In this document: one piece after another, positions 1 through 64,000 of the stretch
How the letters are laid out: every line of letters starts with the position of its first letter
Numbering within the stretch: position 1 is the first letter of the stretch
Assembly (NCBI RefSeq): GCF_001758225.1
Contig: NZ_MAST01000002.1
Location: 1 to 64,000 of the forward strand
From: Humibacillus sp. DSM 29435
GTDB lineage: Bacteria; Actinomycetota; Actinomycetes; Actinomycetales; Dermatophilaceae
Length of the DNA stretch: 64,000 nucleotides
Direction of reading: 5' to 3'
Notes under the pieces: model-generated
What the model was told of the DNA's origin: nothing
What the model saw: the letters and a program-made list of their open reading frames with translations, nothing else
Database searches by the model: none
Program-made: the position numbers and the translations under genes

Positions 1-2
1 TG

Positions 3-434
3 CCCGCCGAACGGTTCGACGCCGGACTGGCCGATTCCGTGTTCGCCCACTTCCGCAGGGAGGAGGACGCGAGCATGACCAGCGGCAAGTTCGACGAGGA
101 GCTGGCCCGGATGAGCCGCATCATCGACCAGCTCCGACCCTGCTCCGTGCTGCTGTGCAACGAGTCGTTCGGTGCGACCAACGAACGCGAAGGCTCCGAC
201 ATCGCTGTTGAGATCATCGACGCCCTGCGCGAGTCCGGTGTCCGGATGGTGGTCGTCACCCACATGTACGACCTGGCCCACCGCTACGAGCAGAAGAACG
301 ACACCGAGACCCTGTTCCTACGCGCCGACCGCGCCGAAGACGGCATCCGGTCGTTCCAGCTGCGCCCTGGCCCGCCCCTGCCGACCAGCTACGGACAAGA
401 CATCTACCAAGCCGTCTTCCACGACAGTACGTAG
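3..434 (+). CDS. MutS-family ATPase, C-terminal part (runs off left edge)
   Basis: This is the 3' end of a gene that begins before the window; the frame is open to base 3. The 143 visible residues fit the C-terminal ATPase domain of MutS-like proteins: a linker containing REEDASMTSGKFDEEL, a Walker B/D-loop-like stretch (SVLLCNESFGATNEREGSD), and a VVTHMYDLA segment that corresponds to the conserved ATHYHEL-type switch. In this family the domain hydrolyses ATP at a dimer interface and signals from DNA mismatches or branched DNA. Whether this is MutS1-, MutS2- or MutS-like cannot be told from the tail. The aspartate-glutamate of canonical Walker B (LLDE) appears as CNE, as in several non-canonical MutS homologues. 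An internal GTG at 39 is not the true start. Confidence 0.8.
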   Translation, partial: PAERFDAGLADSVFAHFRREEDASMTSGKFDEELARMSRIIDQLRPCSVLLCNESFGATNEREGSDIAVEIIDALRESGVRMVVVTHMYDLAHRYEQKNDTETLFLRADRAEDGIRSFQLRPGPPLPTSYGQDIYQAVFHDST

Positions 435-671
435 CGCCTCTTGAGCTCGGTAGCTCATGGTCGTTGGCCAGCAGCTCGGGCCCGTGAAAACTGACCGTCT
501 CGATCGTGACTCTGGCCCGATCACGGCGTCTGCCGATAGTGTCGGAGACGGCGATGGATCCCGCCTGGGCGTGCCGGCTTCACCCCGAACTGCCAGCTCC
601 GGCTGATGGTTCCTGACTCGTCGTGAACGGGCAGGATCTGGCGCTCGTCCGCACCTGACGGGAGCACACCG

Positions 672-1214
672 ATGGCTCACCAGCACACGCCGCCGCAACC
701 GCACGCGTCGCGCCTGACCGACTTCGCCGGGCATCCCCTCGTCGTGTCGGTCATGCCCGGGCAGCCGCAGCTCGTCGCGGTCACAGCGGCATCCCTCGGG
801 CGCGCCATCGGAGCCCCCACGCTCTACTTCGCCTACGTCGACCCCTCCCGCTACACCGTCGACGAGTTCCCCGACGGGACCGTGCGCCACGCCTCCATCG
901 ACCCCGACGCCGACGACGACTGGGAAGACGTGGCCGCCAACCTCACCCGGGAAGTCGCAACCTCCATGCACGGACAGGACCAGCCCTGGGAGTTTCGCTA
1001 CCTCGCCGGCCGCGTCGACCGATCCCTCACCCACCTGGCCCGCGCCGTCGACGCAGCCGCCTTCGTCGTCGCCACCCATCAGGGCCACCACCACCACATC
1101 CGAGACTTCGTCAGGGAGTCGATCTCCGTGCAGCTCGCCCAGCACCAGCATCGACCCGTGCTGACCGTGCCCCTCGAAGTCGTCGACTGGGAAGGCCGCG
1201 CGCCCTGGGACTGA
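672..1214 (+). CDS. Universal stress protein family protein
   Basis: A 180-residue protein with the single-domain UspA layout: an N-terminal strand (PLVVSVMPGQP), an alternating alpha/beta core, and a C-terminal region (AAAFVVATHQGHHHHIRDFVRESISVQLAQHQHRPVLTVPL) that matches the position of the ATP-binding G-2x-G-9x-G(S/T) segment followed by the last strand. The glycines of that motif are poorly kept and a four-histidine run replaces part of it, so ATP binding is doubtful. It stands alone, 237 bp after the MutS-like gene and convergent with the acyl-CoA ligase (6 bp between stops). UspA proteins in actinobacteria commonly belong to stress or dormancy regulons, which fits the phosphoketolase clusters in this window. 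Confidence 0.75.
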   Translation: MAHQHTPPQPHASRLTDFAGHPLVVSVMPGQPQLVAVTAASLGRAIGAPTLYFAYVDPSRYTVDEFPDGTVRHASIDPDADDDWEDVAANLTREVATSMHGQDQPWEFRYLAGRVDRSLTHLARAVDAAAFVVATHQGHHHHIRDFVRESISVQLAQHQHRPVLTVPLEVVDWEGRAPWD

Positions 1215-1220
1215 CCGCCC

Positions 1221-2900
<1,680 letters not shown>

Positions 2901-2948
2901 GACTGACACTTCCTCACTGCCGCGGGCACGGCGAGATCACGAATGGGG

Positions 2949-3242
2949 TCAAGGTACCGCCGTCCCACCGTCACCGACGAGCACCGCCAGCACTTCGCCC
3001 ACTGTTGTCGACCGCACGACGGTCCCGGGCAGGGGCAGGTGCCCTTGAACCTCGTAGCGGTTGCGACGACCGTCCTTCTCCTTCACCACGTAACCGTCCT
3101 TGGTCAGGTCGTTGACGATGGCGTAGGCCCGGCGCTCGGTGATGCCCAACGCCGCCGCGACATCGATGAGCCGCGACCCTGGATCGTGCGCGATGCAGAG
3201 CAACGCTTGAGCGTGGTTCGTCAGGAAGCTCCACTCCGCCAT
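2949..3242 (-). CDS. Small winged helix-turn-helix transcriptional regulator
   Basis: A 97-residue protein that is almost entirely a winged helix: LTNHAQALLCIAHDPGSRLIDVAAALGITERRAYAIVNDLTKDGYVVKEKDGRRNRYEVQ. The recognition helix is ITERRAYAIVNDL and the wing carries KDGRRNRYEV, as in MarR/ArsR-like DNA-binding domains. The short C-terminal tail could serve dimerisation. It is divergent from the slipin-phosphoketolase cluster, with an AT-rich intergenic stretch containing a GCTAGT/ACTAGC inverted repeat between them. Control of that cluster, of itself, or of the adjacent fadD is possible but unproven. Confidence 0.75.
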   Translation of the reverse strand: MAEWSFLTNHAQALLCIAHDPGSRLIDVAAALGITERRAYAIVNDLTKDGYVVKEKDGRRNRYEVQGHLPLPGTVVRSTTVGEVLAVLVGDGGTAVP

Positions 3243-3279
3243 GACCCACAGACTACACTCAGGATTCTAGAAATAAATT

Positions 3280-3299
3280 GCTAGTTATCTACGACTAGC
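3280..3299. promoter_or_regulatory. Candidate operator in the divergent regulator/slipin intergenic region
   Basis: Perfect 6-bp inverted repeat GCTAGT, 8-bp spacer, ACTAGC, within a conspicuously AT-rich patch (3262-3300) in otherwise G+C-rich DNA. A further CTAG occurs at 3267. The site lies 38-57 bp upstream of the winged-helix gene start and about 220 bp before the slipin start. A binding site for the adjacent regulator is an inference from position and symmetry. Confidence 0.4.
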
Positions 3300-3521
3300 G
3301 TAACGTCGGAAGCGAACGACGCGAGAGGCTCGGCGGTCACCGACCGTCCGACACGAGGGTCGACCTGACGCCACTCAACCTGGCGGCAACGATCTCCCTC
3401 GTGCCGAGCCGACTGGCTGAACGTTCGATATCGAAGGATGTGCCGTCATGGCCACTTCCACCGGCCGCTGCTGGTCGAACCAGCCGCTTGTTCACCACTC
3501 GCCCTGGCGGCGTTGATCATC

Positions 3522-4352
3522 ATGGGTACCGCAGTGAGCGTCGTGGTCGTGGTCGTGGTCGTCCTGCTCGCGGCGGCGTTGCTGGCCGTCAAGATCCTCA
3601 AGCAGTACGAGCAGGGTGTGCTCTTCCGGTTCGGGAAGGTCATCGGCGTCCGCCAGCCGGGCCTGCGTCTCATCATCCCGTTCGTCGACGTGCTGCACCG
3701 GGTGTCGCTGCGAATCGTCACGATGCCGATCCAGTCTCAAGGCATCATCACCCGCGACAACGTCAGCGTCGATGTCTCAGCCGTGGCCTACTTCAAGGTC
3801 GTCGACGCGGAGAAGTCGGTCATCGCCATCGAGAACGTCTACGCCGCGATCGACCAGATCGCACAGACCACCCTGCGCAAGGTCGTGGGCCAACACACGC
3901 TGGACGAGACCCTGTCCGAGACCGACCGGATCAACCTCGACATCCGCGAGATCCTCGACGTCAGCACGGTGGACTGGGGCGTGGAGGTGACCCTGGTCGA
4001 GCTCAAGGACATCCAGCTGCCCGAGAGCATGAAGCGCGCCATGGCCCGCCAGGCCGAGGCCGAACGGGAGAAGCGCGCCAAGATCATCAACGCCGAAGGG
4101 GAGTCCCTGGCCGCGGCCGCCCTCGGTGACGCCTCGGACACGATGATGGCCCACCCACTCGCGCTGCAGCTGCGCAACCTGCAGTCGCTGGTGGAGATCG
4201 GCGTCGACAAGAACACCACCGTCGTGTTCCCCGCCCCGATCATGACCACGATCGCCGAGCTCGGTGCGTTCATCGCCCGCGAACAGGCCGCCGCCGGTCC
4301 CGTCCCGGCGCCAGCAGCCAACGGCAGCAAGCCTCGGACGGTGCCGGCCTGA
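3522..4352 (+). CDS. Slipin/stomatin-like SPFH-domain membrane protein (copy 1)
   Basis: A 276-residue protein: one N-terminal hydrophobic anchor ([17 protein letters not shown], residues about 5-22), then an SPFH band-7 domain starting at [16 protein letters not shown], then a coiled-coil segment rich in A, E, K and R ([23 protein letters not shown]), and a short variable tail. This is the layout of bacterial slipins, which form oligomeric rings at membranes and are linked to membrane microdomains and protein quality control. The ATG at 3522 matches the start of the paralogue at 61512-60664; an in-frame ATG at 3438 would add an unconserved leader. It is 77 bp upstream of phosphoketolase, in the same order as in copy 2. 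No NfeD-type partner protease is adjacent. Confidence 0.88.
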
Positions 4353-4429
4353 GGCCAGTCTGACGGCAGCCGGTACCCGTTGTCCGGCAGCACGACCGAA
4401 CCTCATCCTCCATCGACAAGGACCCCAGC

Positions 4430-6856
4430 ATGACTGACACCCTCGTTCCCGAGCAGCTCAGCTCGAGCCCGGGACCCGCCCCGACGCTGAGCCCCGAGAT
4501 GCTGGTCGCGATGAACGCCTACTGGCGGGCCGCAAACTACCTCTCGGTCGGCCAGATCTACCTCTACGACAACCCGCTGCTCAAGCGTCCGCTGGCGCTC
4601 TCGGACGTCAAACCGCTGGTGGTGGGCCACTGGGGCACCACCCCTGGCCAGAACTTCATCTATGTCCACCTCAACCGCGTGATCAACAAGTACGACCTGA
4701 ACATGTTCTACATCGCCGGGCCGGGCCACGGTGGGCCGGCGCTGGTGGCCAACACCTACCTCGAGGGCAGTTACACGCAGATCTACCCCGACGTCAGCCA
4801 GAACGAGGCCGGGCTCAAGAAGCTGTTCACACAGTTCTCCTTCCCCGGCGGTATCTCCAGCCACGTCGCCCCGACGACACCGGGCTCGATCCACGAGGGC
4901 GGTGAGCTCGGCTACTCCCTGAGCCACGCCTTCGGGGCCGTGTTCGACAACCCCGACCTGGTCGTCGCCTGCGTCATCGGCGACGGGGAGGCAGAGACCG
5001 GGCCGCTGGCCACGGCCTGGCACTCCACGAAGTTCCTCAGCCCGGTCGGTGACGGAGCCGTGCTGCCGATCCTGCACCTGAACGGGTACAAGATCAGCAA
5101 CCCCACCGTGCTCGCCCGGATCGAGCACGAAGAGCTGGACCAGTTCCTGCGGGGCTGCGGCTGGGACCCGCGTTTCGTCGAGGGTGACGACCCGGACACG
5201 ATGCACCAGCTGATGGCCACCGTGCTCGACGAGTGCATCGAGGCCATCCACACCATTCAGGCCCAAGCCCGTACCGGTGCCAGCACGGTCAGGCCACGGT
5301 GGCCGATGATCGTGCTGCGTTCCCCGAAAGGGTGGACCGGCCCCAAGGTGGTCGACGGGCAACAGATCGAGGGCACCTTCCGCTCCCATCAGGTACCCCT
5401 GCTCGTGGACGCCGGCCACCCCGGCCACGTCGAGCAGCTCGACGCCTGGATGCGCAGCTACCGGCCCGACGAGCTCTTCGACGACGACGGTCGCCTGCGT
5501 CCCGAACTGGCCGCCCTGGCCCCGGAAGGGAACCGGCGGATGGGCGCCAACCCGCACACCAACGGCGGGCTCCTGCTGCGCGACCTGCGGATGCCCGACT
5601 ACCGCACCCACGCCGTGGCCGTTCCCGCCCCCGGGGCTGTCGAGGCGCAGGACACCCGAGTGCTCGGCGGGTTCCTGCGTGATGTCGTGGCCGCCAACGA
5701 GGACCAAGCCAACTTCCGCATCTTCGGGCCCGACGAGACCGTGTCGAACATGCTCGACGCCGTCTTCGAGGTCACCGACCGTCAGTGGGAGGCCCGCACC
5801 GTACCGGGCGACGAGTCACTGGCGCCGACGGGTCGGGTGTTCGACTCGATGCTGTCCGAGCACCAGTCGGAGGGCTGGCTCGAGGGCTACCTGCTCACCG
5901 GCCGACACGGGTTGTTCAACTGCTACGAGGCGTTCATCCACATCGTCGACTCGATGTTCAACCAACACGCCAAGTGGCTCAAGATCACCAAGGCCCTGCC
6001 GTGGCGGCGCGACATCTCCTCGCTGAACTACCTGCTCGCCTCCCACGTGTGGCAACAGGACCACAACGGCTTCACCCACCAGGATCCCGGCTTCCTCGAC
6101 CACGTCGTCAACAAGAAGGCCGACATCGTTCGGGTCTACCTCCCGCCCGACGCCAACTGCCTGCTCTCGGTCGCCGACCACTGCCTGCGCAGCCGCCACT
6201 ACGTCAACGTCATCGTCGCCGGGAAGCACGCCATGCCGCAGTGGCTCACCATGGCCGAGGCGGAGGTCCACTGCACCAAGGGAATCGGCATCTGGGAATG
6301 GGCCGGTAACGACCGCGGGGCAGAGCCCGACGTCGTGATGGCGTGCTGCGGCGACACCCCCACCCTTGAGGTACTGGCCGCGGTGACCATCCTGCGTGAG
6401 CAGCTACCCGAGCTGAAGATCCGGGTCGTCAACGTCGTGGACCTGATGAAGCTGCAGTCCGCCAGCGAGCACCCCCACGGGCTGTCCGACCTCGACTACG
6501 ACAGCCTGTTCACCACAGACAAACACATCGTCTTCGCCTTCCACGGCTACCCCACCCTGATCCACCGGCTCACCTACCGGCGCACCAACCGCAACCTGCA
6601 CGTCCGTGGCTACAACGAGGAAGGCACCATCACCACTGCTTTCGACATGCGGGTGCAGAACCGCCTCGACCGCTTCCACCTCGTCCAGGACGTCATCGAC
6701 CGGTTGCCCCAGCTCGGCGCAACCGGCGACTACCTCAAACAAAAGATGGCCGACAAGCTCATCGAACACGACCTCTACATCAATGCCCACGGCCAGGACC
6801 TCCCAGAGATCCGCGACTGGACCTGGGTTTCGCAGGGAGCCACCCGTGACGAGTGA
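4430..6856 (+). CDS. xfp: Xylulose-5-phosphate/fructose-6-phosphate phosphoketolase (copy 1)
   Basis: An 808-residue thiamine-diphosphate enzyme that splits xylulose-5-P (or fructose-6-P) with phosphate to acetyl-P and glyceraldehyde-3-P (or erythrose-4-P). The TPP/Mg site is visible near residue 184 ([20 protein letters not shown]). Also present are the phosphoketolase signatures [39 protein letters not shown], and [15 protein letters not shown] in the middle domain. Length is that of full Xfp. The ribosome site AAGGA is 7 nt before the ATG, and the same GACAAGGACCCC context precedes copy 2. Its last 11 bases overlap the downstream P-type ATPase, so the two are probably co-translated. No acetate kinase or phosphotransacetylase is in the window to use the acetyl-P. 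Confidence 0.95.
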
Positions 6857-9323
6857 CACCAGGCCCACGGGGCCGGCCCCACCGGCCGACTCCCCCGACG
6901 ACCTGTTGACCCTGCCGGTGCCCGAGCTCGAGCGACGGTTGGCCACCTCTGCTCAAGGCCTCAGCCAGGCGGAGGCCGTCAGACGGCTCAGCCAGTACGG
7001 GCCGAACGAGATCGCCGACCACAAGACGAACCCGCTGCTGGAGTTCCTCTCCTACTTCTGGGGACCGATCCCTTGGATGATCGAGGTCGCGGTGATCCTG
7101 TCGGGCGCCGTCCGACACTGGCCTGACTTCTTCATCATCCTGCTACTGCTGCTGGCCAACGCCGTGGTGGGCTACACCGAGGAACGTCAGGCGGGCAACG
7201 CCATCGACGCGCTGAAGGCCAAGCTGGCCATCAACGCCCGCGTCAAACGTGACGGTGAATGGGTCACGCCGGCCGCACGAGAGCTGGTGCCCGGCGACGT
7301 GATCCGCCTGCGGTTGGGAGACATCGTGCCCGCCGACGCCCGACTGCTGGAGGGCGACGAGATCGAGGTCGACCAGTCCGCCCTCACCGGCGAGTCCCTG
7401 CCCGCCACCTGCGCGCCGGGCGACCCGGTGTACTCGGGCTCGATCATCCGCCGCGGCGAGATCGGTGCCCTGGTCTACGCCACGGGAACCCACACCTACT
7501 TCGGCAAGACAGCCGAGCTGGTACAGGACGCCCACACCGTCAGCCACTTCCAGAAAGCCGTCCTGCGGATCGGCAACTACCTCATCATGCTCGCGGCGGT
7601 GTTCGTCGCCGTGATCGTGCTCGTGTCGTTGCTGCGCGGCGACCCCATCCTGACCACCCTCCAGTTTGCCCTCGTGCTGACGGTCGCGGCGATCCCCGTT
7701 GCGATGCCCACGGTGCTGTCGGTGACGATGGCGGTCGGCGCCCGGCTGCTGGCCAAGAAGCAGGCCATCGTCAGCCGCCTGGTCGCCATCGAGGAGCTGG
7801 CCGGGGTGGACGTGCTGTGCGCGGACAAGACGGGCACCCTGACCCAGAACTCACTGACGCTCGGCGACCCGTTCAGCATCGAGACCGTCACGCCCGGCGA
7901 GGTCGTCCTGGCCGCTGCACTGGCCTCTCGTGCCGACAACGACGACCCCATCGACCTCGCTGTTCTCGGCGGGCTGAACGACAAGCACCAGCTCGCCGGC
8001 TATACCGTGACCCACTTCGAACCGTTCAACCCGGTCGACAAGCGCACCGAGGCCACCGTGACCGGAGCCGACGGCACGACGTTCAAAGTCAGCAAGGGCG
8101 CTCCCCAGGTGATCCTGCGCCTCACGAGCGACAACGCCCACGTCACACCGGCCGTTGACACGGCCGTCAACGAATTCGCTTCTCGCGGTTACCGATCCCT
8201 GGGAGTGGCCCGCGCCGACGCTGACGGCTCATGGGTGTTCCTGGGCGTGCTCCCGCTGTTCGACCCACCCCGCGAAGACGCCCAGACCACGATCGCCACC
8301 GCCCGCGCCATGGGGGTGAGCGTCAAGATGGTCACCGGTGACGCGATCGCCATCGCCAAGGAGACAGCCGTCAAGGTCGGGCTCGGTTCCAACATCCTGG
8401 ATGCCGCCGGCCTCGGTGACGTCAAGAAGCAGGAGACCCCCGCGATGGTGCGGGAGATCGAGACCGTCGACGGCTTCGCCCAGGTCTTCCCTGAGCACAA
8501 ATACCACATCATCGACGTCCTGCAACAGGGCGGTCACATCGTCGGGATGACCGGCGACGGCGTCAACGATGCCCCAGCGCTGAAGAAGGCCGACTGCGGC
8601 GTCGCCGTATCCGGAGCCACCGACGCCGCACGCGCCGCGGCCGCGATCGTGCTGCTCACTCCCGGGCTGGCGGTGATCATCGACGCGATCAAGGAGAGCC
8701 GCAAGATCTTCCAGCGGATGAACTCCTACGCCATCTACCGCATTGCCGAGACCCTTCGGGTGCTGTTGTTCGTGACGCTGGCGATCCTCGTCTTCAACTT
8801 CTTCCCGGTCACCGCGATCATGATCGTGATGCTGGCGCTGCTCAACGACGGGGCGATCCTGTCGATCGCCTACGACAACGTGCACTACAAGATGAAGCCC
8901 GAAGCCTGGAACATGCGCGTGGTCTTGGGCATAGCCACCGTGCTGGGGGTCGTCGGCCCGGTGGCCGCGTTCGGGCTGTTCTACCTCGGCGAGCGCGTCT
9001 TCGACCTCGGCCGGCCCCAGCTGCAGACGATGATGTACCTGATGCTCTCGGTCGCCGGGCACCTCACGATCTTCCTCACCCGCACCCGCGGACCGTTCTG
9101 GTCGATCCGCCCGGCCCGCATCCTGCTCCTCGCCGTGCTCGGCACCCAGGCGATCGCCACCCTCATCGCCGTCTACGGGCTGTTCATGACCCCCCTCGGC
9201 TGGGGGTGGGCCGGGTTCGTCTGGGTCTACGCGATCATCTGGGCCCTGCTCAGCGACCGCGTCAAGCTGCTCGCCTACCGCATCCTCGACCCTTCCCCCG
9301 CCGAGCTACCCGAGCGCACGTGA
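6846..9323 (+). CDS. P3A-type proton-translocating P-type ATPase (copy 1)
   Basis: An 825-residue ATPase of the plasma-membrane H+-ATPase (P3A) class. Visible are the N-terminal actuator entry (LSQYGPNEI), TGES in the actuator domain ([11 protein letters not shown]), the phosphorylation motif DKTGTLTQ at D327, KGAPQVIL in the nucleotide domain, the hinge [17 protein letters not shown], and about ten hydrophobic segments. The GTG start at 6846 is preceded by AGGGAG with a 6-nt spacer and overlaps the phosphoketolase end. The gene ends with a 4-nt GTGA overlap into the GH65 gene. Proton export is the family's usual role; a different cation cannot be excluded. Unlike copy 2 it ends shortly after the last membrane helix, with no His/Cys-rich tail. 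Confidence 0.9.
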
Positions 9324-11731
9324 TCACCCATTCGGTCTACACGGAGGAACCGTGGTGTCTGCGCGAGAGCGGCCTTGACCTCGGCGTACTGGCTCAGAGC
9401 GAGTCTCTTTTCGCGTTGTCGAACGGGCACCTCGGCTGGCGCGGCAACCTGGACGAGGGAGAGCCGCACGGGCTGCCGGGCTCCTACCTCAACGGGGTGT
9501 ACGAGTCACGACCACTGCCCTACGCCGAAGCCGGCTACGGCTACCCCGAAGCGGGGCAGACGGTCATCGATGTCACCAACGGCAAGCTCATCCGGTTGCT
9601 GGTCGATGATCAGCCCTTCGATGTCCGCTACGGGCAGCTGGTCGCCCACGAGAGGGTGCTGGACTTCCGCACCGGTCTGCTCACTCGCACGGTGCAGTGG
9701 GTGTCGCCGGGCGGGCGAGGGGTGCGGGTGCACTCCCAGCGGCTGGTGTCGCTGACGCAGCGGTCGGTGGCCGCGATCTACTACGAGGTCGAGGCGCTCG
9801 ACGAGGTGCGGGTCGTGCTGCAGTCCGAGCTGATGGCCAACGAGGCGCTACCGACCAGCGACGACGATCCCCGACAGGCCGCCGAGCTGCGAGCGCCGCT
9901 GCTGTCGGAGCAGTACGCCTGCGCGGGCACGGGTGGATCACTGCTGCACCACACTGCCCTCAGCGGGCTGCGAGTGGGTGCCGGGATGGAACACGACGTG
10001 TATGGCCCGGCCACGGCATCCCCGAGCCAGGTGAGATCATCTCTGGAGCAGGCGGATTCCGTGTCGATCGCCGCAGCGAGCGAGCCGGATCTGGCGCGGG
10101 TGACGGTCACCGCGACGCTGCGCCCGGGTCAGCGGCTTCGACTCATCAAGTACGTCGCCTACGGCTGGTCGGCGGTCCGTTCGCAACCGGCGGTCGCCGA
10201 TCAGATTGCCGCGGCTCTCACGGTGGCCAGGCAGAGCGGGTGGCCCGGGCTGGTGGCAGAGCAGCGCGACTACCTCGACGAGTTCTGGGCCGGCGCCGAC
10301 GTGGTCCTCGATGGCGACCCGCGGGTGCAGCAGGCAGTGCGATTCTCGTTGTTCCACCTGTTGCAGGCCGGAGCGCGGGCAGAGGGGCGGGCGATCCCGG
10401 CCAAGGGCCTGACCGGCCCCGGTTACGACGGCCACGCGTTCTGGGACACCGAGTCGTTCGCGCTACAGGTTCTCACCTACACCGCTCCACAGGCCGCTGG
10501 TGACGCGCTGCGGTGGCGGCACTCGATCCTGCCCCAGGCCCGCGATCGCGCGGCCCAGCTCGGGTTGGCCGGGGCCGTCTTTCCGTGGCGCACGATCGCA
10601 GGGCACGAATGCTCGGGATACTGGCCGGCCGGGACAGCCGCCTTCCACGTGGGCGCCGACATCGCCGACGCGGTGGTGCGCTACCTCAACGTCACCGGTG
10701 ACACATCGTTCGAGCGTGACATCGGTCTGGAGCTGCTGGCCGAGACGGCGCGGCTGTGGTGCTCGCTGGGACACTACGACGCGCAGCGCGGGTTCCGTAT
10801 CGACGGGGTGACCGGCCCCGACGAGTACTCGGCCGTAGCCGACAACAACGTGTACACCAACCTCATGGCGCAGCACAATCTCCTCTCCGCGGCCGACGCC
10901 GCCGGTCGGCATCCCGACCGGGCTCGCCACCTCGGCATCGACGCCGAGGAAGCTGCGGCGTGGCGTGCCGCGGCACGGTCCATGGTCATCCCCTACGACC
11001 ACGACCTGGGCGTCCATCCCCAGGCCGAGGGGTTCACCAGCCACGAGATGTGGGACTTCGCCGCCACGACCGACGAGCACTACCCATTGCTGCTGCACGC
11101 GCCTTACTTCGACCTCTACCGCAAACAGGTCGTCAAACAGGCTGACCTGGTGCTCGCGATGCACCTGCGCGGTGAGGCCTTCACGCCGGCCCAGAAGGCC
11201 CGCAACTTCTGCTACTACGAAGCCCTAACCGTGCGCGACTCGTCTCTGTCGGCCTGCACCCAGGCGGTGCTGGCCGCCGAGACCGGCCACCTGGAGCTGG
11301 CCTACGACTACCTGACAGAAGCGGCCCTGATGGACCTGCACAACCTTGAGCTCAACACTCGCGACGGCCTGCACGTCGCGTCGCTGGCCGGTACGTGGAT
11401 CGCGCTCGTCGCCGGGTTGGGCGGGCTGCGTGACCGAGACGGCATCCTGGCCTTCACGCCCCGGCTCCCGGCCGGCATCACCCGTCTGGTCTTCACTCTC
11501 TGCGTGCGCGCGCGTCGTCTCAGCGTCGAGATCACCCCGCGCACCACGACCTACCGTCTGCGCGAGGGCGACCCGCTGCGGCTGCTGCACGACGGCACGG
11601 CGTTGACGCTGACCGCTGCCGCACCGGTGACCCGGCCCGTCCACGAACCAGGGGACGGCCGGGAACCGACCCACGGAGCACCGACCCAGCCGCACGGCCG
11701 GGCTCCGGCCCGCCAGCGACCGCCCCGCTGA
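9320..11731 (+). CDS. GH65-family disaccharide phosphorylase (copy 1)
   Basis: An 803-residue protein of glycoside hydrolase family 65, which includes maltose, trehalose and kojibiose phosphorylases that release beta-glucose-1-P. Domain order is typical: N-terminal beta-sandwich (from HSVYTEEPWCLRES), linker, (alpha/alpha)6 barrel containing [11 protein letters not shown] and [20 protein letters not shown], the general-acid motif [13 protein letters not shown] with Glu502, and a C-terminal beta-sheet domain. The GTG start at 9320 forms a GTGA overlap with the ATPase stop. The Gln/Arg-rich tail after residue 770 looks unconserved. No beta-phosphoglucomutase is adjacent here, in contrast to copy 2 at 48202. 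The exact disaccharide cannot be decided from sequence. Confidence 0.88.
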   Translation: MITHSVYTEEPWCLRESGLDLGVLAQSESLFALSNGHLGWRGNLDEGEPHGLPGSYLNGVYESRPLPYAEAGYGYPEAGQTVIDVTNGKLIRLLVDDQPFDVRYGQLVAHERVLDFRTGLLTRTVQWVSPGGRGVRVHSQRLVSLTQRSVAAIYYEVEALDEVRVVLQSELMANEALPTSDDDPRQAAELRAPLLSEQYACAGTGGSLLHHTALSGLRVGAGMEHDVYGPATASPSQVRSSLEQADSVSIAAASEPDLARVTVTATLRPGQRLRLIKYVAYGWSAVRSQPAVADQIAAALTVARQSGWPGLVAEQRDYLDEFWAGADVVLDGDPRVQQAVRFSLFHLLQAGARAEGRAIPAKGLTGPGYDGHAFWDTESFALQVLTYTAPQAAGDALRWRHSILPQARDRAAQLGLAGAVFPWRTIAGHECSGYWPAGTAAFHVGADIADAVVRYLNVTGDTSFERDIGLELLAETARLWCSLGHYDAQRGFRIDGVTGPDEYSAVADNNVYTNLMAQHNLLSAADAAGRHPDRARHLGIDAEEAAAWRAAARSMVIPYDHDLGVHPQAEGFTSHEMWDFAATTDEHYPLLLHAPYFDLYRKQVVKQADLVLAMHLRGEAFTPAQKARNFCYYEALTVRDSSLSACTQAVLAAETGHLELAYDYLTEAALMDLHNLELNTRDGLHVASLAGTWIALVAGLGGLRDRDGILAFTPRLPAGITRLVFTLCVRARRLSVEITPRTTTYRLREGDPLRLLHDGTALTLTAAAPVTRPVHEPGDGREPTHGAPTQPHGRAPARQRPPR

Positions 11732-11819
11732 CCCTCTCGAGCACCCGACCGCACCGACCGGCGCGCAGAGACGGCGGGCGCTAGCGACCACCCCTGCTGA
11801 CCGGTCCGCGGGTCAGCCG

Positions 11820-12208
11820 AGCAGGCGACCTTCGTGCCGGGGACGAAGCCTCACACCCGGTGGTCGCATCCTCTGGCACCACCCGGATCGGACCGGCGGT
11901 TCCGCCGACAGGCGTTTCGATGCTCGCCGTCATCTTCTCGACCCGCTAGCTCGCCCCCCGACGGTCAGCGACGCGGCATCCTCCACCTCGACCTCGTAGC
12001 TGAACGTGGGAGTTCGCACCACGAAACCCGCCTGCCGCAGCCGGCCGACGACGTAGTCGACACTGGCGTCGTAGCCGGGGCTGTTCGGACGCTCGGCGTC
12101 CGGGGCCGCCCGGTTGCCACCGTTGCGGTCGGAGATCCGCTGCAGTGCGATCAGATGCCGGTTCGCGTCAGCTGCCGTCGTCTTCTTGACGAGCCGCAAG
12201 AGCAGCAC
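11820..12208 (-). pseudogene. Remnant of M28-family aminopeptidase (N-terminal region, multiple frameshifts)
   Basis: One frame (12208 to 11930) reads a sequence typical of the M28 metallopeptidase propeptide/PA region: NRHLIALQRISDRNGGNRA, then PGYDASVDYVVGRLRQAGFVV. It stops early. The following DNA continues the same protein in other frames: ETPVGGTAGPIRVVPEDATTGCEAS, then FVPGTKVAC around 11825-11847, matching the protease-associated domain. The signal peptide and the whole catalytic domain are missing. Several indels are therefore needed and the gene is dead. It lies just downstream of the copy-1 GH65 gene on the opposite strand, suggesting that cluster landed in or beside an old peptidase gene. 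Confidence 0.7.
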
Positions 12209-12320
12209 GCCGGGAGGGGGTTCGCGGTCTCATACTGCCTCTTCGGGTAAAGGTCACATTGGTCACGACCTGTGAAGATGATCACTGTGGTGGACGCTGT
12301 CCATCGAGGTCCAGGGTGGG

Positions 12321-12923
12321 TCAGACGGGCTCGAGGGCGGTGTGCGGCCCGTCCGGTAGGACCACCACGATGGCCTGGCCCGGGCGTACCTCGCCGCCGC
12401 ACGTCACGACGCCCATCACCCCTGCCTTGCGCACGACACGGGAACCGTCAAGGCGGTCGACTCCACCAGTCGCGGTCAGCGTCGGTTCCGCAGTCGACGG
12501 CACGCCATCGGCCCGCGCCACGACCACCTTGAGCAGACCCTTCTGGAAGTCGTCGATCTGTCGGCAGGGGTTGCGCAGGCCGGTCAAGCGCACCACCACC
12601 TCACCGAGGTGCAGCAGTGTGCCGACCGGAAGATCGAGCAGGGGCACGCCGTGAGTGGTGATGTTCTCGCCCAGGTCGCCCGGGCCGATCTGGTGGCCCC
12701 TCTCGGCCGCTTCCGCGAAGAGCTCGGCATGGATGAGATGGACCTGCCGCAGGTTCTGCTGGTTCGGGTCGCGGCGCACCCGTGAACGGTGCTGCACGAG
12801 CGTGCCGGCGTGGGCGTCACCGACCACGCCCAGGCTGGCCGCGAGGGTGATCGAGTCGCACGGCACCTTGCTGAAACGGTGCATGAGGTCGCGGCTGACG
12901 GAGAGGACGAGACCGGTCGGCAT
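12321..12923 (-). CDS. MOSC-domain protein
   Basis: A 200-residue protein that is essentially a single MOSC domain, as in YiiM-type proteins. Seen are the GDAHAGTLVQHR segment (family GDxHxG), QNLRQVHLIHAELF, the core GDLGENITTHGVPLLDLPVGTLLHLGEVVVRLTGLRNPC with its conserved cysteine, and a C-terminal strand pair. MOSC domains bind molybdenum cofactor or a metal-sulfur species and in YiiM-type proteins are linked to N-hydroxylated compound reduction. No molybdenum-cofactor genes are adjacent. It is transcribed in the same direction as the DUF1348 gene, 60 bp downstream of it. Confidence 0.85.
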   Translation of the reverse strand: MPTGLVLSVSRDLMHRFSKVPCDSITLAASLGVVGDAHAGTLVQHRSRVRRDPNQQNLRQVHLIHAELFAEAAERGHQIGPGDLGENITTHGVPLLDLPVGTLLHLGEVVVRLTGLRNPCRQIDDFQKGLLKVVVARADGVPSTAEPTLTATGGVDRLDGSRVVRKAGVMGVVTCGGEVRPGQAIVVVLPDGPHTALEPV

Positions 12924-12983
12924 CCGTCGATCATCCCAGTCGTTACCGTCGGCGGGCGACCAGGACGGCCCCGGCCGCGTCGA

Positions 12984-13454
12984 TCAGAGGCCCAGCTCGG
13001 TGAGGCCCTGGTGGTCGACGGGCCGCGGGCCCGGAGCGGGCCAGTGGTAGAGCCGCTCCGACTCCGAGATCTGCAGGTCGTTGATGCTGGCGTGCCGGAA
13101 CTGACAGCGGCCCAGCTCGTCGAACTGCCAGTTCTCGTTGCCGTAGGAGCGGTACCAGAGACCATCCAGACCCATCGACTCCGACGCGAAGCGTACGGCG
13201 ATGCGGTTGTCAACGAAGCCCCAGATCTCCTTGATCAGCCGGTAGTCCCGCTCCCGGTCCCACTTCTGGATCAGGAACGCGACGATCTCGTCCCTCCCCG
13301 TGACCCAGGTGGTGCGGTTGCGCCACCGGCTGTCTGGCGAGTAGGCGAGCGCCACGCGCTCGGGGTCCCTGGTGTTCCACAGGTCCTCGGCGGCCCGGAC
13401 CTTCGCGATGGCGTCCTCACGCGTGAACGGCGGGACGACAGGGGTGGCGGCCAT
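12984..13454 (-). CDS. DUF1348 / SnoaL-like (NTF2-fold) protein
   Basis: A 156-residue protein of the DUF1348 family, recognised by [48 protein letters not shown], and the C-terminal [21 protein letters not shown]. The family is annotated as nuclear-transport-factor-2-like with no proven reaction. ATG at 13454 is chosen because AAGGAGA lies 7 nt upstream; a further upstream frame start lacks such a site. It is probably co-transcribed with the MOSC gene. Its length is normal for the family. Confidence 0.85.
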
Positions 13455-13578
13455 GACACATCTCCTTGCGCTGCAATGCCCCTGACCTCTCACGACCGTA
13501 TCCCGAATGGTGGCCCGCGGTCACGGTCTCGCGAGGGCCCGCCACCTGAGCCTGCTGACCTCCCCGACCGGCTGCCCC

Positions 13579-15558
13579 CTAGAAGGAGCCCCACACATCG
13601 GCGATGAGCGAGGTGGTGCCATGCGACCCGTTGTAGAGGGCGACCTTCCCGCCCGCCCCGACCGGCACGATGACCAAATTCGGCACCGTCTGAGCCTTCA
13701 CGAAGTTCAGGTTCGAGACCGTTGGGCGGGTGGCCCCCTCGCCGTACACCGTCAGGTACCCGGCGCTTGTGGGGTCGGTGACCGTCACGTTCAACACCAC
13801 CGCGGAGACCCCGGATGCCGGAACCCCACCACGGCCGGTGACCTGAAGGTGCACCGTTCCCCCGGGGGCGACCGCGGCCTTGGCTGCACCGACTCCGCTG
13901 CGGGTGTCCAACAACCGCGACGGGTTGAGCGGCAGAAAACCGCCCGGCGCCGTGACCGTGGGGGTACCGGCGACGTAGTAGCCGGAGACGTCGGCGATGA
14001 GCTGGGCGGTGCCACGCGACCCGTTGTAGAGAGCAACCTTCCCGCCCGCCCCGACCGGCACGATGACCAGGTTCGCCACCGTCTGAGCCTTCACGAAGTT
14101 CAGGTTCGAAACCGTTGGGCGAGTGGCGCCCTCGGCGAACGCGGTCACGTACCCAGAGGCGGTCGGCGCGGTGGCCGTCACGTTCAACACCACCGCAGAG
14201 ACCCCGGATGCCGGAACCCCACCACGACCGGTGACCTGAAGATGCACCGTTCCCCCGGGAGCGACCGCGGCCCTGGCCGCGCCGACCCCAATGCGGGTGT
14301 CCAACAACCGCGACGGGCTCAGCGGTCCGAGGGCTCCCGCCACCATCGGGCTGTTGACGATCGCGTAGCCGGAGACGTCGGCGATGAGGTGGGCGGTGCC
14401 ACGCGACCCGTTGTAGAGAGCAACCTTCCCGCCCGCCCCGACGGGCACGATGACCAGGTTCGCCACCGTCTGAGCCTTCACGAAGTTGAGGTTCGAAACC
14501 GTTGGGCGAGTGGCCCCCTCGCCATACGCGGTCACGTACCCCGAGGCAGTGGGCGCGGTGGCCGTCACGTTCAACACCACCGCAGAGACCCCGGATGCCG
14601 GAACCCCACCACGACCGGTGACCTGAAGATGCACCGTTCCCCCGGGAGCGACCGCGGCCTTGGCTGCACCGACTCCGCTGCGGGTGTCCAACAACCGCGA
14701 CGGGCTCAGCGGCAGGAAGCCACCCGGCGCCGTGACGTCGAGCTGGTTGCGGTCGACGTCCAACGTCTGCCCACCGTAGGACTCCGCCGCTCCGCCGCGG
14801 TACTGCTTGATGCGGCGGTGCACCCAGTACGTGTCGGGAATCGCGGCATCCGACACTGTGGCGAGGCCGTCGTAGCGCGCGAACCACAGGTAGTCGGGAC
14901 GCACGTAGGCCGTGGAGTTGTAGGCCGCCACCTGGTCGCGGACACCAGACCCGAGGCTGCTGTAGAAGCCGGAGAAGAAACCGAGGGCGTGCAGCCGTTG
15001 CGTCCAATGGCTTTGGAACGTCAGCACCGCGGTCGTGCACGCCGGGTCGGTGGTGCTGTACGCCTCGATGTCGTTGTAGATCGTGCTACCGGTCGACAGA
15101 CCGAGCGCCCGCGCCCGCACGACAGCGTCGTTGGCTGCTGACGTTCCCAAAGAGGCGGCGTTCGTCGCGGAGAACCGGATCGGTTTGGTCGAGGTCGTGC
15201 AGTAGGGCTGCGGGCCGAGGTAGATCGGGAGCAGATGCCACCCTGCGGACTGCTGGGTGCTCACCCACTGCGGCGTCAGGTTGGCCTGCACCGTGTCGTA
15301 ACGGTTGTCGCCACCGATGTAGATGCCGACGGCACGGTACGGCGAACTGGCCCGCCAGGCGGTCATCAACGATTGGGCGGGCGCGGTGTAGTGGTCGAAC
15401 CCTCCACCGGCATAGCTGCCGGGCGAAAGGCTGCTCGCCGCGGCCGCGGTACCGGCAGCTGAGCTGGCGAGAGTCGCGACCGCCAGAAGGCCGGCCATCG
15501 TCGATGCCAGCCACGCTCGACGCCTGGAACCGGTTCGGACCCATCGTTCAACCTTCAT
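13579..15558 (-). CDS. Secreted DUF1906 glycoside-hydrolase-like protein with three C-terminal repeats
   Basis: A 659-residue exported protein. Residues 1-42 form a signal peptide (RRRAWLASTMAGLLAVATLAS then A-rich cleavage zone, possibly Tat-like RR). Residues about 45-275 match the DUF1906 (Rv2525c-type) glycoside-hydrolase-like domain: SYAGGGFDHYTAP, AVGIYIGG, WHLLPIYLGPQ, STIYNDIEAYS, and QYRGG. Three repeats of about 129-131 residues follow, each opening with PSRLLDTR and containing GRGGVPASGVSAVVLNVT, TVSNLNFVKAQTV and KVALYNGS. ATG at 15558 is preceded by GGAG. The repeats are almost identical, implying recent duplication or gene conversion. Rv2525c-like domains are thought to act at peptidoglycan or cell wall; the repeat probably mediates surface attachment. 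No enzyme activity is proven by sequence alone. Confidence 0.82.
   Translation of the reverse strand: MKVERWVRTGSRRRAWLASTMAGLLAVATLASSAAGTAAAASSLSPGSYAGGGFDHYTAPAQSLMTAWRASSPYRAVGIYIGGDNRYDTVQANLTPQWVSTQQSAGWHLLPIYLGPQPYCTTSTKPIRFSATNAASLGTSAANDAVVRARALGLSTGSTIYNDIEAYSTTDPACTTAVLTFQSHWTQRLHALGFFSGFYSSLGSGVRDQVAAYNSTAYVRPDYLWFARYDGLATVSDAAIPDTYWVHRRIKQYRGGAAESYGGQTLDVDRNQLDVTAPGGFLPLSPSRLLDTRSGVGAAKAAVAPGGTVHLQVTGRGGVPASGVSAVVLNVTATAPTASGYVTAYGEGATRPTVSNLNFVKAQTVANLVIVPVGAGGKVALYNGSRGTAHLIADVSGYAIVNSPMVAGALGPLSPSRLLDTRIGVGAARAAVAPGGTVHLQVTGRGGVPASGVSAVVLNVTATAPTASGYVTAFAEGATRPTVSNLNFVKAQTVANLVIVPVGAGGKVALYNGSRGTAQLIADVSGYYVAGTPTVTAPGGFLPLNPSRLLDTRSGVGAAKAAVAPGGTVHLQVTGRGGVPASGVSAVVLNVTVTDPTSAGYLTVYGEGATRPTVSNLNFVKAQTVPNLVIVPVGAGGKVALYNGSHGTTSLIADVWGSF
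13598..14710 (-). repeat. Three tandem in-frame DNA repeats (period 393 and 387 bp)
   Basis: The word TCGGCGATGA recurs at 13598, 13991 and 14378, giving unit lengths of 393 and 387 bp (131 and 129 codons). Units 2 and 3 look nearly identical at the DNA level over most of their length, including silent positions; unit 1 is slightly more diverged. The variable spacer between units (YYVAGTPTV versus YAIVNSPMV) is where the length differs. Recent duplication or ongoing gene conversion is the likely cause. Confidence 0.9.
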
Positions 15559-15654
15559 GGCCACTCCACTTTCGCCGCCCTGACGCGCCCAGGTAGTGCC
15601 TGCAGTGCACCACCGAAGCCGCTGTCGGCACAAGCGAGGCGACGGCGGTCGGCG

Positions 15655-16551
15655 CTAGTCGCCCGCGGCGTACTTGGCGCGCTTGACCACCTTCGGGTCA
15701 GGGGCGAACACGACCTCGGGGTCTCTACCCTCGTAGTCGAACTGGTTCAGGAAGGCGCGCAGGGCGTTGACGCGGGCCCGCTTCTTGTCGTTGCTCTTCA
15801 CGGTCATCCACGGCGCGTACCGCTTGTCGGTGCGCTCGAACATCGCCTCCTTGGCCGCCGTGTAGGCCTCCCACCGGTCGAGGCTCTCCAGGTCCATCGG
15901 TGAGAGCTTCCAGCGCCTGACGGGATCGATCTGGCGGATGGCGAACCGCGTGCGCTGCTCGTCCTGGGTCACCGAGAACCACAGCTTCGTCACCGTCGTG
16001 CCTGACTCGACGAGCATCCGCTCGAAGATCGGCGCCTGGCCCGTGAAGACCTCGTACTCCTCGTCGGTGCAGAAGCCCATCACCCGCTCCACCCCGCTGC
16101 GGTTGTACCAGGACCGGTCGAACATGACGATCTCGCCGGAGGTGGGGAGGTGGTCGACGTAGCGCTGGAAGTACCACTGCCCGCTCTCCGTCGAGGTCGG
16201 CTTGGTCAGGGCCACGACGCGAGCAGCACGGGGGTTGAGGTGCTCCATGAACCGCTTGATCGCCCCGCCCTTGCCTGCGGCGTCGCGGCCCTCGAAGATG
16301 ACCACGTGCTTGGCGCCGGTGTCCATCGACCAGTACTGAAACTTCAGCAGCTCGATCTGTAGCAGGTACTTCTCGACCTCGTAGCTGTTGCGCGACATCA
16401 GCTCGTCGTAGGGGTACTGGTCGCGCCACGTCTCGACGGCCTTGCCGTCGGGAGCGATGAGGATGGGGTCATCGCCGTGATCGTCACGCACGGTGTACCC
16501 CTCGACGCGCAGCTGATCGATGTAGGCACGCAGGTTCATCTTCTGGGGCAT
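15655..16551 (-). CDS. ppk2: Polyphosphate kinase 2 family protein
   Basis: A 298-residue PPK2 enzyme. It transfers phosphate between polyphosphate and nucleoside mono- or diphosphates in the cytosol. The Walker A motif GRDAAGKGG is at about residues 88-96, the Walker B-like VMFDRSWYNRSGVERVMGFC follows, and the lid region contains FSVTQDEQRTRFAIRQIDPVRRWKLSPMDLES with its arginines. Length and the DRSWYNRSGVERVM segment are typical of the single-domain class. It differs clearly from the frameshifted PPK2 at 52569-53433, which has the [11 protein letters not shown] variant, so the two are of different subclasses. Whether ADP, GDP or AMP is the preferred acceptor is not decidable here. Confidence 0.93.
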   Translation of the reverse strand: MPQKMNLRAYIDQLRVEGYTVRDDHGDDPILIAPDGKAVETWRDQYPYDELMSRNSYEVEKYLLQIELLKFQYWSMDTGAKHVVIFEGRDAAGKGGAIKRFMEHLNPRAARVVALTKPTSTESGQWYFQRYVDHLPTSGEIVMFDRSWYNRSGVERVMGFCTDEEYEVFTGQAPIFERMLVESGTTVTKLWFSVTQDEQRTRFAIRQIDPVRRWKLSPMDLESLDRWEAYTAAKEAMFERTDKRYAPWMTVKSNDKKRARVNALRAFLNQFDYEGRDPEVVFAPDPKVVKRAKYAAGD

Positions 16552-16656
16552 GGCCCCATCCCATCGTGTCGGCGTGGTTTGTGCCAGCGATTGACCAGGT
16601 TCACAACAGACTTCATGCCTCTGCTGCCGGTCGCGCTCGCGACCGACGCTGCAGCC

Positions 16657-16926
16657 CTAGGCCGGCGGAGACTCACGGTGCTGCGCGGCGATCGGGTAGC
16701 CCTGCGGCCGATCAGCGCCCGACGAACGCAGCTCGTGCACTGCCATGGCCGTCGCGTTCGCCTCCGTCTGCTCTGCACTGTGCTGGTCGAGCATCTCCGC
16801 GGGCACGAGGGCGACCAGCGGCTTGCCGTGTCGGGTCAAGACGATGCGTTCCTTGCCGAACCCGACCCGGTTGACCAGCTCAGAGAACTGCGACCTCGCC
16901 TCGGTCACCGGGATCTCTTCATTCAT
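16657..16926 (-). CDS. Phd/YefM-type antitoxin without adjacent toxin
   Basis: An 89-residue protein starting MNEEIPVTEARSQFSELVNRV, followed by ERIVLTRHGKPLVALVPAEML, the standard Phd/YefM DNA-binding and dimerisation domain. The C-terminal tail after residue 50 (toxin-binding part) is of low complexity. No RelE, YoeB or Doc toxin gene follows: the next gene on this strand is PPK2 after a 105-bp gap. It is divergent from an MFS exporter with only 57 bp between start codons. Family members repress their own promoter, so here it may have been co-opted as a local repressor. An upstream ATG at 17031 would run into the MFS gene and is not used. Confidence 0.75.
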   Translation of the reverse strand: MNEEIPVTEARSQFSELVNRVGFGKERIVLTRHGKPLVALVPAEMLDQHSAEQTEANATAMAVHELRSSGADRPQGYPIAAQHRESPPA

Positions 16927-16933
16927 GCCCCTA

Positions 16934-16969
16934 GCGTACGCTCTGTTGAATTCGTACAGAACGTACGTT
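16934..16969. promoter_or_regulatory. Clustered CGTAC sites in the antitoxin/MFS divergent promoter
   Basis: Within the 57 bp between the two start codons lie GCGTACGC (16934-16941), TCGTACA (16952-16958) and the palindrome AACGTACGTT (16960-16969), so CGTAC recurs three times in about 36 bp. Phd/YefM operators are typically short palindromes repeated at the promoter. Binding by the adjacent antitoxin is inferred from spacing and symmetry. Confidence 0.45.
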
Positions 16970-16983
16970 ACGAAAGGTGGAAG

Positions 16984-18222
16984 ATGGATGCCGCCCAGCA
17001 CGAACCGGCCGACGCAGTGCCCCTGAGCCACAACGCTGACTTCATCCGACTCTGGACCGGCGGGACGGCATCCGGGCTGGGCGCCACCATGACGAGCCTG
17101 GCCTACCCCCTACTCGCCCTGAGTGTCACCACCTCAACGGGTCTGGCCGGCCTGCTCGGCGTCGTCGCCCTCACCGCCGGAACCGTGACCCGTCTCCCCG
17201 CCGGCGCCCTCATCGACCGGGCTCCGCTGCGACCGGTGTTGGTCGGGGCCGACCTCGTGCGGATCCTCACGACCTCGGCGCTGGTGGCCAGCGTGCTCAC
17301 CGGTCACCTGACGCTGTGGCAGCTGCTCGTCGTAGCCGGGCTGAACGCGTCGGCCGGCGCCGTCAGTGACATCGCGCACTCGGTCGCCCTGCGCCACGTC
17401 GTCGCCGCGGCCCAGCTGCCCCGGGCGTTCGCCGCGAACGAAGGTCGAGGTCACGCGATCAGCCTGCTCGGCCAGCCGGTCGGTGGCCTGCTCTACGCAG
17501 TCACCCCCGCCCTGCCGCTGGTCGCCGACCTCGCCTCCTTCGGCGTCAGCGCCACCTTGTCCGCCGGCATCCGACGATCGCTGCGGCCCACCCCGAACGA
17601 CGGCCCGCGGCCACCAGTTCGTCAGGATCTGCTGACCGGCCTTCGGATCCTCTGGGCGGAGCCGTTCCTGCGGTCCACCCTGCTCGCCGCCGCAGCTTTC
17701 CAGCTCGTGTTCGCCGCCACCGTCTTCGCGCTCATCGCCACCCTGACCAGTGCAGGACACTCTGCGACCAGCCTGGGTGCCCTGTTCGCCGTCGCCGCCG
17801 TGGGCGGCCTCCTCGGCGCCGTCGCGGCCCCGGCCCTTCAGGCGAACCTGTCACTCACCACGATCGTGGTGGTCATGGGCTGGACGGCCGTCGCGGCCTT
17901 CACCCTCATCGGATGGGTCCAGCAACCGTTGCTCGCAGGGGCGCTCCTCGGTTGTATCTACTTCACGGCCACCCCCGCCAACGCCGTGCTGATGGCCACT
18001 CAGACGAACCGCACCCCCGCCCATCGACAAGGACGCGTCATGGCTGCTGCCCTGTTGATCGTCGGCCTGGCCGCACCCCTCGGCCCGCCCAGCAGCGGCA
18101 TCCTTCTCGACGCTGCCGGCCCCCGCACCACGTTCGGCATCCTCGCCGCCCTCACCGCGGTCGTCACCATCGCGGTGCACCTCAACCAGCCGATGCGTAC
18201 GGTCGGCGGCATCGACGGGTAG
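16984..18222 (+). CDS. MFS transporter (EntS/MFS_3-like exporter)
   Basis: A 412-residue integral membrane protein with about 12 hydrophobic helices. The N-terminus NADFIRLWTGGTASGLGATMTSLAYPLLAL and the helix 2-3 loop GVVALTAGTVTRLPAGALIDRAPLRPVLVGADLVR are typical of the MFS_3/enterobactin-exporter-like branch. The second half begins near LRSTLLAAAAFQLVF. GGTGG precedes the ATG at 16984. Substrate is unknown; family members export siderophores, macrolides or other small molecules. No biosynthetic neighbours are present. Control by the divergent Phd-like protein is possible. Confidence 0.82.
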   Translation: MDAAQHEPADAVPLSHNADFIRLWTGGTASGLGATMTSLAYPLLALSVTTSTGLAGLLGVVALTAGTVTRLPAGALIDRAPLRPVLVGADLVRILTTSALVASVLTGHLTLWQLLVVAGLNASAGAVSDIAHSVALRHVVAAAQLPRAFAANEGRGHAISLLGQPVGGLLYAVTPALPLVADLASFGVSATLSAGIRRSLRPTPNDGPRPPVRQDLLTGLRILWAEPFLRSTLLAAAAFQLVFAATVFALIATLTSAGHSATSLGALFAVAAVGGLLGAVAAPALQANLSLTTIVVVMGWTAVAAFTLIGWVQQPLLAGALLGCIYFTATPANAVLMATQTNRTPAHRQGRVMAAALLIVGLAAPLGPPSSGILLDAAGPRTTFGILAALTAVVTIAVHLNQPMRTVGGIDG

Positions 18223-18326
18223 CGGCAGCGAGGCCAACTCCGTGCTGCTCGAGCACGACACTCTCGACGGGTGGGGTCACCCGGGTGCAGGCGGAGTGCG
18301 CCACCCGGCCCAACCCGGACTCCGAG

Positions 18327-19529
18327 TCAGGCAGTTGACCAGGTCTTGAGCCAGATGGCATGGGCCGAGTCGCGAAGCAACGCCAAGGTGGCGTCGCTCG
18401 GCGCCAGATCGGTGTGGGTGATGACGTAGCCGTACTCGCCTCGGGTGGAGAGCGTCTGACCGACGACGTTGGCACCGGAGTCGGCCAGCAGCTGGTTGAT
18501 CGAGGCAAGCACCCCCGGCACGTTGTGGTGCAGGAAGGCCATCTGGAACGTCTCGGTGGTCGGCGGCGGAACAACCCCGGGAAGGTTGACCGACAGCGCC
18601 GTGGCCCCCGTGTTGACGAAGGCCCGGAACTTGCCAGCGACGAAGGAGCCGATCTCTCTTTGCGCCTCCTGGGTCGACCCGCCGACGTGCGGCGTGAGAA
18701 TGACGTTGTCGAGGCCACGCAGGGGCGACTCGAACGAGTCACCTTGAGCCTTCGGCTCGCTCGGGAAAACGTCGATCGCCGCGCCAGACAGGTGGCCGGA
18801 GAGGATGTGCTCGCGTAGCGCCAGATCGTCGACAACCATGCCGCGCGATGCGTTGATGAACGCGGCGCCCTGCTTCATGACCGCGAACTGCTCGGCCCCG
18901 AACAGGCCTGCGTTACCGGGTCGCCCGTCGACGTGCAGGCTGACGATGTCGGCCTGCTCGAGCAGCTCGTCCAGCGACCCGACCGGGCGGGCGTTGCCGT
19001 GAGCGAGCCGGTCGGCGGTGTCGTAGAAGATGACGTGCAGGCCGATCGACTCGGCCACGTTCGACAGCTGCGTGCCGATGTTGCCGTAGCCGACGATGCC
19101 GAGGGTTCGGCCGCGCACCTCGTGGCTGCCGTTGGCCGACTTGTCCCAGATGCCGTCGTGCATGCGTTGGGTCTTCTCGGGCAGCCGGCGGGCCAGGGCG
19201 ATCAGCTCGCACAGCACGATCTCGACCACGCTGCGGGTGTTGGAGAAGGGTGCGTTGAAGACGGCCACGCCGTGGACGGCGGCTGCGTCGAGGTCGACCT
19301 GGTTCGTGCCGATGCAGAAGCAGCCCACGCCCACGAGGTCCTCCCCCGCGGCCAGCACCCGTTCGGTGACCTTGGTGTTCGAACGGATGCCGAGGAGCCC
19401 CACCCCCGGCAGAGCGCCGATCAGCTCGTCCTCGCTCATCGAGGCGGTTCGGACGTCAACCTCCCAGCCGATGGCGCGCAGCACCTCGGCGGCGACCGGG
19501 TGGATGTTCTCCAGCAGTAAGACCTTCAC
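18327..19529 (-). CDS. serA: D-3-phosphoglycerate dehydrogenase
   Basis: A 400-residue NAD-dependent dehydrogenase for the first step of serine synthesis. Seen are the substrate-domain signature GVGCFCIGTNQVDLDAAA followed by FNAPFSNTRSVVEIVL, the Rossmann glycines GIVGYGNIGTQLSNVAE, INASRG (catalytic Arg), FPSEP (Glu) and LTPHVGGSTQEAQ (His), and a C-terminal ACT domain (HHNVPGVLASINQLLADSGANV). This is the ~400-residue, E. coli-like form with ACT only, not the ~530-residue mycobacterial form with an ASB domain, which is notable in an actinobacterial background. ACT suggests serine feedback inhibition. It is a single gene, convergent with the MFS transporter. Confidence 0.95.
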   Translation of the reverse strand: MKVLLLENIHPVAAEVLRAIGWEVDVRTASMSEDELIGALPGVGLLGIRSNTKVTERVLAAGEDLVGVGCFCIGTNQVDLDAAAVHGVAVFNAPFSNTRSVVEIVLCELIALARRLPEKTQRMHDGIWDKSANGSHEVRGRTLGIVGYGNIGTQLSNVAESIGLHVIFYDTADRLAHGNARPVGSLDELLEQADIVSLHVDGRPGNAGLFGAEQFAVMKQGAAFINASRGMVVDDLALREHILSGHLSGAAIDVFPSEPKAQGDSFESPLRGLDNVILTPHVGGSTQEAQREIGSFVAGKFRAFVNTGATALSVNLPGVVPPPTTETFQMAFLHHNVPGVLASINQLLADSGANVVGQTLSTRGEYGYVITHTDLAPSDATLALLRDSAHAIWLKTWSTA

Positions 19530-19718
19530 TCGCGGGACCGTATCGCACCAACACGAGAGGTGCTGATCCGGATGCCGGCTCGCCTACCCATCCCCCACCC
19601 ACGGTGCACGACAGCGCCGAACGTTCGAAGGCGTGTCGTTCTCGACGTGCGGAGAACTGGACGCGACCGGGCCGTCGTCGTAAGTTCCTGACGACCCCTC
19701 AAGGTCCCAGTCGCCCGC

Positions 19719-20750
19719 ATGCTCCAGCGTCTACCCTCTCCCCTCGATCGAAAGACCCCTGTGCCGGCTCAGCGCGTCACCATCTATCAGGTCGCCGAGC
19801 GAGCCGGCGTGAGCATTTCGACGGTCTCGAACGCGCTCAACAAGCCTGACCGGGTCAGTGACTCGACCCGCCAGAAGGTCCTGTCGGCCGCAGACGAACT
19901 CGGTTTCGTGCCAAGCGCGGAGGCCGTCGGGCACGCACGTCGTGGCAGTGGACGCATCGGGGTGATGGCGCCCTTCACGAGCTACAGCTCGTATCTTCGT
20001 CGGCTGTCCGGCGTCTTGGGTGCGGCTGCGGCGGCGGACGTCGACGTCGTCGTCTTTGATCACGAGTCGGCGGCCCAGTCCACTTCGCCTGTGCTGGCGA
20101 GCCTCCCGGTACACGGACGACTGGACGGCCTGATCGTGATGGGTCTGGAAATCGAAAGCAGTATCGCCGACCGGTTGCACCGGCGAGGGTTGCCGACGGT
20201 GGTTGTCGATGCGGCGAGCGACCTCTTCTGCCGCGTGGGCGTCGATGATGTCGACAGTGGCCGCCTGCCCGGTGCGCATCTCGTCGGGGGCGGACACCGA
20301 CGCTTCGGCTATCTGATGGAGGAGCAGCTGGCCCCGTATGAGTCCCAAGCCGTCAAGCGACTGGCGGGCTTTCGTGAGGCCGTGACCTCCTTCCTCGAGC
20401 AGGAGCTGGTCGTGATGAGCTGCCGCAACTCGATCCCGGCCGCCCGTTCCGCTGCGCGGGAGATGCTGTCGTCTCCGCAACGACCCACCGCGATCATGGC
20501 CCATCACGACCAGCTTGCCATCGGGGTTCTGCTGGCGTGCCGAGACCTCGGCTTGAGCGTGCCGGGCGAGGTCGCCGTCGTCGGCTGCGACGACGGGGAG
20601 GCCGCCATAGCCGCCGATCTGACGACGGTCCACCAACCTTTCGAGGAGTCTGGCCAGGTGGCCTTCGCCGTGCTTCGCGCTCAGCGAGAAGGATCGCTGC
20701 GGTCGACCGTCGAGCTCGAGCTGCGTCTCAGCCAGCGCTCGACCACCTGA
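19719..20750 (+). CDS. LacI-family transcriptional regulator
   Basis: A 343-residue repressor: an N-terminal helix-turn-helix (TIYQVAERAGVSISTVSNALNKPDRVSDSTRQKVLSAADELGFVPS) followed by a periplasmic-binding-protein-like effector domain (RIGVMAPFTSYSSY, LDGLIVMGLEI, TAIMAHHDQLAIGVLLACRDLGLSVPGEVAVVGCDD). A GTG at 19761 (VPAQRVTIYQ) is an equally good start, because the first 14 residues are not conserved in the family. It lies directly upstream of and collinear with an esterase-sugar ABC operon, and a classic LacI-type palindrome lies between them at 20790. It most likely represses that operon until a sugar ligand binds. Confidence 0.9.
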   Translation: MLQRLPSPLDRKTPVPAQRVTIYQVAERAGVSISTVSNALNKPDRVSDSTRQKVLSAADELGFVPSAEAVGHARRGSGRIGVMAPFTSYSSYLRRLSGVLGAAAAADVDVVVFDHESAAQSTSPVLASLPVHGRLDGLIVMGLEIESSIADRLHRRGLPTVVVDAASDLFCRVGVDDVDSGRLPGAHLVGGGHRRFGYLMEEQLAPYESQAVKRLAGFREAVTSFLEQELVVMSCRNSIPAARSAAREMLSSPQRPTAIMAHHDQLAIGVLLACRDLGLSVPGEVAVVGCDDGEAAIAADLTTVHQPFEESGQVAFAVLRAQREGSLRSTVELELRLSQRSTT

Positions 20751-20789
20751 ACTCGGGCCGCGAAAGAGCCGGTTGGCTGCGGCATCCGT

Positions 20790-20801
20790 AAAAGTGCTTT
20801 T
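20790..20801. promoter_or_regulatory. LacI-type operator AAAAGTGCTTTT upstream of the esterase-ABC operon
   Basis: Arms AAAAG and CTTTT flank a central TG; LacI/GalR-family operators have this symmetric A-rich/T-rich shape around a central CG step. A TTGACA hexamer lies at 20812-20817, immediately after it, though no convincing -10 box follows (TTGGCT at 20835). The site is 98 bp before the chosen esterase start. Control by the LacI protein encoded just upstream is inferred. Confidence 0.55.
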
Positions 20802-20887
20802 GTGAAATCACTTGACAAGACTCTGTTGTCGGGGTTGGCTTCCCAGGAATGTGGCGTTGCGTCCTGACCGAAACGGGAGTGTGTGCA

Positions 20888-21904
20888 GTGGTGGTCCTCG
20901 ACGACGAGGTGCGCGAGTTTCTCGCGGCCGCTGAAGGTGTCACGACCGGCGGTGATCCCGCTCAGCAGCGGCAGTCCATCCTGCGCCTGTCCGACCGACT
21001 CTTCGCCCGGTTCGGTGAGTCGGGGCCCGAGGTTGCCAGCGTCACCGACCACTGGGTGACACACGATGGTGGTCGGTGCCGGGTGCGGGTCTACCGCCCG
21101 GACGTGCCCGGCGCGCTCCCCGTGCACCTCTTCATCCATGGGGGTGCCTACTGGCTCGGATCGACGGACGAGAGCGTCAACGACGCAACCTGCCGCGAGC
21201 GAGCCGTCGGCGCCGGCTGTGTGGTCGTGTCCGTGGACTACAGTCTGGCTCCCGAGCATCCCTTCCCCGCGGCGCTCGCGGACTGCTACGCCGCCCTGGT
21301 CTGGTCACAGACGAACGCCGACGCTCTCGGCATCGACGCCGACCGGATCACGGTGGGCGGGATCTCGGCCGGAGGCACTCTCGCCGCGGCGGTTGCCCTC
21401 GCGGCCCGGGTGCGGAACGGGCCCGCTCTGCTGCTTCAGCTGCTCGAGGTTCCCCTGCTCGACCTTTCTCTCGAGACGATGCGACGTTCCGGGGTCGGCG
21501 ACGACTTCGGCATCAACGAGGCCGACCTCGGCTGGAGTATCAAGCAGTACCTACCGATGACGAACATGCTGGAGGACCCGCTGGCCTCCCCCCTCTGCGC
21601 CGAAGACCTGGCCGGCCTGCCACCAGCCCTGGTGCTCACGGCAGAGCGGGATCCGCTTCGAGACGATGGCAGACGCTACGCCGAGCGCCTCGAACAGGCG
21701 GGCGTGCCGGTGAGGCTCGTTCAACAGCCGGGAGCCGTCCACGGTTCCCTGCAGCTGACCGCGACCTGGAAGCCCGCTCGTGCGTGGCGCCACGAGGTCG
21801 TTGCAGCCCTGCGCACCGCCAACGGCGAACACAGCCCCACGATGACGACCCACCACCAGCTCGACCCGGCACCGCGGTTCGAGCACAACCAAGGAGGCAC
21901 CTGA
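20888..21904 (+). CDS. Alpha/beta hydrolase, hormone-sensitive-lipase-like esterase
   Basis: A 338-residue esterase of the HSL/BD-FAE-like alpha/beta-hydrolase group. The oxyanion-hole motif is HLFIHGGAYWLGS, the nucleophile elbow is VGGISAGGTLAA, and the acid and base sit in ERDPLRDDG and GAVHGSLQL. The GTG at 20888 has GGGAG 8 nt upstream; in-frame ATG at 20849 lacks a ribosome site. It is the first gene of a sugar ABC operon (2 bp before the binding-protein gene). A likely role is removing acyl groups, such as acetyl, from an imported oligosaccharide or glycoside; this is inference from context. Confidence 0.82.
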   Translation: MVVLDDEVREFLAAAEGVTTGGDPAQQRQSILRLSDRLFARFGESGPEVASVTDHWVTHDGGRCRVRVYRPDVPGALPVHLFIHGGAYWLGSTDESVNDATCRERAVGAGCVVVSVDYSLAPEHPFPAALADCYAALVWSQTNADALGIDADRITVGGISAGGTLAAAVALAARVRNGPALLLQLLEVPLLDLSLETMRRSGVGDDFGINEADLGWSIKQYLPMTNMLEDPLASPLCAEDLAGLPPALVLTAERDPLRDDGRRYAERLEQAGVPVRLVQQPGAVHGSLQLTATWKPARAWRHEVVAALRTANGEHSPTMTTHHQLDPAPRFEHNQGGT

Positions 21905-21905
21905 C

Positions 21906-23282
21906 ATGTCGCACCACAGCTCACCTGCACGAGCGGCCCGGTTGTGGTCGACCGTGGCCGCAGCGGCCCTGGTCGGTGGCACGGTCATCAGTGGTTGCAG
22001 CGCTCCCGGCGCTGACCCTGCCGCCGCGCCCACGGCCGCAGCGGGACCCACCCAGGCGTCAGAGGTCACGTGTGGCACTGACCCGGTCACGATGAAGGGC
22101 TACTTCGAGACGGGGTTCCCGCTGCCGAAGAACCTCACCGACGAGTTCACCAAGCAGTTCCCGAACGTCAAGTGGGACGTGCGCGAGGACCAGTTCGCCG
22201 TCATCACCCAGAACGCGCCCCGCGTGCTGTCCGACGACCCCCCGGACCTCATGCGGCTCCCGCAGGTCTCCGAGCTCGTCAAGGACAAGCTGCTGCTCAA
22301 CCTCGACAACTACGCGAAGGCCTTCGGCTGGGACGCTTGGCCCGCGTCGCAGCTGGCGCAGATGCGAGTGTCGGCCGACGGCACCCGTGGCACCGGCCCG
22401 CTCTACGCCAACGGCCTCAACTTCTCACTGACCGGGCTCTTCTACAACAAGGAGCTGGCGGCCAAGATCGGCATGACCTCCGCGCCGACCACCCTGGCCG
22501 AGCTCGACGCCGTGCTGGCCAAGGCGAAGGCCGCCGGCATCACGCCCATCGACCAGTTCAACGGCGGCGCAACCGGCGGCTTGGCCTTCCCGTTGCAGAA
22601 CCTCATGGCGGCCTACGGCGAGACGGGTGCCATCAACGACTGGATCTTCCAGAAACCTGGCGCCACCATCGACACCCCGTCCAATCTGAAGGCCGCTCAA
22701 CACCTGCAGAAGTGGATCACCAAGGGCTACTTCGCCGACGACATCAACTCGCAGGACTACGCCGCCATGATGAGCGCCTTCATCGGCGGCAAGGCGTTGT
22801 TCATCTTCGACGGTGACTGGGAGTCGGGCAACCTCGACAAGCAGATGGCGGGCAAGGCCGGGTTCTTCCTCATGCCGCCGTCACAGGCGGGGGGCAAGCA
22901 AGGAGCGATGTCAGCGCCCCTCACCTACGGCATCAGCGCGAAGTCTGCCCACCCGGACTGCGCCGCGTTCTTCCTCAACTGGGTGGCCACCAACCAGACC
23001 GCTCGCGAGATCACCGTCTCCGTAGGGGGGTCTCACCCCATGGGTCCGAGTGACGCCTACATGCCAGCGGTCAAGGCGGGGACGGTCACCGCCGCGACCC
23101 TGGAGGCGGGCGCCAAGGTGGGCAAGGACAACGGAGCCATGGACTTCATCGCGAACGCGACGGGTGCCATCTACGCCAAGAGCTGGACCCCGAACCTGCA
23201 GAAGCTCGTTGCCAGCAAGCAGACGCCCGAAGGGATGCTCACGTCGGTGCAGAAGGACTACGAAGCGCAGATCGCCAAGTGA
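21906..23282 (+). CDS. Sugar ABC transporter substrate-binding lipoprotein
   Basis: A 458-residue extracytoplasmic binding protein. The N-terminus has a lipoprotein signal with lipobox VISGC (Cys31), then a short Ala/Pro linker, then a family-1 solute-binding fold (TMKGYFETGFPLPKNLTDEFTKQFPNVKWDVR, LYANGLNFSLTGLFYNKELAAKIG, KALFIFDGDWESGN). AAGGAGG stands 7 nt before the ATG. It overlaps the first permease by 4 nt (GTGA). The fold indicates mono- or oligosaccharide uptake of the CUT1 class. Ligand unknown. Confidence 0.92.
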   Translation: MSHHSSPARAARLWSTVAAAALVGGTVISGCSAPGADPAAAPTAAAGPTQASEVTCGTDPVTMKGYFETGFPLPKNLTDEFTKQFPNVKWDVREDQFAVITQNAPRVLSDDPPDLMRLPQVSELVKDKLLLNLDNYAKAFGWDAWPASQLAQMRVSADGTRGTGPLYANGLNFSLTGLFYNKELAAKIGMTSAPTTLAELDAVLAKAKAAGITPIDQFNGGATGGLAFPLQNLMAAYGETGAINDWIFQKPGATIDTPSNLKAAQHLQKWITKGYFADDINSQDYAAMMSAFIGGKALFIFDGDWESGNLDKQMAGKAGFFLMPPSQAGGKQGAMSAPLTYGISAKSAHPDCAAFFLNWVATNQTAREITVSVGGSHPMGPSDAYMPAVKAGTVTAATLEAGAKVGKDNGAMDFIANATGAIYAKSWTPNLQKLVASKQTPEGMLTSVQKDYEAQIAK

Positions 23283-24235
23283 GCTCAGTGACGCCCCCGT
23301 CGCGACGTGATGAGGACCTGACGTCGACGAGCGACCGGGCAGGTCAACCCAGACCTGCCCGGGGGCGTCGCTCGAAGGCTGCCTGGTCTGGGCTGCTCTT
23401 CGCAGTACCTGCCCTGCTGATGTACGCCATCTTCGTGCTGCGGCCGATGATCGTGTCAGTGCAGTACTCGTTCTACAAGTGGAACGGCATCGGCGCCTCG
23501 ACATGGGTCGGGTTCGACAACTACCTGCGGGTCTTCACCGACCCCGACCTACTGGGCCCGATCGGAAACGCCTTCAAGCTCATCGTCTTTTTCAGCTTCG
23601 TGCCGGTCGTGCTCGGCCTCGCCATCGCAGCCACCACCCGTCAGATCGCAGAAAGCCGTCTCGCAAGCGTCGCCCGCACCGTCCTCTTTCTTCCCCAGGT
23701 CATCCCCCTTGTGGCGGCCGGCATCATCTGGACATGGCTGCTGTCCTCAACCGGGCTCGTCAACCAGGTCATGGACGCCGTTGGCCTGAACAGCCTGACT
23801 CGAGCCTGGCTGGGCGACTTCTCAACGGCCCTCCCCGCCGTCGGTGTGATCGGGGCCTGGGTGTTGCTCGGGCTGTGCACGCTTCTACTCCTGGCGGGTA
23901 TCAGCCACATCGACCCGGCGCTCTATGAGGCGGCCCGACTCGACGGCGCCGGCCCCTGGCGGGAGTTCCTCTCCATCACCCTGCCCTCACTGCGGCAGGA
24001 GATCGGCGTCTGCGTCACGGTGACCGTCATCGCCGCCCTTGCGAGCTTCGACATCGTCTACATCTCGACCCAGGGCGGCCCAGGCAACTCGAGCATGGTG
24101 CCGGGCCTGGAGATCTACTACCAGGCTTTCACCGAGCGACAGGTCGGGGCCGCATCCGCGTTGGGCGTCGTGCTCATGCTGCTCGTGCTGCTCGTCGTGC
24201 TGCCGATCCAGTGGGTCACGAAGGAGCGCGACTGA
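23279..24235 (+). CDS. Sugar ABC transporter permease (MalF-like)
   Basis: A 318-residue CUT1 permease with six membrane helices after a charged N-terminal tail. The first helix is AWSGLLFAVPALLMYAIFVL, and the EAA loop that contacts the ATPase is YEAARLDGAGPWREFLSITLPSL. It overlaps its upstream and downstream neighbours (4 nt and 1 nt), so the operon is tightly coupled. It pairs with the next gene to form the membrane channel. Confidence 0.92.
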   Translation: MSSVTPPSRRDEDLTSTSDRAGQPRPARGRRSKAAWSGLLFAVPALLMYAIFVLRPMIVSVQYSFYKWNGIGASTWVGFDNYLRVFTDPDLLGPIGNAFKLIVFFSFVPVVLGLAIAATTRQIAESRLASVARTVLFLPQVIPLVAAGIIWTWLLSSTGLVNQVMDAVGLNSLTRAWLGDFSTALPAVGVIGAWVLLGLCTLLLLAGISHIDPALYEAARLDGAGPWREFLSITLPSLRQEIGVCVTVTVIAALASFDIVYISTQGGPGNSSMVPGLEIYYQAFTERQVGAASALGVVLMLLVLLVVLPIQWVTKERD

Positions 24236-25059
24236 TGATCGTTCGTCAGCGTGAAACCATCACAGCCAAAGTGCTGCTCATCCTCCTCATGCTCATCACG
24301 GTTCTGCCGTTCGTCAGCCTCTTCGTGACGGCGTTGCACCCCTCCGGCACCTACCCGCAAGGCATCTCGTGGCCGAGTCAGCCGCAGTGGAGCAACTTCG
24401 CGGATGCCTTCACTGCGGCCAACATGCTCCAGCTGCTGAAGTCGAGCAGCCTGATCGTGCTCGGCGTGGTGCCCGCCTCAGTCGTGTTCGGCACGATGGC
24501 CGGCTTCGCCTTCGGTCACCTGCGCGTCAAGGGTCACCGTTGGCTGTTTCTGCTCTTCGTGCTCGGGCTGACGCTGCCCTTCGAGGGGATCCTCACCCCG
24601 CTCTACTTCCAGGTGCGAGACATGGGCCTGCTGAACACCCGATGGGCGATCATCCTGCCGCTCATCGGGCTCTTCATGCCGTTCGCGGTTCTGTGGATGC
24701 GAGCCCACTTCGTCAACGTGCCTGAGGAGCTGTCGGAGGCGGCGCGCGTTGATGGGGCGTCGACCTGGCAGCTGTTCTGGCACGTTCACGTTCCGATCGC
24801 GAGACCAGCGCTCTCGTCCCTCGGAATCCTGCTCTTCCTGTGGACGTGGAACCAGTTTCTGCTGGCCATCGTGCTCGTTGATGACCCGGGAAAGCGGACG
24901 ATGGCTGGGGCCCTGGGGTCGTTCCAGGGCCAGTTCGGCACGAACATCCCCCTGCTGTGCGCCGGGTCGCTGCTCATCATGGCTCCGACTCTGATCGTGT
25001 TCCTCATCTTCCAGCGGCAGTTCGTCACGGCGCTGCTGGCCGGGTCGGTCAAGGGCTAG
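24235..25059 (+). CDS. Sugar ABC transporter permease (MalG-like)
   Basis: A 274-residue CUT1 permease: first helix KVLLILLMLITVLPFVSLFVTAL, six helices in total, and the EAA loop SEAARVDGASTWQLFWHVHVPI. The ATG at 24235 shares a base with the preceding stop (TGATG). No ATP-binding subunit follows. In actinomycetes such operons usually share a genome-wide MsiK-type ATPase encoded elsewhere, which is the likely situation here. A 332-bp stretch without recognisable gene or clear terminator follows. Confidence 0.92.
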   Translation: MIVRQRETITAKVLLILLMLITVLPFVSLFVTALHPSGTYPQGISWPSQPQWSNFADAFTAANMLQLLKSSSLIVLGVVPASVVFGTMAGFAFGHLRVKGHRWLFLLFVLGLTLPFEGILTPLYFQVRDMGLLNTRWAIILPLIGLFMPFAVLWMRAHFVNVPEELSEAARVDGASTWQLFWHVHVPIARPALSSLGILLFLWTWNQFLLAIVLVDDPGKRTMAGALGSFQGQFGTNIPLLCAGSLLIMAPTLIVFLIFQRQFVTALLAGSVKG

Positions 25060-25391
25060 CCATCGCTCACGACAAAAGCACTGGCACTGGCTGTCGCGAG
25101 GGGTGCAACGAGGGGTATCGGATGCGGGCCCCGGGAGGTGATCGCACGCGGCTACAACCGGGTACTCCGCCAGTCACTCGGAGTCGGTGCACCAGGGACG
25201 CATCGCGGCCCGTCACCACCGCCCAGGAAATGCGCCTGCTTGCGCTGGTGGCCACCACCGTCTTGCCCGCCGCCGCCACCGTGAAACGAGCTCCGACGCC
25301 TGACGCGTCCCGAGTACTCTCAAGCCTGCCGACCGGGGGTGCGCCCCGGCCTGCTGCATCCACCTTCTTGCACTAGTTTCGAGGTCGCCGA

Positions 25392-26468
25392 GTGCCCGTC
25401 CTGCTCTTGATCGGGGCCGGACACGCCCACCTGTACGTCGTCAAGCACGCCGCCGACCTCGCGGCCGCCGGCTATCGGGTGCTCCTGCTCGCTCCGCGCT
25501 TCTTCGACTACAGCGGTGTCGCGTCGGCGACGGCCGCTGGTGAGATGTCCAGCTCCGCCGGGCGGATCGATGTGCGGTCGCTGGCCAGCACCTCGTCCGT
25601 GGAGTTTCACGAGGGCACACTGGAGTCTCTCGATCCGCAGGCACGGATCGCGGTCACGTCACGCGGTGACCGGTTGTCCTACGATGTGCTCTCGCTCAAC
25701 ATCGGCAGTGTGGTGGCACCGGCCGGCATGAACGTTCATCCGACAGTCGTGCGGGTGAAACCGTTGAGCGGACTCGCTGATCTGGATGCCCGGCTGCGTG
25801 CTTCAGAGCAGCAAGGTGTCACCGTCACGGTCGTAGGTGGCGGCGCCTCCGGCCTGGAGCTGGCGGCCCACCTTTCGGTGAGATCGGGCGTTGCGAACGT
25901 CCGGTTGGTGGAGTCCGGGGCCGTCATCGGGGCGGGCCTGCCGGCAGGCGCACGCAGGCGGATCGGGCGGCTCCTGGCAAGACGCGGGGTGGCCGTCCGC
26001 ACCGGCTGTGTGGTGCGCGACCTCGGCGAGCGATCGCTGGTCTGCGACGACGGAACTGAGATGACGTACGACGTCGCCGTGCTCGCCACCGGGCTGACGG
26101 CTCCGCCGTTGCTCGCGCAGCTCGGCGTCGGGGACGAGCGCGGGGTGCCGGTGCGGGCCACTCTGCAGATGGTGGATAGAGACGACATCTACTCCGTGGG
26201 CGACTGTGCTCTGTTCCTCCCCGGTCCCCTGCCCCGTGTCGGTGTGCATGGGGTGCGGCAGGGGCCGGTGCTACAGCGCAGCCTGCTCGCGCGGCTTCGC
26301 GGAGAGCCGTTACCGGTGTACGAGCCGCAGCGCCGCGCACTGTCGATTCTCGACCTCGGGAATGGCGTGGGCCTGGCTGTACGGGGGCGCTGGTGGTGGT
26401 ACGGCGCCGGATCGTTGCGCCTCAAGCGGTATATCGATCAACGGTGGCTGAAGATCTATCAGCAGTGA
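25392..26468 (+). CDS. FAD-dependent pyridine-nucleotide oxidoreductase (NDH-2-like)
   Basis: A 358-residue two-dinucleotide-fold flavoprotein. The FAD-binding motif is LLIGAGHAHLYVVK at the N-terminus and the NAD(P)-binding glycines are VTVVGGGASGLELAAHL near residue 145. The second FAD contact is DIYSVGDCALF near residue 265. There is no redox-active CxxxxC pair, which favours an NDH-2-like or selenide-dikinase-associated oxidoreductase over a disulfide reductase. GAGHAHL is characteristic of the latter group, but no selD is adjacent. The start is GTG. It is a single gene, followed by the left boundary repeat of the accessory island. Electron acceptor unknown. Confidence 0.8.
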   Translation: MPVLLLIGAGHAHLYVVKHAADLAAAGYRVLLLAPRFFDYSGVASATAAGEMSSSAGRIDVRSLASTSSVEFHEGTLESLDPQARIAVTSRGDRLSYDVLSLNIGSVVAPAGMNVHPTVVRVKPLSGLADLDARLRASEQQGVTVTVVGGGASGLELAAHLSVRSGVANVRLVESGAVIGAGLPAGARRRIGRLLARRGVAVRTGCVVRDLGERSLVCDDGTEMTYDVAVLATGLTAPPLLAQLGVGDERGVPVRATLQMVDRDDIYSVGDCALFLPGPLPRVGVHGVRQGPVLQRSLLARLRGEPLPVYEPQRRALSILDLGNGVGLAVRGRWWWYGAGSLRLKRYIDQRWLKIYQQ

Positions 26469-26713
26469 GGCTCGCCGTCCCGGCCTGGCAGGCGAGATCC
26501 ACCGACACCATTTCTCACGCGGGCACGGTGCCCTCGCCGTGTTCTGACTCCGCTCACGGATACACCGTCTCAGGAGGGCACGTCCGCCGTGACGGCCCTA
26601 CCGCCGCATCCGTTCTTCAGATCCTGGCCCTCGACGGTCACCTCGGAGATGTCGCTGGGGATCTACAGTCCCGACCGGTGTCTCGCTCGTTGCGGTCTAT
26701 AACGTGACAGCTG

Positions 26714-26828
26714 TGTCTCGACAGCAACTGTCGAGATGCGGGCCAAGACTGCACAACCCTGAGCGTGGAACCTTGCCCGGAAGGGCCGTCTGAAACCGGC
26801 TGCGCAAAGTAGCTCGGCCCACGCACTA
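26714..26828 (+). repeat. Left boundary direct repeat of the accessory island
   Basis: This ~114-bp sequence recurs in the same orientation at 33972-34085, about 85% identical by eye with one 1-bp indel. It begins with a 9-bp perfect inverted repeat (TCTCGACAG, CAA, CTGTCGAGA; 26716-26736) and ends in CGCAAAGTAGC...CACGCACTA. Everything between the two copies is the eight-gene accessory island. The rest of 26469-26924 has no recognisable gene. Confidence 0.85.
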
Positions 26829-26924
26829 CCAGTGTTATGGGCGGCCAAGGGGTGGAGCGGACCCTGAGTCAGCCCGCGTCTTTCGCGGCGGAATGGGGCA
26901 CGTCGCCGAACCGATGCCCGCATA

Positions 26925-27587
26925 TCAGACGCTAGAGATCAGCGCGATCGCTTTCGCCATTGAAGCCCAGGAGGCAGGCCCCATAAGGCCAAATCCGAGA
27001 TCGCCCCATCCAGTCCCCCATGAGTTCTGGACCAGCACCACAATGTCGCCGGGGCTGAGCAAAGGGTCCGCGGAGGCGGATACCTGGGCTGCTCCGACAA
27101 CCACGACGGCATGAAACCCTAGAGCCTTTCCTCCCATCGTGAGGATCTCGGTTCCGAGCCGGTGAAACTCCGGCGTAGTCTGGATGATCGCGATCGGACA
27201 CGAGCCAGCGGCGAGCATGGGCAGAAGATCGCGTGGAGCGGGGGCCGCGCACGCCACCACCGCGGCCCTCGGCAGTGCTGAACCGAGTGGGCCCGGAGGG
27301 ATCGGCGAACACACGTCTTCGTGAATCGTCGGGTCGTATGGCCAGTCGGATTCGGCGGCGTGCCCATGGTCGCGAAGAGCGTCTCGGACCGAGCCCAGGT
27401 TACCGGCCCCTCCGGGCTCCCGCCGACTGAGATAATGGAGGTGCTCCGCGGATCTTGCTGACCCGCAAAGGGACGTATGCACCGTGGTCGACGCGCACGA
27501 CAAGCATGTAGGTCGGGGCCCTTGGTCCATGACAGGCTGCATTGTGCCTCGCATGTCATGGAGCCACGTGAGGTTCGTTGACGTCAT
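26925..27587 (-). CDS. Papain-like C1-family cysteine peptidase
   Basis: A 220-residue protein that is a bare catalytic domain with the papain layout: oxyanion Gln22 and catalytic Cys28 in DQGPRPTCLSC, His159 in ALGFHAVVVVG, and Asn188 in VQNSWGTGWGDLGFGLM. There is no signal peptide or membrane segment, so it acts in the cytoplasm unless secreted otherwise. There is no long propeptide: Cys28 is near the N-terminus, so inhibition must come from elsewhere. Its ATG overlaps the stop of the upstream ImmA gene (ATGA), and that upstream protein carries a chagasin-like domain, the known inhibitor class for C1 peptidases. Substrate unknown. Confidence 0.82.
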   Translation of the reverse strand: MTSTNLTWLHDMRGTMQPVMDQGPRPTCLSCASTTVHTSLCGSARSAEHLHYLSRREPGGAGNLGSVRDALRDHGHAAESDWPYDPTIHEDVCSPIPPGPLGSALPRAAVVACAAPAPRDLLPMLAAGSCPIAIIQTTPEFHRLGTEILTMGGKALGFHAVVVVGAAQVSASADPLLSPGDIVVLVQNSWGTGWGDLGFGLMGPASWASMAKAIALISSV

Positions 27588-28654
27588 GCGGTGATAGCCC
27601 TGTCAGCCCAGTCCTCGGGGGTCGGCGCGAAGAGACCTTGGCCAGCCAATTGTCGGGTCCGGACCTCGAGTTGTAGGTCGAACTGCGCCAAGATGGTGGA
27701 TGGTTCCCAAGGGCGAGCGAGATCCATCTGGACGCGAAACGATCCGGTGTCCGTCGGGACGAAGATGAGCTGCCGCCGGTCACTGGCACCTCCTGTGTCC
27801 AGTGACCAGACGTCATCCGATGGCGGTGCCGAGGGGACGTGTTCATCTTCGACCAGAACGATGTCAGGGTTCAGATCCGCCTGAGCTACGTTGTGGGGCC
27901 CGAACAGGCTGGGAATTGCGGGTGAGTTAACAAGCCAGCCTGCGCCGGTGCTGGTGTCCTCGGACAGGTCGACGCGAACCTCATCCCCGACCCGGCACAG
28001 GACGCTGAGACCTGAGTTCTCGGAGCCGAGGAGCCATACGTCTGCTCGGGCGTCAGTGACCCGGTCATCTCCACGCAGATCGTTCTTTGCGGCGAGCGCC
28101 CCCGCCTTTCGGAAGCGGCGGACGTCGTCGTACGACAAAATGCCCTTTCCGAACAAGCGCCAGAGGCCAGCGGAGAAGCTCACTCCGAGTTGGCGGCTGA
28201 AGAGATAGGCGTCGGCGGCGGCAACTCGCCTCGAGTCTTGGACGGCTGGCAGCGCCTTGATGGCCCGGTTCACGAGCGGCTCCGGCATCAGGAGGGTCGA
28301 CGCAAAAGCCTGCGCGGCCACCTCTTTGTCCGCGTTGGGATCGAAGCGCTCCACGTCGTGCTCATCGTCTGCGGACCCGTCGTGCCCCAGAACATGATGT
28401 GCGATCTCATGGGCGAGCGTGAAGCGTTGAAGGCTTTCGGGTACCCGGCTGTTGATCACAACGCCGCACACCTCCTCGGTTCGGACGTAAAAGCCGAGCA
28501 GGTGGTCGAGCGGTTGCATCATGAGGACGAGGCCAAGTTCACGCACGATCGCAAGCACGTCGACAGGTGCGTTGTAGGGGGTCTGTCGCCTCGAATGGAG
28601 CCGAGACGCCTCCATCGAGGCTCTCGACTGCAGGAGCTGGTTCTTGGTGGGCAC
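27584..28654 (-). CDS. ImmA/IrrE metallopeptidase fused to a chagasin-like (I42) domain
   Basis: A 356-residue two-domain protein. Residues about 25-185 are an ImmA/IrrE (COG2856) zinc peptidase: VCGVVINSR, then zinc motif HEIAHHVLGH at 82-91, third ligand region DKEVAAQAFASTLLMPEPLV, and the C-terminal helices. Residues about 215-335 form a beta-rich domain with the three chagasin loops: STGAGW (236-240), DTGGAS (286-291) and ARPWEPS (313-319), ending FDLQLEVR. Chagasin-family (I42) proteins inhibit papain-like peptidases. It follows the XRE gene by 6 bp and overlaps the C1 peptidase by 4 nt. The ImmA part probably cleaves the XRE repressor; the I42-like part may restrain the neighbouring C1 peptidase. 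The I42 call is from loop motifs only. Confidence 0.75.
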   Translation of the reverse strand: MPTKNQLLQSRASMEASRLHSRRQTPYNAPVDVLAIVRELGLVLMMQPLDHLLGFYVRTEEVCGVVINSRVPESLQRFTLAHEIAHHVLGHDGSADDEHDVERFDPNADKEVAAQAFASTLLMPEPLVNRAIKALPAVQDSRRVAAADAYLFSRQLGVSFSAGLWRLFGKGILSYDDVRRFRKAGALAAKNDLRGDDRVTDARADVWLLGSENSGLSVLCRVGDEVRVDLSEDTSTGAGWLVNSPAIPSLFGPHNVAQADLNPDIVLVEDEHVPSAPPSDDVWSLDTGGASDRRQLIFVPTDTGSFRVQMDLARPWEPSTILAQFDLQLEVRTRQLAGQGLFAPTPEDWADRAITA

Positions 28655-28660
28655 AGGTGA

Positions 28661-29026
28661 TCAGGAGCCTTTCTGCGTTGCTCCGACGCCGTTGAGGAAT
28701 TCGACGAATCGCAGGACTTGATCCTTGTCGTGATCTGACAGGGTTTTAGTGGCCCGGAACAGGCGTATCGCCTTCTCGTCCACGGCGGGGTCTGCGCCTA
28801 GCAGGCGGTCGGGTGTAGTGCCGTACAGGCGAGCAAGCTTGGCCAATTCGGCACTACTGACCTTTCGGCGACCTGTCTCGAAAGCGCTGACAGCAGCCCG
28901 TGGCAGGTCGAGCGCCGCGGCGACCTGATCTTGACTCATGCCCAAATAGTCACGCTCTTCGCGAAGTCGGAGTGCGAGGTCGCGCTCTATATCGTCTCGA
29001 TCTTCGGGGCTGTTGCGCTGATCCAT
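28661..29026 (-). CDS. XRE-family helix-turn-helix regulator
   Basis: A 121-residue protein. Residues about 16-75 are an HTH_XRE domain: LALRLREERDYLGMSQDQVAAALDLPRAAVSAFETGRRKVSSAELAKLARLYG. The C-terminal tail (DEKAIRLFRATKTLSDHDKDQVLRFVEFLNG) is helical and typical of regulators paired with ImmA peptidases. It is located between the AcpS-type gene (10 bp) and the ImmA gene (6 bp), so regulator and peptidase are made together, as in ICE/prophage induction switches. A likely target is the bidirectional promoter at 30646-30764. Confidence 0.88.
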   Translation of the reverse strand: MDQRNSPEDRDDIERDLALRLREERDYLGMSQDQVAAALDLPRAAVSAFETGRRKVSSAELAKLARLYGTTPDRLLGADPAVDEKAIRLFRATKTLSDHDKDQVLRFVEFLNGVGATQKGS

Positions 29027-29036
29027 GATTACCTTC

Positions 29037-29507
29037 TTATGTCGCTCGGATATTGTGTTCGACGACCGCGAGCGCTATCGCGATCGCCCAATTTCCCTCG
29101 TGACTCGCGGACACGCTCCAATCCCACTCCGACGCTCCGTCCGGCCAGATCGCACCTTCCGCCGGCCGGACCGAGATACGTCCATTCGGGGAAGTCGCAA
29201 CCGCAACGTCCAACGGACGGAGGCCCCTACGGAACCCGGTGCCAATTGCCTTCGCCACGGCTTCCTTGACGGCCCACCGCGTTGCGAGCCGGTCGACTCG
29301 GCCGCGCGTGTCTGCAACCTCTTGGGGCGAAAACAGGCGGTCAATGAAGACCGACCCGATGTCTGCATCGATCTGACGCTTGAGCATGGCGACGTCTACG
29401 AGATCAATGCCGATCTGGTGATGCGCGTCCTGGCGTAGTTCGGCTCTTGCGGCGCGGGCGAGGCGCACGATCGTGGTCTCTTCCGGGGTGGGCGCCGCGT
29501 CGCTCAT
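29037..29507 (-). CDS. AcpS-type 4'-phosphopantetheinyl transferase
   Basis: A 156-residue protein with the holo-ACP synthase signatures: metal-binding Asp in HQIGIDLVDVAMLK near residue 35, RLFSPQEVADTRGRVDRLATRWAVKEAVAKAIGTGF with the catalytic glutamate and lysine, and the C-terminal VSASHEGNWAIAIAL. The enzyme would move 4'-phosphopantetheine from CoA to a carrier-protein serine. ATG at 29507 overlaps the TS-like stop (ATGA). The gene set also encodes a small acyl-carrier-like protein, its natural substrate. A genome normally has one housekeeping acpS near fatty-acid genes, so a second copy here looks dedicated to this operon. Confidence 0.88.
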   Translation of the reverse strand: MSDAAPTPEETTIVRLARAARAELRQDAHHQIGIDLVDVAMLKRQIDADIGSVFIDRLFSPQEVADTRGRVDRLATRWAVKEAVAKAIGTGFRRGLRPLDVAVATSPNGRISVRPAEGAIWPDGASEWDWSVSASHEGNWAIAIALAVVEHNIRAT

Positions 29508-30388
29508 GCGATCCTCGGCAGTCCTAGGTCCGACCATGTTGAACCGAAAGGGCGGCTGTGCCACTCGAGGTCGCTGACGCCACCGGTCGAACCATTCGTT
29601 GCTGGGTTCAGCAAGGAGGCGACGGAACCGCGGGCACTCTGCTCGATCTCAGCGTGCGAAGCGACCATCATCAGTTCACCAACCTCCAGGTCCTTCTTGG
29701 ACTCCGCGACTAGGAAACGCATGAGACGCGCGAGGCCGACAAGGTTGCCGTAAGCGCGGGAGATGTATGTCTGATGGCGATAGAGCGCCACCATCGAAAG
29801 CCTCCCGTGCGAGAGGTTGAGGCTTAGATGGGACATGCACTGACCACCTCTGGCCGCGTTGTCATACCCTGCCACGTACGTCGATGCGGTTCCGACGGTC
29901 AGTGCCGCATCAGGCGCAGGGAGGCTCATCTCGACCTCATACCTATCGGCCCAGTTTGTGTCATCGTTGAGGTAGCCGACTAGGCGGCTCAGCTGATTGA
30001 CGTCATTGCCGCCATAGGTGGGATATCGGAGAAGGCGGCCAATGTAGGTCCCAGCCTTGGGTCCCCACGACGTGACGGTTCCGTTTCGGCCTGACTGGCC
30101 AGCCAGAGCGGCCGCATAGAAGTTCTCCGGCTTGCCCACCCGGTACAGCGAGATTGGAAAGATGGTGTTGGCCACGGTATGAACGCTCTTGTTGAAGTCG
30201 TTGGGCCGTTCAGTGCGGAGTTCCGCCACCTTGCGATCCAGCGCCTGCCGAACCCCAACGATCTCCTGGTCCGGATGTTCGACAGTGACCGAGAAGTTCA
30301 CTGCGCTTGAAGCGGCCTGGTTGTGCAATGCCTCGAGCGCGGCGAGCCACGCGCTCGAGATGTTCGAGCCTGAGACGTGCGTACTCAC
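29504..30388 (-). CDS. Divergent thymidylate-synthase-superfamily protein
   Basis: A 294-residue protein not obvious at first sight, but residues 181-250 align with the catalytic core of thymidylate synthase. GGQCMSHLSLNLSHGRLS (Cys184 as nucleophile) matches the PCHxxxQFxVxDGKLS region. ALYRHQTYISRAYGNLVGLARLMRFL matches YQRSxDxFLGxPFNIAxYALLxHML, with Arg204 and Asn215 at the phosphate- and uracil-reading positions. DLEVGELMMVASHAEI matches DLEVGDFxxxxGDxHxY. The N-terminal part (GTYIGRLLRYP, NQLSRLVGYLND) corresponds to the WGxYGxxLR region. Asn rather than Asp at the N177 position suggests dUMP rather than dCMP. It could methylate or hydroxymethylate a pyrimidine nucleotide. It overlaps both neighbours by 4 nt. 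Confidence 0.7.
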   Translation of the reverse strand: MSTHVSGSNISSAWLAALEALHNQAASSAVNFSVTVEHPDQEIVGVRQALDRKVAELRTERPNDFNKSVHTVANTIFPISLYRVGKPENFYAAALAGQSGRNGTVTSWGPKAGTYIGRLLRYPTYGGNDVNQLSRLVGYLNDDTNWADRYEVEMSLPAPDAALTVGTASTYVAGYDNAARGGQCMSHLSLNLSHGRLSMVALYRHQTYISRAYGNLVGLARLMRFLVAESKKDLEVGELMMVASHAEIEQSARGSVASLLNPATNGSTGGVSDLEWHSRPFGSTWSDLGLPRIA

Positions 30389-30645
30389 TGGACCCCTTTC
30401 AACGCTACATCAATCAATGAGCCAAGGCTCGCGTATTGCTCAGGCCCGAGGTCGGCCGGCGCAGGTAGGTTGATGCCCGTCAAGATCTCGATCTTGACGA
30501 GAAGGAACTCAGCCGTCTTGCTGTCGAGCTCGAGCATGTACTCGTCAGGATTCGCGGCTAGTGCCTCATCCACCTCGTCGCCAAGCGCGAGATCACCACG
30601 AAGCGTCTCAAGCATCCACCCTCTGATGTCGTCTCGATCTGGCAT
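30385..30645 (-). CDS. Small acyl-carrier-protein-like protein
   Basis: An 86-residue acidic, helical protein. The stretch YMLELDSKTAEFLLVKIEIL resembles the carrier-protein signature with the phosphopantetheine-accepting serine (DS; Ser42 here), followed by TGINLPAPADLGPEQYASLGSLIDVAL, matching ACP helix 3 and 4. The usual DSL is DSK. ATG at 30645 is chosen because GAGGGGG stands about 5 nt upstream; a GTG at 30651 is weaker. It is the first gene of the six-gene operon, overlapping the TS-like gene (ATGA), and a phosphopantetheinyl transferase follows two genes later, which supports the assignment. What it carries is unknown. Confidence 0.65.
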   Translation of the reverse strand: MPDRDDIRGWMLETLRGDLALGDEVDEALAANPDEYMLELDSKTAEFLLVKIEILTGINLPAPADLGPEQYASLGSLIDVALKGVQ

Positions 30646-30693
30646 CTCCACCCCCTCGATGTCTCAACTTCCGTCAGGGTATCGCAAACCTGC

Positions 30694-30721
30694 TTGAAAA
30701 TCGAGCATCGTGTCGTAGGCT
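30694..30721 (+). promoter_or_regulatory. Candidate promoter for the MazG-kinase gene in the divergent region
   Basis: TTGAAA (30694-30699), 16-bp spacer, TAGGCT (30716-30721), a fair match to -35 and actinobacterial TAnnnT -10 boxes. It lies 44 bp before the ATG at 30765, which has AAGGG just upstream. The 119-bp gap between the ACP-like and MazG-kinase genes must drive both transcripts and is the obvious target for the XRE regulator. Confidence 0.4.
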
Positions 30722-30764
30722 GCACGATCACGACCCGATCCGCCACCGAAAGTGCAAGGGACCT

Positions 30765-32267
30765 ATGGACATCAACGACTACCAAGAGAGTGCACGGGCG
30801 AGCGACGTCCTGCCCGCTGACGATCTCGCGCTGCCGATGCTCGGCCTTGCCGGCGAGGTCGGCAATCTCGCCGCCGAGTTGAAGAAGCGGGAGCGCGATC
30901 AAGCTGGCTACGTCGGGTTCCAAGCCGAGGTCCGGGAAGAGCTCGGCGACCTCATTTGGTATGCGGCCGCGCTGGCTCGACGGTGCGATGTCGAGTTGGG
31001 ACAGGTGCTGTCCGAGAACCTAGCGAAGGTCCGGGAGCGCTACGACCGTTTCCCGAGCCCACCGCCGCACCGGCTGTTCGACGAAGCATTCGCGACACAT
31101 GAGCAACTGCCGCGGCAGGTTTATATCACGTTCGTCGAAACAACCGAGTCGGACCGCGGTGCCGAACCGGTTCCTGTCGTACGGATCTACCGCGGCGGCA
31201 GCAAGATCGGTGACCCGCTAGACGACAACAGCGACGACAACGACGACTATCGCTTCCACGACGTCATCCATCTCGCTCACATGGCGGTACTCGGTTGGTC
31301 GCCAACCCTTCGGGGATTGCTTGATGTCAAGCGCCGAAGCACGCCCGATTTGAATCGAGTCGAGGATGGAGGTCGCGCGGTTGTCATTGAGGAGGGCCTT
31401 GCGGCCTACGTCTTCTCCGAAGCGGCGGAACACACCTTCTTCGCGTCGAGCGAACGCGTTCCTGCCGACATCATCAAGGCATGCCGCCGAATGACTGGAC
31501 ACCTTGAGGTATCGCAGCGCACCGCGGCGGACTGGGAGTACGCAATCCTGGCGGGCTACGAAATGTTCCGGTCTTTGCGGCAGCATCGAGGGGGAACGGT
31601 TCATGCCGACCTCCTGTCGCGAACACTGACGTTCACGCCGCCGTCACCTAACGTGGCCGTGGAGCGGCGGACTATCGCACTGAGGTCTGGCGCCGTCGTA
31701 GTCTTTGAGGGTCTCGACAAGGCCGGGAAGAGCACGCAACTCGACCTTCTGCAGGGCGCTGTCGATCCAACTTCCGCCACCTTCGCCCATATGCCGTCTG
31801 GCTTTGCGGAGTTCACCCGCAGGCTTTATCGGGTGCTTGAGACTAACCCCCCGACGACGGCGCTAGCCCGCCAGCTCGCACATCTATCCTGTCACAGCGA
31901 ATCGATCGACGACCTCATCGGCGCCTCAGAGCGCGGCGCACTCGTACTCGATCGCTGGTGGTGGTCCACGCTCGCATACGGGTGGTACGCGAACCCGGAT
32001 TCACTTGGGATCTCGCAAGAGGACTTCACGGCGCTCATTGACCAGATCTGGCAGCGAGTCGAGGCAGACGTGGTCTTCCTTTTCTTAACCGCGTACGCTG
32101 GTGACGAAAATAACGCACCCGGCGTGAAGGAGGGGTACGAGGCCATAGCTGCTGCGTCGGAGGTAGGCCAAGTGGTTTTTGTGCCTGCGATGTCGGAAGA
32201 GGAGACGCACAATTTCGTGGTCGCCGAGCTGGCCCGACGCGGATTGCTTATATTAGAAGAGGGCTAG
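30765..32267 (+). CDS. MazG-like pyrophosphohydrolase fused to a thymidylate-kinase-like P-loop domain
   Basis: A 500-residue protein of three parts. Residues 1-100 form an all-alpha NTP-pyrophosphohydrolase domain: LGLAGEVGNLAAELKK and VREELGDLIWYAAALA supply the metal-binding acids (E31, E38, E59, D62). Residues about 105-295 are a domain found attached to some MazG proteins (YRFHDVIHLAHMAVLGWSP, EDGGRAVVIEEGLAAYVF) of unknown function. Residues about 308-500 are a thymidylate-kinase-like P-loop enzyme: VVVFEGLDKAGKSTQLDLL (316-324), then LVLDRWWWSTLAYGW (DR motif). Joining an NTP-removing and a dNMP-phosphorylating activity suggests reshaping of a pyrimidine nucleotide pool. Its 3' end overlaps the convergent next gene by 15 bp. 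Confidence 0.82.
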   Translation: MDINDYQESARASDVLPADDLALPMLGLAGEVGNLAAELKKRERDQAGYVGFQAEVREELGDLIWYAAALARRCDVELGQVLSENLAKVRERYDRFPSPPPHRLFDEAFATHEQLPRQVYITFVETTESDRGAEPVPVVRIYRGGSKIGDPLDDNSDDNDDYRFHDVIHLAHMAVLGWSPTLRGLLDVKRRSTPDLNRVEDGGRAVVIEEGLAAYVFSEAAEHTFFASSERVPADIIKACRRMTGHLEVSQRTAADWEYAILAGYEMFRSLRQHRGGTVHADLLSRTLTFTPPSPNVAVERRTIALRSGAVVVFEGLDKAGKSTQLDLLQGAVDPTSATFAHMPSGFAEFTRRLYRVLETNPPTTALARQLAHLSCHSESIDDLIGASERGALVLDRWWWSTLAYGWYANPDSLGISQEDFTALIDQIWQRVEADVVFLFLTAYAGDENNAPGVKEGYEAIAAASEVGQVVFVPAMSEEETHNFVVAELARRGLLILEEG

Positions 32268-33263
32268 TGCGGGAGTCTTTGGCGCGATGGTCGGATGAAG
32301 GTCCCATTTGGGCGGGAAGTGAGGCAGTTCCAACGGCCCCTTGGCCAAGAACTGCTGTTTGATCCGCATCCGGTTGCCGACGCCTCGATGTGTCGGGTGG
32401 GCGACTCGTGCGTACTTGTCGGTCTCGCAGAACAAGTTTTGGCAGTCTATGAGTTTCAATCGTCGGCCGAACAAGTCTCGGAAGTCCACTCCATAATGGC
32501 TGATCTGCTCTTCCTGTGTGTCAACCATCCAGCGAATCAGATCTGCCGCCGGGAGCCCACGCGAATCTGGGAGGCACTTCGCGAGGCCGCTCACGGCACC
32601 TGGCCCTGCAACGACGAAATCGTCCTCGTCAAAGTCGATGATCGGGGAGTAGTTCAGATCGATGGTCAACTGGTAGGCCAAGAATGGCCCGAGCGACGGG
32701 TAGGACGCGATGAGCTCGAAGACCTGCCTAAGGCTGCTGGCCTCGGTCAGGCGCTTTGGGAGGTGGCTGTTCATCATGTGCTCTGCAAGCGCAAGGTGAT
32801 TGCGGTGCTTTCTCGCATGCCCAAACGGTGGCGGAGGCACGATGTATGCGGCCGAGTAGATGGTTCTGCCAGTCGCCATCTGCTTGTCGAGGATCTCGCC
32901 GTAGGTTGTCGGATCGAAGTCGTTCCAAGTGACCGGGCCCCTTGACTGCTCCAGGACTGACCATGTCTCAGGCTTGTTGAAGAACCTGAAGAGTAGCGTC
33001 CGAAGCACGACGTCCTCTGGGGTCTGAGGGCCCTCGTAGATGACCCGGATGAGGTCCTGGGAAACGCGATCGGCGGCGCGGTAGGCATTGGTGAAGCGGT
33101 ACTGCGCGACGATCGGGTCGGTTGTCCACGGCGCCGGATCGCCTGACAGGCGTGCGTGATAAACGTGCTGCCGTTCGGCGGCGAGCCTCCAGTAGCTCTC
33201 AAGCACTTCTGAGGCGATGATCCGCCGCCCCGCCACTCTCCCTGACCACATCCCACCAATCAT
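32253..33263 (-). CDS. 5-hmdU DNA kinase helical-domain-like protein (DNA base hypermodification family)
   Basis: A 336-residue protein matching the family annotated as 5-hmdU DNA kinase helical domain / nucleotide kinase domain-containing. Signatures are VLESYWRLAAERQHVYHARLSG, YRFTNAYRAADRVSQDLIRVIY, LRTLLFRFFNKPETW, and YPSLGPFLAYQLTIDLNYSP followed by DFVVAGPGAVSGL. The last part resembles helix-hairpin-helix glycosylase-like DNA-binding elements. No Walker A is present, so it is not by itself a classical P-loop kinase; the kinase-like domain lies in the neighbouring fusion protein. Homologues occur with phage and bacterial thymidine-hypermodification genes. It converges with and overlaps the MazG-kinase gene, sharing the same island. 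Function in vivo unproven. Confidence 0.7.
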   Translation of the reverse strand: MIGGMWSGRVAGRRIIASEVLESYWRLAAERQHVYHARLSGDPAPWTTDPIVAQYRFTNAYRAADRVSQDLIRVIYEGPQTPEDVVLRTLLFRFFNKPETWSVLEQSRGPVTWNDFDPTTYGEILDKQMATGRTIYSAAYIVPPPPFGHARKHRNHLALAEHMMNSHLPKRLTEASSLRQVFELIASYPSLGPFLAYQLTIDLNYSPIIDFDEDDFVVAGPGAVSGLAKCLPDSRGLPAADLIRWMVDTQEEQISHYGVDFRDLFGRRLKLIDCQNLFCETDKYARVAHPTHRGVGNRMRIKQQFLAKGPLELPHFPPKWDLHPTIAPKTPALALF

Positions 33264-33971
33264 CTACTCACCACCTCCCAACCGACCAGGCACCCCCGCC
33301 GAACGGCGTCCGAGTACGCACCTTCGTACTTGCGTCCGCACCGTTTGCGCGGCTCCCGGATCCTGAGCCAAGCCTCGGCGCGCGGTTGCCGTGGCCCGGC
33401 TCGCGGAGAGGACCCCCGGGCGTCATCGGCACGCGTCTCGAGGACCGGCCGAAGACGCGACGCTGGTCCGCGCTGCCAGCCGGAAGTTGACTTCTTGGCA
33501 CCGTCGGCCCGTCCTCCCTCACGCTTCTGATGTTCGTCCACACCGCGACTTGTGTCGTCCTCGACGCGCCGCTGGCAGCAGGCTGATCATCAATCCGGGC
33601 CGTCCGTACAAGCCTCCAGGCGGGTCTTCGTCACATGGCGAGATGTGAATCCGTCCAGGATGTGTCCGCCGACGGGCGTAGGCCTCGGGCCTGCAGCACT
33701 TCATAGCATTTGCAGCGAGATGCCTGCGGTGCGAATCACGGGCACTGCGCCCAATCTGGGCGGAGTGACGCACCTCATCGGCATGCTTCGAAAAGCCGGA
33801 TCGTCGTCTTGCCCGGATCAGCCCGGGCAGGGTTGTGACGACCCCAAGGTCTCCGTCCTGGGCGTCCCGCGGCGGGCTGAACGGCGAGTCTGACCCACCA
33901 CGCGATGCGAGGCTCCAAGAGCATGCCCCGCCGGCCATATCGAGAACAGTTTCATGTCACACGCGCGGACA

Positions 33972-34085
33972 GATCTCGACATCAACTGTCGAGAAGCAGC
34001 CAAGACTGCACGACCCTGAGCGTGACACCTTGCACAACGGGCCCGTCTGAAGCCGGCCGCGCAAAGTAGCTTGGCGCACGCACTA
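33972..34085 (+). repeat. Right boundary direct repeat of the accessory island
   Basis: Direct copy of 26714-26828, including the inverted repeat TCTCGACA, TCAAC, TGTCGAGA (33974-33994) and the closing CGCAAAGTAGC...CACGCACTA. The interval 33264-34330 around it, over 1 kb, contains no gene I can recognise; no integrase, transposase or phage gene is visible in or next to it. Confidence 0.85.
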
Positions 34086-34330
34086 TCTGCGGCCTGGTCG
34101 GAAGTCGGGGAACAGGCCGCTCATGCATGGCTATGCATGGATGCCCTCACCCGAGGAGCCGCGACGATCGCCGCCTGGGTCTGTCGTTCCACTTTGTTGA
34201 GGTCATGGACGTTGGACGATGGCAAGGCCCGCATGGGGATCGGTGACCGGAACGAGAACTGCGCGGTCGCCGTAGTCAGTCGTCGAAGCTGACGAATGCC
34301 ATCAGAATGCCGGGGTCGAAGTCGCGAGCC

Positions 34331-34905
34331 TCACATCACCAGCCGTAGCCAGCGCATGTTGGTGTAGCGCCGCAGGAGCAGGCCGTCGAGTCCGAATCGA
34401 CGCCCGGGGGCAGTGATGATGAAGAGGACCCCGAGGATGAGCAGAAGGTAGTTCTGTCCGATCGAGTCGGCGCCCCCGCCTGCTGCTGCTAGGAGATTCG
34501 CTAGTGCTGATAGGGCGGCTACGAGACCTCCGATCCTGGTGAGTAGGCCGAGTGGGAGAGAGATGCCGGCTGCCGCTTCCCGAGGAAGATGATCCACGCC
34601 CAGAAGCTGGCGTTGTCGTAGATGGTGGTCGCGACGAAGTGCCCGATCCGTGGGTAGAGGGAGTGGGCGGCGAATCCCGTCGGACCGCTGATGCGGGCCT
34701 TCAGGAAGGCTCCCGATAGGAAGTAGCCACCCACCTTTGAATCTGCGCCGAAGAAGGCGCCGTTTATCCAGGGCCATTAGGTCAGGATGCGTAGTGCGAC
34801 CAGCGTGACCACCGCGCCCACGGGTCCGTTGTGGACGATGTTGTGTGCCCGGCGCTCAGCGGTGCCGTTACCTGCGGTCGTAGCGCCTGCCTTGAGATCA
34901 GTCAT
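34331..34905 (-). pseudogene. Degenerate DoxX/DoxD-family membrane protein gene
   Basis: The ATG at 34905 has GGGAG upstream and opens MTDLKAGATTAGNGTAERR, continuing to LRILT, where a TAA stop interrupts the frame. The same frame resumes WPWINGAFFGADSKVGGYFLSGAFLKA... up to FWAWIIFLG, then a frameshift moves the rest (LTRIGGLVAALSALANLLA, NYLLLILGVLFIITAPGRRFGLDGLLLRRY) into another frame. Together these pieces give a full DoxD/TQO-type four-helix membrane protein of thiosulfate:quinone oxidoreductase kind. One nonsense mutation and one indel make it dead, unless both are sequence errors. Confidence 0.75.
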
Positions 34906-34938
34906 CTTAAGTGCTCCCTATTTCCAGAGCTGGGTTCG

Positions 34939-35056
34939 TCATCCCCAGATCACCTGGTTAATCCCTGGGCCCACCCACACCAGGATGATTGCGAGGCCCC
35001 CGAAAACCAGTCCGGCCACCAGGGGGCTGATGCTGACCTGAGATCGGCGTACCTGC
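34939..35056 (-). other. Possible small membrane protein or remnant next to the DoxD-like pseudogene
   Basis: The C-terminal ~38 codons read VRRSQVSISPLVAGLVFGGLAIILVWVGPGINQVIWG, a plausible one-helix membrane segment, ending just upstream of the DoxD-like pseudogene on the same strand. No good start codon or ribosome site is evident, and the longer frame upstream of it looks non-coding. It may be a tiny partner protein or a decayed piece. I do not recognise a family. Confidence 0.3.
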
Positions 35057-35407
35057 GACCACGCGGCCGCCCCCCTCTGACGGCTACCCCACAACCGGTG
35101 GGGTGTCTCAGATAAGCCTGACCGAGAGGGGTCCGATCCGCAGCCTGACCGCCACCAGTTCTGTACAGGCACGAGAACAACTGTGAACACGTAGCCAGCA
35201 TGAGCACCCGACGCTGGTCGAAATCGCGCGGCAGATGGACGATGAGCGCAGCGCCTGGGTCGACCTGTCAGCCGATGGCGCCGCAGACCCTGGCTGTCGT
35301 TCTCTGTCAAGGGCCAAGCTCAGGCTCCGCTGGTGGCCGCGAACATTGCCTCCGAGGTTGCGGCAGAACAGTGTTCGTCGGCCCTCGATCGTTGCCTCTC
35401 GCCTGCC

Positions 35408-35851
35408 CTAGTCGCGAAGTTCGAAGGACGTGCTAACGGTTCGGGCAGCGTGCAGCATCTGGGCGAGGAAATCCGCGACGGCCTCACGTTGCGCCGCATC
35501 GAAAGACGCGGCGACCAGATGTGCCGCCTCGGTGGCCGTGGCGTACGCGGCGCGGAGCTCCTCGAAACGAGGGGTCGCACGCAGGTGCGTCGACCGACCA
35601 TCGTGAGGATCCTGCGACCGGTCGATCCAACCCTCGGCCTCCAGTCGGACGAGCATCCCCGTCAGGGTGGCCGCTCTCAATCCAGTACGGCGTCTGAGGT
35701 GCGTCGGGGTACATGGCCCGTCGCGGTCGATCACGTCGAGGAGGTCGAGGTCGCGGGGCTTCAATCCCGCCTGGTCCGCGATCCGATCATTCAGGATTGC
35801 CAACTCGATGCGAAGGCTCCGGATCAGGTCGTTCAGATCTGGGGCGGTCAT
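35408..35851 (-). CDS. MarR-family transcriptional regulator
   Basis: A 147-residue winged-helix regulator: LKPRDLDLLDVIDRDGPCTPTHLRRRTGLRAATLTGMLVRLEAEGWIDRSQDPHDGRSTHLRATPRF, with the MarR wing signature DPHDGRS. Flanking helices provide dimerisation. It overlaps the upstream NAD(P)-binding gene by 4 nt (ATGA), so both are co-expressed from a promoter carrying a perfect 19-bp palindrome at 36510-36528, which is probably its operator (autorepression, relieved by an unknown ligand). Confidence 0.9.
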   Translation of the reverse strand: MTAPDLNDLIRSLRIELAILNDRIADQAGLKPRDLDLLDVIDRDGPCTPTHLRRRTGLRAATLTGMLVRLEAEGWIDRSQDPHDGRSTHLRATPRFEELRAAYATATEAAHLVAASFDAAQREAVADFLAQMLHAARTVSTSFELRD

Positions 35852-36498
35852 CGGTTGGTGGTCGGCGCGACTGCTGAGTGCACGTGGGCCGCGGGGCCGA
35901 GTTCGGCGAGCATCGCCGCAGCGAGGTCGACGCGTGAGGTGTAGCCCTGCGTCGGATGGTCGGGATCGAGCCGATACTCGGAGGCCTCATCGCGATCGAA
36001 CAGGCGGCCCGGGCGCATGATCGTCCACTCGATGTCATCGCAGGCGCGCAGGTACTCCTCCATTCTGCGCATGTCCGCGTACAACGTCCGGCCGAGGACT
36101 CCCCGAAGAAAGGGGAACAGGAGGTGGTCCGCGAACCAGTTCGTCGGCGGAGGCGGGTACGTGAGCCCCGAACTGACCACGACGAGCCGCCGCCCGCCGG
36201 CCCCGGCCCGCATTGCCTCGACCATCGCTCGGACACCAGCTGAATACACGGTGACCTCGCCACGCTGGTAGGCGGAGCCAAGCACGGACAACACGGCGTC
36301 AGCCCCGTCAATGGCGGCCGCTACCCCTGCACCGGATACCGCGTCGGCGCGAACTTGGACCAGCTGCGCACTGCCTGGCAGACCAAGCGGATCCGACCGG
36401 CGGCTGACCGCCCGCACCCGGTGCCCGGCCACCAGAGCGTCCCGGCAAATCAAGCGCCCCGTCGGTCCAGCGGCCCCGAAAACGACTACGTCCACCAC
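35848..36498 (-). CDS. NAD(P)-binding (NmrA/SDR_a5-like) oxidoreductase
   Basis: A 216-residue Rossmann protein: VVVFGAAGPTGRLICRDAL at the N-terminus (GxxGxxG), ALSVLGS-type strand LSVLGSAYQRGE, LVVVSSGLTY, and IMRPGRLFD. This is the atypical SDR family that includes flavin/biliverdin-reductase-like and NmrA-like proteins; the catalytic YxxxK is not evident. It is the first gene of a two-gene operon with MarR, which suggests a role in response to a small-molecule or electrophile signal. Substrate unknown. Confidence 0.85.
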   Translation of the reverse strand: MVDVVVFGAAGPTGRLICRDALVAGHRVRAVSRRSDPLGLPGSAQLVQVRADAVSGAGVAAAIDGADAVLSVLGSAYQRGEVTVYSAGVRAMVEAMRAGAGGRRLVVVSSGLTYPPPPTNWFADHLLFPFLRGVLGRTLYADMRRMEEYLRACDDIEWTIMRPGRLFDRDEASEYRLDPDHPTQGYTSRVDLAAAMLAELGPAAHVHSAVAPTTNR

Positions 36499-36509
36499 AC
36501 ACCCCCATC

Positions 36510-36528
36510 TAGTACGGAATCCGTACTA
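36510..36528. promoter_or_regulatory. Perfect 19-bp palindrome, probable MarR operator
   Basis: TAGTACGGA, A, TCCGTACTA: two perfect 9-bp arms around one central base, ending 12 bp before the NAD(P)-binding gene start on the minus strand. Position over the core promoter and perfect symmetry fit autoregulation by the MarR protein of this operon. Confidence 0.7.
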
Positions 36529-36638
36529 TACCTGTATGCGTGTTGCCCGCACCGGTCCCGGCTCGTCGAAGGCGTGCCAGAGGGAGATGGCGTGCTCAGT
36601 CGGTCGTCCACCGGGACGACCCGAAGGGAGGGGCGCCG

Positions 36639-36722
36639 ATGGCCGCGCGACGCCTGGCGGATGACCCGGGTTCGGTGGCGAGCCGAGATACGCGAGAACT
36701 GATCCTGCAGACCCCTGTCTGA
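36639..36722 (+). pseudogene. Possible stub of a TetR-type regulator
   Basis: A 27-codon frame with GAAGGGAGG upstream reads ...SRDTRELILQTPV then stop. DTRELILQTA is the usual opening of the TetR helix-turn-helix domain, but nothing recognisable follows in any frame for the next 300 bp. It is either a truncated remnant or chance. Low confidence. Confidence 0.25.
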
Positions 36723-37120
36723 TCAAGGGGGCGATGCCACAGGTGGACCCGCCCCAGCCTGGTCTTACGCGTCAGCCGGGCCTTGGGTGACCGCCGATTG
36801 ACCTCGTGACGTGTCTGACCGACACCAGCGACTCGCGCGGTTATGGATCAATCTGGCCGGCTGGTGGAGCGTTGAAAGTGGGGCGGGCAACGGTGGGCCG
36901 ACGGCGAAGTTCTGGGTCCCGGCATGGAACGCACGAACGACGTGCTGCCGCGGTTCCCGGACGTCAGTGTGCTGCAAGACACGCCGGCCGTTGGGTGGGT
37001 GCTCTTCCTCGGCGAGGACGTCCAGGACCTCGATGCCCCTGAAGCACCTCCCGGACGAGGCGTCGACTGAGGCGGCCGCTGAGGGACGCTGCGATATTGC
37101 TCGTAAGGTGAGAAATCTGT

Positions 37121-37510
37121 TCAGGCGCGGAAGGGTGGTCCCGGCAGATCCATCTTCGCCAGCTTGAGCGGAGCAATCACCGACAGGATCTCGAGCATCT
37201 GGCCGTCGACGACGGTGCATGCCATCACGGCACGAGGCTTGCCTCTGGTTGTCCCACACAATGATCCCTGGCTCACCGTTGACGAGGAAGCACCGCGCAA
37301 TGACCTTGGCGCTTACTCCCTGCTGGACGACGCTGGCCACCTCGGTCGCACCCAGCCTGACAACCACCCCGTGCGCGGTGTGAGTACGCCAGCACACCTC
37401 AGGATCAAGGACCTGCAGGAGCACCTCGAAGTCCCCATGGCGAGCCGCGGCCGGGAAGGCATCAACCACCTCAGGCTGCTGTCTGGTGTTAGCGGGCTGC
37501 CGCGCATTGC
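37121..37510 (-). pseudogene. Frameshifted C-terminal remnant of a SigJ-like ECF sigma factor
   Basis: One frame reads QQPEVVDAFPAAARHGDFEVLLQVLDPEVCWR..., ...ARCFLVNGEPGIIVWDNQRQAS, the SnoaL-like C-terminal domain of SigJ-type sigma factors. A one-base shift near 37235 moves the end of the domain (AVMACTVVDGQMLEILSVI, then APLKLAKMDLP) to another frame, ending at the stop at 37121-37123. The sigma-70 region 2 and region 4 parts that should precede it are not found upstream. So it is a truncated, frameshifted remnant. A stretch of about 180 bp further upstream holds no gene I recognise. Confidence 0.65.
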
Positions 37511-37708
37511 TCGGAAGTCGGCGTGGCCGACCACTGCTTGGTGCGCATCGGGGCCAGCGGTTGGTTCGACTCCACGAGCACGTCGGAGAGGATCTGCCTC
37601 AAGCCGTACACGCACCCCGAGCGCCACCACGTAGTGGGTATCGGTTTCCTCCACCCCGACGATGATGCGTTCCGGCACGTCGGCCGATGGTTGTGGGTCA
37701 GTCTCGCG

Positions 37709-38182
37709 TTAGTTGTAGAAGCGCGGGTCCAAGACGGAGCGCGGCATTTGCTGCGGATTCGGGTGGGCGATCACGACGCGGATGCCATCAGGGTCGTGGC
37801 CTTCGACGAACGTCACACCGCCGGTGACGTGCCTGTCGACGTAACATTCGCAGTCTTTCAGTGCTTGAGCGAAATGCTCCAACGCCTCAGGGGTGTCGAC
37901 TGCCCACGTGAGGTATTCGTGTCCGATCCCGCCCGTGGGGTGTTCCTCGCGGTCACCGCGCGCCATGAGGTACATCTGGAACCCCCCGGAGTCCAGGAGC
38001 AGGGCGGCATCTCGCTCACGAATCGCCAACTCGCAGGAAAACACATCGCGATAGAACTCTACGGACCGGTCAAGATCCGAGACGACAATGAACGTCGACG
38101 CGACTTTGATCTTGAACTCTGTCTCGCCTATGGCCGTCGCGGTGACGGCGTTCGTGCCGGTCACGGCGTCTGGCTCGCTCAT
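37709..38182 (-). CDS. VOC-superfamily (glyoxalase/bleomycin-resistance-like) protein
   Basis: A 157-residue protein with one long VOC module pair: STFIVVSDLDRSVEFYRDVFSCELAIRERDAALLLDSGGFQMYLMAR, then EYLTWAVDTPEALEHFAQALKDCECYVDRHVTGGVTFVEGHDPDGIRVVIAH. The first half is the usual betaalphabetabetabeta unit, and the glutamate/histidine pair for metal is partly retained. It may be a ring-cleaving dioxygenase, glyoxalase or drug-binding protein; context gives no help. The first ~20 residues are unconserved, so MKVASTF-like later starts are possible. Confidence 0.8.
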   Translation of the reverse strand: MSEPDAVTGTNAVTATAIGETEFKIKVASTFIVVSDLDRSVEFYRDVFSCELAIRERDAALLLDSGGFQMYLMARGDREEHPTGGIGHEYLTWAVDTPEALEHFAQALKDCECYVDRHVTGGVTFVEGHDPDGIRVVIAHPNPQQMPRSVLDPRFYN

Positions 38183-38977
38183 CGTGTCTCCTCATGGTCG
38201 CCGTCTGAGGCGGATCTGTCCCTTGAAACTACCCCCCTGTGCCGCAACGGCGAGCCCGGAAGGTTCCGGAGGCCGGGACCGGCGGGTCGATAGACCACGG
38301 CACTAGAGGGGTGGCACTGGCGGTCATGGTCGGCTATGCGGCCGTCGCAGACATCGCCACAGGTCATCAAAGGACACTTCGAGAAGTACTACCGGAGGAA
38401 GTATTCGATCCGACGGATCACTCCGGAGCTGAATCTGAGCGGAGGCGTCGTCCCGCGGGCGAACGTGTCCCGGTACCTGCTCCCGCCGGCTGGACCATCT
38501 CGACGTCGACGGGCGGCCACGGCGCAGCCCGGGCAAGATCCGCGGATCGGCGATCGACCCCCCTTGACTCGGACCTCTCCTGCGGCCGCCGGATGGCCCT
38601 GTCACGCCTGCGGTTGTCCCTACGACGTGTTCCGGGCAGGTCGCCCGGGGAGGGCCTGCACTGGCACAGGTCCGGCCTTGGCCTGGTCGGCTTCGGCGGG
38701 CATGACAGGACCGGAATGGCAGGTGGAGCGTCGGCCGGGCTGCGAAGTAGCCGATTTCCGGTCAGGTGGCCACTGCCGACAGCCCGCGCCAACGTGAGCG
38801 AACGCAGCGCGAGAACGATGGGGTCGGTCGTCACCGCGCCAACGGGTTGATCTCCAGATTGCACCGCAGGTCCGACGAGACAGCGTGGCGCATCCGCCTG
38901 GCTGGGTATCGCAGATTACCCACCGAGTCATCGTGCTGGACCGTCCCGCCAGACGCCCCGGCGTCGAAGGAACCGTG
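38183..38977. other. 795-bp stretch without recognised gene
   Basis: Both strands have open frames, but none shows a family I recognise, a ribosome site with codon-position bias, or homology to neighbours. A plus-strand segment around 38366-38450 (IKGHFEKYYRRKYSIRRITPELNL) reads somewhat protein-like, but no clear start or continuation was found. Probably decayed sequence. Confidence 0.4.
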
Positions 38978-39409
38978 ATGACCACCAACCCCAACGCCAC
39001 CATCAGCAAGCCGAGCGACAGCGGCCGGAGCATCCCACCCGCCGATGACATCCGCGGGCGAACCGTGCGAGACAAGGACGGTGCCCAACTGGGTAAGGTG
39101 CACGATCTGCTCATCGACGCCCAGGACCACCGCGTCCGGCTCCTGCTGGTCGAGCACGGCGGTTTCCTGGGCCTGGGCGCAACGGATTCGTTCATCGCGG
39201 TCGATGACATCACCACGATCACCGACACGGTCGTGAACATCAACCACACCCGTGAGCACGTCGCCTCTGCCCCTGCGTGCGACCCGGACCTCATCGACGA
39301 GCGGAGCTATCACGCGAGTATCTACGGACACTACGGCTCCATCCCGTACTGGGCCGCCGGGTATGACTACCCGGGCGACTACCTGGGGCGCACGTTCATG
39401 TTCATGTAG
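38978..39409 (+). CDS. PRC-barrel domain protein (paralogue of 46893-47339)
   Basis: A 143-residue protein with a single PRC-barrel: DDIRGRTVRDKDGAQLGKVHDLLIDAQDHRVRLLLVEHGGFLGLGATDSFIAVDDITTI. The C-terminal part (ASAPACDPDLIDERSYHASIYGHYGSIPYWAAGYDYPG) is shared with the second PRC protein in this window. The ATG at 38978 has AAGGA 6 nt upstream. PRC-barrel proteins are small beta-barrels that bind protein partners; this Tyr-rich-tailed form is common next to stress genes in actinobacteria. No enzymatic residues are present. Confidence 0.82.
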   Translation: MTTNPNATISKPSDSGRSIPPADDIRGRTVRDKDGAQLGKVHDLLIDAQDHRVRLLLVEHGGFLGLGATDSFIAVDDITTITDTVVNINHTREHVASAPACDPDLIDERSYHASIYGHYGSIPYWAAGYDYPGDYLGRTFMFM

Positions 39410-39725
39410 CTGCCGACGTCGTCGCCTGACCGACCCGCGTTATCCGGGCCGTCGGTCGACCTGCCGCTCAGGCATCCCTTTCGTGGAGAGTGTCGAACGC
39501 GAGGGCCCGCAGTTCTTCCTTAGCAACCTCTTACCGGCGGCGCTCAATCTGGGCCGGGCGCGTTCTGCGATGGTGCGGATCCCCTGCGGCCGTGCATGTG
39601 CGTCTCGCGATGCGCGTTAGCGACTTCGGTCGAACAGGTCGGTAGCCGCGCTGGCGCCGTCGCCCACCGGGTGGTTATCGCCGGTACTCGTTTCCACCAT
39701 GATGAGGCATCCGATTCTCGTCGTA

Positions 39726-39752
39726 GTTGGTGTCGTCTTGGATGACACCAAC
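39726..39752 (-). terminator. Stem-loop downstream of pckG
   Basis: GTTGGTGTC, 9-nt loop, GACACCAAC: a perfect 9-bp stem starting 26 bp beyond the pckG stop. There is no run of T after it on the minus strand, so it is a weak intrinsic terminator or an RNA end-protecting hairpin. The surrounding 39410-39777 has no recognised gene. Confidence 0.5.
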
Positions 39753-39777
39753 TGCCCTTTCGACGGTTTCGTGGGGG

Positions 39778-41613
39778 TCAGCTCGCGTCGAGCCGCGTCT
39801 TCAGGCCGTCGAGCTCGGTGCGCAACGGTGGCGGCAGCCGGTCTCCGAAGATGTCGAACCACTCCTCGATCAGGGGTAGCTCGCGGCGCCATTCGTCGGG
39901 GTCGACCGCGAGGGCCTGCTCGATCTGACCGTCGCTGAAGCCGAGCCCGTCGACGTCGATCGCCCCAGGGGTCGGGATCAGCCCGATCGGGGTCGACCCG
40001 GCATCCGCCTCACCCTCGAGACGCTCCACGACCCACTTGAGCACGCGGCTGTTCTCGCCGAACCCGGGCCACAGGAAGCTCCCGTCGCTCTTGTCCCGGC
40101 GGAACCAGTTGACGCCGAAGATGCGGGGCAGCACGGCCGGGTCGTGAGCCTCACCCATCTCGAGCCAGTGGCCCAGGTAGTCGCCGGCGTGGTAGCCGAT
40201 GAACGGCAGCATCGCCATCGGGTCGCGGCGCACCACCCCGACGGCGCCGGTCGCCGCGGCGGTGGTCTCCGAGGAGAGAGTGGCCCCGATGAAGGTGCCG
40301 TGGGCCCAGTCGCGGCTCTCGTAGACCAGCGGCACCGTCGTCTTGCGTCGCCCGCCGAAGAGGATCGCGCTGATCGGCACCCCGTCAGGGAGGTCGTACT
40401 CGGGGGCGAGCATCGGGCACTGCTTGACCGGGGCGCAGAAACGGCTGTTGGGCTGCGCCGCCTTCGTGCCGTCGGCGCCGTCGTCGGGCGTCCAGTCGTG
40501 GCCGTGCCAGTCGGTCAGGTGCGCCGGTGGCTGCTCGGTCATGCCCTCCCACCACACGTCGCCATCGTCGGTCAGGGCCACGTTGGTGAAGACCGTGTTG
40601 CCCTTCGCGATGGTGGCCATCGCCTCGGGGTTGGTCACCACGCTGGTGCCCGGGGCCACCCCGAAGAGACCGAACTCGGGGTTGACCCCGTACAGCCGAC
40701 CGTCGTCGCCGAAGCGCAGCCAGGCGATGTCGTCCCCGACCATCTGCGCCTCCCAGCCGGGGATGGTGGGGGTGATCATCGCGAGGTTGGTCTTGCCGCA
40801 CTGTGAGGGGAACGAGGCCGCGATGTAGTGGACCCTCCCGGCCGGGTTGGTCAGCTTGAGGATGAGCATGTGCTCGGCCAGCCAGCCCTCGTCGCGGCCG
40901 ATCGCGGAGGCGATACGCAGCGCGTAGCACTTCTTGCCGAGCAGGGCGTTACCTCCATAGCCGGAGCCGTAGCTCCAGATGGTGCGGTCCTCGGGGAACT
41001 GCACGATGTACTTCGTGTCAGAACACGGCCACGCGACATCAGCCTGACCCGGCTCGAGGGGCGCCCCGACCGAGTGCAGGGCGGGCACGAACGCCGCCTG
41101 CGTCTGCTCCATCCGGCGCAGCACCGTGTCGCCGCAGCGAGCCATGACGAGCATCGAGACCGCCACGTAGGCCGAGTCGGTGATCTCGACCCCGAACATC
41201 GGGACCTTCGCGTCGAGGTGGCCCATGACGAACGGGATGACGAACATGGTGCGCCCGCGCATGGACCCGCGGTACAGCTCGGTCAGTCGCGCCTTCATCA
41301 GCTCGGGCGCCATCCAGTGGTTGGTGGGCCCGGAGTCCCGCTCCTGCACCGAGCAGATATAGGTGCGCCCCTCCACCCGGGCAACATCGGTGGGCTCGCT
41401 GGCGCAGTAGAACGAGTTCGGCTTCTTGCTCTCGTCGAGGCGCACGAACGTGCCCGCGTCGACGAGCTGGTCGGTCAGCTCGGCCCACTCCTCGGGGCCG
41501 CCGGTGACCCAGCGGACGTCGCGCGGCGCGGTGAGCTCGGTTACCTCGCTCACCCAGGCCGCGAGGCGTTCGTGGGTCGTGTGCCTGCTAGGTCTTAGCT
41601 CGGTCGTGGTCAT
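39778..41613 (-). CDS. pckG: Phosphoenolpyruvate carboxykinase (GTP)
   Basis: A 611-residue enzyme converting oxaloacetate and GTP to PEP, CO2 and GDP in gluconeogenesis. The P-loop kinase motif with the reactive cysteine is [12 protein letters not shown], and [30 protein letters not shown] and the GTP-site [23 protein letters not shown] are all present. ATG at 41613 (MTTTELRPS) is preceded by an AAGGGATAGGA purine stretch; an upstream in-frame start lacks support. Length is normal for the GTP form. Its placement with stress genes fits a switch to gluconeogenesis. Confidence 0.96.
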
Positions 41614-41734
41614 GATCTGTCCTATCCCTTCGCGAGGTGCCAGCGGCACCACGCCGTGTTGATGGTCTCCGGGTATCACGGTGACCGCTTCATGGTGTTC
41701 CTGTTGCAGAGGCCGAGTCGGTGATGGGCGCCGC

Positions 41735-43144
41735 TCAGGCCTTTGCCGGATGGTCGGTGTCGCTCATGGCGCCGTGCGGCAGGCCGAGGTCGTGTTCGAT
41801 CTCGGGCAGGGTCCGGTTCTTCGTCTCTGGCACCTGCCGGTAGAAGTAGACGAGTGCCACCAGGGTGAGGACGGCGAAGAGGAAGAACGTGCCGGCATCC
41901 CCGAGCGCGCCCAGCAGTGTCAGGAAGGAGACGGTGACCACGAAGTTCGCGCCCCAGTTCGCGATGGTGGCCACGCTCATAGCCTGCCCGCGGATCTTGA
42001 TCGGGTAGATCTCACTGATCAGCAGCCAGAACACCGGTCCGAGGCCGATGGCGAACGAGCCGGTGTAGATGAGCAGCCCGGCGATCGCGACGTAGGCGTA
42101 GGCGCCGTGCAGGTTGCTGCCGCCGACGAGGAAGGTCAACGCGAGCACGACCATCCCGACCGCCATGCCGCTCGTGCCGGTCAGCAGCAGCGGGCGGCGC
42201 CCGACCCGGTCGAGCAGCAGGATCGCGACGATCGTCATGGCGACGTTGACACCGCCGTTGACGACGTTGGCCAGCAACGCGGCGGAGTCGCCGAAGCCGG
42301 CGTTGGACAGCAGCGTCGGGGCGTAGTAGATGATCGTGTTGATGCCGGTGATCTGTTGGAAGATGGCCAAGGCGATGCCGATGGTCAGGGCGTGGCGGAT
42401 CTTCGGGTCGAGCAGCTCGCGGGCGCTGGAGGTGCGCGAGGACATTTCCCGCACCTCGGTGATCTCGGCGTCGATGTCGCTGCTGTCGCGGATCCGTACC
42501 AGAACGGCCCGGGCTTCGTCCTCACGTCCTTGGGCGATGAGCCAGTGGGGGCTCTCGCGCTGGAACAGCATCCCGACGAACAACAACGCCGCAGGGATCG
42601 TGGCCAGCCCGAACATCAGGCGCCAGTTCTGGCTGGAGGCCAGCCCGTAGTCGACCAGGTAGGACACCAGGATCCCCGAGGTGATGGCGAGTTGGTTGAA
42701 GCTGACCAGCGCGCCGCGGATCCGCGGTGGCGCGGTCTCGCCGATGTAGAGCGGCACCACCATCGAGGACGAGCCCACGGCTACGCCGATCACGACCCGT
42801 GCCACTAGCAGCACGCCGTAGCTGGGTGAGAACGCCGCGAGCAGCACCCCGACCACGAAGATGGCCGCCGTGACGAGCACGGTCGGTCGCCGGCCGATGC
42901 GGTCGGCGACGCGGCCGGCGAACAGTGCCCCGATAACCGCGCCGATCAGCAGGATGCTGGTCAGTAGTTCTTTCTCGGTCGAGGACATCCCCGTGAAGTC
43001 CTTGCCGATGAACAGCAACGCCCCGGAGATGACCCCGGTGTCATAACCGAACAGCAACCCGCCCAGGGCGACGATGCTCGCGTTCCAAACGACGTGGCGG
43101 CGGATGGTGCCCGCCGACGGCGCCGGTTGGGTGGAGGTTGCCAT
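41735..43144 (-). CDS. Sugar porter (MFS, GalP/XylE-like)
   Basis: A 469-residue 12-helix sugar:proton symporter. Signatures of the sugar porter family are all visible: [18 protein letters not shown] in helix 1, [15 protein letters not shown] in loop 2-3, [41 protein letters not shown] in helix 7, [15 protein letters not shown], and the C-terminal [15 protein letters not shown] at 43144 (MATSTQPAP) has GAGG about 7 nt upstream. It likely imports a hexose or pentose that could enter the phosphoketolase pathway encoded nearby. The 755 bp to the next gene hold no recognised gene. Confidence 0.93.
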
Positions 43145-43899
43145 GTGGTGCCTCGAAGCTCGCCCTGCAGTCCCCGTTGTTTGGCGATGACGCACCGTTG
43201 TGTCACTGGCGGACGCATGGTGCGCAACACGTTCAACGACGTCCGCATTAGCGGCAGGCCGGATCCGGTTCGTTCGGGTCTCCCGGCCATGGCAGAAACG
43301 CTCACGAGGGGCGGCCTGTCGGCAGCGGCTCCTCGGCCCGGGATCGGCTAACTCTTAGCACATTCGACGCTACACCGGCCGGGTGACCCTGTCACGCCTC
43401 CAGTCTCCCCGAGACGCTCACCACTCGGCCGGAGCGGCGATGACTGCCGCGCCACCCGACGCGCCGTTGGCCGTTTGACACCCCGCCCGGGCCACCGCCG
43501 CTTCCCGACCCGGAAGGGAATGGCAAGCAGTCGAGAGGACCAGTGCCCCACGGCGGCCACTGCGGCAGCGAGCCATTCTGGCGGCGAGTCCGACGTCGTC
43601 GAGATGATTGCTGCCTCTCGCTTCGAGGTGCCCAGAACGAGATTGATCGTCCAAATCCGCTGAGTCATCCTCGACAGACCACTCGCACCACGTGATCGCT
43701 GTCGGCCGCGAACCCCCTGCCGCCCGGGCGCGCACATTGTGCCAGCCCCACCCTCGACCCTGTGCGTCGGGATCGGGTGACGGTCCCGGGCCTGCTGCCT
43801 GTAATGCGACTGTGTCGAGTGCGACTGAGTTCGCTTGGGGGAGGTTCTCGGTGGCATCATTGAGGTCAGGTCGACAGTGACCCGTGGAAGGACCCGGTC
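43145..43899. other. 755-bp stretch without recognised gene
   Basis: Divergent intergenic DNA between the sugar porter and the GAF-ANTAR gene. Open frames on either strand show no family I recognise. It probably contains the two promoters, but I could not pick convincing boxes by eye. Confidence 0.4.
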
Positions 43900-44700
43900 G
43901 TGAGTGAAACAGGTGCGGACCTCAACGAAATGCTGGACCCGCTGACCCCGGCCCAGGCCGTGCTGGACGAGGCCGACCTGCAGACGGGTCTGGCCGCCTT
44001 GGCCGGTCTGGTGACCGACACCATCGGGTTGGACGAGCTGCTGAACCGGGTCGCGAACTCGGCCGTGCGAGCCATCCCCGGCGCTGACGGGGCAGGGGTC
44101 ACCCTGTTGCGCATGGACCTTCCCGGTAACCGGGTCGCGGCGTTGGCGGCCAGCGCCCCGTTCGTCAAAGAGATCGACGCGATCCAGTACGACGTGCTCG
44201 ACGAGGGCCCCTGCATCACCGCCGCCCTCGAGCAGCGCACCGTGCGCAGTGGTTCACTCGGCGGGGAAGCGCTCTGGCCGCGGTTCGGGCCACGGGTGGG
44301 ACGCCTCGGCGTGCACAGCGTGTTGTCGCTGCCGTTGCTGCTGCCCGGTCAGGTCGTCGGCGCCATCAACGTCTACGCCCGGGCGAAAGACGTCTTCGAC
44401 GAACACGCCGCCGAGCTGGGTGAACTGTTCGCGGCGCCGGCCGCGGTAGCGGTGCACAACGCGCAGGTCTTGAGCCAAGCGCAGAAGCTGGCGGTCCAGC
44501 TGCAAGCCGCGTTGGCGACCCGACCGGTCATCGACCAGGCCATCGGCTTGCTGCTCGGGCGCAGCGGGGGGACCGCCGAGGAGGCCTTCGCCCGGCTGCG
44601 TCACATCAGCCAGGCCGAGCACACCAAGCTGGCCGTCGTGGCTCAGCGCATCGTCGACGAAGCGGTACGCCGCGCCAGGGCCCGACACACCAACTCGTGA
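43900..44700 (+). CDS. GAF-ANTAR domain signal-transduction protein
   Basis: A 266-residue soluble protein. Residues about 25-190 form a GAF domain (LAALAGLVTDTIGLDELLNRVANSAVRAIPGADGAGVTLL, VRSGSLGGEALWPRFGPRV, LSLPLLLPGQVVGAINVYAR). The C-terminal ~70 residues are an ANTAR RNA-binding domain (ALATRPVIDQAIGLLLGRSGGTAEEAFARLRHISQ). ANTAR proteins bind tandem stem-loops in nascent RNA and prevent termination. GTG at 43900 has AAGGA upstream. The GAF ligand is unknown. Common in actinobacteria and often next to stress genes. Confidence 0.9.
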   Translation: MSETGADLNEMLDPLTPAQAVLDEADLQTGLAALAGLVTDTIGLDELLNRVANSAVRAIPGADGAGVTLLRMDLPGNRVAALAASAPFVKEIDAIQYDVLDEGPCITAALEQRTVRSGSLGGEALWPRFGPRVGRLGVHSVLSLPLLLPGQVVGAINVYARAKDVFDEHAAELGELFAAPAAVAVHNAQVLSQAQKLAVQLQAALATRPVIDQAIGLLLGRSGGTAEEAFARLRHISQAEHTKLAVVAQRIVDEAVRRARARHTNS

Positions 44701-44914
44701 TCGGTGGGTGACTGCTGAGGAAACCGCATCTGAAAATTGGGTCGAGCCCACGTGGCTGGTTGCGACGGTGCGGCACGTAGGCTGACGGTAGGCGCCGCCG
44801 GATTTGAAGCCCTGACACGGGTCTGGTGCCGTTTGCCGGCCGCGCAACCTGCGATGGCCGTGCTGATTGGTCAAAGGGACGGCGATCGGGGCGCCTGCTC
44901 GGAGCCACGTCTTC

Positions 44915-45535
44915 GTGGACCTCAGCGCGGCCTTGGCCGCAGACCTGACCACCCTCACCGAAGCCCTTGACGGGGCCGACACCGACCTTGCGCAGACCGT
45001 TCAACAGCTTGCCGCTGCCGCCCAAGGCGCGGTGGGTTCCTACCTCGGCCTGACCATCACCGCGACCACCGGCGGCCGCCAGATCCACCTGACCGCGCTG
45101 CAGGACTCCACCCAGGTCGGCGACATCCGCACCTCCTTGCGAGTCCCGCTCGACGCGGCCGGGAACCACCGCGCCGACACCCACACGCCCACGGGCGAGG
45201 CAGAGGCCATCACCGGGCCGGGCATGGAGCTGATCCTCTACGCCGGGAACCCCGGAGCGCTGATCGACCTCGCCGCCGACCTCAGCTGGCTGACCGGTCG
45301 CGAGCTGGGCGACTTCGTCCTCGACGCGCACCTGATCGTGGCCGAACACAGCGACGAACTGGTGCGAACCTCCTGGGTCAACCAAGCGATCGGGGTCCTT
45401 ATCGGCCGCGGTTACACCCCCGAACACGCCGCACACCAGATCGACCTGCTGCCCACGCGGACCGAGCAGGAGCGCCGCACCTCGGCCGAACGCGTCCGCA
45501 CCGGCCTGCGCGCCCCAGATCCGCAGCTGAGCTGA
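44915..45535 (+). CDS. ANTAR-domain regulator with GAF-like N-terminus
   Basis: A 206-residue protein with a C-terminal ANTAR domain (LVRTSWVNQAIGVLIGRGYTPEHAAHQIDLLPTRTEQERR) and an N-terminal beta/alpha region (YLGLTITATTGGRQIHLTALQ, VGDIRTSLRVPL, MELILYAGNPGALIDLAADL) with the look of a divergent GAF-like sensor. GTG at 44915 follows GGAG by about 10 nt; a TTG at 44867 is an alternative. It is 214 bp after the GAF-ANTAR gene in the same direction. Like its neighbour it is probably an antitermination regulator with a different signal. Confidence 0.7.
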   Translation: MDLSAALAADLTTLTEALDGADTDLAQTVQQLAAAAQGAVGSYLGLTITATTGGRQIHLTALQDSTQVGDIRTSLRVPLDAAGNHRADTHTPTGEAEAITGPGMELILYAGNPGALIDLAADLSWLTGRELGDFVLDAHLIVAEHSDELVRTSWVNQAIGVLIGRGYTPEHAAHQIDLLPTRTEQERRTSAERVRTGLRAPDPQLS

Positions 45536-46309
45536 CCAGGCTGGTAGCGGGCTGCCCATCACGCGGTGAGCCAACACGCTGATACACAACGGCCTGCCCG
45601 TACTTTCAGCGGGTCTCGTCGTACCGCTCTGCGCTTCATGAGGCGCGCGCAGGCACCTGCGCCTCCTCCCGGAGGCGCATGCCGCGGCTGCGGCGTCTGG
45701 GTGGGGCGAGGGTTTCGTCTTGGCGCCGTAACCCGGCTCTCGTGGCCAATTGCTGGGTGTCGCCTGCTCTGGGTTTTCCCCTGCTGCGCGCGTACGCTGA
45801 TGAATGGCTCTCTTGTAGCCATCCTGGATCTCGCGGTCTGCCCAACGGTCGCCGCGACGAGCGTCCGCTCACCACCAGGCACATTCGGCGCCAACCCTCC
45901 TGCGGTCGCGTTCCACCGCGCTGACGTGACGATGCGGCGACACGCGAGCCCACGGTGATCTGCCCCAGCGGCGTTCGGTCCGGTGACGGACCACCCGACC
46001 CGGGCCTTTCGCCTCAGATGCCTGATGCTCCTGCCCGATGAGAGGCCCCAACCATGACCGCATCCACCGTCAACCGGGCCCTGACACCTACCAGTTCGGT
46101 GGAGTCGAGACCGAACCCGCGCCTAATGATCGGCGCCGTGCTCACCGACCTGCGGGCTGCCGATGACCATCGCGCACGTCGTCATCGGAAGCCTCCTCCT
46201 GTGGTCCCACCGCTTCGTCACGAGCGCGATCCATGACCTGGATGACCACCACCTCACGAGGCTCCTGACGGGCCTCGTCACATGAACTGATACCGAAGAG
46301 GACTTTCGT
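45536..46309. other. 774-bp stretch without recognised gene
   Basis: Several short frames but none with a known family. A 40-codon plus-strand frame from an ATG near 46161 (VVIGSLLLWSHRFVTS) has some hydrophobic character but no clear ribosome site. I could not identify a promoter or terminator convincingly. Confidence 0.4.
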
Positions 46310-46807
46310 ATGAGTAGAAGCCAGATGATCGCACCAGCCAGCATGGAGCTGGAGTACCCGATGTCGCTGGGTGTGTTCGAGCGTTACGTAATGGCCCAGC
46401 ACGCGGTCGGGTACTTGGCCGACCAGGGTTTTCCCGTGGAGAACCTCGAGATCGTGGGCACCGAGCTCCGTTCCGTCGAGCGCGTCACCGGGCGGTTGAC
46501 CCGAGGCAAGATCGCGGCTGCAGGTGCCTTGTCGGGGCTCTGGATCGGCCTGTTCGTCGGAGTCGTTTTCAGCCTGTTCGTTCAGGGAAACCAGCTCGGC
46601 GTGTTGATCGCGACTCCGGTGTTGGGGGCCGTCTTCGGGCTGGTGTGGAGCCAGCTCGGCTACGCCGCTGTGACCCGGCACGGCAACCGCGACTTCGCCT
46701 CGGTCAGCCAGGTCGTGGCCACCAAGTACGAAGTGCTCGTGGCGCACACGCACGCGGCCCGCGCCCGTGAGCTCCTGGCGGCCTTGCCGCGGGAGGTGAC
46801 GACCTGA
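46310..46807 (+). CDS. General stress protein 17M-like membrane protein
   Basis: A 165-residue protein. The N-terminal half (YVMAQHAVGYLADQGFPVENLEIVGTELRSVERVTGRLT) is the YflT/general stress protein 17M-like domain, followed by two hydrophobic segments with small residues (AAAGALSGLWIGLFVGVVFSLFV and GVLIATPVLGAVFGLVW), a glycine-rich hairpin. GAGGA precedes the ATG. Related proteins are induced by general stress; their biochemical role is unknown. Probably anchored in the cytoplasmic membrane. Confidence 0.85.
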   Translation: MSRSQMIAPASMELEYPMSLGVFERYVMAQHAVGYLADQGFPVENLEIVGTELRSVERVTGRLTRGKIAAAGALSGLWIGLFVGVVFSLFVQGNQLGVLIATPVLGAVFGLVWSQLGYAAVTRHGNRDFASVSQVVATKYEVLVAHTHAARARELLAALPREVTT

Positions 46808-46892
46808 CCCGGCAACCCGTCAGTCGGCGCACCTACGGCCGACAGTTCGTGAACCGACCCGCTCTTACCCACCAGCCAGGAGAAGATCCCCG

Positions 46893-47339
46893 ATGACCAG
46901 CAACGACGACACCACCCTGTACGCACTCGGCGACCGCGGCCAGACCATAGACGGATCAGCCAACGATGTGCGCGGCCGGGAGGTCAAGGACGCCGACGGT
47001 GCCGGTATCGGCACGATCGATGATCTTCTCATCGATGGCCCAGAGTCCAAGGTCCGCTTCCTGCTCGTCGAACATGGCGGCATCCTCGGCTTCGGCCAGA
47101 GCAAGACCATGATCCCGGTGGACGCCGTCACCAATGTCACCGAGGACGCGGTCTTCGTCGACCTGTCCAAGGATCGGGTCGCCTCAGCGCCGGGTTACGC
47201 CCCTGACCTCGTGCATGACCGCACCTACCATGCCAGCATCTACAACCACTTCGGCTACGAGCCGTACTGGGGTGCGGGCTACCTGTATCCGGTCGGGCTG
47301 GGGATGGGCCTGGGTCCCTTCCCGATGGCGGGTCGGTAG
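46893..47339 (+). CDS. PRC-barrel domain protein (paralogue of 38978-39409)
   Basis: A 148-residue protein with a PRC-barrel ([59 protein letters not shown]) and the same tail as its paralogue ([42 protein letters not shown]). It follows the general stress gene by 85 bp, in the same direction. The shared tail suggests that both paralogues dock onto the same partner or membrane site. No catalytic residues. Confidence 0.85.
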
Positions 47340-47428
47340 GGCCGAGGCTGAGTAACTGTGCAAGTGCCGGGCGCATCGTGATTTCGTGCCGAGTCAGCCA
47401 TGAGCCCAGAAACAGTCAGAGCCACCCC

Positions 47429-48205
47429 GTGGAGGGAGACAAGACGAACACGCCGTTGGGTTTGCCGGCAACGATGCGGGCATGCCTGTTCGATCTGGAC
47501 GGGGTGCTGACCGATACGGCGAAGCTGCACGCGGCGGCGTGGAAGGAGATGTTTGACGGCTACCTGACGGTGCGGGCCCAACAGACTGGGACCGCGTTCG
47601 TCGCCTTCGATGAGGTCGCCGACTACGACACCTACGTCGATGGCATGAGCCGGGCGGACGGAACCCGCTCGTTCCTGCAGTCGCGCGGCATCGACCTACC
47701 GACCGGCTGCCCGGACGACGCGGCGGGGTCGCTGACGATCACCGGGCTCGGTCAGGCCAAGAACGCCATGGTGTTGCGCAGCATCCGCCGTGACGGGGTC
47801 TCGCCCTACCCCGGTTCGGTCCGCTATGTCCGGGCGGTGCGAGCGGCAGGTCTGGCCACGGCGGTGGTGTCCTCGAGCGCCAACTGCGCTGAGGTCCTCA
47901 CCGCAGCGGGTATCGCCACCCTGTTCGACACGCGCATCGACGGGGTCAGCGTCACGGAGCAGCAACTGGCGGGAAAACCGGCGCCGGACGCGTACCTGGC
48001 CGCCGCGAGAGTGCTGGGTGTACCGCCTGGCGCGGCGGCGGTGTTCGAGGATGCCCTGTCCGGGGTCGCCGCGGGCCGGGCGGGCCGGTTCGGGTTCGTG
48101 GTCGGTGTCGACCGGGTCGGACAGGCAGACCAGCTGCGCGGGCACGGAGCCGACCGGGTCGTGACCGACCTGGCCCAGCTGATGACACGCAGCGGCCCGG
48201 CATGA
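47429..48205 (+). CDS. HAD-superfamily beta-phosphoglucomutase
   Basis: A 258-residue HAD phosphotransferase. Motif [26 protein letters not shown] has DxDGV with the nucleophilic Asp, the cap follows, motif II is [13 protein letters not shown], motif III lysine is in [18 protein letters not shown], and motif IV is [16 protein letters not shown]. It interconverts beta-glucose-1-P and glucose-6-P. Start: GTG 47429 gives the usual short extension before the DLDG strand, but ATG at 47474 is possible. The stop overlaps the next gene's ATG by 4 nt. Together with the GH65 phosphorylase it converts a disaccharide plus phosphate into glucose and glucose-6-P. Confidence 0.9.
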
Positions 48206-50556
48206 TCACGCACCCCGCCTACACGACCGAACCGTGGTGCCTGCGGGAGATCGGGCTCGACCTGGACGTCCTGGCCCAGAGCGAGTCACTGTTCGCGTTG
48301 TCGAACGGTCACATCGGTTGGCGAGGGAACCTCGATGAGGGCGAACCGCACGGGCTGCCTGGGTCGTACCTGAACGGTGTCTTCGAGGCCCGGCCGCTGC
48401 CCTACGCCGAGGCTGGCTACGGCTACCCCGAGGCCGGGCAGACGGTCATCGACGTCACCAACGGCAAAGTGATCCGCCTACTGGTCGATGACCAGCCCTT
48501 CGACGTGCGCTACGGGCAGCTGGTCGCGCACGAACGGGTGCTCGACTTCCGCACCGGGATGCTGCACCGCGAGGTCGAGTGGGTATCACCGGGTGGGCAG
48601 GGCGTGCGGGTGCGTTCGGCCCGGCTGGTCTCGCTGGTGCAGCGCTCGGTGGCCGCCATCTGCTACGAGGTCGAACCGCTGAATACTGCGGTGCGGGTGG
48701 TGCTGCAGTCGGAGCTGGTGGCCAACGAGAGCTTGCCACCCTCGGGTGGCGACCCGCGGGGAACCGCCGCACTGAACACGCCGCTGCTCTCAGAGGCCCA
48801 CGACTGCACCGGGACACGGGCCTTGCTGGTGCACCGCACCACCGTCAGCGGTCTGCGTCTCGGTGCGGCCATGGACCATCACCTCGAAGCCCCGCCCTCG
48901 GTGCAGGTCTCGAGCGAGAGCTTCCCCGACCTGGGCCGGGTCGCCATTACGGCGAGCCTTGAGCCTGGGCAGCGTTTGCGGCTGGTCAAGTTCGTCGCCT
49001 ACGGCTGGTCTGCGATCCGTTCGCAACCAGCGGTCGTCGACCAGGTGGCCGCCGCCCTGACCACCGCCGTCCAAACCGGTTGGGAGGGCCTGGTCGCAGA
49101 ACACCGCAGCTACCTGGACGACTTCTGGGCCCGCGCCGACGTCGAGGTCGAGGGCGACGAACGGATCCAGCAGGCCGTGCGGTTCTCGCTGTTCCACATC
49201 CTGCAGGCCAGCGCCCGGGCCGAGGGGCGGGCCATCGCGGCGAAGGGGCTGACCGGTCCGGGATACGACGGCCACGCGTTCTGGGACACCGAGACGTTCG
49301 TGCTGCCGGTCCTGACCTACACGGCGCCCCGGGCGGCGGCCGACGCCCTGCGCTGGCGGTACTCGATCCTGCCGAAAGCGCTGAAACGAGCCACGCAGCT
49401 GGGGCTGAAGGGAGCCGTCTTCCCCTGGCGCACCATCGCCGGCCACGAGTGCTCCGCGTACTGGCCCGCCGGCAGCGCCGCCTTCCATCTCGGAGCGGAC
49501 ATCGCCGACGCGGTCGTGCGCTACGTGCACGTCACCGGTGATGAGGCGTTCGAACGCGACACCGGGGTGGAGCTGCTGACCCAGACCGCCCGACTGTGGT
49601 GCTCGCTGGGTCACCACGACTCTGCGGGACGGTTCCGGATCGACGGAGTGACCGGCCCCGACGAGTACTCCGCGGTGGCCGACAACAACATCTACACGAA
49701 CCTGATGGCCCAGCACAACCTCGTCGCAGCGGCCGAAGTGGCGCAGCGCCAACCCGACCGGGCCCAGGTTCTGGGCATCGACGCCGTGGAGATCGCGGCA
49801 TGGCGTGCCGCCGCGCGGTCCATGATGATCCCGTACGACCACGACTTGGGCGTACACCCCCAGGCCGAGGGGTTCACCAGCCATCAGATCTGGGACTTCG
49901 AGGCCACCACCGACGCGCAGTACCCGCTGCTACTGCATTTCCCGTACTTCGACCTCTACCGCAAACAGGTCGTCAAACAAGCCGACCTGGTTCTCGCGAT
50001 GCACCTGCGCGGTCGAGCCTTCACGGCGGCGCAGAAGGCCCGCAACTTCGCCTACTACGAAGCTCTCACCGTGCGCGACTCCTCCCTGTCGGCCTGCACC
50101 CAGGCGGTCATGGCGGCCGAGACCGGCCACCTGGAACTGGCCTACTACTACCTGACCGAGGCCGCGCTGATGGATCTGGACGATCTCGAGCACAACACCC
50201 GCGATGGACTGCACGTCGCGTCGCTGGCCGGGACCTGGATCGCCCTCGTGCCGGGTTTGGCTGGTCTGCGCGAACACGACGCCGGTATCGCCTTTGCGCC
50301 GCGACTGCCGGCGGGCATCACCCGGCTGGCCATCTCGATCTGCGTCCAAGGCAGTCGGCTCGCCGTCGAGATCACTCCCACCGGCACCACCTACCGCGTC
50401 CTGAACGGGCCACCACTGACGCTGCTCCACCATGGTCAGCGTCTGACGGTGTCATCGACCAGCCCGGCCAGCGCACCCAACGAGGAAATTGCGAATGGCC
50501 CCGCGCCGACCCAGCCTCGGAACCGGGCGCCCCAGCCTCACCGCGAAGCCCGGTGA
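48202..50556 (+). CDS. GH65-family disaccharide phosphorylase (copy 2)
   Basis: A 784-residue homologue of the enzyme at 9320-11731, closely similar along the whole length (for example PWCLRE near the start, [37 protein letters not shown] with Glu488). The catalytic (alpha/alpha)6 barrel and both beta domains are complete. The clear differences are at the termini and in loops such as residues 215-240. Coupled to beta-phosphoglucomutase by ATGA overlap, it is the better candidate for the true catabolic pair. Substrate among trehalose, kojibiose, nigerose or maltose unresolved. Confidence 0.9.
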
Positions 50557-50684
50557 ACGAGGTGACGTGTTCTGAAGTCGCCGACCCGGTGCGGTGGGTC
50601 AGAGCCAGCTGCCTGCACGGCCTCGAGGTGGTGGCCGTCTCGCCTCGCCCCATCCGGGTCTCATGACGCAGTGGGGTGGGCGGC

Positions 50685-51707
50685 TCAGGTGGCCGCCTTC
50701 TCGTCGTGGCCGCCGAACTGCTTGCGCATCGCTGACAGCGCCTGGTCGGCGAACTCGTCCAGGCTGCGGGAGTCGAAGCGGGAGTCCAGCGCGGCGGTGA
50801 GCACCGGCGCCGGCACCCCTTCCTCGATGGCGGCGATGGCGGTCCACCGGCCTTCCCCGGAGTCTGAGACGCGCCCGGTGAAGTCGGACAGGTCAGGTGA
50901 CTGCCGCAGCGCGACGGCGCTCAGGTCGACCAGCCACGAGCCGATGACGCTGCCACGTCGCCACACTTCGGAGACCTGCGCCAGGTCGAGGTCGTAACGG
51001 TAGTACTCCGGGTCTGCCAGGGGGGCGGTCTCGACGTCGTTCGTCGCGGCGCTGGTGGCGCCGATGTTCGCCTTGTGCAGGATGTTCAGTCCCTCGGCGA
51101 TTGCGGCCATCATGCCGTACTCGATGCCGTTGTGGACCATCTTGACGAAGTGCCCGGCGCCGTTGGGCCCGCAGTGCAGAAAGCCCTGCTCGCAGTCAGC
51201 GACGTCTCCGTCTCGGCCCGGGGTGCGCCCGGCGGCCTCGACCCCGGGAGCGATCGTCGCGAAGACGGGCTTGACCTGCGCTACGGCGTCCGCGTCGCCG
51301 CCGATCATCAGGCTGTAGCCGCGGTGCAGCCCCCACACGCCGCCGCTGGTGCCGCAGTCGAGCAGCCGGATCCCGTGCGTGGAGAGCTCTTTGGCGCGGC
51401 GCAGGTCATCGCGGTAGAACGAGTTCCCGCCGTCGATGATGATGTCACCCGATTCGAGCGCCGTGGCGAGCGAGTTGATGACGGAGTCGGTGATCGCGCC
51501 CGAGGGCACCATCACCCACACCGCGCGCGGCGCGGTGAGCTGGGCGACCAGGTTTTGCACCGAGTCGGCCCCGGTCGCGCCTTCCTCCGTCAGGGCCTTC
51601 GCGGCCGCGGGCTCTTGGTCGAAGACGACACATTGGTGGCCGTCGTTCATGAGCCGGCGCACGAGGTTGGCACCCATGCGTCCCAGGCCGATCATTCCCA
51701 ACTGCAT
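50685..51707 (-). CDS. gnd: 6-phosphogluconate dehydrogenase, decarboxylating (short YqeC/GntZ type)
   Basis: A 340-residue protein: Rossmann GMIGLGRMGANLVRRLMNDGHQCVVFD, GGNSFYRDDLRRAKEL, the substrate loop DCGTSGGVWGLHRGYSLMIGG, catalytic Lys and Asn in GHFVKMVHNGIEYGMM, and a C-terminal helical part. This is the ~300-340-residue type that usually prefers NAD, unlike the ~470-residue Gnd. It oxidises 6-phosphogluconate to ribulose-5-P and CO2 and so feeds pentose phosphates to phosphoketolase. It is convergent with the GH65 gene, with a 128-bp gap containing a small GACCC/GGGTC hairpin. No glucose-6-P dehydrogenase gene is in the window. Confidence 0.93.
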   Translation of the reverse strand: MQLGMIGLGRMGANLVRRLMNDGHQCVVFDQEPAAAKALTEEGATGADSVQNLVAQLTAPRAVWVMVPSGAITDSVINSLATALESGDIIIDGGNSFYRDDLRRAKELSTHGIRLLDCGTSGGVWGLHRGYSLMIGGDADAVAQVKPVFATIAPGVEAAGRTPGRDGDVADCEQGFLHCGPNGAGHFVKMVHNGIEYGMMAAIAEGLNILHKANIGATSAATNDVETAPLADPEYYRYDLDLAQVSEVWRRGSVIGSWLVDLSAVALRQSPDLSDFTGRVSDSGEGRWTAIAAIEEGVPAPVLTAALDSRFDSRSLDEFADQALSAMRKQFGGHDEKAAT

Positions 51708-51809
51708 GATTCGTTCTCCTTCTTCGGTGGTGGTGGTGGTGCCGTCGTGGTGGGCGCGGTTCAGCGCGCGATGAGGAGCCCCGCTTCGAACTCGGCCGGC
51801 TCTCGTTGC

Positions 51810-52310
51810 TCACGCTCGGAAAGATGCATCGCCGACCTTCTCGCTCTGCCCGTCGCTTCGGTCTTGGTGTTCTAGCCAGTCCATGTCGCCGAGGCTCACC
51901 ATGCCCACCAGGGCCAGCGGGAAACGGACCTCCGGCCGGTCTGCCGTCACGGTCAACCGCCCTCGCGACCGCGTCCGGGCGGTGCGCAAGACCCGGAGCA
52001 GCTCTGAGCCCACGGAGCTGACGTCGGCCAGATCTATGGTGGCCCGTTGACCGTCGGACCAGGCCATCGCGTTGAGCATGGTGGCCAGGTGCCGGGTGTC
52101 GGCCTCGGTCAGGTCGCCGCAGACCTTCATGGTCGTCAGGGCCTCCTCGGGTCCGGTGGTGACGTGGAGGCCGCCCGCCCGGCGCGACGTAGCGGGGGCA
52201 CTCCGACCCGGCGAGGAGACGGGGGGCTGGCCGACAGCCGGTATCGAGGCTGCATCGGCCAAGGGACCGGCCGTTGGACCGTTCCGGAAATCGTGTCTCA
52301 ACGAGTTCAT
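51810..52310 (-). CDS. STAS-domain-like protein (anti-sigma antagonist fold)
   Basis: A 166-residue protein. The C-terminal ~95 residues (TMKVCGDLTEADTRHLATMLNAMAWSDGQRATIDLADVSSVGSELLRVLRTARTRSRGRLTVTADRPEVRFPLALVGM) match the STAS fold, with DLADVSSVGSELLRVL corresponding to the phosphorylatable-serine region DLxxVxFxDSxGLxxL. The key serine pair is kept (SSVGS). The N-terminal 70 residues are proline/alanine-rich and low complexity. ATG at 52310 is preferred over a TTG at 52379. It is 102 bp upstream of gnd on the same strand. A partner sigma regulator kinase is not in the window. Confidence 0.65.
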   Translation of the reverse strand: MNSLRHDFRNGPTAGPLADAASIPAVGQPPVSSPGRSAPATSRRAGGLHVTTGPEEALTTMKVCGDLTEADTRHLATMLNAMAWSDGQRATIDLADVSSVGSELLRVLRTARTRSRGRLTVTADRPEVRFPLALVGMVSLGDMDWLEHQDRSDGQSEKVGDASFRA

Positions 52311-52568
52311 GGGGAAACTTCCGTCAGGGGAGGTCTCCGACGTGCCCAGCTTGAGCGAATCGCTCCTGTCCGCCTGCAAACCAAGCGGATCTCATCCGGG
52401 CTGGCTGTGGTCCCAGCCCTAGTCATGTTGCCACACCTGACCCACCCCGTCGATACTCGCCGGCCGGGTTTCAGGGGCCTGGTTCGTCGCCGGCTTGAGT
52501 GACCGCCCCATCCGACGCCGCACCGCTGATCTCGGGTCGCGCGCTGGCCGACGGGGACGCTGGCTGGG

Positions 52569-53433
52569 TCAGAGCTGGCTGCGGAATGACTCCAGCTCTT
52601 CGTGTCGTTCGGGGGTCGTCTTGGGGTAGGCCATCTTCAGGTCGGTCAGCGTGTCGAGGATGATCTGGGAGATGATGAGCCGGGCGTTGGGTTTGTCGTC
52701 GGCGGGGATGACGTACCACGGGGCGTGTTCGGAGCTGGTGGCGCTCAGGCAGTCGCCGTAGACGGTCATGTAGTCCTCCCAGTAGGACCGTTCGTGGATG
52801 TCGGCGAGGCTGAACTTCCAGTTCTTGTCTGGGGCGTCGATGCGGGCTCGGAACCGTTTCGCCTGCTCGTCCTTGGACAGGTGCAGGAAGATCTTGATGA
52901 TCTGGGTGCCGTTGCGGTGTAGGTGCATCTCGAGGTCGTTGATGGAGCGGTACCGCTGTTCCCAGATCGTCGTGTCGTCGATGAGCTCGTCGGGTAGTCC
53001 GTGTCCGTGCAGGATTTCGGGGTGGACGCGGGCTACGAGGACGTCCTCGTAGTACGAGCGGTTGAAGATGCCGATCCGGCCGCGTTCGGGTAGGCAGCGG
53101 CTGGTGCGCCAGAGGAAGTCGTGTTTGAGTTCTTGTTCAGTGGGTTGTTTGAAGCTGAACACCTGGCAGCCTTGGGGGTTGACCCCGGACATGACGTGGC
53201 GGATCGCACCGTCCTTGCCGGCAGCGTCCATGCCTTGAAAGATCAGCAGCAGCGACCAGTGGCCGGAGGCGTAGTGCAGCCGCTGCAGTGCAGCTCAGCT
53301 TCTTGACGTGCTTCTTCAGCTGCTTCTTGTAGTCCTTCTTGGAGGTGTAGAGGGGTTTCACGGCGGTGGCCAGCTCGCCCAGGTCTACGGGTCCTGCGGG
53401 TTTGATGCGGAACGCAGTCGATTCGGTTTTCAC
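52569..53433 (-). pseudogene. ppk2: PPK2-family polyphosphate kinase with an N-terminal frameshift
   Basis: The ATG at 53433 opens MKTESTAFRIKP...[14 protein letters not shown], the usual PPK2 leader, but near 53281-53300 the frame changes. The rest ([41 protein letters not shown], then [22 protein letters not shown], and [30 protein letters not shown]) reads in another frame up to 52569 and is complete, with Walker [10 protein letters not shown]. So one indel in a GCAG-rich stretch breaks an otherwise intact kinase. Either it is a recent pseudogene or a sequence error. A start at the internal ATG would lack the Walker A strand. It is close to the histidine phosphatase (9 bp). Confidence 0.85.
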
Positions 53434-53442
53434 TGTCTGTCC

Positions 53443-54120
53443 TTACGTGTCGTCGCGGTGCCGCAGGTTGGGCAAGGTGTCGAGGCGCCTGGGCTCCGGG
53501 TTCGGCGATGACCGCCGCTCGGCGGCGGCGGCGTCGGTCAGCAGGGTTACGTCGAGATTCCATAGTCCGATGCACCGTTCGCCGTGGTGGTCTTCGATCA
53601 GCGAGACCGCGGCGGTCGCGCTGGCGAACAGTCGACCGCACTCGGGATCCAGCCCCAAGGCGCGTGCGGCGAGGATCCGGGAGAGATGCCCGTGGGTGAC
53701 GACGACGACGGGTTGTGTGCCGTTCTCGGTGTACGCGTGCAGGAAGGCGTCGGCCCGCCGCCCGACCTCCGCGGTGGTCTCGCCTCCGCTGCACCCGTCG
53801 CGCCAGATGTCCCAGCCGGGCTTCCGCTGCCGAACCTCTTCCTCGGTCAGGCCTTCGTAGTCGCCGTAATCGTATTCCGCCACGAGCGGTTCGACTCTCG
53901 TGGGCTGCGAGGACAGCGCGAGGGCTGCCGTCTCGGTGGCACGCTTCCGGGGGCTGGTGACCAGCACTGGCCGCTCTCCGTGTAGGACGCCCTCGAGCAG
54001 CGGTGATAACGCTGCGGCCTGGTCTCGACCGTTGGCGGTCAAACCCACCTCGGTGGTTCCCGTGAGACGACCGGCCAGGGTCCAGTCGGTCTCACCGTGC
54101 CGCACGATGACCAGCCTCAT
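53443..54120 (-). CDS. Histidine phosphatase family protein
   Basis: A 225-residue phosphoglycerate-mutase-like protein: LVIVRHGETDW with the phosphohistidine, GRLTGTTEVGLTANGRDQAAAL, VTSPRKRATETA, and the second histidine in VVVTHGHLSRILAARAL. A glutamate in YDYGDYEGLTEEE is the general acid. These residues define a broad phosphatase family (phosphoglycerate, alpha-ribazole, trehalose-6-P and others). It lies between the P-type ATPase and the PPK2 remnant in the same direction, so it may remove phosphate from a sugar phosphate of this cluster. Substrate unknown. Confidence 0.88.
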   Translation of the reverse strand: MRLVIVRHGETDWTLAGRLTGTTEVGLTANGRDQAAALSPLLEGVLHGERPVLVTSPRKRATETAALALSSQPTRVEPLVAEYDYGDYEGLTEEEVRQRKPGWDIWRDGCSGGETTAEVGRRADAFLHAYTENGTQPVVVVTHGHLSRILAARALGLDPECGRLFASATAAVSLIEDHHGERCIGLWNLDVTLLTDAAAAERRSSPNPEPRRLDTLPNLRHRDDT

Positions 54121-54301
54121 CCGGTGCCCGGTGTGCTCGGCGTGAGGTGCACGGGTCTGGGTTCGTGTCGGGAAGCAGGGCCGCGGGCGGTGCCGACGGC
54201 CGGGCGTGTCGAGTTGGGCTGAGAAGCGGTGGTAGTGATGGCGGTGATCGTCACGCTGGGTCAGCTCCTGAGTATGGCGCGGTGAGGGGTTGGCCCCCGG
54301 T

Positions 54302-57033
<2,732 letters not shown>

Positions 57034-57037
<4 letters not shown>

Positions 57038-58182
57038 CGGACTGTTCCTTCTGCTCGAACAAGGCGTGCTTTGACGGGCCGGTCTGGGGCCGGCTGGGCT
57101 TCACGGCCGCCCGTTGACGGCGGTCCGGTCACGGTGGTGGCCTGGGTGGTCGGTCCGGCGCCTCGGCGGGCGTCCCGGTTGGCCGCGGTTCGCCGGAGCA
57201 GGGCCTGTTGCGCCCGGCCGGCGTTCGCGTCCTGCCCGTCCCAGATCGTCAGGGCAGGCTCCTGGATCGCGCGGCCGAAGGAGAACGCGACCGGCCAGGG
57301 CGGCGGGGCCTGAGCGGGGCGGTTCATCGCGGCCAGCCGGGCGCTGGCGAGGTCACCGGACTGACCGCCGGACAGGAAGGCGATCCCGGCGACGGCGGCC
57401 GGCACCGCCCGCCGTAGACATCGCAGGGTCGCGGCGGCGACCGCGTCGACCGAGACCTGGGTCGGGCAGGCCGCCCCCGGCAGGATCATGTTGGGTTTGA
57501 GCAGCATTGCGTCGAGCGCGACCCCCTGGGTGCGCAGCTGGGCAAAGACCTCGTGCAGCACCTCCTCGGTGTCCTGGGCGCACCGAGCCAGGGTGTGCTC
57601 GCCGGCCATCAGCACCTCCGGCTCCACGATGGGTACCAGACCGGTCGTCTGGCACAGCGCGGCGTAGCGGGCCAACGCGTTCGCGTTGGCCTCGATGCAG
57701 GCTCGGCTCGGGGTGGCCTCCCCGATGCTGAACACAGCCCGCCATTTCGCGAAGCGGGCTCCCATCCGGGCGTACTCGCGTAGCCGGGGTTCCAGCCCGT
57801 CCAACCCTTCGGTCACCTTCTCCCCGGGGTGCCCGGCCATCGGTTTCGCGCCGAGGTCGACCTTGATCCCGGCGACGATCCCGGCCTGCGCCAGCACGGT
57901 CAGGAACGGAACGCCGTCGCTGGTGAGCTGACGGGCCGTCTCGTCGTAGAGGATGACCCCGCTGATGCTCTCCCCGAGACCGGGCGCGGTCAGGATGAGC
58001 TCGCGGTAGGCGCGGCGGGCCGGTTCGTCCTGAGGGATCCCCAGCCGGGCGAACCGCCGGTTGCAGGTGGGGATGGACTCATCGATCGCGAGGAGGCCCT
58101 TGTCACCGGCGACCAGCAGCTGCGCGGTGCCGGCCAGCGAGCTCAGATCCGTGTTCGGCGGGAGCAGGGTGGTCGCGGTCAT
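57034..58182 (-). CDS. Class I fructose-bisphosphate aldolase
   Basis: A 382-residue aldolase. Class I signatures are [28 protein letters not shown] at the start, [32 protein letters not shown] (lysine of the FBA I region), [25 protein letters not shown] (Schiff-base lysine), and [13 protein letters not shown]. It cleaves fructose-1,6-bisphosphate. The C-terminal ~40 residues are basic and unconserved. It sits between phosphoketolase and ATPase with 4-nt overlaps on both sides (ATGA). Class I enzymes are less common in actinobacteria than class II, and copy 1 of the cluster lacks this gene. Confidence 0.93.
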
Positions 58183-60590
58183 GGGGCTGGGGTCCAGGTC
58201 CAGTCGCGGATCTCTGGGAGGTCTTGGCCGTGGGTGTTGATGTAGAGGTCGTGTTGGATGAGCTTGTCGGCCATCATCTGTTTGAGGTAGTCACCGGTCG
58301 CGCCCAGCTGGGGTAAGCGGTCGATGACGTCCTGGACGAGGTGGAAGCGGTCGAGCCGGTTCTGGACGCGCATGTCGAAGGGTGTGGTGATGGTGCCTTC
58401 CTCGTTGTAGCCGCGGACGTGCAGGTTGCGGTTGGTCCGCCGGTAGGTGAGGCGGTGGATCAAGGTCGGGTAGCCGTGGAAGGCGAACACGATGTGCTTG
58501 TCGGTGGTGAACAGGCTGTCGTAGTCGAGGTCGGACAGTCCGTGGGGGTGTTCGCTGGCGGACTGCAGCTTCATCAGGTCGACGACGTTGACGACCCGGA
58601 CCTTCAGCTGGGGCAGGTGCTCGCGCAGGATCGACACCGCTCCGAGCACCTCCAGGGTGGGGGTGTCGCCGCAGCACGCGAGGACGACGTCGGGTTCGGC
58701 GCCGCGGTCGTTGCCGGCCCATTCCCAGATCCCGATTCCCTTGGTGCAGTGGATTTCTGCTTGGGCCATGGTCAGCCATTGCGGCATGGCGTGCTTGCCG
58801 GCGACGATGACGTTGACGTAGTGGCGGCTGCGCAGGCAGTGGTCGGCGACCGAGAGGAGACAGTTGGCGTCGGGCGGGAGGTAGACCCGAACGATGTCGG
58901 CCTTCTTGTTCACGACGTGGTCAAGGAAGCCGGGGTCCTGGTGGGTGAAGCCGTTGTGGTCCTGCTGCCAGACGTGGGAGGCGAGCAGGTAGTTCAGCGA
59001 GGAGATGTCGCGCCGCCACGGCAGCGCCTTGGTGATCTTGAGCCACTTGGCGTGCTGGTTGAACATCGAGTCGACGATGTGGATGAACGCCTCGTAGCAG
59101 TTGAACAGGCCGTGCCGACCGGTCAGCAGGTACCCCTCCAACCAGCCTTCGGCCTGGTGCTCGGAGAGCATCGAGTCGAGCACCCGCCCCTCGGGTGCGA
59201 GCGACTCGTCACCGGGCACGGTGCGGGCCTCCCACTGCCGGTCGGTCACCTCGAAGACGGCGTCGAGCATGTTCGACACGGTCTCGTCGGGCCCGAAGAT
59301 GCGGAAGTTGGCTTGGTCCTGGTTGGCGGCCACCACGTCGCGCAGGAACCCGCCGAGCACGCGGGTGTCCTGCGCGGTCACGGCGCCGGGAGCGGGCACG
59401 GTCACGGCGTGGGCTCGGAAGTCGGGCATCCGCAGGTCGCGCAGCAGCAGCCCCCCGTTGGTGTGAGGGTTGGCCCCCATCCGCCGGTCCCCCCTTGGGG
59501 CCAGGGCGGCCAGTTCGGGGCGCAGGGCACCGTCGGGTTCGAAGAGCTCCTCCGGTTTGTAGCTGCGCATCCAGGCGTCGAGCTGCTCGACGTGTCCGGG
59601 ATGGTCGGCGTCCACGAGTAGGGGCACCTGGTGCGCGCGGAAGGTGCCCTCGATCTGCAGGCCGTCGACCACCTTGGGGCCGGTCCATCCCTTCGGGGAG
59701 CGGAGCACGATCATCGGCCACCGTGGCCTGGCCGTGCTGCCATTGGTACGGGCCCAGTCCCGGATGGCGTGGATGGCCTCGATGGACTCATCGAGCACGG
59801 AAGCCATCAGCTCGTGCATCGTGTTCGGGTCGTCACCCTCGACGTAGCGCGGTTCCCAGCCGCAACCCCGTAGGAACTGGTCTAGCTCCTCGGGTTCGAT
59901 CCGGGCCAGCACGGTGGGGTTGCTGATCTTGTACCCGTTCAGGTGCAGGATCGGCAGCACGGCCCCGTCGGTGATCGGGCTGAGGAACTTCGTGGAGTGC
60001 CAGGCCGTGGCCAGCGGCCCGGTCTCGGCCTCGCCGTCGCCGATGACGCAGGCCACGATGAGGTCGGGGTTGTCGAACGCCGCCCCGAAGGCGTGACTGA
60101 GGGAGTACCCGAGCTCACCGCCCTCATGGATCGAGCCCGGCGTCGTCGGGGCGACGTGGCTGGAGATGCCGCCGGGGAAGGAGAACTGCGTGAACAGCTT
60201 CTTCATGCCGGCCTCGTCCTGGCTGACGTCGGGGTAGATCTGCGTGTAGCTGCCCTCGAGGTAGGTGTTGGCCACCAGCGCCGGGCCGCCGTGGCCCGGC
60301 CCGGCGATGTAGAACATGTTCAGGTCGTACTTGGTGATGACCCGGTTGAGGTGGACGTAGATGAAGTTCTGGCCGGGCGTGGTGCCCCAGTGCCCTACCA
60401 CCAGCGGCTTGACGTCGGTCAGCGCCAGCGGGCGCTTGAGCAGCGGGTTGTCGTAGAGGTAGATCTGCCCGACCGAGAGATAGTTCGCGGCCCGCCAGTA
60501 CGCGTTGATCGCGACCAGCAGCTCCGGGTTCAACGTCGGGCCGCGTCCCGGGCTCGTGGTGGGCTGCTGCGGAGCGAGGGTGTCAGTCAT
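58179..60590 (-). CDS. xfp: Xylulose-5-phosphate/fructose-6-phosphate phosphoketolase (copy 2)
   Basis: An 803-residue paralogue of the enzyme at 4430-6856, with the same TPP site ([19 protein letters not shown]), [17 protein letters not shown] and [16 protein letters not shown]. It is so close to copy 1 that most blocks match residue for residue. ATG at 60590 (MTDTLAPQQ) matches copy 1 in position and has the same GACAAGGACCCC leader; a TTG further upstream is not used. It overlaps the aldolase start by 4 nt. The clearest differences are in the region around residues 270-290 and 370-400. Either redundancy or differently regulated isoenzymes. Confidence 0.95.
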
Positions 60591-60663
60591 GGTGGGGGTC
60601 CTTGTCAATGGAGGGTGCGGGTTCGGTGGTGCGGTCAGGCGCAGGGCGCCGTCGGGCCGGACC

Positions 60664-61512
60664 TCATACCGGAACCGCGTGGGGCTTGCTGCCGTTGGCT
60701 TCGGCGGCTGGGGTGGTGGCAGGGGATGGGACGGGGGTCGCGGCGGCTTGTTCGCGGGCGATGAAGGCGCCGAGCTCGGCGATCGTGGTCATGATCGGGG
60801 CGGGGAACACGACGGTGGTGTTCTTGTCGACGCCGATCTCCACCAGCGACTGCAGGTTGCGCAGCTGCAGCGCCAGCGGGTGCGCCATCATCGTGTCGGA
60901 CGCCTCGCCGAGAGCGGCGGCGGCCAGGGATTCACCTTCGGCGTTGATGATCTTGGCGCGCTTCTCCCGCTCGGCCTCGGCCTGACGGGCCATGGCGCGC
61001 TTCATGCTCTCAGGCAGCTGGATGTCCTTCAGCTCGACCAGGGTCACCTCCACGCCCCAGTCGATCGTGTTGACGTCGAGGATCTCGCGGATGTCGAGGT
61101 TGATCCGGTCGGTCTCTGACAGGGTCTCGTCGAGGGTGTGTTGACCCACGACCTTGCGCAGCGTGGTCTGGGCGATCTGGTCGATCGCCGCGGTGACGTC
61201 CTCGATCGCGATGACCGATTTTTCCGCGTCGACGACCTTGAAGTAGGCCACCGCGGACACGTCGACGCTGACGTTGTCGCGGGTGATGATGCCCTGAGAC
61301 TGGATCGGCATCGTGACGATCCGCATCGAGACCCGGTGCAGCACGTCGACGAACGGGACGATGACCCGCAGGCCGGGCTCGCGGGTGCCGATCACCTTCC
61401 CGAACCGGAACAGCACACCCTGCTCGTACTGTTTGACGATCTTGACGCCGAGCCACGCCATCCCGAGCAGGACAACCACGACGACGATCACGACGGAAAC
61501 AAGAGCATTCAT
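60664..61512 (-). CDS. Slipin/stomatin-like SPFH-domain membrane protein (copy 2)
   Basis: A 282-residue paralogue of 3522-4352: N-terminal membrane anchor ([21 protein letters not shown]), SPFH domain from [16 protein letters not shown], the coiled-coil [23 protein letters not shown], and the same C-terminal tail ending [10 protein letters not shown]. Start ATG at 61512 (MNALVSV). It is 73 bp upstream of phosphoketolase, exactly as copy 1, and heads the enlarged minus-strand cluster. As in copy 1 no NfeD gene is adjacent. The two copies differ mainly in the membrane anchor and the Pro/Ala-rich end. Confidence 0.88.
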
Positions 61513-63445
61513 GGCGTTCTCCAGACGGGGGTAAGGCAAGATCGAACGGAACACGAAGGACGGGCACGCTGGCCGTAGGTAAGCCGGGCCGGGTGGGCGG
61601 GGTGGCCCTGGAAACCCAGAACCTGGGCCGGGGTAGGCCGGGCGGGCCGGCAGAACCTCAGCGTCGGCGCGGCGGCGCCTCCGGTCGCAAACGCCGTCGT
61701 CGACAGGCCGATCGGCCGATCGGCCGCCATGGCAGACGGGAGTCTGAAAATGCGGAACCCGGTGACGTTGACCGTGACCAGTGCGGGGGACTGCGACAGC
61801 CCGGACCGGGCACCGTCATCGCCGGGTCGCGTGGGGAAATGGCGCCTGCTGGTCTTGGTCATGCCGACTCCGACACGCAAACCGAGTCGCAGGGACCTGG
61901 CCGCGGTCTGACAGGTGCCGCGACGGAGGTGCCCGAGGTCGAGGAGGCATGCGGGCAGAGCGGGCTTCAGCTCAGAAGCGCTGCGGGAACCCGCGTGCAC
62001 GGGAGGGGAAGGATTCATGGGCTGACCCTGAGGGTGCGATCACCCGAGTGCTCGGCGTGAGCGAATGCTCATCAAGTTCGGCAGCGGACGGCCGTCCTCA
62101 TTCCAAGCTGGTTGATTGGCTCAACACCTCTGACGGTACTCCGTGACTGGCCAGACAGCGCCATGCGGGGGCGGCCCCGATGCTATGCGTCGCTGCGTGG
62201 AGATGCGCCGCGACGTCTAGGAAGGCAAGCGAGGCACCCGGCGGCGACGGATGGGCGCCGATACTTGTTCCCAAAGTTCGAGCCGTCGCTGCGGGCGCCC
62301 CACCGGACGCGTTCGTCAGCACGACGCTTGCAGGCTTCTGCCCAACGATCGGGACGTGCCTGCCGGACACGTCCAAGAGCGCCGACCCCAATGAAGCGGG
62401 CGAACCCGGCGTATTGACATCCCCTGTTGGGCGGTGACAGCCTGCCAGGTAAGCCGCAGGCTCTGGTGGTGTTGCCTGGACCTGGCAACCTTATTGGTCG
62501 ACAAGACGTAAGGCGGGACGAGGTCTTTCTGATGGTGATACACCGCTCCGCCTACAGCAGGTCCTCGTACGTGCTGCTGCCCATAGCAGCACCCACCGGT
62601 GGCATCCCCAGGACGCCTGGCCCTCGCCTCGACGCCACCCTAGACACGCGCCCGACCACGTCGTAGACCCGGCCGGCCTGCTTCGGGGTGAGTCCCCTCC
62701 GGATGCCCTTCTCCCAGGATTCGAATCAGCGCCACAGGCGTCGTTCACTGCGGTCGCGCCGTTAACCAAGGCACCTCGCGTTACCTGTGCACCGCCTCGC
62801 GTCGGCTTCTCCCCGTTGCCAGGCACCGACCACCACATCACCGATCCCTACACTCGTCACAGGTGCGCAAACGCCGTTAGAATCGTAAGGCTGGGTTCCC
62901 AGCAGGTCCGAAACGGGGCTGGCCGTCCGCTGCCGGTCTCAGGAGCAACCGCTCCCTTTCGGACGGCTCGGTGATCACCGTCCGTCAGGATCACCTATGT
63001 ACCCCAGGCCCGTCGCCCAACTCCTCAAATCGACCGCGCCCCCAGCCTCCCCGCGGGACCCGAGGGCTACCCCCGCTCCGGCCTCGGACTCGCTCAGCTA
63101 CGACGACTGGATCCGGGACGACTGGGTGCGCTCGAGCTGTCCATCCCTTCGCTCGGGCACAGCCAACTACCCGGCCGAGGAGCCGCCCGGGACGGGCTAA
63201 TGAGGGTACCGCAGCGCGGTCGGAGCGCCGTACGACGCGTCGTGGGCGCGGTCGTGATCGCGCACGGACGGGCCGGGGCGCTGCCCCGGTGGACCGGGCA
63301 GGTCCTGGTGGCGCTGGCGCCCGTGCTCACGGCTTCGGTCCAGATGCTCTGCGCCGGCGTTCGAGATCTCGCCTTCGTCGGCATGGGCTGTCACTGCCGA
63401 CGCGCCCCCGCCCCAGCCGCACGGCCACTGAATGAAGCCTCGTCC
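61513..63445. other. 1.9-kb stretch without recognised gene
   Basis: Neither strand shows a coding sequence I recognise. A minus-strand frame from about 62731 to 62556 reads FESWEKGIRRGLTPKQAGR and then VYDVVGRVSRV, mildly protein-like, but a stop directly precedes it and no start fits. The region is probably decayed sequence and the upstream region of the slipin cluster. Confidence 0.4.
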
Positions 63446-63640
63446 ATGTACACGCTTGACTTCAAGAACGTCACCAAGAGCTACGGGCACCAGGCCGTCG
63501 TCGACTTGCTCACGTTCATCGTGCAGCCCGGGCGTGTCACAGGTTTCCTGGGGCCTAACGGCGCCGGGAACCCAAGGTAATAAAGATCCTGCTCGACCTG
63601 GCCAAAGCCGATCAAGGGCGCCACGATCGGTCTTGATGCG
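63446..63640 (+). pseudogene. Truncated ABC-transporter ATPase remnant
   Basis: From ATG 63446 the frame reads YTLDFKNVTKSYGHQAVVDLLTFIVQPGRVTGFLGPNGAG, the N-terminal part of an ABC ATPase of the ABC-2 or drug-export type, but then NPR and stop replace the expected KSTTM of Walker A. The next codons in another frame read KILLDLAKADQGR, the expected continuation. So an indel or substitution destroys the P-loop and nothing of the Walker B, signature or D-loop follows. A dead fragment. Confidence 0.75.
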
Positions 63641-63647
63641 GATGCGC

Positions 63648-64000
63648 TTATGGTGACGTCTCGCCGCGGACATTGCTTCGGGGCCGCGTGGTCTGGCTGA
63701 CGTGGGGTTTGATGCACCAAGCGAGGGACTGACGCTGGTCAGTGGTGAGGGTGGCTGCGAACTGGCGGGCGGCAGCGGGGTACTGGTGTGCCTCGGGTGA
63801 GGACGGAGCGGCGTTGGCGTGACCTTGAGCGACATGGGTCCAGATCCATGCGACGGCGTGGTTCTGGCTGGCGGCCAGGGTGCCGGGGCGGTGGGCGCGC
63901 GCCCATTGGGTGAACCACAGTTGAGTGGTCGCGAGTCGACGGACCTGGTTCTCCAGGTGGCGGTAGTCGCGTCCGTCCAACGCCCGGGCGGCGACGGCGA
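63648..64000 (-). CDS. Unidentified protein, partial at right edge
   Basis: A frame open to the right edge of the window, so the gene begins beyond base 64000. The visible ~116 residues (VAARALDGRDYRHLENQVRRLATTQLWFTQWARAHR, ..., AATLTTDQRQSLAWCIKPHVSQ) look helical and rich in charged and aromatic residues. I do not recognise a family; possible sources include a plasmid or transposon protein or a regulator. It is downstream of and opposite to the ABC remnant, so this edge may be another accessory zone. Confidence 0.4.
   Translation of the reverse strand, partial: AVAARALDGRDYRHLENQVRRLATTQLWFTQWARAHRPGTLAASQNHAVAWIWTHVAQGHANAAPSSPEAHQYPAAARQFAATLTTDQRQSLAWCIKPHVSQTTRPRSNVRGETSP

What the first reader, a model, noticed from the sequence alone, without database searches (positions are those of the whole stretch)
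29037..33263. Putative chromosomal pyrimidine/DNA-base hypermodification system with its own carrier protein
Five proteins form one island: a TS-fold protein, an ACP-like protein, an AcpS-type phosphopantetheinyl transferase, a MazG-thymidylate kinase fusion, and a 5-hmdU-DNA-kinase helical-domain-like protein. Known phage thymidine-hypermodification pathways combine a TS homologue (dUMP hydroxymethylase), nucleotide kinase, NTP-removing enzyme, hmdU DNA kinase and later tailoring enzymes. The same parts list, plus a carrier-protein arm that could supply an activated acyl or aminoacyl group, suggests a new variant. Seen: the motifs and operon overlaps. Known: the phage pathway classes. Inferred: that this is one pathway acting on DNA or on nucleotides.
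Basis: partly seen in the sequence, partly recalled or inferred. Interest (0 to 1): 0.93.

Follow-up and report, generated by a model that had tools for sequence, protein, structure and literature searches.

The report
Mobile thymine-chemistry island, probably anti-phage
A mobile gene cluster found in scattered bacteria and on an archaeal plasmid pairs enzymes that act on uracil and thymine with a carrier protein and a protease switch; it looks like a little-studied kind of anti-virus system, but its chemistry has not been tested.

Summary
All five proteins are present. The TS-like protein has the thymidylate synthase fold and keeps the catalytic Cys and Asn; AcpS and the MazG/MazG_C/kinase fusion are clear; the last protein is PF18723 (E 4e-109). 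The island is larger: an XRE repressor, an IrrE-type protease with a chagasin domain and a papain-like protease extend it to 26925, in a low-GC stretch. In 82 loci found through PF18723, the TS-like gene occurs in 59, with IrrE in 56 and a carrier protein in 51 by profile (56 with gaps read by eye), against 0 of 23 loci without it; 16 of those 23 carry TIR genes. On some plasmids a uracil-DNA-glycosylase-like gene replaces PF18723. The PF18723 protein is homologous to phage aGPT-Pplase1, so the link to phage thymine hypermodification holds for the parts. Host DNA modification is untested, and what the carrier carries is unknown. A 2026 paper names a TS and a 5-hmdU kinase among domains of validated anti-phage units. 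Best reading: an inducible, probably anti-phage island acting on uracil/thymine in DNA. I found no description of the carrier/TS-like/IrrE-chagasin/papain module in the papers searched.

The parts
26925..27587 (-). Papain-like (C1) cysteine protease
   Evidence: PF00112 E 4.1e-4, 20.9 bits against 20.7; Cys28, His159, Asn188 in 27 of 27 aligned rows; overlaps the next gene by 4 nt
27584..28654 (-). ImmA/IrrE-type metalloprotease with C-terminal chagasin-type (I42) inhibitor domain
   Evidence: PF06114 9.2e-13, PF09394 1.2e-7; PADLOC capP 1.6e-19; His82, Glu83, His86 in 56 of 56 aligned rows; I42-type profile hits in 20 of 27 papain-positive loci, 0 of 29 IrrE-positive papain-negative loci (profile built from papain-positive loci)
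28661..29026 (-). XRE/HTH repressor (CapH-like)
   Evidence: PF13560 6e-14; PADLOC capH 3.7e-14
29037..29564 (-). AcpS-type phosphopantetheinyl transferase (start codon uncertain; the longest ORF overlaps the TS-like gene)
   Evidence: PF01648 7.5e-15; G52, D54, E82, K100, E101, K105 in 32 of 32 aligned rows
29504..30388 (-). TS-fold protein (TSa), divergent thymidylate synthase relative with Cys184 and Asn215
   Evidence: TIGR03283 below its cut-off in 53 of 53 aligned members, window included; model pLDDT 82.7; TS fold; C184 and N215 in 59 of 59 rows
30385..30651 (-). Carrier (ACP-like) protein with LDS motif; 4-nt overlap with TSa
   Evidence: no Pfam hit; relatives and other small carrier-like proteins at the same gene position, most with a D/E-S motif
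30652..30764 (.). Divergent promoter region between the carrier and MazG genes, with an imperfect inverted repeat 30707-30739 as possible repressor site (weak)
   Evidence: 10-bp arms, one mismatch, no chance estimate made; no shared site found upstream of the PF18723 gene beyond 8-10 bp words
30765..32267 (+). MazG + MazG_C + thymidylate-kinase-like fusion
   Evidence: PF03819 2.2e-6, PF18722 3.1e-72, PF02223 5.7e-7; conserved polar residues; separate MazG and kinase genes in L016-L018, L020, L021
32253..33263 (-). PF18723 protein (HEL): predicted HhH-glycosylase-like fold, homologue of phage aGPT-Pplase1
   Evidence: PF18723 4.2e-109; model pLDDT 94.5; VIA Z 10.6 to PUGT 8z2n; phage homologues

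Best explanation
A horizontally acquired, probably anti-phage island that acts on uracil/thymine nucleotides and DNA. Most likely working: (1) the XRE repressor and IrrE protease keep the genes low until DNA damage or infection, as CapH/CapP do (inferred from similarity). (2) A nucleotide-supply enzyme, here MazG-MazG_C-kinase, elsewhere TS+kinase or dCTP-deaminase-like, shifts the dU/dT-type nucleotide pool (domains shown; direction inferred). (3) HEL, or a UDG-like protein in sister systems, flips a uracil or C5-modified uracil in DNA and acts on it (exchange of the two genes shown, HEL fold predicted; reaction inferred). (4) TSa uses its Cys on a dUMP-type nucleotide, and the phosphopantetheine carrier gives or receives the C5 substituent (residues and gene pairing shown; reaction inferred). 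(5) Where present, the papain-like protease is the effector, held by the chagasin domain on IrrE and released on activation (co-occurrence shown; mechanism inferred).
For: Module cohesion: in 82 loci found through HEL, TSa (59 loci) comes with carrier 51, IrrE 56, XRE 56, AcpS 32, papain 27, against 0, 0, 2, 0, 0 in the 23 loci without TSa. Independent pairs on the HEL tree agree: TSa-IrrE median p 0.008, TSa-carrier 0.016, TSa-XRE 0.016, none the other way (the AcpS result and the p-value for TIR were cut from view). By parsimony on the best quick tree, TSa/TIR partners change at least 5 times (73 labelled loci) and supply genes at least 8 times (66 labelled loci). Alternative partners are of defence type: ThsB-like TIR, SLATT_3/1, TPR-S, Nmad2. 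IrrE and XRE match capP and capH; CapP is ssDNA-activated and CapH+CapP control immune operons (passages of PMC13373217 and PMC10904395). A gene annotated uracil-DNA glycosylase stands in place of HEL in 8 of the 10 plasmid TSa loci fetched (24 records matched), with carrier, XRE, IrrE and papain matches in 8 of 8. A 2026 paper reports 42 validated anti-phage units and names a 5-hydroxymethyluracil kinase and a thymidylate synthase among newly validated domains (PMC13092281, section 5). Catalytic residues are kept in TSa, IrrE, papain and AcpS. Mobile setting: 15 of 24 plasmids with TSa typed conjugative; relaxase, TraG, integrase, resolvase and transposase genes near some loci.
Against: No function was tested. 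The flank test for known defence genes is inconclusive: 37 PADLOC models (25 shown) matched among 125 flank proteins and 11 among 124 control proteins at E<=1e-15, but the models are redundant, counts of distinct proteins are not given, and no family shown matched more than 2 flank or 3 control proteins. HEL's structural matches are middling (Foldseek best E 0.044; VIA Z 10.6, while the tool notes that mostly helical models can reach about 13 without kinship). HEL shares 22 well-conserved residues with three phage proteins, which could mean modifying rather than excising chemistry. Direction and order of steps are guesses. Papain is in 27 of 59 TSa loci, so it cannot be the universal effector; papain-I42 has too few independent pairs to test. 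Some carrier-like proteins lack the Asp of the D-S motif.
Confidence: 0.45

Rival explanations
1. Host DNA hypermodification: the island makes a C5-modified thymine in host DNA as a self mark or epigenetic mark; the carrier supplies the group.
For: HEL is homologous to phage aGPT-Pplase1 and structurally nearest to a 5-PmdU glycinyltransferase; TSb of sister islands resembles phage-cluster TS and the MilA hydroxymethylase; phage LuckyBarnes has TS, two glycosyltransferases and a stand-alone HEL side by side; a C5-cytosine-methylase-type gene cluster lies near 7 of 82 loci.
Against: A UDG-like gene can stand in place of HEL; a repressor/protease switch suggests inducible rather than constitutive use; the window island lacks TSb; no carrier-loading enzyme or dedicated restriction partner was recognised among the recurring clusters, by eye.
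Confidence: 0.2
2. Nucleotide signalling: on infection the enzymes make a modified deoxynucleotide second messenger that switches on the output partner (TIR/SLATT/TPR-S in some, the TSa/carrier/protease set here).
For: HEL occurs with exchangeable partners; SLATT, TPR-S and ThsB-like TIR are among them, families known from nucleotide-signal systems (recalled).
Against: HEL resembles DNA-acting enzymes, which fits DNA better than a free nucleotide; no ligand-sensing output domain was recognised in the TSa set.
Confidence: 0.2
3. Specialised defence against phages with U- or hmU-type DNA: the UDG-like protein or HEL recognises such DNA, and MazG, deaminase or kinase disturbs the phage's modified nucleotide pool.
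For: UDG-like and HEL genes interchange; MazG and dCTP-deaminase-like partners.
Against: Sister systems would make rather than remove hmdU-type nucleotides if TSb is a hydroxymethylase; such phages are a minority (recalled); not tested.
Confidence: 0.1
4. Nucleoside natural-product pathway with a carrier protein.
For: TS fold close to MilA among others, plus carrier and phosphopantetheinyl transferase.
Against: No export, resistance or tailoring genes were recognised among the recurring clusters, by eye; partners and mobility are of defence type.
Confidence: 0.03

Closest known systems
Anti-phage units with TS, dNMP kinase, 5-hmdU DNA kinase and NMAD domains (DefensePredictor, PMC13092281; section 5 read, passages of sections 8, 14 and 15 seen)
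   Same: A TS and a 5-hydroxymethyluracil kinase are named among newly validated defence domains; the Fig. 3 legend lists TS, dNMPk, 5hmdUk and NMAD; section 8 and the Fig. 6F legend name predicted, unvalidated aGPT-Pplase, MazG, MazG-C, dUTPase, NMAD, UDG and HTH
   Different: 'acyl carrier' occurs 0 times in its main text; figures are not held, so gene order, and whether these domains sit in one unit, was not seen; AcpS, IrrE, chagasin and papain were not searched for in it
Phage thymidine-hypermodification-type clusters (M6-like AN14 and PAC9, Kuttervirus Guerrero, LuckyBarnes)
   Same: HEL homologue at 25.5% (AN14), 23.5% (Guerrero), 37.9% (LuckyBarnes) identity; kinase-annotated, Nmad5 and TS genes close by in AN14/PAC9
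   Different: TSa not found in 50,697 phage records with two queries at E 1e-3; the island kinase is not clearly homologous to the AN14 kinase (E 0.046)
CapH/CapP regulators of immune operons
   Same: XRE plus HExxH protease pair, PADLOC capH/capP hits
   Different: The protease carries a chagasin-type domain in papain-positive loci; regulation untested
Thoeris and TIR/SLATT-type systems
   Same: Sister HEL loci carry ThsB-like TIR and SLATT
   Different: None of these was found in the window island
5-PmdU glycinyltransferase PUGT (8z2n/8z2m)
   Same: Top VIA match of the HEL model: Z 10.6, 220 residues, rmsd 3.8
   Different: By sequence PUGT goes with the AN14 clade-3 protein (1.6e-91), not with HEL's AN14 relative, which has no PDB match; DUF2419 queuosine salvage enzymes are tied at Z 10.1

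Membership tests
Thymidylate synthase superfamily (TSa) | TS fold | tested here: met
   predicted model: Foldseek 3.5e-9, prob 1.00; VIA Z 15.6-17.4
Thymidylate synthase superfamily (TSa) | Nucleophilic Cys and uracil-binding Asn (roles recalled) | tested here: met
   59 of 59 rows; 75 of 76 rows, one gap, in a wider alignment
Thymidylate synthase, true enzyme | RSxD...PFN signature as in the host's own ThyA | tested here: not met
   TSa has R in 60 of 76 rows, then variable residues, and GN instead of FN; the own genome has a separate ThyA, E 1.5e-121
AcpS phosphopantetheinyl transferase | PF01648 over cut-off | tested here: met
   55.4 bits against 25
Acyl carrier protein | PF00550 over cut-off | tested here: not met
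   no hit for the window protein; L007 relative 18.0 bits against 20.8. Carrier role rests on motif, position and the AcpS neighbour
PF18723 / aGPT-Pplase1 family | profile over cut-off and residues shared with phage members | tested here: met
   364.7 bits against 25; 22 residues conserved in at least 83 of 85 rows and in all three phage proteins aligned
5-hmdU DNA kinase | phosphorylates hmdU in DNA | not testable with these tools
   no P-loop domain found in the window HEL; HEL fused to a TMK-like domain in L069, L084, L087
Phage-type thymidine hypermodification pathway | modified thymidine in DNA | not testable with these tools
   needs LC-MS
CapH/CapP regulatory pair | XRE plus HExxH protease matching the PADLOC models | tested here: met
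   3.7e-14 and 1.6e-19
CapH/CapP regulatory pair | ssDNA-activated cleavage of the repressor | not testable with these tools
   needs an in vitro test
Thoeris | TIR (ThsB) and ThsA genes in the island | tested here: not met
   no TIR or Ths match in the window island
Known defence system in PADLOC-DB 2.0.0 | a complete known system | tested here: not met
   hits only to regulator- or protease-type models (capH, capP, RmrA, PDC-M69, control proteins, HTH) and a weak PDC-M51B match of the kinase domain

The most novel reading that the evidence does not exclude
TSa is a new reaction type in the TS family: it forms the usual exocyclic-methylene intermediate on a dUMP-type nucleotide, and the phosphopantetheine thiol of the carrier protein attacks or leaves it, giving a carrier-bound nucleotide that reports phage-induced changes in uracil/thymine metabolism and unleashes a papain protease caged by IrrE's chagasin domain.
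Probability: 0.12. Interest if true: 0.95.

Novelty: new variant of a known kind. Interest (0 to 1): 0.76.

Why it matters
It would join thymine hypermodification, carrier-protein biochemistry and bacterial immunity in one mobile island that crosses phyla and domains. It offers a TS-fold family with a dedicated carrier protein, a protease switch with a built-in inhibitor for its neighbour, and a case in which a relative of a phage DNA-modifying enzyme and a uracil-DNA-glycosylase-like protein fill the same slot. The island is small enough to clone, so the question of why bacteria keep relatives of phage hypermodification genes becomes testable.

Tried and rejected
TSa searches by back-translated peptides in genome contigs and viral contigs found nothing; relatives came through the genome search and through HEL. 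Profile searches of PDB sequences with the TSa and HEL alignments gave no significant hit (best E 0.11 and 0.21; thymidylate synthases appear for TSa only from E 0.68), so folds had to be predicted. Foldseek for HEL was weak (best E 0.044); the HhH-type assignment rests on VIA and on a motif read by eye. That HEL is PUGT itself was dropped because PUGT goes with the clade-3 phage protein. That the island kinase is the AN14 phage kinase was not supported (E 0.046). A shared operator upstream of HEL and in the divergent promoter was looked for and not found. Enrichment of known defence genes in the flanks was tested with an inconclusive result. E. coli genomes gave no blastn match to the L056 version. 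Two weak TSa matches in the phylum survey (L148, L149) fitted the TSb profile first and had no module; the weak match in G109 (L005, L008) lies among housekeeping genes. Papers on hypermodification known to me (Iyer 2013, Lee 2018, Lee 2022) are recalled, not read; two look-ups by DOI, one of them the Iyer 2013 paper, found nothing held. The statement that the carrier/TSa/IrrE-chagasin/papain set was not found in print rests on the text searches only, in a library without most subscription journals.

Counting caveats: the 82 loci were found through HEL, so HEL is constant by construction, and one search kept 80 of 149 relatives. Six of the 82 loci showed no recognised gene in either slot and four TSa loci none in the supply slot; some of these are cut by contig ends. 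Carrier profiles were built from gene clusters near TSa; five more carriers (L049, L082, L067, L069, L073) were read by eye; the 23 loci without TSa were not read by eye. Carriers of L015, L016, L018, L020, L021, L030, L067 and L073 have T, S or P where most have D or E before the Ser. The I42 profile was built from 12 papain-positive loci carrying a motif I wrote, so the 20 of 27 against 0 of 29 leans towards those loci; the Pfam hit of the window protein and the I42 name given to the L153 protein in its record are independent of it. The ten plasmid TSa loci fetched were chosen from 24 records, the first because UDG was visible, so 8 of 10 is not a frequency. Part of the output was cut (AcpS, and the p-value for TIR). 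In L135 the papain gene and in L104 the TSa gene are each split into two ORFs and were left so.
Full report
The five reported proteins are present as written. Domain searches give AcpS, MazG, MazG_C and a thymidylate-kinase-like domain, and PF18723 for the last protein at E 4.2e-109. The TS-like protein has no Pfam hit and matches NCBIfam thymidylate synthase only below cut-off, but 53 of 53 aligned members, window included, hit that model, and the predicted structure has the TS fold.

The island is larger than reported. Three more genes follow AcpS on the same strand: an XRE repressor, an IrrE-type metalloprotease with a chagasin-type inhibitor domain, and a papain-like protease. Repressor and protease match PADLOC capH and capP. 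GC falls to 0.60-0.65 over about 26-34 kb, which suggests acquired DNA.

Relatives. Searching 147 near genomes with the TS-like protein gave 4 with a match, the own genome included. G049 and G075 carry related islands in other gene orders (G075's without a recognised AcpS, kinase or papain gene); the fourth match lies among housekeeping genes. An alignment of five PF18723 proteins (here HEL) found 149 relatives among 426 pattern matches in the genome-contig collection; the best 80 were kept. With the window and L007 these make 82 loci, by record title from Actinomycetota, Pseudomonadota, Planctomycetota, Verrucomicrobiota, Armatimonadota, Myxococcota, Bacteroidota and others. In a draw of 297 genomes of the order 3 had HEL, and in 396 of the phylum 6 had a TSa match, the own included both times: the island is rare and scattered.

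Architecture. Profiles built from the window genes and from L013 were run over all 82 loci. The TS-like gene of the window type (TSa) occurs in 59. With TSa versus without it (59 versus 23 loci, within 8.5 kb of HEL): carrier 51 and 0, AcpS 32 and 0, XRE 56 and 2, IrrE 56 and 0, papain 27 and 0, TIR 2 and 16, MazG 39 and 2, TSb 12 and 12, kinase 23 and 13, dCTP-deaminase-like 6 and 3. Reading gaps by eye added five carriers, 56 of 59. On the HEL tree, independent pairs support TSa with IrrE (median p 0.008), carrier (0.016) and XRE (0.016); links of TSa with MazG (0.25), TSb (1) and kinase (1) were not significant (AcpS and the TIR p-value cut from view). So carrier, TSa, XRE and IrrE, with AcpS and papain in part, form one module. 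On the best quick tree the change between TSa and TIR partners needs at least 5 steps and that between supply genes (TSb, MazG, dCTP-deaminase-like) at least 8.

Alternative partners are ThsB-like TIR (PF08937 6.8e-23), SLATT_3 and SLATT_1 (4e-38, 4.7e-33), a TPR-S protein (1.6e-12) and Nmad2 (2.4e-73), families linked to anti-phage or conflict systems by name or by recall.

HEL. Its model (pLDDT 94.5) has no strong Foldseek match (best E 0.044). VIA ranks a phage 5-PmdU glycinyltransferase first (Z 10.6, 220 residues, rmsd 3.8), tied within 1 Z by queuosine-salvage DUF2419 (10.1, rmsd 6.0), then HhH DNA glycosylases at Z 8-9; the tool warns that helical models can reach about 13 without kinship, so the fold assignment is probable, not proven. 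By sequence HEL is related to phage proteins, some annotated aGPT-Pplase1 (471 of 50,697 phage records match), and 22 conserved residues are shared with all three phage proteins aligned. In phage AN14 the homologue lies between a kinase-annotated gene and an Nmad5 protein, with a TS close by. The glycinyltransferase itself goes with another AN14 protein. A TMK-like domain is fused to HEL in L069, L084 and L087.

TSa. Cys184 and Asn215 are kept in 59 of 59 rows and in 75 of 76 rows of a wider alignment, one row being a gap. The ThyA-type RSxD...PFN signature is lost. The own genome has a separate ThyA and two PF01648 genes besides the island's. TSb of sister islands (tested on L013) differs: its closest PDB match is CMP hydroxymethylase MilA (1.9e-24), and it is 38.6% identical to the LuckyBarnes phage TS.

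Carrier. The small carrier-like proteins differ greatly from each other; most have a D/E-S motif, eight have T, S or P before the Ser. I recognised no loading enzyme among the 45 recurring clusters printed, most of them not domain-searched, so what is carried is unknown.

Protease switch. The papain triad is kept in 27 of 27 rows and HExxH in 56 of 56. An I42-type profile, built from papain-positive loci, hits 20 of 27 papain-positive loci and 0 of 29 IrrE-positive, papain-negative loci; the tree gives too few independent pairs for a test. Independent of that profile, Pfam finds I42 in the window protein, and the plasmid record behind L153 names its protein 'protease inhibitor I42 family'. I infer that the IrrE tail restrains the papain-like protease.

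UDG variant. TSa of L030 matches 24 of 72,556 plasmid records, 15 typed conjugative; TSa of the window and of L030 match 0 of 50,697 phage records at E 1e-3. Of 10 plasmid loci fetched, 2 have HEL (Nostoc, and the archaeon Haloarcula) and 8 have a gene annotated uracil-DNA glycosylase instead, with carrier, XRE, IrrE and papain matches in 8 of 8, MazG in 7 and dCTP-deaminase-like in 4. The UDG-like family is well conserved, but one member tested has no PDB sequence match at E 0.01, so its activity is unproven. The three strong non-own TSa genomes of the phylum survey all have HEL.

Literature. DefensePredictor (PMC13092281; section 5 read, passages) reports 42 validated anti-phage units and names a 5-hydroxymethyluracil kinase and a thymidylate synthase among newly validated domains; section 8 and the Fig. 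6F legend name aGPT-Pplase, MazG, MazG-C, dUTPase, NMAD and UDG in predicted, unvalidated systems. Part of the present island may thus be covered there; its figures were not available. CapP is activated by ssDNA and cleaves CapH (passages of PMC13373217 and PMC10904395). Searches that joined carrier or phosphopantetheine with TS, MazG or defence terms listed no paper on this module by title or abstract start.

Verdict. Observation confirmed and extended. The hypermodification reading is supported at the level of parts, not of function. I favour an inducible, probably anti-phage island working on uracil/thymine in DNA (0.45); host DNA marking (0.2) and nucleotide signalling (0.2) remain open. 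The test for known defence genes in the flanks was inconclusive.

Noticed in passing
window 27584-28654 and 26925-27587; 27 papain-positive loci of the 82: IrrE proteases carry a chagasin-type inhibitor domain only where a papain-like protease gene is the neighbour (20 of 27 against 0 of 29): possibly a caged-protease switch of its own.
   Followed up: partly
L133, L134, L135, L138, L150, L151, L152, L153: The same carrier-XRE-IrrE-papain-TSa module with a UDG-like gene in place of HEL, on plasmids of Alpha- and Betaproteobacteria.
   Followed up: partly
L022-L029, L031, L033, L034: HEL + TS + kinase divergent from a zinc-ribbon protein, ThsB-like TIR and SLATT or TPR-S proteins: a Thoeris-like set with thymine enzymes.
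   Followed up: partly
L032 7468-9648, L042 8229-10409, L050 7403-9790, L063 4799-6952, L068 4796-6949: Large proteins near the island (the L042 one is a metallophosphoesterase) show a weak TS-like match in the C-terminal half (E 7.5e-10 to 9.5e-6).
   Followed up: no
L103 1822-5837 (Brevibacterium phage LuckyBarnes): TS, two glycosyltransferases and a stand-alone HEL in a row, a candidate thymine-glycosylation cluster.
   Followed up: no
L136 (Haloarcula marina plasmid): Archaeal copy of the island with kinase, HEL, phosphopantetheinyl transferase, carrier match, XRE, IrrE, papain and TSa.
   Followed up: no
L153 1223-2383; L104 680-3702; L152 191-2113: Shedu nuclease, caspase-family and pYEATS genes beside some plasmid copies, although the overall flank test was inconclusive.
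   Followed up: no
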